This document shows, piece after piece, positions 1 to 39,093 of a stretch of 39,093 bases of DNA. A program made the translations under genes and the position numbers. The DNA comes from Pseudomonadota bacterium (lineage in GTDB: Bacteria; Pseudomonadota; Alphaproteobacteria; UBA828). A model generated the notes under the pieces. It was given only the letters and a program-made list of their open reading frames with translations, was not told where the DNA came from and did not search any database. The DNA is taken from the NCBI GenBank assembly GCA_027624955.1, contig JAQBTG010000038.1, positions 1 through 39,093 on the forward strand, written 5' to 3'. Within the stretch, counting starts at the first letter, position 1; each line of letters begins with the position of its first letter.

Positions 1-55
1 CAAACTGAAAACGATGGAGAACCGGCGCTTGCAATACCGCAAATACGCCGCTTAA
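1..55 (+). CDS. 3' end of an unidentified gene (partial)
   Basis: One plus-strand frame is open from base 2 to a TAA at 53-55 and gives a basic, helical-looking C-terminus ending in RRLQYRKYAA. The gene body lies outside the window, so the family cannot be named. It would converge on the sugar-isomerase-like gene that ends at 145. An 18-codon open frame can occur by chance, so this is only a suggestion based on its residue composition. Confidence 0.3.
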   Translation, partial: KLKTMENRRLQYRKYAA

Positions 56-144
56 TATCTTGAACCAGGTGGGCCAAATCCTCCTTTAGATCAGGCCGTA
101 GATTGTTCCAAATTATATGACGACGGACAGTCTCCTGCCAGACC

Positions 145-1140
145 TTAGGCAGTCTCGGCTCGCGCAGCGTCCCAGGCGCCGCGCATCCACGTCACGCATG
201 ACACCGCTTGGTCGAAGAGAGAGTAGCCGCAGCCCTCGCCATAGTCTGTGTTGGGAATAAATTCGGTCGAAATTTGTCCGAGCTTGGCCGAGGCGTCGTT
301 AGCGCGATGACGAAGAAGGATGCGCATGCCCTCTTTCCAGGGCTCGAGCGCCTCGGCTGACCAAGGAGCGTGGTATTCGTTGGGGCGAGGCTCAATGAAG
401 GGATATTGGATGCCACGCCCGACTGATCCGTCCGGGTGATGCGCAGGCGTGTTCCTCGGATTGTTGGGCACGGCGGCCCGAGCGTGGCAATGGCGCACCC
501 AGCCGGCCGACACCCATTCCTCAATCACGTTGCCGGGTTGAAATGGGTCGAGTATCAGCTCACCTGAAGCGATCTTCTTGTCGGTATCGAAGATGCGCTG
601 CTCGTCCGGATTATTCATCTTGAAGATGACATGGCTGTGGTCGAGCGTCATGTTGAACTCGGCCCCGCGTGACTCGATCATACGCCCAACGCGCGAGACA
701 CGCGGAAAATCCTCCGACCACATATTGACGTGAACTTCGAAGCAGGGAAGGCAGCCGTGCCTTTCTCCGAATTCGGACGCGCGCATATATACCGTCATGA
801 CCTCTTCGTCGGTGACAATATGGCCATCTGCGTGGCGCAGCATGATTTGCGTGTTGTGGACGACAGAGCCCAGACGGGCGCCGAGCTCGAGATTCTTTTC
901 AAGAAGCGCTTCGTCGGCTCCAAGCGTGTAGAACCAACCCCCTGCGCGCACGGGCAAGCCATATTTATCGCGGGCCCCGAGAAATTCATCGATCTGATCA
1001 GGGTCAGGTGTTTTGTCGACATAATCGAAAACACCGGCATCGCGAACCATTGCGAAGCGCCTGTCGATATCAGGCATCGCGTCGCTGTGAGCGTGCTTGA
1101 TGCCGTTTGTCTGAATGCCGAACTTCAAATTCGTTGTCAT
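145..1140 (-). CDS. Sugar phosphate isomerase/epimerase-like TIM-barrel protein
   Basis: The 331-residue protein resembles the xylose-isomerase-like TIM barrel (AP endonuclease 2) family of cytoplasmic sugar isomerases, epimerases and dehydratases. Candidate metal-binding acids and histidines lie where the family has them: E135 in FEVHV, D167/H168 in LDHSH, H217 and H219 in RHCHAR, and E293 in STEFIP. The start is supported by GGAGG five bases upstream of the ATG. The substrate cannot be read from the sequence. There is no adjacent dehydrogenase or sugar transporter, so it appears to stand alone, with about 270 bases of non-coding DNA upstream. The fold-level call is fairly firm and the reaction is unknown. 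Confidence 0.75.
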   Translation of the reverse strand: MTTNLKFGIQTNGIKHAHSDAMPDIDRRFAMVRDAGVFDYVDKTPDPDQIDEFLGARDKYGLPVRAGGWFYTLGADEALLEKNLELGARLGSVVHNTQIMLRHADGHIVTDEEVMTVYMRASEFGERHGCLPCFEVHVNMWSEDFPRVSRVGRMIESRGAEFNMTLDHSHVIFKMNNPDEQRIFDTDKKIASGELILDPFQPGNVIEEWVSAGWVRHCHARAAVPNNPRNTPAHHPDGSVGRGIQYPFIEPRPNEYHAPWSAEALEPWKEGMRILLRHRANDASAKLGQISTEFIPNTDYGEGCGYSLFDQAVSCVTWMRGAWDAARAETA

Positions 1141-1406
1141 ATCGCCTCCACCATACTGGCTTAAGGGGTTGGCGAAGACGTGTCTTTTAAACGAAGACGC
1201 TTAGAGCTCCTCTCCACCCGTGCGGGCACAATTACACAGGCACGCGATTTTGAAACCTTAATTCAGCCAGGAATCAGTTGGAGTTTCTTCCGAATGGCAG
1301 GGTAATAAACGGCCGCTATGAACTCAGCTGCGGACGAAATTCACCAGGGGGTTCAACTTTTCAATTCAACCAAAAGCATTCTCCATGCCGGAATTTGCTC
1401 GCGTTG

Positions 1407-4220
1407 TTAATCGCCGGCTGCCGCTCTTTTGGTTATATCTGTGGCGCCATATCCCCAGGGTGACTCTTCCAGCCAGGTCGTAAACTCTGCAATTGGCATC
1501 GGTCGGGCAAAATAATAGCCCTGGCCGAGTTCGCATCCGAGTTCTTTCAGCCGCTTTGCGTGCGCGGCTTCCTCGACCCCCTCAGCGACGACCTTGAGCC
1601 CCAGATTGTGTGCGAGGTCGATCGTCGAACGCACGATAACCTCGTCGCTCTTATCCTCGGTCATGTTCATAACAAACGTCTTGTCAATTTTCAGTTCATC
1701 CACTGGCAGCCGCTTGAGATAACTGAGCGACGAATAACCCGTCCCGAAATCGTCAATCGACAACCTCATCCCGAGTTCATCGAGACGCTGGATGGTGCTC
1801 ATTGCCTGCTCGGGGTCGATCATGATCGCGCTCTCGGTGATTTCTAGAGTTAGAAACTCACGGTCGATTTTCCATTCATTCACGAGGCCTTCTATGACTT
1901 CCGGCAAGTCCCTTTCATGCAAATTGCGGGCCGATATGTTGACCGACATGGCCATGCCCAGACCGAGCCGCTGCCATTCGGACAGAGACCGGAGCGCGGT
2001 GTTGAACATCCACACCGTCAAAGAACGAATCAATCCGGTTTGTTCCGCCAGCTCGATGAACTCATCGGGCGAAATAAAGCCGTGCTCGGGGTGAACCCAA
2101 CGCGAGAGCACTTCGCCCCCGGCGGCTCGTCCCGTGGCCAGATCGATCTTTGGCTGAAACACAATCGCCAGCTCGTTGCCTTCTATCGCTTGGCGTAGAT
2201 CGCCTGTGACCGTTAGTTGTCGAACGCTGCTGCGATCCTTATCGGCGTCATACTCAGCAAGGCCGGTCCCGGCTTTCTTTGCCATATACATGGCGACGTC
2301 GGCGGCTTGAATGAGGCGCGCTGGCGTTTCCGCGTGTTCGGGATACATTGCAATCCCGACGCTAACGCCGACCTCAAGCTCAATCTTATCCAGCAGAAAC
2401 GGTGATTTCAGCGATTCGATGATCCGCCGCGCCACGGCTTGGGCCTGATACTGGTCGGACACGGCGGGAAGAAGAATGGCGAATTCGTCACCGCCAAAGC
2501 GCGCAATTGTGTCTGTATCGCGGAGCGGCACAGTTAGCCGCTCGGCCACCATCTTCAACAACAGGTCACCAATATGATGGCCCAACGTATCGTTGACTTC
2601 CTTGAAGCAATCAAGATCAAGCGGGAGTATGGCCAGCGGTTTATTCTCGCGTTTGGCTAAGTGCAGATCATGTTCAAGGCGATCATTTAGCAGTGCCCGA
2701 TTGGGCAGACCCGTTAGGGCGTCATGTACAGCCTGGTACTCAAGTTTATCCTGATAGATCTTTCGCTCGGTGACGTCGCGCACAATTCCGACAAACATCT
2801 GTTCGTCGTCGAAATTCATTTCAGTCACCGTCAACTCCAACGAAAAGCTAGAGCCATCCTTGCGCTGACCTCCCAGTTCGCGTGGCCCTGCGTCGACGAG
2901 CAATATTGATTCGAGCGGGGCATCATTGTCCTGAGTAATCTCCGGAATCAAAAGCGACAGTTCCTGATCAATCAGTTCATCTTCACCGTATCCGAAAATC
3001 CGAGCGACGGCGGCATTGGCAGTTCGAATCGAACCTTTCTGCTTGATAATCACGATGCCATCGAAGGTATTATCGACCACACTTTTCATCATGGCGTTGG
3101 TGCGCCGCAGCTCAGAACCTTGAAGCAACAGACGGAATGCTTGTTGATCAACACGGCGTACAACGGAATAAGCAAAGAGAAGAATGAGAACAAGGATCAC
3201 TGGAGAAGAGTCTAACAGCACAGGCCATACGGCCTGCACACCGGTCGACATCAACAGCATGAAGATCGACCCCGCCAATGTAAGGGCCAACGCCCGCCGC
3301 CAGGACAAAGCCGAGTATATCCCGCCGAATAGTGCCGCGACGAAAAATACCAACGCCAGAACGGGTGCCGTACCAATTCCCTGCAACGCACGATCCTGCG
3401 CGAGAGATTCGAACGCCAAACCCTGAACGAACACGCCCGGTACTGATTTCGCGATGGGCACCGGCATCTGGTCGCCGAGCTCGATCGCGGTCGCGCCAAT
3501 CAAGAACTGCTTCCCGGCAATTTCCTCCGGGTCGAAGCGCCCCCTCAACACATCGACATAGGAAATTCGGGGAATCGAATGCCGATCGATACCGTAGTCG
3601 ATGTTAAACATCTCGAACGGCGCCTCTTCGCGCCCGGCCAGACGCACGGACATGGTGGGCACCGTCCGGTTTGCCCAGGGTTGGCGAACCGTCATGCGAC
3701 GAATCATTCCGTCCTCGGCGGGGCGCGTGTTGATCGATGCCACCTGAACATGGCGCGCGAACGCCCGGAGCGGCCCAGACAGGACTAAATTCGACCCGTC
3801 GGCGCTGGATTGGATTTGCGCGAACACCGGGAGCACAACTTTTTCCTTGGCGGCGGCCAAGGCCTGTGCGAAGCGGCGGTCGGCTTCCGGTGTTGACGGC
3901 GCGCCAAATTCGACATCAAAGGCAACGCGGCGCGCGCCGGCTTTTAGGAGAATTTCGACGATTTCAGCATGAAAATTTCGCGGCCACGGCCATGTACGCA
4001 ACTCGCTGATACTTCGCGGATCGATCATCACAATAACGAGGTCGCCGGTTGCCGGGCGGGTAACGACGCGAAATCGCGTATCGACTAATTCTCTCTCGAT
4101 GGAATCAAAGGTGCCAAACAAATAAAGTACAGCAACCAGCAGGAATATCAGCAGCGGCGGAAAGCGGCACTTCACGCCGGGAGGCAGCAATGCCAAAAAG
4201 TTTGTTAGGCGGCGTTTCAT
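1407..4220 (-). CDS. CHASE2-PAS-GGDEF-EAL bifunctional c-di-GMP enzyme
   Basis: This 937-residue inner-membrane signalling protein should both make and degrade cyclic di-GMP. Residues 20-36 form a transmembrane helix, about 40-275 an extracytoplasmic CHASE2 sensor, and about 284-353 three further helices. A PAS domain follows (about 373-488), then GGDEF and EAL. The cyclase signature GGDEF is intact at 576-580, with an RxxD inhibitory site (R567-D570) five residues before it. The EAL domain has EVL at 703-705, N761, LEITES (792-797), DDFGTG at 823-828, K847 and EGVE at 880-883, so phosphodiesterase activity is plausible. It is the last gene of the FecR/TpsB locus. CHASE2 proteins are often encoded beside FecR-domain proteins, so its periplasmic sensor may read the state of that envelope system. 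No strong ribosome-binding site precedes the ATG. Confidence 0.93.
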   Translation of the reverse strand: MKRRLTNFLALLPPGVKCRFPPLLIFLLVAVLYLFGTFDSIERELVDTRFRVVTRPATGDLVIVMIDPRSISELRTWPWPRNFHAEIVEILLKAGARRVAFDVEFGAPSTPEADRRFAQALAAAKEKVVLPVFAQIQSSADGSNLVLSGPLRAFARHVQVASINTRPAEDGMIRRMTVRQPWANRTVPTMSVRLAGREEAPFEMFNIDYGIDRHSIPRISYVDVLRGRFDPEEIAGKQFLIGATAIELGDQMPVPIAKSVPGVFVQGLAFESLAQDRALQGIGTAPVLALVFFVAALFGGIYSALSWRRALALTLAGSIFMLLMSTGVQAVWPVLLDSSPVILVLILLFAYSVVRRVDQQAFRLLLQGSELRRTNAMMKSVVDNTFDGIVIIKQKGSIRTANAAVARIFGYGEDELIDQELSLLIPEITQDNDAPLESILLVDAGPRELGGQRKDGSSFSLELTVTEMNFDDEQMFVGIVRDVTERKIYQDKLEYQAVHDALTGLPNRALLNDRLEHDLHLAKRENKPLAILPLDLDCFKEVNDTLGHHIGDLLLKMVAERLTVPLRDTDTIARFGGDEFAILLPAVSDQYQAQAVARRIIESLKSPFLLDKIELEVGVSVGIAMYPEHAETPARLIQAADVAMYMAKKAGTGLAEYDADKDRSSVRQLTVTGDLRQAIEGNELAIVFQPKIDLATGRAAGGEVLSRWVHPEHGFISPDEFIELAEQTGLIRSLTVWMFNTALRSLSEWQRLGLGMAMSVNISARNLHERDLPEVIEGLVNEWKIDREFLTLEITESAIMIDPEQAMSTIQRLDELGMRLSIDDFGTGYSSLSYLKRLPVDELKIDKTFVMNMTEDKSDEVIVRSTIDLAHNLGLKVVAEGVEEAAHAKRLKELGCELGQGYYFARPMPIAEFTTWLEESPWGYGATDITKRAAAGD

Positions 4221-4360
4221 GAATTGCCAAACTCACTTCCCGGTGAGTGCTGGCCGCTTGTCAAAGAGCACTACCCGTCCACTGAGCGGCGCGAAAATTT
4301 GCCTCGACGGCCAAGCGCCAAAGACCCGTACGTTGCAACAGATTATCAACGAATAGGCCA

Positions 4361-4810
4361 TCAGCGAACGGTAGCATTGGCTAGGTCGATGAAAATACTT
4401 TCCAGCGGTTCGCTAAAGCCAACGTCTAACGACGGTTCAGATTCTTCTAACTCAGACTCTATATTTTCCATGTCCGTTCCGGCAGCCGGCTGAACATCAA
4501 AACCGAAATCGAGGATAGCGATCTGATTTGCATCAAACCCGCCCGTTTCATTTTTGAAAAGGATATCCGCGGCCTCCTCATTTGTCAGAAACCACACCCC
4601 GTCGGGCAAATAGTCGGAACCGTTGGCGCGGACTAGAACAAAAGCGCCGCCTTTCAGCCCCTCAATATCGACAGCGGAATTATCCTGAACATCGTGACCC
4701 TGGATCGCCGCAAATTCGGGCTGACCGGCGAGCGCGGCCGTCGTCAAAATTACGGTGATTGCGGCGGCCAAAAACCCGGCCCATTTGGTCACGCAATTCG
4801 GCATTGTCAT
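4361..4810 (-). CDS. Small acidic secreted protein of unknown function
   Basis: I do not recognise this 149-residue protein. It begins with a basic-hydrophobic signal peptide (about residues 1-29, cleavage likely after ALA). The mature part is acidic, with a Glu/Asp-rich stretch around MENIESELEESEP. It contains a DGVWFLTNEEAADILF segment. The chosen ATG at 4810 has AGGAAGAG just upstream; an ATG at 4804 and an upstream in-frame ATG at 4858 are alternatives. It lies between the TpsB gene and the CHASE2 gene, 140 bases from the latter, and is preceded by an AT-rich gap. A periplasmic or exported partner of the locus is the natural guess, but nothing in the sequence proves it. Confidence 0.6.
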   Translation of the reverse strand: MTMPNCVTKWAGFLAAAITVILTTAALAGQPEFAAIQGHDVQDNSAVDIEGLKGGAFVLVRANGSDYLPDGVWFLTNEEAADILFKNETGGFDANQIAILDFGFDVQPAAGTDMENIESELEESEPSLDVGFSEPLESIFIDLANATVR

Positions 4811-5224
4811 TCGATCTCTTCCTGGCGAAATTTCAATTGTCGAATTTCCGTTTAGCATTGTCTTACAGTCGGCGATCCGGCACCCTTTCGCCTTCGAGAA
4901 TTTAAAAATCTTATTCTGGAAGGTATAATTTGTTCCTAATCCTGCAACATAATTTCCATTTTAATCCTACAAATAATAGTATACTAGACCTATTATAACG
5001 AATTAATTACAACAGTATTTCAAATATTATTCGAGTGTCTTTACCGATGACATATTTATTTGTTTCATACTAACAAATCGTCCTATTACTTTAGCGTAGG
5101 AATTTCTCCTCTCCCCATCATGCTTACGTCTTCTCTATTTCGTAAGTATGTCTCAAACACTTAACGATATTTCTCGCGAATTTATCATAACTTTCAATGA
5201 CCAGAATCACTGGTTTCGTATGAC
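4811..5224. other. AT-rich intergenic segment
   Basis: About 410 bases carry no convincing gene and are visibly AT-rich (runs such as TATTATAACGAATTAATTAC), unlike the GC-rich surroundings. The segment separates the TpsB gene from the small secreted protein gene. It may carry a promoter for the latter; several TATAAT-like hexamers occur, but none can be singled out. No strong hairpin followed by a T-run was found after the TpsB stop. Confidence 0.5.
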
Positions 5225-7258
5225 TCAATATTGCATCGAAATCGTTAGAAATAGACGTGGATTTTTGCCATTTTCCTCGAGTTGGGCGACAGTTCGCGTC
5301 AGCGGCTTTGCTATTTCCAAACGGACAAAAACATCGGAAGGCAAGTTCAGCGTGAGGCCGATACCGGCCGACGCCAAGGACTCGCTCGTGTTTCCCTCGT
5401 CTATATCTGAATCCCACACCACCCCAAAATCGTAAAACCCATAGAGGCTGAACGCCTGGAGATACTCGGCATCCACCTCATACTGGTAGGCAAGTTGCAG
5501 GGAAGATGCCACGCCGTTCATGCCCGAAATCTCGGCGGCGTCGTAAGCCCGTCCGAATTGACTGCCTCCAATTGAAAATTTCTCTGCCGAGAGCAAGCGA
5601 TCCTCAGACCACTGGCCGTGGGTTGATGCGCGAAGCGAAAGCGCGTCGGATAAACTCTGTTGTCGTTCCGCCGTTGCTTCGATCTTGGTAAACGAACTTT
5701 TGCCACCGAACTGAGATAGAGTTGCCGACCCTGCTGTAGTTGCCCCTAGAATATTAAGTCCCTGGCTGAGTTTCACGCCTACCGAGTTTTTGCCTTCAAA
5801 ATCATCGGAAATATTGTAGCGCCCACCAATTCTCAACACCCGCAACCGATCTTCCGTCAGCGTTTCCGCCTGTTTCGTCGTGTTGGAATTCGAATAGTCG
5901 AATCGAAGTGAGAGCGAAGCGCTTTGATCGCTGCGTCGATATAGCGGATGGTCGATCTTCAGGGAAAGACCCGATTTGAAACTATTGACGGCGAGGTCGC
6001 TTAGGTCTGCTCCGGCATCCACGTTGGTGCGGGCCGCGCTGAAAGTGATCGTCGTGCCCGCTTCGCCAATAGGCTGCCGGTGACCGACTTCGTAGTAGAG
6101 AAGCTCCTCGGGCTGCAACGGCGCCGTGATGAAACTTAAGCTCGTCTGCTCGTATTGACCAAGAATTGAATTTAAGGCGACACCGAAAAGACTACGATAC
6201 GGGCCGATTGATCTCGTGCCTCGATTGTCGACCGTGACGGAGCCGTCGTATGTTTGGTGCGCGAGTTCAAGAACCAATTGGAACGCATCCGGTTTCCCCT
6301 CAACGGGGGTAAGCGTTGGCGTCGCCTCTACACCCGGCAAACTATTAACCAGCACCAAATTATTGACGAACACCCATTTCCGCAGCGGACGGTCCGCAGC
6401 GATATTGTCTCCATAAGCACGCAAGAGGCTGTCTCGACCGCGCATAGCGCCCGCAAATTCGACACTTTCGATGAAACCCTCAAAGATTTGGTAACGCACG
6501 ATTCCAAGGGTGATGCGCTGTCTCGGCATGAAGGCCCGCGATAGGAAGTAACCGTCAGCCTTGTATTTCTTGGTTATCGATTCGGCGACATTCCTGAGTT
6601 CCACGCCCGAGACTGTTTTCCCGAGATATTTCTCATAAAGCGGGGCAAATTCCTCTAATTGATAGGCTGTAGCGCCTTCTATCACCACAGCGCTGAGAAC
6701 GATTCCATTCTCATTTTTCTTATTTTCTGTGTCAGTTTTATCTTTCTCCTCGGCGGCGGCTCGTTCCTCTGTTTCAACTTTCTCGAGGTCTTCCTCCGCT
6801 TTTTCCGCCGCTTCTTCGCCCTCCTCGGCGGATTTCTCTTTCGCCTGGATAGCCCGCTTCTCTGTCTCCTTCCTGATTTCGTCAACGGCCGACTCTGCTT
6901 CTTTGGCAGGTCGCTTTTTCTTTTCATCTTTGCCAAGGCCAGCGAGCTTACCCTTGGTTTCATTTTCGACAAAATGACTGGGTGCCGCCGGAAGCGGCGT
7001 GTTCAGAGAGGCTACGCGTTGATCCTGTGTTAGCTCTTTGCGCTTCGCCGGGCGGCCTTCAACTGACCACCCCGCGACGCGTCCCAAGGCGAGTACTTCA
7101 TCATCTGATGCCAGAAATAGGAGGTTGAATTCCACCCCGTTCGAAACTTTTGGTGCGGTCGTTACGATATCTGTGGCGGCCCAACTGCCGACCGCGACAA
7201 ACATCGCTCCCATGAAACCAATACTCTGCCAAATATTGCGCGGCACAATCTGCGGCAT
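5225..7258 (-). CDS. TpsB-family outer-membrane transporter (ShlB/FhaC/HecB type)
   Basis: This 677-residue protein is a two-partner-secretion transporter: a 16-strand outer-membrane barrel fed by periplasmic POTRA domains. A signal peptide covers about residues 1-28. A POTRA_2-type region spans about 187-262 (VVIEGATAY, then KYKADGYFLSRAF). The barrel follows to a C-terminal aromatic residue (SMQY). The conserved loop-6 motif appears as FGRAYD at 568-573. The protein is about 100 residues longer than usual because residues 102-184 are a Lys/Glu-rich, probably coiled-coil segment between signal peptide and POTRA. Its cognate TpsA is absent from the window. It is 48 bases downstream of the FecR-domain gene, so the two are probably co-transcribed. 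Confidence 0.9.
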   Translation of the reverse strand: MPQIVPRNIWQSIGFMGAMFVAVGSWAATDIVTTAPKVSNGVEFNLLFLASDDEVLALGRVAGWSVEGRPAKRKELTQDQRVASLNTPLPAAPSHFVENETKGKLAGLGKDEKKKRPAKEAESAVDEIRKETEKRAIQAKEKSAEEGEEAAEKAEEDLEKVETEERAAAEEKDKTDTENKKNENGIVLSAVVIEGATAYQLEEFAPLYEKYLGKTVSGVELRNVAESITKKYKADGYFLSRAFMPRQRITLGIVRYQIFEGFIESVEFAGAMRGRDSLLRAYGDNIAADRPLRKWVFVNNLVLVNSLPGVEATPTLTPVEGKPDAFQLVLELAHQTYDGSVTVDNRGTRSIGPYRSLFGVALNSILGQYEQTSLSFITAPLQPEELLYYEVGHRQPIGEAGTTITFSAARTNVDAGADLSDLAVNSFKSGLSLKIDHPLYRRSDQSASLSLRFDYSNSNTTKQAETLTEDRLRVLRIGGRYNISDDFEGKNSVGVKLSQGLNILGATTAGSATLSQFGGKSSFTKIEATAERQQSLSDALSLRASTHGQWSEDRLLSAEKFSIGGSQFGRAYDAAEISGMNGVASSLQLAYQYEVDAEYLQAFSLYGFYDFGVVWDSDIDEGNTSESLASAGIGLTLNLPSDVFVRLEIAKPLTRTVAQLEENGKNPRLFLTISMQY

Positions 7259-7306
7259 TCAAATTCGGCCCTCAGCAGGAGGTGCTAAGATTTCGAGATC
7301 GCTACG

Positions 7307-8380
7307 CTAGTTATTGCCGTTGTTACCGCTATTGCCGTTGTTGCCGTTGTTATTGCCGCTGTTGCCGCTATTGCCGCTGTTGCCGCTATTGCCGCTATTG
7401 CCGCTGTTGCCGCTGTTGCCGCTATTGCCGCTATTGCCGTTGTTGGCGGCGGCGGCCTGACTTGCTGCCTTCGAGGCTTCCTTGACCGCTTCGCTTGCCG
7501 CCTTGGCGGCTTGTTTAGCCGCGTTGTTCGCCGCCTTCGAGGCTTCTTTAGCCGCGTTGCTTGCCGCTTTCGAGGTTTCCTTGGATGCGCTGCTTGCCGC
7601 TTTCGAGGCTTCCCTGGATGCCTCGCTTGCCGCCTTCGACGCTTCCCTGGATGCGTCTGCGCCTGCGGGATTTAATGTTGCCACTGGCGCTGCGGCGCCG
7701 TCCGGTGCCTGACTGTCTTGAGGATCGTCCGGCGCAGCCGGTGTGATCTGTGCAGGCGCGTCAACTGAGTCCCCGCGGCCAAGAACGCTCAATTTGGAGC
7801 CGGCCTTCGACGGCATTACCGCGGTTTCACCTGGAACCAGCAACTCGCTGGCGCCAATGCCCACCGCAATGGCTTCAACCGATCCTTCTATGAGGGATAT
7901 AGCTGCACCTTCAACACCTACAGTCACGGTAAACACCGTTCCCTTCACGCCGGCAACGAGATAGGGGGTTTCGACGTTAAATTGGCGGCCAGCGATTTTA
8001 TCGATTTTGTAAAGTGCCGTACCGAGCGTCTGTTGGATATTCGCGCCGCTCTCACCCGGAGCAATGATCGGCACCGCCAGGCGGCTATTCGGTGAAAGCG
8101 TGATGTCATCACCGCCCACCCGCAAAACGATCCGCCCGTCCTCGCCGGTTTCAATTTCGGTTCCCGGGCTTATGACGGCGCCAGCAATCAACGGCTCCCA
8201 GTTAATAAAATCTGTCGTCATTTCCGCGTCGCCGCTGACCTCTTGGACTGTCCACTCGACACTATTTGCGCTGGCTGCCCGCGAATGTACGGCCGGGGTC
8301 ACAAGTATCACTGATAACATTGCAATTCTTAGCGCCCGCGCCGCCATATCAAGTAGGCTGGAATTAAACGTTGTTAGCAT
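7307..8380 (-). CDS. FecR-domain secreted protein with hendecad and Gly-Asn-Ser repeats
   Basis: This 357-residue protein has a signal peptide (about 1-36, ending SRAASA) and a FecR-type domain (about 42-170). The domain contains VSGDAEM, GTEIETGEDGRIVLR and the family's VAGVKGTVFTV segment. A Pro/Ala/Asp linker (about 207-242) leads to six 11-residue Ala/Ser/Lys repeats (243-308) and a 45-residue Asn/Gly/Ser tail (313-357). Unlike true FecR there is no cytoplasmic anti-sigma segment, so it is more likely a periplasmic or surface ligand-binding protein than a sigma regulator. ATG 8380 was chosen because GGGGA lies eight bases upstream and the signal peptide begins there; an upstream ATG at 8464 adds 28 residues unlike a leader. 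It heads the TpsB/CHASE2 locus. Confidence 0.85.
   Translation of the reverse strand: MLTTFNSSLLDMAARALRIAMLSVILVTPAVHSRAASANSVEWTVQEVSGDAEMTTDFINWEPLIAGAVISPGTEIETGEDGRIVLRVGGDDITLSPNSRLAVPIIAPGESGANIQQTLGTALYKIDKIAGRQFNVETPYLVAGVKGTVFTVTVGVEGAAISLIEGSVEAIAVGIGASELLVPGETAVMPSKAGSKLSVLGRGDSVDAPAQITPAAPDDPQDSQAPDGAAAPVATLNPAGADASREASKAASEASREASKAASSASKETSKAASNAAKEASKAANNAAKQAAKAASEAVKEASKAASQAAAANNGNSGNSGNSGNSGNSGNSGNSGNSGNSGNNNGNNGNSGNNGNN
7310..7444 (-). repeat. 9-base tandem repeats encoding an Asn-Ser-Gly tail
   Basis: On the plus strand this is a chain of GCCGCTATT/GCCGCTGTT-type 9-mers. On the coding strand it gives nine GNS units followed by GNN/GNS variants at the C-terminus of the FecR-domain protein. 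Asn codons alternate between AAC and AAT, so the array is slightly diverged, not freshly expanded. There are no spacers, so it is not a CRISPR. Confidence 0.9.
7457..7654 (-). repeat. Six 33-base tandem repeats encoding 11-residue units
   Basis: Six consecutive 11-residue units follow the pattern AsrEASKAASe (for example ASREASKAASE, ASREASKAASS, AAKEASKAANN). They fill exactly 198 bases inside the FecR-domain gene. The 11-residue (hendecad) spacing of Ala with Lys/Glu is that of an extended helix or right-handed coiled coil. Codon differences between units show the array is old or under selection at the protein level. Confidence 0.88.
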
Positions 8381-8924
8381 CACAGGTCCCCGCTTCCGTA
8401 AAGTGGTTGATAATTTGCAAGTAGCAACTCGCACTTGTTTTCCGTCATTTCTTGAAAAGAACATGATTAGGTTAATGAATACTTAGGGGAGACGAACAAA
8501 CGGAAGTTCCGGGTATTTTTGCCGCCCTCTAGCCGATAAATGGCGGCGAAAAGCCCAAATTTCACCGTGAGGGCGACGCACCGCGCTCTCGTGTCACACC
8601 AGGTTCAGAGGTGTTTGGCGCGAGGCATCGAATGCCCCCGATGAGTCACGAAGAGGCGAAAACGCCAGCCTGAAAAAAAATCCGTTTAGCTGCTGACAAC
8701 GGACATGAAATTCAGCAAATAATATTTGCGACCTTGATGTGCGCTTACTGTCCGGCTGGGAATGGAGTTCGATCGGCGGTTTGACTTCGCGGTTTAGTCA
8801 AGCTCAGCCAGTGGCTTCATCCGTCGAGAAGTGCCCCCGCTTCATTCAGGCCTGGCCTGGCGAAGCCCTCGGTGAATCACCCGTCGATCGGAGAGACGAG
8901 CGGATTGTCGCCGCAAGAACCACT
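8381..8924. other. Intergenic region upstream of the FecR/TpsB locus
   Basis: These 544 bases lie between the GST stop and the FecR-domain start, so the promoter of the FecR/TpsB locus should be here. I see no credible gene. An inverted repeat, TTGACT (8781-8786) with AGTCAA (8796-8801), could be an operator or a weak hairpin. No sigma-70 hexamer pair stands out. Confidence 0.4.
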
Positions 8925-9542
8925 TCAAGCTTCAAGCTTTTGCGGAGGCCGAGTCTCGGCGAAAGAAGGCCGTGCCGCGTAGAGGTCAGCCCATGCTGTC
9001 AGGCCGGGCCGACCCTCTCGCCATCGCAGGCCCGGATACCACTCCTCCAACAGCACAGCACACGCCAATGTGAGTTGGGGCATATTTAGGTCCCCCTGCA
9101 TGAGCGGGTGATCGATCTCACCTTCCCAAAAGTCAGCAAGCCGGTCCAAGCGCTGGCGCTCATGCTCGATGATCGTTGCCGAACGATCTTCGGGCGCGCG
9201 GCGCAATTCGCGCAGCCAAACGGATGCGCCGTCCATGAGGCTGCGTGCATATTCCTCCAACCGACGATGCGCCATGCCGGCCACGCCCTGGGGCGCATCC
9301 AACATCGGCGCTCCGTCGAGCTGGTCGAGAAAAAAGCACACGGGCTGGGATCCTTCTATCCCAACTCGGCTGTCGCGTGCCAGGTAAGGCACGCGCCCAG
9401 ATGGATTGATTTTGTAATAGGGGCTGTTCGGCGTGCGTGTTTCAGCCATAATTTCTTCAACCCGACTTTCCAGTGATTTTTCCCGGCGGAGCACTCTGGC
9501 CATGCGGGCGTAGGGCGAGAAATCTGTGATATAGAGCAGCAT
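8925..9542 (-). CDS. Glutathione S-transferase family protein
   Basis: The 205-residue length is typical for a soluble GST. The N-terminal thioredoxin-like domain (about 1-80) starts with a strand and the FSPYARMARVLRRE helix, where a serine or tyrosine can activate glutathione. It contains NPSGRVPYL with the cis-proline that binds the glutathione backbone, then a degenerate version of the usual ES motif (IEGSQPVCFFLD). The C-terminal helical domain follows (about 90-200). The substrate cannot be deduced. It is divergent from the flavin oxidoreductase at 9839, with about 300 bases between them. The ribosome-binding site is weak, so the start is taken from the family's usual beginning. Confidence 0.82.
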   Translation of the reverse strand: MLLYITDFSPYARMARVLRREKSLESRVEEIMAETRTPNSPYYKINPSGRVPYLARDSRVGIEGSQPVCFFLDQLDGAPMLDAPQGVAGMAHRRLEEYARSLMDGASVWLRELRRAPEDRSATIIEHERQRLDRLADFWEGEIDHPLMQGDLNMPQLTLACAVLLEEWYPGLRWREGRPGLTAWADLYAARPSFAETRPPQKLEA

Positions 9543-9838
9543 AGGTTTGATCTTGTACTGTTGAGGGGAGCAGCGCTTCAGATTGCGCCGCAGCTACGGC
9601 ATCATAGTTCATGTTGGTTTTCTGTCCGGCAAATTCAAAAATCTCCAGACAACTTTATCGCGAATTCAGACCAGGTTAGCGGAAGTGCGATTGGCACCCG
9701 GCGTGAACAAGATAGAATCTACCGGGGTTGCCGGGGAGCTGATACGGTCCACCATCTTTGCATGCACGGGGCGATCTGTCTCAAGGCCAGTGCATCGCAA
9801 TCGGCCAAAGCCGCGATGAGGGAAAGATATTTGCCACT

Positions 9839-10876
9839 ATGATAGAATTCAGCCTGTTCAACCTTATGGGCTTCCGCGCCCGCGGCGCGGCGGTTAGCGA
9901 TATCCTCGCCGATACTGTCAGTCTGGTGCAGCACGCCGAGGATCGGGGCTTCGATGCCGCGTGGTTTGCCGAGCATCATTTCTCGAATTACTGCATCTGC
10001 CCGTCGCCGCTGTTGATGGTCAGCCATTGCGCCGGCCTCACCTCCCGCATCCACCTGGGCCCTGCCGTTATCGTGGTGCCGCTCTATCAGCCGGTGCGCC
10101 TCCTGGAAGAGATCGGCATGGCTGCCGGGTTGTGTGGCGGGCGGCTACAACTCGGTATCGGCAGCGGTTACCAGCCCTTTGAGTTCGATCGTTTCGGCAT
10201 AGATTTAGATCAATCAAAGAACGAACTGGACGAGTTCATCCACCTCATGGATGAGGCCTATGCCTCTGAGACCTTTACCTTCGACGGGCGCTTCACCAGC
10301 TTGCCCGAGACCAGCATTTCGACCCGCCCGGCGCAGATGCCGCCGATTTGGATTGCCGGTGATTCGGAAGCGACCCACCGCCTTTCCGCCCGGCGAGGCT
10401 ACACACCCATAATCACCGGCCGGGGATCAGGCCCGGACTATCTTGGCGACATGCGTGCCCGCATCGATTCTTCCTACGTCGCCGAGGGATTGTCCGCCAC
10501 CGAACATCCGCTCGGCATCCTGCGTTTTGCCTGTGTGACGGAATCCGCTACTGAAACGGAAGCCTATCTGGAAAACGTGCGCTATCAATTGCGCCTTGCC
10601 GGAGCGCTCCGCAACCGCGGCGAGGCGATGGAGCGCGGCATGATGGCAGAGGCCCCGATTCCCGGCGAATTGAGCCTCGAGGAATTGGCACAGAATCTCC
10701 CGGTTGGCGATTCGGAAACCGTCGCGGCACGGCTTTTAGCCGACATAAAGGCCTCGGGCGCCAGCCATGTGATGCTGAATATCCAGGCTGGCAATTCGAC
10801 CATGGCCCAAGCCCGGCGGACGATCGATGCATTCGAAAGCGACATCCGTCCGGCGATCGAGCGCGCGCTGAACTGA
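9839..10876 (+). CDS. Luciferase-like (LLM) flavin-dependent oxidoreductase
   Basis: This 345-residue cytoplasmic flavoenzyme belongs to the bacterial-luciferase-like TIM-barrel family. It shows the typical AEDRGFDAAWFAEHHF segment, the LGPAVIVVPLYQPVRLLEE region and the GRLQLGIGSGYQPFEF flavin-contact stretch, with a C-terminal region that ends the barrel. The family uses reduced FMN or F420 for monooxygenation or hydride transfer; which applies here is not visible. The ATG at 9839 was preferred because GAGGGAAAG precedes it and the barrel begins there; an upstream ATG at 9758 would add 27 residues without family character. Its stop codon abuts the stop of the convergent SDR gene. Confidence 0.87.
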   Translation: MIEFSLFNLMGFRARGAAVSDILADTVSLVQHAEDRGFDAAWFAEHHFSNYCICPSPLLMVSHCAGLTSRIHLGPAVIVVPLYQPVRLLEEIGMAAGLCGGRLQLGIGSGYQPFEFDRFGIDLDQSKNELDEFIHLMDEAYASETFTFDGRFTSLPETSISTRPAQMPPIWIAGDSEATHRLSARRGYTPIITGRGSGPDYLGDMRARIDSSYVAEGLSATEHPLGILRFACVTESATETEAYLENVRYQLRLAGALRNRGEAMERGMMAEAPIPGELSLEELAQNLPVGDSETVAARLLADIKASGASHVMLNIQAGNSTMAQARRTIDAFESDIRPAIERALN

Positions 10877-11665
10877 TTATCGCGCCGTGGTGCCGCCATC
10901 CACCGGGACGATGGCGCCGGTCACGAACCCAGCGGCCTCAGAAGCGAGATACATGACGAGAGCAGCAACATCCTCGGGTTCGCCGACCCGGCCGATGGGG
11001 ATGTGCTGCTTTAATTTTTCGCGAATTTCTTCCGGTGAAACTTCCTTCACCGCCAAACCCGCATCCATCATCGGCGTGTCGATATCACCGGGGCAAACCG
11101 CGTTGACGCGGATATTATCGCCCGCATGATCCAGCGCCAGAACCTTGGTAAACATCACCAGGGCTCCCTTCGTTGCGCTATAGGCGGCAAGGTTTTCGTA
11201 GCCGATCAGGCCGCATTCCGAGGACATGTTGATAATCGCGCCGCCGCCGCGCTGTTTCATATGGCCAATGGCGGCGCGCGACATGTAAAAAACGGAACTC
11301 ACATTGGTATCGAGCAGCGTCTTCCAGGCCGCGTCCGAGTGGCTCTCGATCTTGCCGTGCAGGACGATACCGGCGTTGTTAAAGAGGATATCGAGACCGC
11401 CTAGGCGGGCGACGGTATCGTCGACCAGGCCTTGGCAAAATTTGGCGTCCGCCACGTCTCCGATGATCAGCTCCGCTGTCCCACCCGCAGCAGCAATCTC
11501 GGCCAACACGGCTTCGCCCCGCGCGCGGTCCCGCCCCGACAGCATTACGCGCGCGCCATGGGCCGCGAATGCCTTGGCTGTTCCTGCGCCGATGCCCGAG
11601 GTGGCGCCGGTCACGAGCACAGCTTTCCCCGCAAAAGCAGTGGGTGAAAATAATTTTGACGTCAT
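10877..11665 (-). CDS. Short-chain dehydrogenase/reductase (SDR)
   Basis: The 262-residue length is that of a classical SDR. The nucleotide-binding motif TGATSGIG lies near residue 20, NNAG near 92, the catalytic serine in INMSSE, and the YSATK active-site Tyr/Lys pair near residue 160. These are followed by the VCPGDIDTPM segment. It should be an NAD(P)-dependent alcohol or keto reductase; the substrate is not readable. AGAGG sits seven bases before the ATG. It may be co-directional with the EamA permease but is separated by about 100 bases, and it converges on the LLM gene with no spacer. Confidence 0.9.
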   Translation of the reverse strand: MTSKLFSPTAFAGKAVLVTGATSGIGAGTAKAFAAHGARVMLSGRDRARGEAVLAEIAAAGGTAELIIGDVADAKFCQGLVDDTVARLGGLDILFNNAGIVLHGKIESHSDAAWKTLLDTNVSSVFYMSRAAIGHMKQRGGGAIINMSSECGLIGYENLAAYSATKGALVMFTKVLALDHAGDNIRVNAVCPGDIDTPMMDAGLAVKEVSPEEIREKLKQHIPIGRVGEPEDVAALVMYLASEAAGFVTGAIVPVDGGTTAR

Positions 11666-11768
11666 GATTTACCTCTTCACACTGTTACAACATCGACAAT
11701 CGAGAATAGGGTAACTTCTGCTACGAGCCTATGGTCGGCGGGGCGGCGGCTCCCGCAAGACCGAGAGG

Positions 11769-12671
11769 CTAAAAGTTGTGCGCCGCAGCTCGGCGTTTTA
11801 GCGCCGCCTCCCGTCGCGCGACATAAATACCGCTGGCAACGATGATTACGGCACCAACCCAGGTCCATAAGTCTGGCAGCTCAGCGAAGATCACGTATCC
11901 GAACAACGCGGCGCCGATCAACTGGCCGTAGTCAAACGGCGCGACGAGCGAGGCTTCACCATGCTCGAAGGCCTTGATTAAGGCAAAATGGGCGAGTGCA
12001 CCGCTCACCCCGATGCCGACGAAAACGAGCAGGTCAGTTAAGTTCGCCGGCGTGATCCAAAAGAACGGCACTGAAATCGTTGAAAGAACGAAGGCAACCA
12101 CCATCGTGTAGGACGCCGTGGTACGTGGATCGTCGAGCCCAGCCAGGCGGCGCGTTTGGACTTGGAAGAGCGCGTAGAGAACCGTCGCGACAACAACCAA
12201 TATAGCGGACCAATGCACATCTCCGCCGGGTCGAATGATGACCAGCGCGCCCATGAAACCGACCGCTACCGCGAGCCAACGGCGCGGGCCCACGCGCTCG
12301 CCGAGCAGAGGAACGGAGAGCGCGACCAACACCAAGGGTGCCATAAGGCCAATTGCCGTGGCGGTGGTGATCGGCAGCCAGGCGAGCGCCAACCAATAGG
12401 TCGCGACGGCAACGAGTTGGACCAGCGAACGGGTGAGTTGGCCACCGAGATCGGCCGTGGTGAAGAGCTTCACCATGCCTCGTTTCGGCGCAAAGACGGC
12501 GAGGAGAAGGGCCATGTGGACCACGCTCCTGAACCAGATGACCTGGACCAAATGATAGTCCGTCGCGAGAAATTTCGCCGCTGCGTTTGACAAGGGAAAC
12601 AACAGCACGGCGGCGAAGCACATGCTGAGGATGGCGAAGAGCGGGCGCCCCGGGTGGCTGGGCTGGCTCAT
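11769..12671 (-). CDS. EamA-family drug/metabolite transporter
   Basis: A 300-residue inner-membrane permease with about ten hydrophobic helices arranged as two EamA repeats, ending in a short basic tail (ARREAALKRRA). The first repeat holds the conserved VQVIWFRSVVHM region and the second the FALIKAFEHGEASLVAPFDYGQLIGAALFGY stretch in separated form, both typical of the RhaT/EamA superfamily. These carriers usually export or import small metabolites with proton exchange; the substrate is unknown. It lies upstream of the SDR gene on the same strand, leaving a loose pair at best. Confidence 0.88.
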   Translation of the reverse strand: MSQPSHPGRPLFAILSMCFAAVLLFPLSNAAAKFLATDYHLVQVIWFRSVVHMALLLAVFAPKRGMVKLFTTADLGGQLTRSLVQLVAVATYWLALAWLPITTATAIGLMAPLVLVALSVPLLGERVGPRRWLAVAVGFMGALVIIRPGGDVHWSAILVVVATVLYALFQVQTRRLAGLDDPRTTASYTMVVAFVLSTISVPFFWITPANLTDLLVFVGIGVSGALAHFALIKAFEHGEASLVAPFDYGQLIGAALFGYVIFAELPDLWTWVGAVIIVASGIYVARREAALKRRAAAHNF

Positions 12672-13050
12672 CGCTTAGCGCAATACCGATTGCGACGGGC
12701 GACGTAAACCGCATGTTGGCGTGGGCTCTCGGCGGAAAGACCTAATCCTGCCGACGACCCACTGCTGCCATAATAAGTGCTTCATCCAGCCAAATTCTTG
12801 CGGGTCATGGGCACATGCTCCGCGCACCAAAGCAGCTCGCTCTCGACTAGATAATTCGGCACTTAAAAAACACCCCTCGCCCGTGCGTCCTCTATAACGT
12901 ATTCCAATTGTCTCGCCAGCGTGCCGAACAAACAGGCAAGGTACATATCAGAGACTTCCGGAAGAAGGCTTCGCAGTCTTCACATAGTTAAGAGGAAACC
13001 GTTTAACAAAGCAGTTACACCGGCCCGCCCTTCAGCGAGTCTGCAGCTCG
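12672..13050. other. Intergenic region without a supported gene
   Basis: This 379-base stretch lies between the amidase stop and the EamA permease start. Short open frames exist but have neither a ribosome-binding site nor family character. It should hold the EamA promoter and perhaps the amidase transcript end. No clear terminator hairpin was found. Confidence 0.4.
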
Positions 13051-14400
13051 TCATGCAGCCATTTTTGGTCGCAAGCGGTGAAACTCGGTGCGCGACTGGT
13101 AGGCGACGCCTGCCCGGAAAAGAAGCGGCTCGTTAAACCATTCCCCAACCAGCTGCATGCCGATCGGCATGCCTTCGGAATTGAACCCGCATGGGACGCT
13201 CAAACAGGGTAGGCCGGCATAGCCGAGTGCGGTGTTGTTGCGGCTGATATTGTGCGTGGCCTTGACCATATCGGCAGCGTCAGAGATCAGCGGCGCGACC
13301 ACCGGGCAGGTCGGCACAAGTACCATGTCGACATTCTTGAAAACACTCTTCATCTGGTATTTCCAATTCACTTGGATCCGCAGCGCGTGGGCATAGTCAG
13401 TCCCGCTGGTTGTCTCTCCGAGACGCAACCGACGCAGAACTTCGGCGCCGATTTTGTCGGCGTGATTGGCCATCTCATCCCTGTGCAAATCGGCCATGTC
13501 CGTTGCGAGCAACACCGTCATGGTGGCGACACGGGCTTCTTCCGCACCGTCGAAATCCATATCGACGAGTTCGGCGCCAAGACTTTCCAGCACCCTTGCC
13601 GCGTCCATCACGCGCTCGCCAATCTCGGGCTCAAGATCCTCGAAATAAAACGTTCTCGGAATGCCGATGCGCACGCCTTCGATCCCGTCCCTGAGTGTCG
13701 GAAGAAAGTTTTGAATCGGATGGTCAATCGATCCGACATCTTCTGGGTCGTGCCCGGCAATCGCCGCATAGCCACGCGCGACGTCAGACACGTTGTAAGC
13801 CAGCATGCCGATCGTGTCGGCATGGATGCTGAGGGCCAGGGCATTGGTGTTTGGTACGGCGCCGACCGTTGGACGAATTCCGGCGACACCGCAAAGCGCG
13901 GCAGGGTTGCGCACGGAGCCGCCGGTGTCCGAACCGAACGCGATGCGGCACATGCCAACCGCAGCAGCAGCACCCGAGCCCCCACTGGAGCCACCGGAAA
14001 CACGCCGCGGATCCCATGGATTCAAGCAGCTCCCGTAATGGGCATTTTCGGTAGTTGCCCCATAGCAGAACTCTGGAAGGTTGGTCTTGCCAAGAAACGC
14101 AGGGCCGCATTTTCGCGCCCGCGCGACGACCTCTGAGTCCGAGTTTGAGATATTGTCTCGGTAGAGATCCGTTCCGAAGGTTGTGCGCGTGCCGGTGACG
14201 TTCAGACAATCCTTCACCAGCATCGGGACACCGTGCAAAATTCCGAGCCAGTCACCATCATCTGCCGCAGCGTCCGCCGCATGGGCTTGCTCCAGCGCCA
14301 TATCGGCAGTCACCGTCAAGACTGCGTTTACTTTGGGGTTTAGTCGCTCAATGACGTCAAGATAGTGCTCGGTTTCACGCACTGATGTGCCAGATGCCAT
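13051..14400 (-). CDS. Amidase-signature family amidohydrolase
   Basis: This 449-residue enzyme belongs to the amidase signature family (GatA/AmiA-like). The Ser-cisSer-Lys triad is visible: Lys in MLVKDCLN, the cis-Ser in SGGSSGGSGAAAA, and the nucleophile Ser in GSDTGGSVRNPA. It should hydrolyse a carboxamide to acid and ammonia; the substrate is not readable, and no gatB/gatC neighbour suggests a role in tRNA amidation. The ATG at 14400 has AGGAGA eight bases upstream. This start leaves out part of the N-terminal helix that most members have, so the protein is slightly short. The open frame continues to 14676 but that portion lacks family character. Confidence 0.9.
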   Translation of the reverse strand: MASGTSVRETEHYLDVIERLNPKVNAVLTVTADMALEQAHAADAAADDGDWLGILHGVPMLVKDCLNVTGTRTTFGTDLYRDNISNSDSEVVARARKCGPAFLGKTNLPEFCYGATTENAHYGSCLNPWDPRRVSGGSSGGSGAAAAVGMCRIAFGSDTGGSVRNPAALCGVAGIRPTVGAVPNTNALALSIHADTIGMLAYNVSDVARGYAAIAGHDPEDVGSIDHPIQNFLPTLRDGIEGVRIGIPRTFYFEDLEPEIGERVMDAARVLESLGAELVDMDFDGAEEARVATMTVLLATDMADLHRDEMANHADKIGAEVLRRLRLGETTSGTDYAHALRIQVNWKYQMKSVFKNVDMVLVPTCPVVAPLISDAADMVKATHNISRNNTALGYAGLPCLSVPCGFNSEGMPIGMQLVGEWFNEPLLFRAGVAYQSRTEFHRLRPKMAA

Positions 14401-14992
14401 TTTCTTTCTCCTTGGAGTCCATGACGTCAGATTTTGTGCCGGGCACGACGTCGCCGATAAAGCGATGTTCCCCAGATGAGGACTAGAGTAAGGAGAAAAA
14501 TAGTAATTCGGATTGCGTAGCGAGGCAATGTTGAGGGCGGAGCGCGGCCAAACCGAAGTGGCGACCATGAACTTGTTTATCGCGTTGGTGCCACACGACA
14601 ATGCGCGGTCCCTTGCCGAAAGCAAATTTCCAAAAAACTTTACCGCGCGTACGATGTTGCGCGTGAGTTTCGTCACAACGGTCTTGCTGTTCCATCAGCC
14701 TACGATTTTTTTTCGTTCGGCACACGCGGACCGTACACATTTAGCGAGCGCCGCGGGTAAGGGAATGATCGGTGAAAACACGAAAACGGCACGAGGCGTC
14801 ACCAAGGTAGCGGGTATCCGACGAAGTTAAATGCCCGCTACGGGTCAGGAGCCGTCGGAGTCGGCCGGCCTTTATGGTGTTTATTGATCTAGCTCAATGG
14901 CGCGTGCCGTGCTTTGCTTCTATTGTTTTTACCAACCGGATCTCAATTTGCGTTGCGCATCGAACTCTGGGTGCCAGCGATGGAGGAATATC
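14401..14992. other. Divergent intergenic region with an FNR-like box
   Basis: About 590 bases separate the amidase start from the 76-residue gene. Apart from the FNR/FixK-like palindrome at 14884-14897 I see no supported element. A plus-strand open frame at 14513-14830 has no recognisable features and is not called. Confidence 0.5.
14884..14897 (+). promoter_or_regulatory. FNR/FixK-type binding site
   Basis: TTGATCTAGCTCAA matches the FNR/FnrL/FixK consensus TTGATNNNNATCAA at nine of ten defined positions and keeps both TTGA/TCAA half-sites. It is 96 bases upstream of the 76-residue gene that precedes the adenylate cyclase, a distance that would allow activation. This is a match by eye; no promoter hexamers were confirmed. 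Confidence 0.55.
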
Positions 14993-15223
14993 ATGACGCC
15001 GGACGAGGCTCACGCGTTGGCCGGAGAATATGGTCTCGAATTTCACTTCGATTCTGGTGGGCAAAGCTGGGCCCTCGGCCCGCCGGGACAAAACAAACGC
15101 AACGATCGAGTGTGGATTGCGCCCCATGTGTTGCGCGGCCTTTCGGCCGGCCAATTTGTACAGCACTACATTAACGAGGTTCTAGGTCGCGCTGGAGGGG
15201 GCGACGCGGACGAGGAGGACTGA
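14993..15223 (+). CDS. Small conserved-looking protein of unknown function
   Basis: I do not recognise this 76-residue soluble protein. It starts MTPDEAHALAGEYGL, has a central segment with RVWIAPHVLRGLSAGQF and ends in an acidic tail (DADEED). GGAGGAA five bases before the ATG makes this a strong start; a frame open from 14897 lacks such a signal. No membrane segment or cysteine motif is present. It lies 27 bases upstream of the adenylate cyclase gene on the same strand, so the two are probably one transcript. A role with the cyclase is inferred only from position. Confidence 0.7.
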   Translation: MTPDEAHALAGEYGLEFHFDSGGQSWALGPPGQNKRNDRVWIAPHVLRGLSAGQFVQHYINEVLGRAGGGDADEED

Positions 15224-15250
15224 GTGCGCGCCTCCGACGCCTCATAACGC

Positions 15251-17089
15251 ATGACCCAGCCCGACATTCCCGTGAAGCTTGCGCGCCAGCGCCAGGGGGT
15301 CCCCATCTTGGTGGCGCTGGTGAGTACTTTCGGCCTGCTCATGCTGATCGCGGTCGTACTCGTTTTCATTGCTGGCTATGAGGTCGCGCGGCGCAACACC
15401 ACCGAACTGATACGCGAAAAATCGGATATGCTAATCGCATCGGTTATCGCTCAGAACCGCAGTCATCTCGAGCCGGCGCGTGCGCAGCTCGAATATCTCG
15501 CCGACCTGGTCGCGACCGGCGCGCTTGTGCCTGAGAACCGCGGGGCGTTCGGCGAGGCTCTGCGCGCCTCTCTTGCGGCGGTGCCGCAGGTCTCGGTTGT
15601 GGCGTTCCTAAATTCGGACCTGGAGGTCCTGCGCGCTTTCCGCAATCGGCCTGACCGACCTGTGACGATCGACGACTGGAGCGGCGACGCTTCGGTGAAG
15701 GATACCTTGGCTGAGGTTGCCGGCGCAGATGGCGCTTATTGGGGCGAGCTGTTCGTTGCCGAGGACCTCGGCGCGACGTTCATCAACGTCCGCATGCCGG
15801 TTCGCCGAGACGGGCGTTTTCTCGGAGCGCTGATCGCCGGGGTTTCCATCGAAGCGCTGTCGTCTCTTCTGGCTTCTCCCGCCGAAGGGCAAGCGGGACG
15901 CACCTTTGTTCTTTATGGGCCGGACCAAGTGCTTGCGCATCCCCTGCTGCTGCATGGCTATGAGGCGGCCAGCGATGCACAGCCACTGCCTCAGCTTGCC
16001 GAATTTTCCGACCCGGTGCTTCAAGCATTGTGGGATCCAGCGCACGAGATACCGCTCGTCGCGGGTCTCTCCCTAGGCGGCGATGTCCGTGCTCTGGAAG
16101 TCGATGGCAAATCCTATGTGGTGTTGCTCCGTCGCGTGGAGGGCTTTGGCGGACAACCTTGGCTTGTCGGCGTCTATCAGGATCTCGAGGCGATCACCGC
16201 ACAATTCGAGCGCCTCGGCCTGATTCCGCTGATCTCGCTTGGCGTTCTCGCGTTGGCCCTCCTGCTCGCCTTTTTCCTCGCGCGCAGCATGAGCCCGTCG
16301 GTGCGTCAGCTCGCCCAGGCGGCCCAACATGTGCGCACGCTCGATCTAGAACACGCGCCCACGCTCCGCCGCGGCCCGTACCGCGAGCTAAACCAGGCGG
16401 CGGATGCCTACAATGCCATGGTGACGGGCTTGCGCGCCTTCCAGACCTATGTGCCACGTCTTTTGGTCAAGCGCCTCATGGCGGAGGGCGCGCCGGCCGC
16501 CATCGTCTCGGAAGAGCGCGAGGTTACCGTGATTTTTACCGACATTACGGGCTTTACCGCGTTCGCCGAAGACATGACGGCGACCGACGTGGCTAATTTT
16601 CTCAATGCGCATTTCACCCTACTTGACCGCTGTGTCGAGGCCGAGGGCGGCACGGTCGACAAATATATCGGCGATTCCTTGATGGCGTTCTGGGGCGCGC
16701 CCGAGCGACAGAGCGACCACGCCGAGCGCGCCTGCCGTGCTGCCCTGGCCATCGCCCGCGCCATTCGCGCGGACAATGAGCGCCGCATCGCGGAGGGTCT
16801 GGTGCCAACACGCGTACGAGTCGGCATCCACAGCGGGCCGGCGCTGGTTGGCAATATCGGCGCACCGGGCCGCATCAACTACACCATCATCGGAGATTCG
16901 GTGAACACCGCAGAGCGGCTGGAGGCTTTTGCGCGCGATGTGCCACCGCTGGAGGCCCGTGTAATCGTTCTCTTGAGCGGCGAGACAGCGGCGCGCCTCG
17001 CACCGGAATTCGCTTTGGAGCGGCTCGGCAAATTCCTCCCTCCCGGCCGTCACGGGCGCATCGAAGTGTTTCGCCTAAAGAGCGACTAG
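15251..17089 (+). CDS. Membrane-bound class III adenylate cyclase
   Basis: This 612-residue receptor-type cyclase makes cAMP. A helix at about 18-42 and another at about 324-345 bracket a periplasmic sensor domain of the Cache/CHASE kind (about 44-320). A HAMP-like linker (about 346-400) leads to the class III catalytic domain (about 422-590). Metal-binding aspartates D431 (FTDITGF) and D475 (KYIGD), adenine-selective K471 and T545, and transition-state residues N552 and R556 (VNTAERLE) are all present, so it should be active and ATP-specific. It follows the 76-residue gene by 27 bases and converges on the amidohydrolase gene. The sensed signal is unknown. Confidence 0.92.
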   Translation: MTQPDIPVKLARQRQGVPILVALVSTFGLLMLIAVVLVFIAGYEVARRNTTELIREKSDMLIASVIAQNRSHLEPARAQLEYLADLVATGALVPENRGAFGEALRASLAAVPQVSVVAFLNSDLEVLRAFRNRPDRPVTIDDWSGDASVKDTLAEVAGADGAYWGELFVAEDLGATFINVRMPVRRDGRFLGALIAGVSIEALSSLLASPAEGQAGRTFVLYGPDQVLAHPLLLHGYEAASDAQPLPQLAEFSDPVLQALWDPAHEIPLVAGLSLGGDVRALEVDGKSYVVLLRRVEGFGGQPWLVGVYQDLEAITAQFERLGLIPLISLGVLALALLLAFFLARSMSPSVRQLAQAAQHVRTLDLEHAPTLRRGPYRELNQAADAYNAMVTGLRAFQTYVPRLLVKRLMAEGAPAAIVSEEREVTVIFTDITGFTAFAEDMTATDVANFLNAHFTLLDRCVEAEGGTVDKYIGDSLMAFWGAPERQSDHAERACRAALAIARAIRADNERRIAEGLVPTRVRVGIHSGPALVGNIGAPGRINYTIIGDSVNTAERLEAFARDVPPLEARVIVLLSGETAARLAPEFALERLGKFLPPGRHGRIEVFRLKSD

Positions 17090-17122
17090 GGAGAGATGCG
17101 CGCGGCCGAGCTTCAACCCACT

Positions 17123-18475
17123 TCACGCCGTGGCGGCGGGGCGAACGAAGCGGCCGGCGCCACGGCGACCGACAAGTTCTCCGCCGCTATAGACCGGCTT
17201 GCCGCGGAGATAGGTCGCGCTGATCTGAGCGCCGAAGCGCATGCCGTCATAGGGGCTCCATTTCACGTTTGAAGCCATACCGCCGGCGTCGAAGGTCCAG
17301 TCTTTGGGCTCGACAACGATGAAGTCCGCGTCCGCGCCGGGCACCAAGGCGCCCTTCTGCGGATAGAGCCCAAAATGACGCGCGGGGCGCTCAGACAAAA
17401 GCGCCGCGATGCGGGTCGGGCTTAGTCCGCGGTCGCGAACGGCGCCGGTGTAAAGCGCGTAAAACAAGGTTTCCAGGCCGGGCACGCCGGAGCCATTTTT
17501 GAACATGTCGGGATTCGATTTTCGGCTCAGCGGCCACGCGACGTGATCCGACGAGACGAATTCAATCTCGTCGGCCATGAGTTTTTCCCACAACGCGGCG
17601 CGCTCATCCGCCGAGCGGATCGGCGGGTTTTGTTTGAGCCGGGCGCCGAGCTCGAGCACTTGATCTTCTTCAAAGGTGAGGTACTGCACGCAGGTCTCGG
17701 CGCTCGCCCGTACGCCGTCTTCGCGGTAGCGTCGCACATGATCAAATCCACGCGCGAGCGAGCTGTGCACGATGTGGCAGCGCACGCCGGTGACCCGGGC
17801 AATTTCAAAGACGGCGACATTTGCCGCCAGCTCCGCGACCGGCGGGCGGCTCGCACCATGGCTTTCCGGCGTGTTGCGCCGTTCGCTGTGCAGGCGCGCG
17901 GTCAGACGCTCGACGATCGTCGGGTCTTCATTGTGGAAGGCGACGGTAAGTCCGGTCTCAGCGATAACCGGAAAAATCTCAAACAGCTCGCCGGCGTCGA
18001 AACGTGGAAAGCGCACCGGGTGGTATTCATAGGTCGAGACTTTGAAGGCACAAGCGCCGGCCTCGGCCATCTCGATGATGCCCTCGGTGCCGGCGCCTTT
18101 TTTGGGCGTCGCATAAAGCGCGACGTCGACATAGGCGATTTTCTCCAGCGTCTCGACCTTGGCCTCGAGCAACTGGACGGTATTGACCGGCATCGGGTCG
18201 TCGAACGGCATATCGACGATGGTCGTCACACCGCCCGCCGCCGCGGCGACTGAGGCGTCTTCGAGCCCGGCGATGCCTTCCGCGCTGCCGGCATGTACTT
18301 GTCCGTCGATCACGCCGGGGAAGATCAGATTGCCGCCAGCATTGAGCGTCTCTCGGGCGTCCGGCGCCGGCCCAACGCCGATGGCGCCGATAGTTTCACC
18401 CTGGATGGCAAGATAGCCGTCCTTCAACACGCGGTCGGGCAGGACGAGGTCTCCGCGAACGACAAGATCGAACAT
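17123..18475 (-). CDS. Allantoinase/dihydropyrimidinase-type cyclic amidohydrolase
   Basis: This 450-residue enzyme of the amidohydrolase superfamily should hydrolyse a cyclic amide or ureide ring (hydantoin, dihydropyrimidine or allantoin type). Metal-site candidates are the carboxylated lysine K145 (ACAFKVST), H181 (AFHNED), H237 (HIVHSS) and D310 (SSDHVAWP). The first metal motif, normally HxH, reads Q59-V-H61 (IDGQVH), an unusual change. The C-terminal part resembles allantoinases (PGADADFIVVEP). The ATG at 18475 overlaps the upstream TGA by one base (TGATG) and has GGGGAGA before it, which argues for translational coupling. It is the last gene of a four-gene operon. Confidence 0.88.
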   Translation of the reverse strand: MFDLVVRGDLVLPDRVLKDGYLAIQGETIGAIGVGPAPDARETLNAGGNLIFPGVIDGQVHAGSAEGIAGLEDASVAAAAGGVTTIVDMPFDDPMPVNTVQLLEAKVETLEKIAYVDVALYATPKKGAGTEGIIEMAEAGACAFKVSTYEYHPVRFPRFDAGELFEIFPVIAETGLTVAFHNEDPTIVERLTARLHSERRNTPESHGASRPPVAELAANVAVFEIARVTGVRCHIVHSSLARGFDHVRRYREDGVRASAETCVQYLTFEEDQVLELGARLKQNPPIRSADERAALWEKLMADEIEFVSSDHVAWPLSRKSNPDMFKNGSGVPGLETLFYALYTGAVRDRGLSPTRIAALLSERPARHFGLYPQKGALVPGADADFIVVEPKDWTFDAGGMASNVKWSPYDGMRFGAQISATYLRGKPVYSGGELVGRRGAGRFVRPAATA

Positions 18476-19791
18476 CAGTTTGTCTCCCCATCCTGTTTGC
18501 CCGCCAGTGACGCGGCAGCGGCGGCGAGCACCTGCACCCCGGCGCAAAAATCATCGAGGTCCATTGCTTCCTCCGGATTGTGACTACCATGGGCATTGCG
18601 CACCAGTACCATCGCCGCCGGAATTCCGGCGCGGTGAAACACCGCCGCGTCGTGGCCGACGGTGGCAAAGCGCCGCGTCGGGATATTGAGTGCCACCGCG
18701 GTCTCTTCGAGGATCGTCCGCAACGCCGCATCGAGCGGCGCCGGCGCGTTGCCGACGCACTCGCCGAGCGCGAATTCCACCCGGCGCCGGGGGCCGATTT
18801 CGGCGGCGAGTTCTTGGACCCGGTTACGGCAGGCATCAAGGAAAGCCTCGGTAGTGCCGCCAAAGTTAAGCGTGAAGTCGCAGCGCCCCGGCACCTTGGT
18901 CATGCCGTGTTGGGCGCTGTCGGTATAGAGCTTGCCGACCGTAAATACCGTGTCGGGCACACCGCGCGCCTCCTCCGATATCCAGAATTCGTCGAGCCCG
19001 TGGAGCAATTCGCTGACGGCGAGAACGGCGTCCTGCCGGTAGGCGCGTGGCGTGGCACCGGAATGATCATAACGGCCCGTGCAACTTGCATAGGGCCAGC
19101 GCACATTGCCGCGAATCATGGTCGGAATCGCCACTTGAACGCCTTCACCGACGAGAACCGGACCCTGTTCGATATGCAGTTCGAGAAATGCCCGCGTGCC
19201 GGCCGGCGTGATCTCCGGCGCGCTTTCATTACGCAACGCATCGACATCAACGTCGACATCGCTCATGTGCTCGGCGAGCGTGCGGTTCGTATCGCCGCGG
19301 CGCAAACTATCGAGCATGTCGTGCGGCAGGGACCCGAGCGCCAGGCGGCTGCCGATGAACGGGATGCCGAACCAGACACTCTCTTCTCCGCGAATACCGA
19401 GCGAAACGATATCGCAATCCGGCACCCAGCCGATATCGCGCAATGCCGCCTGGACGACGAGCCCGGCGATAAACCCGGCCAGGCCATCGAAATGACCGCC
19501 GGTCTGGACCGAATCGAGATGCGAGCCCATCATCACCACCGGCTTGGGCGGCACCTTCCCTGGCAAAGTGCAGCGCAGATTTCCGGCCCGGTCGTAATCC
19601 ACGGCGAGTCCGATTTCACGCGCCGCGCCGGCCAGTATGTCCGCAGCGGCCTGATCCGTGGCGCTCCACGACGGCCTGGTGACGCCAATACCGTCCTGGC
19701 TCGCAGCACGAATTTCATCGAACAGTTTAGCCGCCATTGCGGTGCGGCCGGCCACCGCGGCGGAGAGCGCCGCCACGTCGACACCGCTCAT
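18475..19791 (-). CDS. M20-family N-carbamoyl amino acid hydrolase/allantoate amidohydrolase
   Basis: This 438-residue Zn- or Mn-dependent hydrolase is of the hydantoinase/carbamoylase branch of family M20. It removes a carbamoyl group from ureido acids, releasing ammonia and CO2. Metal ligands are visible: H91 in GSHLDSV, D102 in GGHFDG, E136/E137 in RGEESVWFG, H206 in LELHIEQG and H404 in GSHNPEE. The central dimerisation domain carries the DHSGATP segment. It lies between the flavoenzyme gene (four-base ATGA overlap) and the amidohydrolase gene (one-base overlap), as expected of enzymes acting one after the other. Allantoate or an N-carbamoyl amino acid are the likeliest substrate classes. 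Confidence 0.9.
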   Translation of the reverse strand: MSGVDVAALSAAVAGRTAMAAKLFDEIRAASQDGIGVTRPSWSATDQAAADILAGAAREIGLAVDYDRAGNLRCTLPGKVPPKPVVMMGSHLDSVQTGGHFDGLAGFIAGLVVQAALRDIGWVPDCDIVSLGIRGEESVWFGIPFIGSRLALGSLPHDMLDSLRRGDTNRTLAEHMSDVDVDVDALRNESAPEITPAGTRAFLELHIEQGPVLVGEGVQVAIPTMIRGNVRWPYASCTGRYDHSGATPRAYRQDAVLAVSELLHGLDEFWISEEARGVPDTVFTVGKLYTDSAQHGMTKVPGRCDFTLNFGGTTEAFLDACRNRVQELAAEIGPRRRVEFALGECVGNAPAPLDAALRTILEETAVALNIPTRRFATVGHDAAVFHRAGIPAAMVLVRNAHGSHNPEEAMDLDDFCAGVQVLAAAAASLAGKQDGETN

Positions 19792-20792
19792 GGTGCAAAC
19801 ACGTCCATAATTTCATCATAATTTCGGCTGAGCGGGATCAGGATCATTTGATCAAGCCCGGCATCCATCCAGCGCTGGGCGCTGGCAACGCATTCATCCG
19901 GCGTGCCGTAGGCGATGAGATCCCCGACCATGGCATCGTCGACCAGTGCCATGGCATCTTCGATACCGCCCGGGCGCGGCGGCCAGCCGCCCATCACCTG
20001 TTTGATCTCAGCCAGCCGGTCTTCGGGAAACTCCCAGGCCTTGGCGAAATGCGGCTGCTGGCCGAGATATTGGGTCACCAGCCGCTTGGCGTCATAGAGC
20101 GCCTTGCCGCGATCGGCATTCATGGAGATGTTGACGAGCTGTATCTTCTCGACATCGTCGAGGCTGCGCCCGGCGCGCGCGGCACCGATGGCCATGCGCT
20201 CGAGGGAGCGCACCGTATAGGACGGCGAGAGGATGCCGTTGATCAGCGCACCATCGGCAATCTCGCCGGTAAGCTCCATCATTTTTGGGCCGGTTGGGCC
20301 GATGAATATTTTGACGTCCGGCGGTACGCGCGCATCGCCATGGCCGAGATCGAGGGTGAGATCGCGCACTTTGACCAGATCGCCCTCGAAGCTCACGCCT
20401 TCCTCAAGCGCCAGCAAGCGGCGCAGCACGCCGATATATTCGCGCATTTGGGTAAGCGGCTTTTTGCGGTCGATGCCCTGCTTCCAGGCGAGCGGGTCCC
20501 AATAGGCACCGAGGCCGAGGTTCATGCGCCCGGGCGCGAGATTGTCGAGGGTGGCGAAGGTCACCGCCATCAGCGCCGGGCCGCGTGTCCAACTATTGAC
20601 GATGCAGGTGCCGAGGCGGACGCGCTCGGTGACGGCGGCCATGGCGCCCAGCACCGATATGGCGTCGCGCGCGAGCCGCGTCTCGGTGACCCACAGTGAA
20701 TCATACCCCAGCGCCTCGGCCTTGACGGCAAGGCGCAGCTGCTCCCGCACGCTGGGACGATCGAGAAAACCGAATCCAATTTTTTGTGTCAT
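19788..20792 (-). CDS. Luciferase-like (LLM) F420/FMN-dependent oxidoreductase
   Basis: This 334-residue TIM-barrel flavoenzyme has the AEALGYDSLWVTE segment, RVRLGTCIVNSWTR strand and NLGLGAYWDP region typical of the F420/methylene-H4MPT-reductase-like branch of the luciferase superfamily. It could be a monooxygenase, like RutA which oxidatively opens uracil, or a reductase; the sequence does not decide. The gene ends in a four-base ATGA overlap with the M20 hydrolase start and follows the oxygenase gene by 61 bases, so it belongs to the N-heterocycle-type operon. AGGG lies about 12 bases before the ATG. It is not closely similar by eye to the LLM protein at 9839. Confidence 0.87.
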   Translation of the reverse strand: MTQKIGFGFLDRPSVREQLRLAVKAEALGYDSLWVTETRLARDAISVLGAMAAVTERVRLGTCIVNSWTRGPALMAVTFATLDNLAPGRMNLGLGAYWDPLAWKQGIDRKKPLTQMREYIGVLRRLLALEEGVSFEGDLVKVRDLTLDLGHGDARVPPDVKIFIGPTGPKMMELTGEIADGALINGILSPSYTVRSLERMAIGAARAGRSLDDVEKIQLVNISMNADRGKALYDAKRLVTQYLGQQPHFAKAWEFPEDRLAEIKQVMGGWPPRPGGIEDAMALVDDAMVGDLIAYGTPDECVASAQRWMDAGLDQMILIPLSRNYDEIMDVFAP

Positions 20793-20853
20793 CGAAGATC
20801 ATCCCTTCCGCTCTTTTCGCAAGCGGTGTGCGCCAGCGTAAGGATGCCGGGGT

Positions 20854-21867
20854 TTATTGGGCGCTTGCTTCGTCGAGCAGAGGTTGGCGGCTGAGGTCGA
20901 CTTTGCGCGCAACATGGACGCCTGAAGTGATGCGCTCATAGCGTGGCGGATTAGCCGCAGTGGTGCAGGTCGGCAAGCATTCGACGACGGCGTCATAGTT
21001 TGGCTGGTGAAAAAACAACAGCGAGAGGCGGCTGCTATTCGCCTCTGCGCGCGGCGGATTGACCACGCGATGGATGGTGGAGCGCCAGCGGTCGTTAGTC
21101 CATTCGGCCATCAGGTCGCCAAGATTGACAGTGAACGTTCCCGGGATGCAGGGCACGTCCGACCAGGCGCCGTCCTTGCCGCGGACCTGAAGGCCGCCGA
21201 CCGGCGAGTCCGAGGAGACGATGGTGAGACTGCCGTAATCCGAATGCGGCCCGCAGCGCAGCTGACCTTCGGCCGGCGCTGTCAGTTGCGGCGGATAGTA
21301 AGACGCGGTGAAGTTGGTGATGTGTTTGTCGATCTTGTCGGCGAAGAATGTCTCGTCGAGACCAAGCGCGACGGCAAATATCCGCATGAGATCGCCGGCC
21401 AGACGCTCCATCTCTTTATAGTAGGCTTGCCACAGCGCGCGCATCTCGGACGGGTTGTCGGACCACAAATTGGCCGCGAAGAAGCGCCAGCCGTCCGGCC
21501 CGTAATGATATTCGTCATAGGCATGATCGGACGGGCCGCTGACGAAACATTCGCGCCAATCAGGCGCGTTTTGATGCTCGTCCATGCTGTATGCCACGTC
21601 CTCGCTGCCGACCGCCATGAACCCGCGGTAGCGGTCGGGCGGCATCTTGACGCGAAGCTTCTCCCAGTGCGGTAGATCGAAAAAGGCGCGGGTAACGCGG
21701 CGCATTGCCTCGCTCTGTGCCTCGGCCACGCCATGCCCCGAAATCACCAGGAAGCCGATGTTGCGGCAGGCATCATCAACCTGAGCCGCGACACGCGCTT
21801 TGGCTTCAGCGCCACCCGAAAGGAAGGGCTCTATATCGATAACTGGAACAAGAGACTCCGCCATCAT
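20854..21867 (-). CDS. Isopenicillin-N-synthase-like 2-oxoglutarate/Fe(II) dioxygenase
   Basis: This 337-residue non-haem iron oxygenase has an N-terminal DIOX_N region (VPVIDIEPFL, NIGFLVISGHG) and a C-terminal double-stranded beta-helix domain. The iron ligands are H208 and D210 (GPHSDYGSL) and H266 (STIHRVVNP). R280 and S282 (RLSLLFF) are the pair that holds the 2-oxoglutarate carboxylate. It probably hydroxylates or desaturates a small molecule. AGGGAG upstream supports starting at the ATG-ATG pair 21867/21864, not at the longer frame opening at 21915. It is the first gene of the operon and so may catalyse the entry step. The substrate is unknown. Confidence 0.9.
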   Translation of the reverse strand: MMAESLVPVIDIEPFLSGGAEAKARVAAQVDDACRNIGFLVISGHGVAEAQSEAMRRVTRAFFDLPHWEKLRVKMPPDRYRGFMAVGSEDVAYSMDEHQNAPDWRECFVSGPSDHAYDEYHYGPDGWRFFAANLWSDNPSEMRALWQAYYKEMERLAGDLMRIFAVALGLDETFFADKIDKHITNFTASYYPPQLTAPAEGQLRCGPHSDYGSLTIVSSDSPVGGLQVRGKDGAWSDVPCIPGTFTVNLGDLMAEWTNDRWRSTIHRVVNPPRAEANSSRLSLLFFHQPNYDAVVECLPTCTTAANPPRYERITSGVHVARKVDLSRQPLLDEASAQ

Positions 21868-22017
21868 CTGATCTCCCTCACCCGCCGCCGCCCCAAACGG
21901 AGCAGCAGTTGTCACATCTTCACAAAGTACAGTCGCCGACCCTTTCGATCATAGCCAACTCCAACGGCTGATGAAACGGTTTCGCCAGTGCTGCTCTCGA
22001 GGCCATAGCTCGACTAT

Positions 22018-22320
22018 TCAAAACGCGTGTTTGTCGGCCTCGGCTTTGAATTTTTCTACTTTTTCTGGCGTCGTCTCAGTCTGATAATTTTCTTTCCATT
22101 CGTCATATGTCATGCCGTAGACGACCTCGCGCGCTTCATCGAAGGACAGCTCAACGCCGCGCTCCTTGGCCGCCGCCAAATACCATTTGGAAAGGCAATT
22201 GCGGCAAAAGCCGGCCAAGTTCATCAGGTCGATATTCTGTACATCGGTACGCTTGCGCAAATATGCGGTGAGACCGCGAAACGCCGCCGCTTCCAGTTCT
22301 ATCCGTGTCTGATCGTCCAT
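22018..22320 (-). CDS. DUF1244 family protein
   Basis: A 100-residue soluble protein that matches my memory of the small DUF1244 family common in alpha- and gammaproteobacteria. Features are the ELEAAAFRGLTAYL helix, NLAGFCRNCLSKWY with a conserved CxxC, and YGMTYDEWKENYQ. The function of the family is not established; the CxxC could bind metal or be redox-active. GGGAG precedes the ATG at 22320; a longer frame from 22353 adds eleven residues without a better signal. It is divergent from the EamA permease across a region carrying five 12-base repeats. Confidence 0.85.
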   Translation of the reverse strand: MDDQTRIELEAAAFRGLTAYLRKRTDVQNIDLMNLAGFCRNCLSKWYLAAAKERGVELSFDEAREVVYGMTYDEWKENYQTETTPEKVEKFKAEADKHAF

Positions 22321-22356
22321 CTCTCTGCTCCCGTTTTGGATCGCGATTGCCACAAT

Positions 22357-22417
22357 GAAATACCGTGCGAATTACCGTGTGAATTACTGTGTGATTTACT
22401 GTGGTGAATTCCCGTGT
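22357..22417. repeat. Five degenerate 12-base direct repeats between divergent genes
   Basis: The units are GAAATACCGTGC, GAATTACCGTGT, GAATTACTGTGT, GATTTACTGTGG and, after one extra base, GAATTCCCGTGT. They fill most of the 128 bases between the DUF1244 start and the EamA start. Direct repeats of this size in a divergent promoter region may be binding sites for a regulator of one or both genes, or may just be a decayed minisatellite. Confidence 0.8.
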
Positions 22418-22448
22418 CGTATCCGCCTGTGAGTACGTATAACAGCGC

Positions 22449-23342
22449 ATGCGCTTCTCCCCAACCGCCAGCTTCGGCTTACCGGCGCTCGCCATCGGTG
22501 TGCTGTTTATTTCCTTCTCGCCGGTGCTGGTGCAGGTGAGCGAGGTTGGACCCAGCGCGACGGCGGTTTACCGCATGCTTTTCGCGCTGCCGGCGCTGAC
22601 CGCCTGGATGGTGCTGGAGCGGCGCCCGGAACATGTGCCGCTGCGCAAGCTGAAGATGCGCGATTGGGGATTGCTGGCGCTCGCCGGTCTGTTGTTCACC
22701 GGTGATCTCGTGTCCTGGCATAGCGCTATCCGCATGAGCGGCATCGCCAACGCTACGTTTCTCGCCCATCTTTCGACGCCGATCGTCTCGCTCGGCGCCT
22801 GGTTGCTGTTTCGCGAGCGCCTCACCTGGGGCTTCATGACCGGCTTGGTGCTCGCCATGGCCGGCACCGCGCTAATCATGGGCACCAGCATACTCGAGCC
22901 CAGCGGCAATTTGTTGGGCGACGGGCTCGGCCTGTTGACGGCGTTTTTCTACGGCACTTATCTGCTCGCCATCAAACAGCTGCGTGACAGCCTGCCGAGC
23001 GGCTTGATCATGGCCGTCACCAGCGTCTTTAGCCTGATTGGGTTGTTGGTCGCGGCGTTGGTGATAGGCGATGAATTGATTCCGGTGACGCTGTTGGGTT
23101 GGGGGACGCTGGTCGCCATCGGATTGTTGATCCACAGCGGTGGCCAGGGATTGATCACGGTCGCGTTCCGCCATCTCAGCGCGTCTTTTGCGTCAGTGGC
23201 ACTGCTCGCGACGCCAGTTCTCGCGGCTCTTTTCGGCTGGCTATTGCTCGGCGAAACACTGACGCTTTTGCAGAGCCTGGGCTGCGCCGCCGTGCTGGCC
23301 GGCATCGCACTTTCACAACGTCTCGGCGCTACCAAGAAATGA
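22449..23342 (+). CDS. EamA-family drug/metabolite transporter
   Basis: This 297-residue inner-membrane permease has about ten hydrophobic helices in two EamA repeats. The first repeat has SEVGPSATAVYRMLFALPAL in separated pieces and AIRMSGIANATFLAHLSTP; the second ends with TPVLAALFGWLLLGETLT and a short basic tail. Its TGA overlaps the ATG of the following MFS gene (ATGA), so the two are translationally coupled. A metabolite exporter is likely, but the cargo is unknown. The ribosome-binding site is weak and the start is taken from the family's first helix. It begins a plus-strand run that continues to glycerate kinase and pyruvate kinase. Confidence 0.88.
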   Translation: MRFSPTASFGLPALAIGVLFISFSPVLVQVSEVGPSATAVYRMLFALPALTAWMVLERRPEHVPLRKLKMRDWGLLALAGLLFTGDLVSWHSAIRMSGIANATFLAHLSTPIVSLGAWLLFRERLTWGFMTGLVLAMAGTALIMGTSILEPSGNLLGDGLGLLTAFFYGTYLLAIKQLRDSLPSGLIMAVTSVFSLIGLLVAALVIGDELIPVTLLGWGTLVAIGLLIHSGGQGLITVAFRHLSASFASVALLATPVLAALFGWLLLGETLTLLQSLGCAAVLAGIALSQRLGATKK

Positions 23343-24619
23343 TCGGGAAACGCGGCATAGCAGGCGTGCCCGGGGCAGCCGCCGCGCCCTGGCTGTTTTG
23401 GCTGACCGCGGCGGCGCTGTTCGGATATGGCCATCTCACACGGGTGGCGCCGGGCAGCATGGTCGACGCCCTGATGCGAGATTTCGCCGTGGGCGCCGCA
23501 GCGCTCGGCAATATCTCAGCGATGTATTGGTACGCCTATTCGATATTTCAGATTCCCGGCGGCTTCCTGGTCGACCGTTTCGGCCCGACCCGGATCATTG
23601 CGATCAGCGCCGTTCTTTGTGCCGGTGGTGGGTTGTTGTTCGCCTATGCGCCGAGCGTCGAGGCCGCCAATGCCGGGCGTTTCATCACCGGCGCGGGCGG
23701 CGCGGCACTCTATGCCTGTTGCGTCAAAATCGCCCACGCATCGTTCGATTCCAAGCGTTTCGCGCTCCTGGGCGGCGCCACAATTCTGATCGGCATGTTT
23801 GGCGCCGCGCTCGGACAAGCGCCGCTCGCGGCGCTTATCGAGATTGACGGCTGGCGGCCGGTGATGTTTTGGGTCGCCCTCGCGGCCCTACCGCTTGGCG
23901 CGTTGGTCTTTATCGGCCGCCGCAGCCGGCGCGCGGAAGCCGGCCGAGCGGTGCATTCGCGCGAACTCTTCGGGCTCATGCGCGACGTTGCGCGGTTACG
24001 GCAATATTGGATCATTACCCTGTTCGCCATGATGGTTGCCGGGCCCGCCATCTCCTTTCCCGTGTGGGGCATCGCCTATTATATGCAGGTGCTGGACTAC
24101 GCCCGGGCCGAGGCGGCGATCTTTACCACGGTGGCGCTGTTGGGCTGGGCCGCGGGCTCGCTTTCCGCCGGTTGGATCACCGGCCATGTGCGGCGGCGCA
24201 AGATCATTGCGGTGGCCCAGGCGCTGATGGGGCTGCTCGGCTGGTCGCTTTTTGTTGCCTTTCCCGGTCTTCCCGAAATTGTGCATTACATCTTGATGCT
24301 GCTGATCGGGCTTTCCGCCGGCGGCATCGTGGTGAGCTTCATTCTGATCGCCGATATCTGCCCGCCGCGTGCCGTCGGCACGGCGATCGGCATCTCCAAT
24401 ACTGTGGTCATGCTGCTGAGCGCCGCGATTTTACTAATCATGGGCTTTGTACTCGATCTATTGTGGACCGGCGAAATTGTGGACGGCGTGCGGATTTATT
24501 CGTCGTTCGCGTTCCGCATGGCCTATCTCGCCATGCCGGCGGCGTCCCTGGCGGCGGTGGTGGCCGCGCTAGCGATACGCGAGCGGCCGAACCCGGAGAA
24601 CAAGGAAAGTTTCACATGA
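23339..24619 (+). CDS. Major facilitator superfamily (MFS) transporter
   Basis: This 426-residue, twelve-helix inner-membrane carrier carries the family's cytoplasmic loop 2-3 motif as GGFLVDRFGPTRII, and a matching basic loop (GHVRRRKIIAV) in the second half. The ATG at 23339 overlaps the EamA stop by four bases; a frame open from 23099 is an overlap with the EamA gene and is not the start. The gene lies 16 bases upstream of glycerate 2-kinase. A carboxylate or sugar-acid uptake role would suit that context, but this is inference from position only. Confidence 0.88.
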   Translation: MIGKRGIAGVPGAAAAPWLFWLTAAALFGYGHLTRVAPGSMVDALMRDFAVGAAALGNISAMYWYAYSIFQIPGGFLVDRFGPTRIIAISAVLCAGGGLLFAYAPSVEAANAGRFITGAGGAALYACCVKIAHASFDSKRFALLGGATILIGMFGAALGQAPLAALIEIDGWRPVMFWVALAALPLGALVFIGRRSRRAEAGRAVHSRELFGLMRDVARLRQYWIITLFAMMVAGPAISFPVWGIAYYMQVLDYARAEAAIFTTVALLGWAAGSLSAGWITGHVRRRKIIAVAQALMGLLGWSLFVAFPGLPEIVHYILMLLIGLSAGGIVVSFILIADICPPRAVGTAIGISNTVVMLLSAAILLIMGFVLDLLWTGEIVDGVRIYSSFAFRMAYLAMPAASLAAVVAALAIRERPNPENKESFT

Positions 24620-24635
24620 AACTGATTGCCCGATC

Positions 24636-25889
24636 ATGACCCTGCCCGCACGCCAGCTCCTGCGCGACATGTTTGATGCCGCCGTGAACGCGGCGCAGCC
24701 GGCGCTGTGTCTGCCGCCCTATTTGCCATCGCCGCCGAGCGGGCGAACGGTTGTCATCGGCGCCGGCAAGGCCGGCGGCGCGATGGCGCGCGCGGTTGAG
24801 GATAATTTTTCGGGGCCGGTGGAGGGCTTGGTGGTCACGCGCTACGGCCACACCATGCAAACCGAACATATAGAGATCGTTGAGGCATCCCATCCGGTGC
24901 CGGACGCGGCCGGCGCTGACGCCGCCCGGCGCATCCTCGAACTGGCGCACGGCCTGCAACAAGATGATCTTGCGCTTTGTCTGATATCCGGTGGCGGCTC
25001 CGCCCTTCTCTCCCTGCCGGCACCGGGCCTGGGGCTCGACGACAAACAGCAGGTAACCTCGGCGCTGTTGCGTTCGGGCGCCACTATTTCCGAGATCAAT
25101 TGCGTGCGCAAACACCTCTCGGCGATCAAGGGTGGGCGTCTCGCCGCCGCCTGCCATCCGGCACGGGTGGTGACGCTGGCGATCTCCGACGTGCCCGGCG
25201 ACGATCCAGCAGTGATCGCCTCCGGCCCTACTGTGCCCGACCCCACGACCTTCGCCGATGCCAGCGCCGTGATAAAAAAATATGCCATCGACGCACCGGC
25301 AAACGTGGTGGATCACCTGCAGGCCGCCCAGGAAGAAAGCCCGAAGCCGAATGATGCACGCCTGGCGCACGCCGAATTTCGCCTCATCGCGACGCCCGCG
25401 GCGGCGCTTGAGGCGGCCGGCAAAATCGCGCGCCAGGCCGGCTATTCGGTGCGCCTGTTGGGCGATGCGTTGGAAGGCGATGCCGGTGATATGGCGCGCG
25501 TCCAGGCGGCACTGGCAGCCGAATGCGCGCCGGGAACGGTTCTGCTGTCGGGCGGCGAAGCGACGGTCACCGTTACCGGCGGCGGGCGCGGCGGCCCCAA
25601 CGCGGAATATGCCCTGGCACTGGCGCTGGCGCTCGACGGCCGCGACGGTATATGGGCAATGGCCTGCGACACAGACGGCATCGATGGCACTGAAGACAAT
25701 GCCGGCGCACTAATCGCGCCGGACAGCTTGGCGCGCGCCGCCACGCTCGGTGAGAGCGCCATCCAGCGCCTCGGCAACAATGATGCCTATGGCTTTTTTC
25801 TGGCGCTCGGCGATCTCGTCATGTCCGGCCCGACAATGACCAACGTTAATGATTTCCGTGCCATTCTTATCGATACTGGTTCGGACTAG
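24636..25889 (+). CDS. ttuD: Glycerate 2-kinase (MOFRL family)
   Basis: This 417-residue enzyme belongs to the class II glycerate kinase family, also annotated as hydroxypyruvate reductase TtuD or GckA. It phosphorylates D-glycerate to 2-phosphoglycerate with ATP. Key motifs are GAGKAGGAM (42-50, with the catalytic-region lysine K45), SGGGSALL (118-125), the NCVRKHLSAIKGG helix and the C-terminal MOFRL domain with LSGGEATVTV and GRGGPNAEYAL. The pyruvate kinase gene follows 26 bases downstream. In related bacteria such as Agrobacterium the same pair forms part of tartrate or glycerate use, so together with glcDEF opposite it points to salvage of C2/C3 acids. Confidence 0.92.
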   Translation: MTLPARQLLRDMFDAAVNAAQPALCLPPYLPSPPSGRTVVIGAGKAGGAMARAVEDNFSGPVEGLVVTRYGHTMQTEHIEIVEASHPVPDAAGADAARRILELAHGLQQDDLALCLISGGGSALLSLPAPGLGLDDKQQVTSALLRSGATISEINCVRKHLSAIKGGRLAAACHPARVVTLAISDVPGDDPAVIASGPTVPDPTTFADASAVIKKYAIDAPANVVDHLQAAQEESPKPNDARLAHAEFRLIATPAAALEAAGKIARQAGYSVRLLGDALEGDAGDMARVQAALAAECAPGTVLLSGGEATVTVTGGGRGGPNAEYALALALALDGRDGIWAMACDTDGIDGTEDNAGALIAPDSLARAATLGESAIQRLGNNDAYGFFLALGDLVMSGPTMTNVNDFRAILIDTGSD

Positions 25890-25915
25890 GCTGAGTTGTT
25901 AGGGTAAGCGAGAAA

Positions 25916-27334
25916 ATGCGTCGTCATCGAAAAGCAAAAATTGTCGCCACCTTGGGGCCCGCGAGCTCCTCGCACGCGTGTATCCTCGCGCTTTTCGAAG
26001 CAGGCGTGGACGTGTTCCGCTTCAATTTTAGCCATGGCAGCCATGAAGAGCATCGCGCGCGCTTCGACATCGTGCGCCAGATTGAACGCGATGTCGGACG
26101 GCCGATTGCCGTGATGGCAGACCTTCAAGGACCCAAGTTAAGGGTTGGCGAATTCGTCTCCGGCGAAGCCATGCTGGTGACCGGTAGCAAATTCCGCCTC
26201 GATCTCGCGCCTGAACTCGGCGATGAGACCCGCGCCCCCCTGCCCCATCCGGAGATTTTCTCCGCCCTTCAGGACGGCGCGGAAATTCTGCTCGACGACG
26301 GACGCATCCGACTAAAAGTGGAATCGCATGGCGCTGACTTCGCCGATACGAAAGTGCTGGCCGGCGGCAAACTGTCTGATCACAAGGGCGTCAATCTGCC
26401 CCGCGTGGCGTTGAATGTTAGCGCGATCACGGTCAAGGATCAGCGCGACCTGCGCTTTGCCTTGAAATTGGGTGTGGATTGGGTGGCGCTCTCGTTCGTA
26501 CAGCGTCCGGAAGATGTCGCCGCCGCGCGAAAATTAATCGCTGGACGCGCGGCGATCATGACCAAGCTGGAAAAGCCGGCGGCGCTCGACAGTTTGGCGG
26601 AAATCATCGATCTCTCCGACGGCATCATGGTGGCGCGCGGCGACCTTGGCGTCGAGCTGGCGCCCGAAGACGTGCCGGCGGAGCAAAAGAATATCGTGCG
26701 CGCGGCACGGCGCGCGGGCAAGCCGGTGGTGGTCGCCACGCAAATGCTCGAATCGATGATTTACGCCGCCGCGCCGACCCGCGCCGAAGCGTCCGATGTT
26801 GCCACCGCGGTTTATGACGGCGCCGACGCGCTGATGCTGTCGGCTGAATCAGCGGCAGGCGCCTTTCCGGTGGAATCGGTAGAGATGATGAACCGGATTA
26901 TCGAACGCGTGGAGCGCGACCCGGCCTACCGCGGGTTCATCGAAAGCCAGCACCACGACCCCGAAGCGACGCCATCCGATGCTATTACCGCAGCGGCCCG
27001 GCAAGTTGCCGAAACGGTTAACGCCGCCGCCGTGGTGAGCTACACAACGTCCGGATCGACCGCGCTCCGCGCCGCGCGCGAACGACCAGCGGTGCCGATC
27101 CTGGCGCTCACGCCTGAGCTGACGACAGCGCGCCGCCTGGCCATGGTGTGGGGCGTGCATTGCTTGCAAACAGAAGACGCAACCGATTTTCAGGACATGG
27201 TAGCGATCGCCTGCACGGCGGTGAGCGAACAGGGTTTTGCCCGCCCCGGTGACCGCATCGTCATTACCGCCGGTGTGCCGTTCGGCACGCCGGGTTCGAC
27301 CAATGTGTTGCGTATTGCCTGGGTCGGCGAATGA
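25916..27334 (+). CDS. pyk: Pyruvate kinase
   Basis: This 472-residue cytoplasmic enzyme makes pyruvate and ATP from phosphoenolpyruvate. It begins with KIVATLGPASS and the substrate segment R35-N37-S39 (FRFNFSHG). ADLQGPKLRVG follows, then the active-site signature K217/E219 (MTKLEKPA), D243 (ARGDLGVE) and the ATQMLESM and LSAESAAGAFP segments. The C-terminal allosteric domain is present, so the gene is complete. It follows glycerate 2-kinase, whose product needs only enolase to become this enzyme's substrate. It converges on the TPR gene with about 20 bases between them. The upstream ribosome-binding site is weak (AGCGAGAA). Confidence 0.97.
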   Translation: MRRHRKAKIVATLGPASSSHACILALFEAGVDVFRFNFSHGSHEEHRARFDIVRQIERDVGRPIAVMADLQGPKLRVGEFVSGEAMLVTGSKFRLDLAPELGDETRAPLPHPEIFSALQDGAEILLDDGRIRLKVESHGADFADTKVLAGGKLSDHKGVNLPRVALNVSAITVKDQRDLRFALKLGVDWVALSFVQRPEDVAAARKLIAGRAAIMTKLEKPAALDSLAEIIDLSDGIMVARGDLGVELAPEDVPAEQKNIVRAARRAGKPVVVATQMLESMIYAAAPTRAEASDVATAVYDGADALMLSAESAAGAFPVESVEMMNRIIERVERDPAYRGFIESQHHDPEATPSDAITAAARQVAETVNAAAVVSYTTSGSTALRAARERPAVPILALTPELTTARRLAMVWGVHCLQTEDATDFQDMVAIACTAVSEQGFARPGDRIVITAGVPFGTPGSTNVLRIAWVGE

Positions 27335-27355
27335 ACGCGCGGTGACGTTGTTGCG

Positions 27356-27910
27356 CTAGATCGTCGAGCGTTCCAGAATCGGGCGCAGTCGTTCTATCAT
27401 ACTCTTTGCATGCTGCATGTGCGGATGCACGGCCAACGCTGCCTCGAATGCCGCCATGGCTTTCCCAGGACGTTCCAATGCCAGATTGATCAGGCCAAGG
27501 CCCGAGAGCGCGCCGAAATGGCGTGGCTCCAGCGCCAATGTGCGCTCGACATCCGCAATCGAGCGCTCGTACTCGCCGGTCAGAAAATAGAGCGTGGCGC
27601 GCTTGTTCCAGCCTTCGGCAAAATCCGGGCGCATCTCGATGACGGTGTTGAAGCTAGTCAGAGCGGCATCGAACTGCCCCTGATCCATCGCGGCGATCCC
27701 GCTCCCCAGGATGCGATCGATTGCGGCATCGTTCGACAGGCTCCAGAGATGCCAAATTTGCGCTTCGATGCCAACCACATCGCTCATGGTTTGAGCTGAC
27801 TTCAATTCGGCGAATAATTCGTTGAGCCGGGGATCGTCTTGCGCCGCCATACTCATGCGCCCCACCATAAGCGCAACCGTTAAGCCGATAAGGGCGATGA
27901 CGCGAATCAT
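27356..27910 (-). CDS. TPR-repeat exported protein
   Basis: This 184-residue protein has an N-terminal hydrophobic segment (about 1-20) that looks like a signal peptide or anchor. About three tetratricopeptide repeats follow (about 75-175; for example GQFDAALTSFNTVIEMRPDF, then GEYERSIADVERTLALEP). TPRs bind other proteins; no catalytic motif is seen. The ATG at 27910 overlaps the glcF stop by four bases (ATGA), so it is translated with the glycolate oxidase operon; a frame opening at 28027 lies inside glcF and is not the start. Whether it helps assemble glycolate oxidase is unknown; its placement may be incidental. Confidence 0.82.
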   Translation of the reverse strand: MIRVIALIGLTVALMVGRMSMAAQDDPRLNELFAELKSAQTMSDVVGIEAQIWHLWSLSNDAAIDRILGSGIAAMDQGQFDAALTSFNTVIEMRPDFAEGWNKRATLYFLTGEYERSIADVERTLALEPRHFGALSGLGLINLALERPGKAMAAFEAALAVHPHMQHAKSMIERLRPILERSTI

Positions 27911-29214
27911 CGGGCCAGAGAGCGACCGGCGAGAGCCGGCGGCAGCGGGCCGCCGGTCGCCCAATCGAGAAGCTCGGCCGTGTGAACGACCGGAATTTGC
28001 GTGCCGGAAGCGATCTGAACCATGCATCCTATATTCCCGGTAGCGATGATATCAGGCGTTATTTGCTCAAGCGTCTCGACCTTGCGTGTCAGCATGCGCC
28101 CGGCCAACTCGGGTTGCAAGATATTGTAAGTGCCGGCAGAGCCGCAGCACAGATGGCCGTCAACCGGCTCGCAGACCTCGAACCCCGCTTCAGCCAGCAG
28201 AGCCTGGGGTCCATCATGAATTTTTTGACCGTGCTGCAACGAACAGGCGCCGTGATAGGCAACTCGTAGCTTGGCGATATCCACCGATTTGAGCGGCCGC
28301 AAATCGATAAGGATTTCGCTGATATCGCGGGCCAGGCCAGCGACCTCGGCGGCGCCTGCAGCCAGCGCGGAATCGTCACGGAAGAGACTGCCATAATCCT
28401 TCAACATCGTGCCACAGCCCGACGCATTGGCGACGACAGCGTCCAGGGGCGCGCGGCGATGTTCGGCCAAGAAGGATTCAATATTGCCGCGCGCGAAGGA
28501 TTGCGCCGTCGCCCGCTCGCCCTGATGCAATGATAAGGCGCCGCAACAACCCGCGCCTTTCGCCACCACGACCTCGCAGCCGTGACGCGCCAGCAGACGC
28601 ACACTGGCTTCGTTTATCTGCGGCGCCAAAGCCTTCTGCACACAGCCGCTCAGCAGGGCCACACGCTTTTGCCGGGTGGCGCCATCGGCGGCGATGGTTT
28701 GCGGCCGGTCAACCCAAGACGGCGCATGCACGGGGCGGAACGACAACCGCATCAACGCGCCCAGGCGGCCGGGCAGAAATTGCCCGAGCACAGCCGGACC
28801 GCGAGCCGCCAACACTGCCACGCGGAACAGGCCGGGGCGCGGCAACAGCAGGCCGAGCAGGCGACGCAGCAGGCGATCAAGTGCCGGGCGGGTGTAGGTT
28901 TTTGCGATATGTTCGCGCGCGTGATCGACCAGATGCATGTAATCGACGCCCGATGGGCAGGTCGACATGCAGGACAGGCAAGACAGGCAGCGGTCGATAT
29001 GGCGCACCGTGGCGCTATCGGCGTCGCGGCCACTTTCCAGCATGTCCTTGATCATATAGATGCGCCCGCGCGGGCTGTCGCGCTCGTCGCCGAGCAGCAC
29101 ATAGGTCGGGCAAGTGGCCAGGCAAAATCCGCAATGGACGCAGGTTCTAAGAACCCGCTCGGCCTCAGCAATTTCCGGCTTGGCCAGCTGGATGATGTCG
29201 AACTGTGTTTGCAC
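27907..29214 (-). CDS. glcF: Glycolate oxidase iron-sulfur subunit
   Basis: This 435-residue iron-sulfur subunit passes electrons from the flavin subunits of glycolate oxidase to the respiratory chain. Two 4Fe-4S motifs are intact: CVHCGFCLATCP near residue 25 and CLSCLSCMSTCP near residue 77. Two CCG cysteine-rich domains follow, with GAGCCGALSLHQ and GHLCCGSAGTYN. The start codon is GTG with AGGAG about eleven bases upstream, 14 bases after the glcE stop. The order glcD-glcE-glcF is the standard operon arrangement. Confidence 0.96.
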   Translation of the reverse strand: MQTQFDIIQLAKPEIAEAERVLRTCVHCGFCLATCPTYVLLGDERDSPRGRIYMIKDMLESGRDADSATVRHIDRCLSCLSCMSTCPSGVDYMHLVDHAREHIAKTYTRPALDRLLRRLLGLLLPRPGLFRVAVLAARGPAVLGQFLPGRLGALMRLSFRPVHAPSWVDRPQTIAADGATRQKRVALLSGCVQKALAPQINEASVRLLARHGCEVVVAKGAGCCGALSLHQGERATAQSFARGNIESFLAEHRRAPLDAVVANASGCGTMLKDYGSLFRDDSALAAGAAEVAGLARDISEILIDLRPLKSVDIAKLRVAYHGACSLQHGQKIHDGPQALLAEAGFEVCEPVDGHLCCGSAGTYNILQPELAGRMLTRKVETLEQITPDIIATGNIGCMVQIASGTQIPVVHTAELLDWATGGPLPPALAGRSLAR

Positions 29215-29228
29215 GCTGCGCCTAGCTC

Positions 29229-30446
29229 CTAAACGCCAGCATACATGCGGCCCGGATTGAGTACGCCCGTCGGGTCAAAACTCTCCTTCAGGCGCGCCGA
29301 AAGCGCGGCGATGGCCGGCGCCGGGGGCTGAAATACCGGCACCACGGCGCGGATATCACCGGGCGCGCGCAGCAGGGTGGCGTGACCGCCAAGCGCCGCG
29401 ACAGCGCTTCGAACCGCCGCCGCGCCGGCATCTTCGGCCGCCGCCACGGCGAGCCACACCAGACCGCCGGCCCAATCGAAATATGCTTCCGAAACCAAAG
29501 TTTCGCGCAGTGTCGAAATCAAGCGCGCACCGGCGGTGGGCGGCAGCGAGATGCGCCACAACGCCCGCGCGTCCCCAGCGAACGGCGCAGCATCGCGGAT
29601 TTCGTGCCAAAATTGCCGCGAGTTCATACTGTGCAATTCCTCTATATCGCCGTGCGGCGCAAGCATGGTGCGGAGCATTGCGCAGCGCGCTTCCACGGAC
29701 GGGCCGATCCCTTCGACGCGGAGCGCGGTAACTGCTGCGCCAGCTGTGGCGACATAGGATACTTGTGAGCGCGCCGCCTGCGCCGCCGGCAAATAGGCTG
29801 CGCCGGAGACATCATGCGGGCTCGACATGGCTTCTCCGAGTGCCGCGATAGCGGCTTCGGCATCGAGACCAATGACAAGCACCGTGCGGGTGCGTTCCGG
29901 CGCCGGCATGACCTTTATCGATACTTCATGCAGCGCCGCGAGCGTGCCCCAAGAGCCGGCCAGCAGTTTGCAGAGATCATAACCGGTGACGTTCTTGACC
30001 ACCTTGCCGCCGGCCTTGAATGCCTCCGCCCGCCCACTGACGGCATGAAAGCCGAGCAGATGATCGCGCGCCGCGCCGGCCTTGATGCGGCGTGGGCCAG
30101 ACAAATTGCAGGCCAGGGCGCCGCCGAGCGTCGCTCCTGCCTCGGTTCCGAGCAGCGCGCCGTAATCAGCCGGCTCAAAGGCCAGCATCTGCCCTCTCTC
30201 ATCGAGCGCCGCCTCGATCTCGGCGAGCGGCGTGGCCGCGCCGGCGGTCAACACCAACTCCTCCGGCTCATAATCGCGGATGCCGGTAAAGGCTGACAGG
30301 TCGAGCGTGCGTTCGGCCTGCATCGGGCGGCCGAGCGCGCGCTTGCTGCCGCCGCCAATCAATTCGAGCGGATGGATTCCGGCGACGGCCCATTCGATCG
30401 CCTGAACAAGCTCGTCGACCGTGCGGGGTTTGAGTGCCTGATCCAT
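29229..30446 (-). CDS. glcE: Glycolate oxidase FAD-binding subunit
   Basis: This 405-residue FAD-binding protein is the GlcE partner needed for glycolate oxidase activity. It has a PCMH-type FAD domain with LELIGGGSKRALG, the LGTEAGATLGGALACN flavin-contact stretch and GKVVKNVTGYDLCKLLAGSWGT in the region typical of GlcE. The protein is shorter than GlcD, as usual. Its ATG overlaps the glcD stop by one base (TAATG), which indicates translational coupling, and glcF follows 14 bases later. Confidence 0.95.
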   Translation of the reverse strand: MDQALKPRTVDELVQAIEWAVAGIHPLELIGGGSKRALGRPMQAERTLDLSAFTGIRDYEPEELVLTAGAATPLAEIEAALDERGQMLAFEPADYGALLGTEAGATLGGALACNLSGPRRIKAGAARDHLLGFHAVSGRAEAFKAGGKVVKNVTGYDLCKLLAGSWGTLAALHEVSIKVMPAPERTRTVLVIGLDAEAAIAALGEAMSSPHDVSGAAYLPAAQAARSQVSYVATAGAAVTALRVEGIGPSVEARCAMLRTMLAPHGDIEELHSMNSRQFWHEIRDAAPFAGDARALWRISLPPTAGARLISTLRETLVSEAYFDWAGGLVWLAVAAAEDAGAAAVRSAVAALGGHATLLRAPGDIRAVVPVFQPPAPAIAALSARLKESFDPTGVLNPGRMYAGV

Positions 30447-31933
30447 TAAAAGCGCGGCAAATCCGGGAACGGCATTTGACCGCCATGCACATGTAGGCGG
30501 CCCAGTTCGGCGCAGCGGTGAAGCGTCGGAAAGACTTTGCCCGGATTTAACAGATGCTCGGCGTCAAATGCGCATTTGACGCGCTGCTGTTGCTTGAGGT
30601 CGATCTCCGTAAACATCTCGCCCATAAGGTCACGTTTTTCTACGCCCACGCCATGCTCTCCGGTCAGCACGCCGCCGACTTCGACACAGAGTTTAAGAAT
30701 CTTGCCGCCCATTTCTTCGGTCCGTTCCAACTCGCCAGGCACATTGGAATCATAGAGAATAAGCGGGTGCAAATTGCCGTCGCCGGCATGAAACACATTG
30801 GCCACCTGCAGGCCATATTCCGCCGACAATTCGGAAATGCGATTGAGCACTTGCGACAGGCAACGGCGGGGAATCGTGCCGTCCATGACGTAGTAATCGG
30901 GCGAGATCCTGCCGGCCGCCGGAAACGCCGATTTCCGCCCCAACCAAAAACGCTGGCGCTCGGCCTCGCTCTCGCTCACGCGGAGCGAGGTCGCGTCGCA
31001 GGCGCTGGCGATATCGCCGACGCGGCGCACCAGTTCGGCGACTTCAATTTCCGGCCCGTCGAGTTCACAAATCAGTATCGCCGCAGCGTCGAGCGGATAA
31101 CCGGCATGGCAAAAATCTTCGGCTGCTTTAATCGCCGGGCCATCCATCAGCTCAAGCCCGGCGGGAATGATGCCGGCGGCGATAATGCCAGCGACGCATT
31201 GCCCGGCGCTATCGTTGTTGGCGAACCCCATTAAGAGAGCCTGCGCCACAGGCGGTTTGGGCAGGATGCGGACGGTCACTTCGGTGATGATGCCAAGCAT
31301 GCCCTCGGAGCCGGTAATCACGCCGAGAAGATCGTAGCCTTCGCTATCGAATTGCTTGCCGCCGATGCGGATGATCTCACCGCCCATCAGCACCATTTCG
31401 ACGCCGAGCAGATTGTTGGTCGTGAGGCCGTATTTCAGGCAGTGCACACCGCCGGAATTCTCGGCCACATTGCCGCCAATAGAGCAGGCAATCTGACTGG
31501 AGGGATCGGGCGCATAGTAAAATCCGGCGGCGTCCATCGCCTTGCTGATGGCCAAATTGGCGACGCCCGGCTGCACCACCGCCGAGCGGTTGGCATAGTC
31601 GATTTCGAGAATGCGATTGAATCTTCCAAGGCCGATGGTGATGCCATCGGCAAGCGGCAGAGCGCCGCCGGAAAGACCGGTGCCGGCGCCGCGCGGCACC
31701 ACTTTCACACCATGCTGCGCACAATAGGCGAGGAGACGCGAAACCTCTGCGGTATCGCCCGGCAGAACGACCAGCATCGGGGTCTGGCGGTAGGCGCTTA
31801 GAGCGTCGTTTTCATAAGTTTTGAGCGACGCGTCGTCGGCCATGACATACGTCGCGCCGACAATCTCACGCAGGCCGGCGGCAATCTCCGTGCGGCGGCT
31901 GATGGTGGATTGATCGGGTGTGGGCATCTTCAT
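30446..31933 (-). CDS. glcD: Glycolate oxidase subunit GlcD
   Basis: This 495-residue flavoprotein oxidises glycolate (and often D-lactate) to glyoxylate. The FAD-binding PRGAGTGLSGG motif is at 80-90, PGVANLAISKA and SSQIACSIGGNVAENSGG follow in separate pieces, and the C-terminal FAD-oxidase domain has NVFHAGDGNLHP and LTGEHGVGVEKR. Its length fits GlcD. It heads the glcDEF-TPR operon. Two close ATG codons (31933 and 31927) are both possible starts. With glycerate kinase and pyruvate kinase opposite, a glycolate-to-pyruvate route is suggested. Confidence 0.96.
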   Translation of the reverse strand: MKMPTPDQSTISRRTEIAAGLREIVGATYVMADDASLKTYENDALSAYRQTPMLVVLPGDTAEVSRLLAYCAQHGVKVVPRGAGTGLSGGALPLADGITIGLGRFNRILEIDYANRSAVVQPGVANLAISKAMDAAGFYYAPDPSSQIACSIGGNVAENSGGVHCLKYGLTTNNLLGVEMVLMGGEIIRIGGKQFDSEGYDLLGVITGSEGMLGIITEVTVRILPKPPVAQALLMGFANNDSAGQCVAGIIAAGIIPAGLELMDGPAIKAAEDFCHAGYPLDAAAILICELDGPEIEVAELVRRVGDIASACDATSLRVSESEAERQRFWLGRKSAFPAAGRISPDYYVMDGTIPRRCLSQVLNRISELSAEYGLQVANVFHAGDGNLHPLILYDSNVPGELERTEEMGGKILKLCVEVGGVLTGEHGVGVEKRDLMGEMFTEIDLKQQQRVKCAFDAEHLLNPGKVFPTLHRCAELGRLHVHGGQMPFPDLPRF

Positions 31934-32101
31934 GGCGGCGCTTCGCTGCTAATGACTAGCGGGTCGCAGACAGTGTACGAATTCCGCCGTTCATCGGGCA
32001 ATAGCGCAAGACTCTCGCGCAGCCGTTTGAGCGCCAGAGGTGGCTGTAAGTCTCTTAAGAACGGGAATTCTCAGCCGCGGCAAGGCGGCGGACGGGCGGG
32101 C

Positions 32102-32227
32102 TTAGCCCTGGCGCGCCTTGAAGCGCGGGTTGGTCTTGTTGATGACGTATACCCGGCCCCTACGGCGAACGATACGGCAATCCTTGTGGCGCCGTTTGGC
32201 TGCACGCAATGAGTTGAGAACTTTCAT
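32102..32227 (-). CDS. rpmJ: 50S ribosomal protein L36
   Basis: A 41-codon frame from ATG 32227 to TAA 32102 encodes [17 protein letters not shown] followed by [19 protein letters not shown] and KARQG, a clear L36. It is the alphaproteobacterial long form with a single cysteine, without the four zinc ligands of the classical 37-38-residue form. It stands alone between glcD and the methyltransferase gene, outside the spc ribosomal operon, as is usual in this class. The ribosome-binding site is a purine run (GAAGAAAG). Confidence 0.97.
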
Positions 32228-32309
32228 GGTTTAGGCTTTCTTCGGGCAATTTCAATAGCGCGCGGAAGATAGGCGCGCGGTTTGCGGCTGTCAACGCCAG
32301 GAACAGCGG

Positions 32310-33338
32310 TTATCTCAGCGCAGGATCCGATTTTCGCCCATATATCCGGAATATCGCCACATCGCCGCTGTCGAAGACCTTGATCCGATTGGCCCACATT
32401 TCAATCTCAGCGATGATCGCCGGCGCCCAGCCTGGTCGTGCTTTGCTTTCGGGCGCGATCTTTTCACTAAACTTGGCGAGCGCGCTCAGGATTTGCGCAC
32501 GCACGGTAGCGGTCACGTCTTCGGTTATACTCACTTCGAAGCCGAGCTCTGAAATAAATGCACGGGTTTGGTCCAACGACCATAAAACCGGGCGCGCCGG
32601 CTCTTGCGCGGCCCATTCTTCAATTGCCGTGCTGGTGGCGCTGGGTTTGACCGCCAAATAATCCGTCAGCACCAGTTGGCCGTCGTTCCGCAGGCACTCG
32701 TAAAATTTTTTGAATATCGCTTCCTTATTGTCGATCGTGAACAGCGCATCCTTCGAAAACACGGTGTTAAAACCGCCATCGCGCAAATCTAGGCTTTCGA
32801 GATCGAACGTCTTGACCATCGCCTTTCTGCCTAGGCCGGCCATATGTGAAAGCTCCGCCCCCGCTTCGGCCAGTAAGGGTGAGGCTTCGAAGCCCGAAAC
32901 CCAGGCGCCCGTCTGGTTGTGAAGCGCCCGCGTCGTGCCGCCCAATCCGGCGCCGAAATCGATGATCATCATGCCCGAATTAAGACCGAGGGGGCGGATC
33001 AACGCCTCGATTTCCTCATCTCCGCCGGGGCCCAAATAGCCTTTGCCCCAAATTTCCTCAGTTACCTGCAGGCGCGGATCGGACCAGGCGAGAGCCCGCC
33101 GGCCTTCCCAGATCGGCATCGATTTTTGCGCATCCGAAAATTCGTCGGGCGCGGGTTCGGCTGCCTGTTCGGGCTCATAATAATATCCTGCCCACCAGGC
33201 TTGCAGGCGTTTTGTCAAATGGCTTTGCGTGACCAAATTTGAAGGCAGGCTGGGTAAGCGCATCATTGGGTTGCACCGGACAGAAATTGGCGTCGGCTCA
33301 CCGCCGACACGCGTGGACCCGTCCATATTCGACGCCAA
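32310..33338 (-). CDS. SAM-dependent methyltransferase
   Basis: This protein of up to 342 residues has a class I Rossmann methyltransferase domain. The SAM-binding motif I is IDFGAGLGG (127-134), followed by an acidic strand end (GFEASP) and a motif with FNTVFSKDALFTID and LVLTDYLAV. It resembles small-molecule methyltransferases of the phosphoethanolamine or sterol type, but the substrate is not readable. The first 75 residues have no family character, and the start is uncertain: no good ribosome-binding site precedes ATG 33338 or the ATG pair near 33266. It lies 61 bases after the fumarylacetoacetase-family gene on the same strand. Confidence 0.78.
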   Translation of the reverse strand: MASNMDGSTRVGGEPTPISVRCNPMMRLPSLPSNLVTQSHLTKRLQAWWAGYYYEPEQAAEPAPDEFSDAQKSMPIWEGRRALAWSDPRLQVTEEIWGKGYLGPGGDEEIEALIRPLGLNSGMMIIDFGAGLGGTTRALHNQTGAWVSGFEASPLLAEAGAELSHMAGLGRKAMVKTFDLESLDLRDGGFNTVFSKDALFTIDNKEAIFKKFYECLRNDGQLVLTDYLAVKPSATSTAIEEWAAQEPARPVLWSLDQTRAFISELGFEVSITEDVTATVRAQILSALAKFSEKIAPESKARPGWAPAIIAEIEMWANRIKVFDSGDVAIFRIYGRKSDPALR

Positions 33339-33399
33339 TGCTTAAAACTATCTAAATTTAGGAGCGTCCGCCCACCGAAGAGGGCACGATATTGCCCGG

Positions 33400-34257
33400 T
33401 CAGGCCTGCGCCAGCTCCTGACGTTGGCTGCCTAAACCGTCGATTTCAAGTTCCATCACATCGCCCGCGACCAGGAATTTAGGTGGTTTCATGCCCATTC
33501 CGACGCCCGGCGGGGTGCCGGTGGCAATCAAATCGCCAGCTTCCAAGACCATGAATTGGCTTAAATACCAGACCAAATGGGCAACACCAAAAATCATCGT
33601 GCTGGTGTTGCCGTTTTGGCTGAGATCGCCATTGACCGAAAGCTTCATCGCCAGTGCCTGCGGGTCAGCGATTTCATCGCGGCTGACCAGCCACGGACCG
33701 GTTGGGCAGAAGGTTTTGGCCGACTTTCCCTTGATCCAGGTCGGCCCGCGATTGATCTGAAAATCGCGCTCCGAGACATCGTTGACGATGCAGTAGCCGG
33801 CCACATAGTCCATTGCCGACGCCTCATCGGCGACATAACTCGCCTCTTTGCCGATGACCACGCCAAGCTCGACTTCCCAATCCGTTTTCACGCTGGTGCG
33901 CGGCACAAACACCGTGTCGTTGGGCCCGCAATAGGAGCTCGGCGCCTTGGTGAAGAGGATCGGTTCGGACGGTACCTTCATGCCAGCCTCAGCCGCGTGA
34001 TCAGCATAATTCAGGCCGATGGCGAGGATATTGCCGGGGCGCGCGATCGGGGCGCCGATGCGCTCGGCAGCGATATCGATGATTGGAAAACCCTCGATGC
34101 CCTCTTTCAAGCGCGATTCGAGCGCCGCCATGCCACCGGCCGCCAGCCAGGCGCCGTCATATTCGTTCACAATCGAAGAGACGTCGATCACGATCCCGTC
34201 TGCCATCCGCACCGACGGCCGTTCCCGGCCCGGTGCGCCCACGCGCATCAACTTCAT
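33400..34257 (-). CDS. Fumarylacetoacetate hydrolase family protein
   Basis: A 285-residue protein of the FAH superfamily, which cleaves or decarboxylates C-C bonds in 2-oxo acids (fumarylpyruvate hydrolase, oxaloacetate decarboxylase and ureidoglycolate lyase are examples). Mg-binding acids lie in DWEVELGVVIG, and GYCIVNDVSERDFQ with KGKSAKTFCPTGPW follows as in the family. GGAG seven bases before ATG 34257 fixes the start; the frame remains open to 34479 but that portion is not family sequence. The DUF1445 gene ends 19 bases upstream, so the two are likely co-transcribed, perhaps in amino-acid-derived ring or lactam catabolism (inference). Confidence 0.9.
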   Translation of the reverse strand: MKLMRVGAPGRERPSVRMADGIVIDVSSIVNEYDGAWLAAGGMAALESRLKEGIEGFPIIDIAAERIGAPIARPGNILAIGLNYADHAAEAGMKVPSEPILFTKAPSSYCGPNDTVFVPRTSVKTDWEVELGVVIGKEASYVADEASAMDYVAGYCIVNDVSERDFQINRGPTWIKGKSAKTFCPTGPWLVSRDEIADPQALAMKLSVNGDLSQNGNTSTMIFGVAHLVWYLSQFMVLEAGDLIATGTPPGVGMGMKPPKFLVAGDVMELEIDGLGSQRQELAQA

Positions 34258-34276
34258 CGTTTGGCTCCAAAAATTT

Positions 34277-35131
34277 TTAGGGCGATTGTGGGGCGGAAGA
34301 TATCTCCGGACCTCTGCCCGCGGCAAGCTCAGAAGCGGCAATATCGCTAATGACCATAAATCCGGGTGCGTGAGTGATGCAGATATCGGGCCGCGCCTGT
34401 TTGATCGCCATCTGTGGGGTGACGCCGCATGCCCAGAACACCGGTATTTCGCCGTCTTCCACCGGCGTGGGTTCGCCAAAATCCGGCGCCATGATATCTT
34501 TTATGCCAATCGCCGCCGCGTCGCCAATTTGCACCGGCACGCCGTGCGCGAGATCGAATTGTGCGCAGATTCGGGCGGCCCGTTGAGCATGTTCGGGCGT
34601 CATCGGCCGCATCGAAACGACCGTCGGGCCAGCGAACGTGCCCGCCGGAACGGTCTCGATATTGGAGATGAACATGGGCACCCCCATGTTGCGTTCGATA
34701 TGGCGCAGCGGAATACCGTTGTCCAGCAACGCCGATTCAAAACTATAAGAGCAGCCGAGAACGAAGCCGACGAAGTCATCCTCCCAAACATCACGGATAT
34801 CGCTGGTCTCGCGCTCCAGCTCACCGTGTCGATAGATGCGGTAAAGCGGCACATCGGTACGCAGATCGAAATCCTCGGCCAGGCTCGGCAGTGCCGGATC
34901 GCCCGGCTTTGAGATGGCGAGCAACGGGCACGGTTTGGGATTTGCCTCGCAATAGCGGTGGAAATCATCGGCCAGATGGGACGGCAGGATGACCAGATTG
35001 CCCTGCACGCAAAGCGGCGCGGCGCCAGCGGTTTGATCGGCGAAAAGGCCGCTGCGAATCCGGGCGCGGAGGGCCACCGCTTCATCGCGCGCGGCACTAC
35101 GCGCAGCGACTTGTTGTTCCATTGTGCTCAC
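34277..35131 (-). CDS. DUF1445 putative hydro-lyase (D-glutamate cyclase-like)
   Basis: This 284-residue protein matches the DUF1445 family, annotated as putative hydro-lyases with D-glutamate cyclase relatives. Typical stretches are GNLVILPSHLADDFHRYC, the FVLGCSYSFESAL segment, NMGVPMFISNIE and the C-terminal FWACGVTPQMA and ITHAPGFMVISDI. A GTG start at 35131 has AAGGAA nine bases upstream; ATG 35122 is an alternative. It pairs with the FAH-family gene downstream. The family often sits with 5-oxoproline or lactam genes, which are not seen here. Confidence 0.88.
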   Translation of the reverse strand: MSTMEQQVAARSAARDEAVALRARIRSGLFADQTAGAAPLCVQGNLVILPSHLADDFHRYCEANPKPCPLLAISKPGDPALPSLAEDFDLRTDVPLYRIYRHGELERETSDIRDVWEDDFVGFVLGCSYSFESALLDNGIPLRHIERNMGVPMFISNIETVPAGTFAGPTVVSMRPMTPEHAQRAARICAQFDLAHGVPVQIGDAAAIGIKDIMAPDFGEPTPVEDGEIPVFWACGVTPQMAIKQARPDICITHAPGFMVISDIAASELAAGRGPEISSAPQSP

Positions 35132-35187
35132 GGGTTCAATTTCCTTTGCGGGCCAGTCCGAAGGTTAGAATTTACCGTATTTCGAAT

Positions 35188-35223
35188 AGGCTTGTCGCGG
35201 GTCATAGGCTTATCGCGGGTCGA
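35188..35223. repeat. 18-base tandem duplication
   Basis: AGGCTTGTCGCGGGTCAT at 35188-35205 is followed directly by AGGCTTATCGCGGGTCGA, identical at 15 of 18 positions. It lies in the gap between dinB and the DUF1445 gene. It could be a simple slippage product. Confidence 0.7.
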
Positions 35224-35311
35224 TGCCTTCAAGGATCGCCTTTCGCACCATATTCTCAGTTTGCATCATTTATTCAATATTCTTTGAACTAAAGCGATCA
35301 AACAGGCGAGA

Positions 35312-36607
35312 TTATTTGCGCTTGCCTGGCAGCGAGCGGCCCTTAACCGGTGCCGCATCGCCAAAGCGATCACGCAAGCCGTCGACGGTTTTTTCGAGTA
35401 CCGCGGTGCGTTCGTCTTCTGCGCCGAACAAATCCGCTTGCGGCGCATTTTCGTCGCTTTCCAGGCCGCTTAATCCGACCCCGATCAGCCGGTAGAGGCG
35501 ACCATTGGCTTCTTTTTTGAGCAATGGCAAGACGGCGTGGAACAGCACTTCCGCGAGCTGTGTCGGCGCCGTCAGGGTGCGCGAGCGGGTAAGAATCCTG
35601 AAATCCGCGGTACGCAGCTTGAGCGTCGCTGTGCGCCCAATCAGCTCGCTCTTGCGCATGCGCTGGGCGACACGATCACATTGCCGCCATAATTTGGCTT
35701 CTAGCGCGTCGAAGGCGCGGATGTCCTCGCCAAATGTGGTTTCGGAGGAAACGCTTTTGGCCACCCGGCCAGGCTTTACCGCGCGCCCGTCCTCGCCGCG
35801 AGAAAAGCGCGCGAGGCGCGTGCCGATGGCGCCGTAACGCCGCACGAGTTCGGCGTCTTGAAATTCACGCAGCTCGCCGATGCGATAGATGCCATCACCG
35901 GCGAGGCGCCGCTGCATCGCAGCACCGACACCCCACAACAGGCCGACCGGCTTGGCGCTAAGAAATTCACTCGCCTCGGCCCGGCCGATGACCGAAAAGC
36001 CACGTGGCTTATCCAAATCGGAGGCGATCTTGGCAAGAAATTTGTTGTAACTCAGGCCGACGGAAACAGTAACGCCGAGCTCCTCTTCAATTTCCCTGGC
36101 GAGCTTTGCCAAGCTACGCGCCGGGCTGCCGCCATGCAGGATTTCGGTGCCAGAGAGATCGAGAAACGCCTCGTCGATCGAGATCGGCTCGACCAGGGGG
36201 GTGCGGGCGATCATCATCTCGCGTATCGCACGGCCGACGCGGGAATATTTTTCCATGTTTGGAGAGACGACGACGGCGTGTGGGCAGGCTTCCAGCGCCT
36301 TGAACATTGGCATCGCCGAGCGGATGCCGTAGCGCCGGGCGATATAGCAGGCAGCGGCCACAACGCCCCGCTTGCCGCCGCCGACCAGCACCGGCTTATC
36401 GGCCAGCGCCGGATCATCGCGTTTCTCTATGCTGGCATAGAAGGCGTCGCAATCGACATGGGCGATGGCCAAGGCAGTCAATTCGCTATGGCTGAAGGTG
36501 CGCTTAGAAGCGCACTCCGGGCAAGACTCAGACGTCCCGTCGCCGTCGCCACTGACAACACCGTCCCAGCCACAGTCTCGGCAAATCGCAGAGAGAGGCG
36601 CCGGCAT
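35312..36607 (-). CDS. dinB: DNA polymerase IV with N-terminal zinc-ribbon-like segment
   Basis: This 431-residue Y-family polymerase performs error-prone translesion synthesis. Catalytic acids are D52 (HVDCDAFYASIE) and D145/E146 (SIDEAFLDLSG). The YNKFLAKIASDLDKP stretch, the helix-hairpin-helix GVGAAMQRRL and a little-finger domain follow. Residues 9-32 carry CxxC...CxxC (C9, C12, C29, C32), a zinc-ribbon-like extension absent from E. coli DinB. No canonical C-terminal beta-clamp motif is obvious; QADLFGAED near the end resembles one. ATG 36607 is preferred; a GTG at 36643 is in frame but has no ribosome-binding site. It is divergent from pcm. I did not see a clear LexA site. Confidence 0.93.
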   Translation of the reverse strand: MPAPLSAICRDCGWDGVVSGDGDGTSESCPECASKRTFSHSELTALAIAHVDCDAFYASIEKRDDPALADKPVLVGGGKRGVVAAACYIARRYGIRSAMPMFKALEACPHAVVVSPNMEKYSRVGRAIREMMIARTPLVEPISIDEAFLDLSGTEILHGGSPARSLAKLAREIEEELGVTVSVGLSYNKFLAKIASDLDKPRGFSVIGRAEASEFLSAKPVGLLWGVGAAMQRRLAGDGIYRIGELREFQDAELVRRYGAIGTRLARFSRGEDGRAVKPGRVAKSVSSETTFGEDIRAFDALEAKLWRQCDRVAQRMRKSELIGRTATLKLRTADFRILTRSRTLTAPTQLAEVLFHAVLPLLKKEANGRLYRLIGVGLSGLESDENAPQADLFGAEDERTAVLEKTVDGLRDRFGDAAPVKGRSLPGKRK

Positions 36608-36738
36608 CTCAACCGCCCTGATGAATTTCTGGCCGAAGGGCACGCATTATGTTTCTATTTATAGCAGATCAAAGCGCCACGCGGACATGGCCGCGAAGCT
36701 TTTTGCGGGCGCAGGAACTGCTGATTTTGGAGTTGATC

Positions 36739-37421
36739 ATGTCGGTGCTAAGCCCGGTTGATGCCCAATTCGGTGCCCTTCGCCACAGCATGGTCGGGCA
36801 GGTGGCGAGCCACGCCAGCTTGGTCGCCGACAGGACCGGCCGCGAGATACTCGACGAAGCAGTGATGGCTGCCCTTGGCCGCGTGCCCAGGCATGAATTT
36901 GTGCCGGTGGAAATGAAACTCTTTGCCTATCTTGTTCACCGCTGCCGATTGGCCACGGCAAGACCATCTCGCAACCATTTATCGTCGGGCTGATGACCGA
37001 TTTGCTGGAGGTATCCGGCTGCCACAAAGTTTTGGAAATCGGCACCGGTCTTGGCTATCAAGCCGCCGTTTTGGCCGAGTTAGCGCGCGAGGTCTACACC
37101 GTGGAAATCATCGAGGAGCTCGCCGCCGAAGGCAAAAAGCGGCTTGACGCCAGCGGCTACGCCAACATCCATTTTCGCGTCGGCGACGGCAATCAGGGCT
37201 GGCCAGAGCATGCACCGTTCGACCGCATTATCGCCACCGCCGCGCCCGATCTCATGCCGCCGGCGCTGCTCGGGCAGCTCAAGGCGGGCGGGCGCATGAT
37301 CATTCCCGCCGGTCTGGAAGACGATCAGCAGCTTTTGCTGGTCGAAAAAAGCAGCGCTGGCCAGATTTCGACACGCGAAATCCTGCCGGTACGTTTCTCG
37401 ACCCTGACTTCGCCCTCCTGA
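36739..37421 (+). pseudogene. pcm: Protein-L-isoaspartate O-methyltransferase, frameshifted
   Basis: The enzyme repairs isoaspartyl residues in damaged proteins using SAM. The first part (from ATG 36739, GGAG seven bases upstream) runs MVGQVASHASLV to PRHEFVPVEMKLFAYL. The family continuation SPLPIGHGKTISQPFIVGLM lies in another frame from about 36936, followed by MTDLLE and the SAM motif VLEIGTGLGYQAAVLAEL. At 36931-36938 the sequence reads CTTGTTCA where a further base is expected, so one base is missing near 36934. Either the gene is broken or the base is an assembly error. All other motifs look well kept, which suggests a very recent mutation or an error. Confidence 0.85.
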
Positions 37422-37433
37422 GGCCGGCCGCGG

Positions 37434-38069
37434 CTAAAAGCGATAGGCAACGCCAAGGCCGAATATCCAGGGATCAAGATCGACATCGGCGGTGATCGCG
37501 CCACCGTTCAATGTCACGTCGGTGCTCAGAAACACCTTCTTGATATCGACGTTGATCCCCCAATGATCATCAATACCGTAATCAAGCCCGGTCTGCAGCG
37601 CATAGCCGAAATTATTTTCGTAATTGATTGAAGCCACGGTTCCGCGCGGCGCGCTTTCATCATAGAAAAATGTGTAATTGAGCCCAGCGCCAACATAGGG
37701 GCGGAAATCCTCACCAGGGAGAAAATGCCATTGCAGAGTCAATGTCGGCGGCAACATCGAGACCTTTCCGAGATCGACATTGCCAAGCGTCGAGCCGGTC
37801 ACATTCGCGCGGTGGCGGGTGGTCGCGAGAATAAGCTCGGCAGCGATGTTATCGGTAAAAAAATACGTGATATCGAACTCAGGCACGGTATCACTGTTGA
37901 CATCGACGCTGCCGCCGATGGGATCTACAGTGCTGCTAACATCGGCGCTCATATGGATACCGCGCAGGCGCAGGAGCCATGAATCACCTGCCGCCGCCAC
38001 CGTCGACAGCATGCTGAGCGCGAGAATTGCGCTACAACAAGTCAGGAGCCTAATTTTGAGAACACTCAT
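37434..38069 (-). CDS. ompW: OmpW-family outer membrane protein
   Basis: A 211-residue beta-barrel porin of the OmpW/AlkL family that lets small hydrophobic molecules cross the outer membrane. It has a signal peptide (about 1-26, ending AAAGDS). Typical segments are LRLRGIHMSAD, EFDITYFFTDNIAAELILAT, LPPTLTLQWHF, FRPYVGAGLNYTFFY and a terminal Phe (FGLGVAYRF) needed for barrel assembly. GGAAGGGAAG just before ATG 38069 fixes the start. An FNR-like box lies 61-74 bases upstream, in the region shared with the divergent FAD-oxidase gene. E. coli ompW is known to respond to FNR, so regulation by oxygen is plausible. Confidence 0.92.
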   Translation of the reverse strand: MSVLKIRLLTCCSAILALSMLSTVAAAGDSWLLRLRGIHMSADVSSTVDPIGGSVDVNSDTVPEFDITYFFTDNIAAELILATTRHRANVTGSTLGNVDLGKVSMLPPTLTLQWHFLPGEDFRPYVGAGLNYTFFYDESAPRGTVASINYENNFGYALQTGLDYGIDDHWGINVDIKKVFLSTDVTLNGGAITADVDLDPWIFGLGVAYRF

Positions 38070-38129
38070 TGTTCTTCCCTTCCGGTTCAATCAAACTACC
38101 GCGTATAGGCCATACTGCGAGTAGTGACA

Positions 38130-38143
38130 TTGAGCCATGTCAA
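38130..38143. promoter_or_regulatory. FNR/FixK-like palindrome
   Basis: TTGAGCCATGTCAA keeps the TTGA-N6-TCAA half-sites of the FNR/FixK family, though the inner T and A of the full consensus are changed. It is 61 bases upstream of ompW and 42 bases upstream of the divergent FAD-oxidase start, so it could affect either gene. The match is by eye. Confidence 0.45.
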
Positions 38144-38184
38144 ATTCTGCGCCGACGAAATTCGCCAAGAAAAGCTGAAAAAAT

Positions 38185-39093
38185 ATGACCCAAAGACGAT
38201 TGAAATTTTGGGGATGGGGCCATGAAGACCAGACCCTGTCCGAAGCGCAAGCGCGCGACATCGCGGCCCGTATCGGCGGCCTGACCGGTCTATCCCCGCA
38301 GGGTTACACCGCACCACCGACCCTGGACGAGATCAACCTCTCCGCGCCGCGCCTGGCCGCGCCGCAAGCCTTGGCCGATATTTGCTCTACCAGCACTTAT
38401 GACCGTGCCGCGCATACCTATGGCAAATCCTATCCGGATTACATCCGCGCCTATGCGCGCGATTTTAGCAACGCGCCAGATATCGTTGCTTTTCCGGAAG
38501 ACGAGAAAGACATCGTTGCCCTGCTGGACTGGGCCGACAGCGCAGGTGCGGCGGTAATTCCGTTCGGCTGCGGTTCGACCGTAGTCGGCGGCATCGAGCC
38601 GGTGGTCGGGGGTACGTTCAAGGCGGTGCTCACCATCGACATGCGGCGCATGGCGAAGGTTTTGGAGATCGACCCCATATCGCGCGCGGCGCGCATTCAG
38701 GCCGGCGCCCTCGGGCCGGATTTGGAAGCGCAGTTGAAACCGTCCGGCCTGACGCTCAGGCATTTTCCACAATCCTTTGAATTTTCCACTCTCGGTGGCT
38801 GGATCGCGACGCGCTCGGGCGGGCATTTTGCCACCCTCTACACGCATATTGATGAGCTGGTTGAAAGCCTGCGCACCATAACGCCAAGCGGCACCATGGA
38901 AAGTCGGCGCCTACCCGGATCGGGCGCCGGGCCGAGCCCGGACCGCTTGATGATCGGCTCCGAAGGCTCACTCGGTATTATCACCGAGGCGTGGATGCGC
39001 TTACAGCCGAAACCCATTTTTCGCGCTTCAGCGGCGGTCCGCTTTGACAGCTTTGAAGGCGCCGCCGAAGCGATCCGCGCGGTGGCGCAGGCC
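38185..39093 (+). CDS. Alkyl-DHAP-synthase-like FAD-binding oxidase (5' part)
   Basis: An open frame of 303 codons runs from ATG 38185 off the window's right edge. It begins RRLKFWGWGHEDQ, like bacterial proteins annotated as alkylglycerone-phosphate synthase. It has a PCMH FAD domain with PFGCGSTVVGG near residue 130, IQAGALGPDLEAQLKPSG, HFPQSFEFSTLGGWIATRSGG, and the MIGSEGSLGIITEAWMRL stretch. Relatives use FAD to form ether lipids from acyl-DHAP or to oxidise hydroxy acids; the former seems likelier from the N-terminus, but the C-terminal domain is not in view. It is divergent from ompW. An AAGAAAAG purine run lies about 16 bases before the ATG. Confidence 0.88.
   Translation, partial: MTQRRLKFWGWGHEDQTLSEAQARDIAARIGGLTGLSPQGYTAPPTLDEINLSAPRLAAPQALADICSTSTYDRAAHTYGKSYPDYIRAYARDFSNAPDIVAFPEDEKDIVALLDWADSAGAAVIPFGCGSTVVGGIEPVVGGTFKAVLTIDMRRMAKVLEIDPISRAARIQAGALGPDLEAQLKPSGLTLRHFPQSFEFSTLGGWIATRSGGHFATLYTHIDELVESLRTITPSGTMESRRLPGSGAGPSPDRLMIGSEGSLGIITEAWMRLQPKPIFRASAAVRFDSFEGAAEAIRAVAQA

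Follow-up and report, generated by a model that had tools for sequence, protein, structure and literature searches.

The window, a stretch of 39,093 nucleotides corresponding to contig JAQBTG010000038.1 (contig C38 of genome G000, an alphaproteobacterial assembly of 3.58 Mb in 84 contigs that is 98% complete), carries four neighboring genes encoding, in order, a FecR-domain protein, a TpsB outer-membrane transporter, a small acidic protein, and an enzyme with a CHASE2 sensor domain. All four lie together on one strand, as the original prediction had stated, namely the minus strand, with intergenic spacings of 48 bp between FecR and TpsB, 366 bp between TpsB and the small protein, and 140 bp between the small protein and the CHASE2 enzyme. 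The features of the locus, all on the minus strand, are as follows.

7307-8464, minus strand: FecR-domain exported protein, 385 residues (Pfam FecR, 2.7e-9; AlphaFold pLDDT mostly >90 over residues 41-200)
7772-8260, minus strand: predicted FecR fold (AlphaFold residues 71-203 match PupR 6ovk and 4m0n)
7439-7669, minus strand: Ala/Ser/Lys repeats of the FecR protein, predicted by AlphaFold to form a single long helix, residues 238-314
7310-7438, minus strand: Gly-Asn-Ser/Asn repeat tail of the FecR protein, predicted to be disordered from sequence and low pLDDT; related FecR proteins have similar tails
5225-7258, minus strand: TpsB outer-membrane transporter, 677 residues (Pfam ShlB, 6.3e-28; POTRA_2, 4.8e-14; model closest to CdiB 6wim and FhaC)
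6704-7180, minus strand: charged helical extension of TpsB, N-terminal to the POTRA domains and unusual (from sequence; modeled helices 119-138 and 145-174, modest confidence)
6254-6697, minus strand: POTRA region of TpsB (Pfam POTRA_2 at residues 188-261; model)
4859-5224, minus strand: AT-rich gap between TpsB and the small gene, 366 bp, 33.9% G+C
4361-4858, minus strand: orphan small acidic protein, 165 residues, no family; in the locus but outside the conserved set
1407-4220, minus strand: CHASE2-PAS-GGDEF-EAL enzyme, 937 residues (Pfam CHASE2, 3.8e-38; PAS, GGDEF, and EAL also matched)
3321-4145, minus strand: CHASE2 domain of the enzyme (Pfam)
2772-3092, minus strand: PAS domain (Pfam)
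2265-2732, minus strand: GGDEF domain (Pfam)
1500-2201, minus strand: EAL domain (Pfam)

The FecR protein begins with a hydrophobic stretch that resembles a signal peptide; an alternative start at an internal ATG at 8380 gives the 357-residue version used in the original prediction. By sequence, no solved-structure relatives of this FecR family were found, the one match being a chance match (E = 0.56). By structure, the model matches the PupR signaling domain (6ovk and 4m0n) with a Z score of 16.7 and an rmsd of 2.4 over 127 residues, the next unrelated entry having a Z score of 6.7. The model thus indicates a genuine FecR fold, with PupR as its nearest match. A TPS β-helix domain is not among the matches listed in this comparison, which is not evidence of its absence. 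The FecR fold in the periplasmic part is shared with FecA-FecR-FecI signaling; however, the window protein has no anti-sigma region (none was found by Pfam), and the recurrent neighbors of its family are TpsB and CHASE2 only, not a sigma factor or a TonB receptor. A second FecR protein of the same subfamily is encoded in the window's genome (L071 9589-10560, G000:C49), where the contig end cuts within GGS repeats; the available stretch there carries no TpsB or CHASE2.

The TpsB model shows 16 long strands (counted by eye) along with two POTRA domains, and its nearest structural matches are CdiB and FhaC, which indicates that the protein is a true TpsB. In this respect the locus resembles two-partner secretion (FhaB/FhaC, CdiA/CdiB), which also uses a genuine TpsB with POTRA domains and a 16-strand barrel, but it differs in having no TpsA bearing an N-terminal TPS domain. 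The N-terminal extension of the window TpsB spans ~160 residues, and most relatives are 550-600 residues in total. Related proteins are also seen elsewhere in the genus: a TpsB gene close to the end of its contig is interrupted by a TAG stop, with no FecR on the available stretch (L033 11970-13769, G002:C225), and a 624-residue TPR protein in the window's genome has a TpsB-type POTRA domain and no barrel (L032 7257-9131, G000:C25), among neighbors that look by eye like trpA, accD, and folC. Other genomes of the genus encode POTRA proteins of a similar kind (L034, L035, and L049). In the AT-rich gap behind TpsB no RNA element was detected; a single match, outside the gap, stayed below threshold (E = 0.012; 21.8 bits, cut-off 100). 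Promoter and terminator scans were near chance (9 found versus 5.1 and 13 versus 10.1, respectively).

The small acidic protein has a pI of 4.05, a signal peptide as judged by eye, and no Pfam family. Among 385 genomes of the class it was found only in its own (1/385), with no convincing match in 24 nearer genomes; its best other match (E = 0.009) lies on contig 49 of the window's genome. Because it is seen in the window's genome only, we place it outside the conserved set and reject it as a conserved cargo or partner, a role that had been proposed for it.

The remaining three genes form a conserved unit across alphaproteobacteria. Loci were collected by FecR-domain similarity alone, a TpsB alignment being too poorly conserved to scan the collection with; flanking sequence extended to as much as 10 kb in either direction, and neighbors were called with custom profiles for TpsB and CHASE2. 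The FecR alignment for modeling drew on the window and 64 of the 81 relatives listed, and the TpsB alignment on the window and 37 of 61. The seeds of the FecR search model are themselves TpsB-linked, which biases the search toward that branch, and the distant relatives were not picked for linkage. Of the 385 class genomes, 119 match this search model at an E-value of 1e-3, and the top matches form a group of their own. In the named genome collection 167 stretches were confirmed, and the best 80 of them yielded 79 distinct loci. Qipengyuania citrea contributes two contigs of the same strain to this set, and Sphingomonas sp. BK580 likewise contributes two.

Among these 79 loci (best 80 of 167 stretches), TpsB lies beside FecR in 61 and CHASE2 lies near it in 63; both are present in 50, CHASE2 only in 13, TpsB only in 11, and neither in 5. 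When the same loci are restricted to those whose flanks reach 4 kb or more in both directions (n = 56), TpsB is found in 42 and CHASE2 in 51. All 61 TpsB genes are divergent and upstream of FecR. Clustering of the neighbors of the loci from these best 80 stretches gave only three widely recurrent families, CHASE2 (61 loci), FecR (59), and TpsB (55); a fourth family recurs in 17 loci, and its representative lies on the strand opposite FecR and overlaps it. The genomes that were checked (n = 23) hold only one or two TpsBs each, and with TpsB beside FecR in 61 of 79 loci, chance adjacency is not credible. The trio adjoins in the public annotation of Bosea sp. Tri-49 as well, and one locus (L085 4752-13912) has two tandem TpsB-FecR pairs together with one CHASE2-GGDEF-EAL enzyme. 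The two FecR tails at L085 differ in composition, one being Asp-rich and the other Gly-Asn-rich.

Trees were built without L052, L056, L096, and L124, which repeat a contig or organism, and without short fragments. On the FecR tree, TpsB presence changes 4 times, compared with at least 14 times in 500 shuffles, a clustering of the kind that a stably inherited association should give. As regards linkage, the original prediction of a four-gene set is therefore supported for FecR, TpsB, and CHASE2, which are conserved together in the FecR-anchored loci from the best 80 of 167 stretches, and is not supported for the small protein.

A TpsA was sought with a TPS model built from three TpsAs and run on 23 genomes; this model matched in 5/5 control genomes, three of which supplied it. 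The Pfam TPS model matched in no control genome, and its negative results were discounted for that reason. No TpsA lies beside the window TpsB, and no TpsA or TPS-domain protein was found in any of the 79 FecR-anchored loci (best 80 of 167 stretches), in agreement with the original observation that no large TpsA accompanies the transporter. With the three-TpsA model none was found elsewhere in the window's 98%-complete genome either. Neither of the conditions that the original prediction named as refuting it, a TpsA served by this transporter or a lack of conserved linkage, was thus borne out. Among 16 genomes with a FecR-linked TpsB, 10 have one TpsB and no TpsA (G000, G246, G127, G391, G113, G158, G314, G225, G318, and G377). 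Five have a TpsA within ~300 bp of a second TpsB (G030, G033, G163, G141, and G244), and one (G165) has a second TpsB with no TpsA found. On this accounting, the FecR-linked TpsBs have no known TpsA.

In the TpsB tree, the FecR-linked TpsBs are separate from the TpsA-linked ones. No residue signature divides the two groups at the thresholds used, and the tip-loop arginine, which in FhaC (R450) is tied to secretion, is kept in 69 of 70 FecR-linked TpsBs. The window TpsB sits on the branch between 70 FecR-linked TpsBs and 12 others, 9 of which are TpsA-linked (support 0.945 and 0.954), and the window FecR is placed among TpsB-linked FecRs with weak support. This position next to the TpsA-linked group, together with the 34% G+C gap behind TpsB and a gene order that is unique (81 FecR-TpsB pairs are divergent, including some duplicate contigs, versus one co-directional pair, that of the window), would fit a separate acquisition of TpsB that landed by chance within a FecR-CHASE2 locus. 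We regard such an origin as quite improbable, as the best BLAST match of the window TpsB is the FecR-linked TpsB of L085, the locus that also supplies the best match of the CHASE2 enzyme, and the window's genome has no TpsA that was found.

FecR loci without a nearby TpsB make up 18 of the 79 loci (best 80 of 167 stretches), and 11 of their 18 genomes lack any ShlB match, which indicates that FecR-CHASE2 can work without TpsB. Two candidate marks of TpsB partnership were considered. Low-complexity FecR tails, similar in kind, also occur without TpsB, and the tail was not upheld as such a mark; only its length differs, with a median of 242 residues with TpsB (n = 54) versus 201.5 residues without (n = 18; p = 4e-4, not corrected for kinship). 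Cysteine-free FecR proteins are equally common with TpsB (76/80) and without it (24/25), and the two groups cannot be told apart by an avoidance of cysteine such as export might call for.

These observations bear on the possibility that the FecR protein is fully exported by TpsB, to serve as a small protein of the surface or matrix, and that the CHASE2 enzyme regulates the biofilm state without sensing export. FecR is, besides CHASE2, the sole conserved gene next to TpsB in the loci from the best 80 of 167 stretches, it has an N-terminal all-β domain followed by a repetitive tail, and it is nearly always cysteine-free, all of which would suit a cargo. However, the protein has a FecR fold and no TPS domain, and the FecR-CHASE2 pair persists in genomes that lack TpsB. 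On balance we consider full export unlikely.

A domain scan of CHASE2 proteins covered 55 of 62 listed ones plus that of the window (56 in total); 45 carry EAL and 11 a histidine kinase, and GGDEF is present in 33. The EAL catalytic set is complete in all 45 EAL members, the window enzyme included, whereas the standard GGDEF motif is found in 16 proteins, which points to phosphodiesterase activity as the conserved c-di-GMP output. The GGDEF domain of the window enzyme is intact, with an RxxD site. Judging from these residues, the conserved output of the CHASE2 enzymes is predicted to be c-di-GMP hydrolysis (45/56) or histidine kinase activity (11/56). The earlier suggestion that CHASE2 sets the c-di-GMP level is accordingly narrowed: a c-di-GMP role stands as hydrolysis in most members, but setting of the c-di-GMP level does not hold as a general output.

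Several described systems share parts of this arrangement. The feature that defines the FecR-CHASE2 pair, an exported FecR protein and a CHASE2 enzyme in one locus, is present in the window. In the accessible parts of the sources, the outer-membrane protein NsrA is required together with the CHASE2 cyclase CyaK for sensing of a ribosomal protein (PMC7529298; PMC13001267); CyaK signaling depends genetically on NsrA, and the NsrA barrel is assigned to residues 600-1200 (PMC7529298). On pSymB of S. meliloti AK21, a 1224-residue protein that contains FecR and TPR and weakly matches an outer-membrane barrel is encoded directly before a CHASE2 cyclase; from its size and position, this protein is probably NsrA. 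It differs from the S. meliloti FecR protein SMc02177, which is reported not to be needed for plant-signal perception in the accessible text of PMC5498481, a negative finding that should be weighed here. Among six large CHASE2-linked FecR proteins from other alphaproteobacteria, chosen for size and not at random, four are FecR-TPR-barrel fusions and two are FecR-RTX proteins. The four fusions (L158, L159, L160, and L166; 1106-1136 residues) have TonB-receptor-like barrels, stand beside CHASE2 genes, and are apparent relatives of NsrA. The two FecR proteins with RTX repeats lie near CHASE2 genes (L155 6684-12944, 2086 residues; L157 4579-7758, 1059 residues); one of them also has Calx-beta, which suggests that FecR is coupled to surface elements of other kinds too. 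With a fused barrel, RTX repeats, or a separate TpsB, FecR beside CHASE2 is repeatedly tied to an element that reaches the surface.

In the NsrA-CyaK system, as in the window, a single locus brings together an outer-membrane barrel (a weak match in the former), a FecR domain, and a second-messenger enzyme with a CHASE2 domain. They differ in that FecR, TPR, and the apparent barrel are fused and the output is cAMP in NsrA-CyaK, whereas the window has a separate FecR protein and TpsB barrel and a predicted output of c-di-GMP hydrolysis. We read NsrA-CyaK as the closest working precedent and the window locus as what may be the same relay in split form, in which TpsB would supply the barrel. Other precedents are more distant. 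The Burkholderia BiofilmReg operon, which is linked to biofilm, encodes a response regulator, a LysM-FecR protein, and a CHASE2 histidine kinase; it likewise pairs an exported FecR protein with a CHASE2 sensor but has LysM in place of the repeat tail and a response regulator, and no mention of TpsB or hemagglutinin was found in the accessible text (PMC5192318). A Campylobacterota cluster, in which a CHASE2 adenylate cyclase accompanies FecR and TPR proteins, shares the FecR-CHASE2 pairing but has an adenylate cyclase output, and the accessible text mentions no TpsB (PMC9239204). Within the accessible text of open-licence papers, no FecR-TpsB-CHASE2 set was found, and TpsB is not named with the CHASE2 precedents.

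The barrel fusions raise the question of whether TpsB acts as a receptor barrel only, as may be true of the NsrA barrel, such that an outside ligand shifts the POTRA domains, FecR relays the change to CHASE2, and nothing is exported. FecR domains in cell-surface signaling pair with outer-membrane receptors, as the PupR match recalls, and four of the six large proteins encoded beside CHASE2 join FecR to a receptor-like barrel, as does the S. meliloti protein, whose barrel match is weak. On the other side, the tip-loop arginine, tied to secretion in FhaC (R450), is kept in nearly all FecR-linked TpsBs (69/70), and the long FecR tails would be left needing explanation. In our estimate, a receptor without export is rather unlikely.

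Our main reading is that the FecR protein, TpsB, and the CHASE2 enzyme constitute one trans-envelope signaling relay, to which we assign a probability of roughly 0.55. The linkage, the absence of TpsA, the folds, and the intact EAL residues are what the analyses above show; the contacts, the threading of the tail, and the direction of the signal are what we infer. In such a relay, TpsB would sit in the outer membrane, and the periplasmic FecR domain would bridge the outer-membrane pore and the CHASE2 sensor, which the enzyme in the inner membrane exposes to the periplasm. The FecR-CHASE2 contact would change with conditions at the outer-membrane end, in all likelihood with whether TpsB has threaded the FecR tail to the surface or with what is bound there, and the altered contact would set the output, c-di-GMP hydrolysis in most lineages and phosphorylation in others. 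A more specific form of this relay, which we put forward only tentatively, is that secretion reports on itself: TpsB would thread the TPS-less FecR tail to the surface while the FecR domain stays behind, informs CHASE2, and so sets c-di-GMP breakdown. If this proposal is true, the FecR proteins would define a new class of TpsB partner, and CHASE2 would gain a defined protein signal.

The ligand of CHASE2 has been described as unknown, including in the accessible text of PMC5192318, and the conserved FecR-TpsB set is a concrete protein candidate for what this widespread sensor detects. The set also accounts for a whole branch of TpsBs that have no TpsA. NsrA-CyaK, the Burkholderia biofilm operon, and the module described here share a common theme, an outer-membrane or surface element, a FecR link, and a CHASE2 enzyme, and the conserved set suggests a small machine that tells the cell interior about the cell surface.
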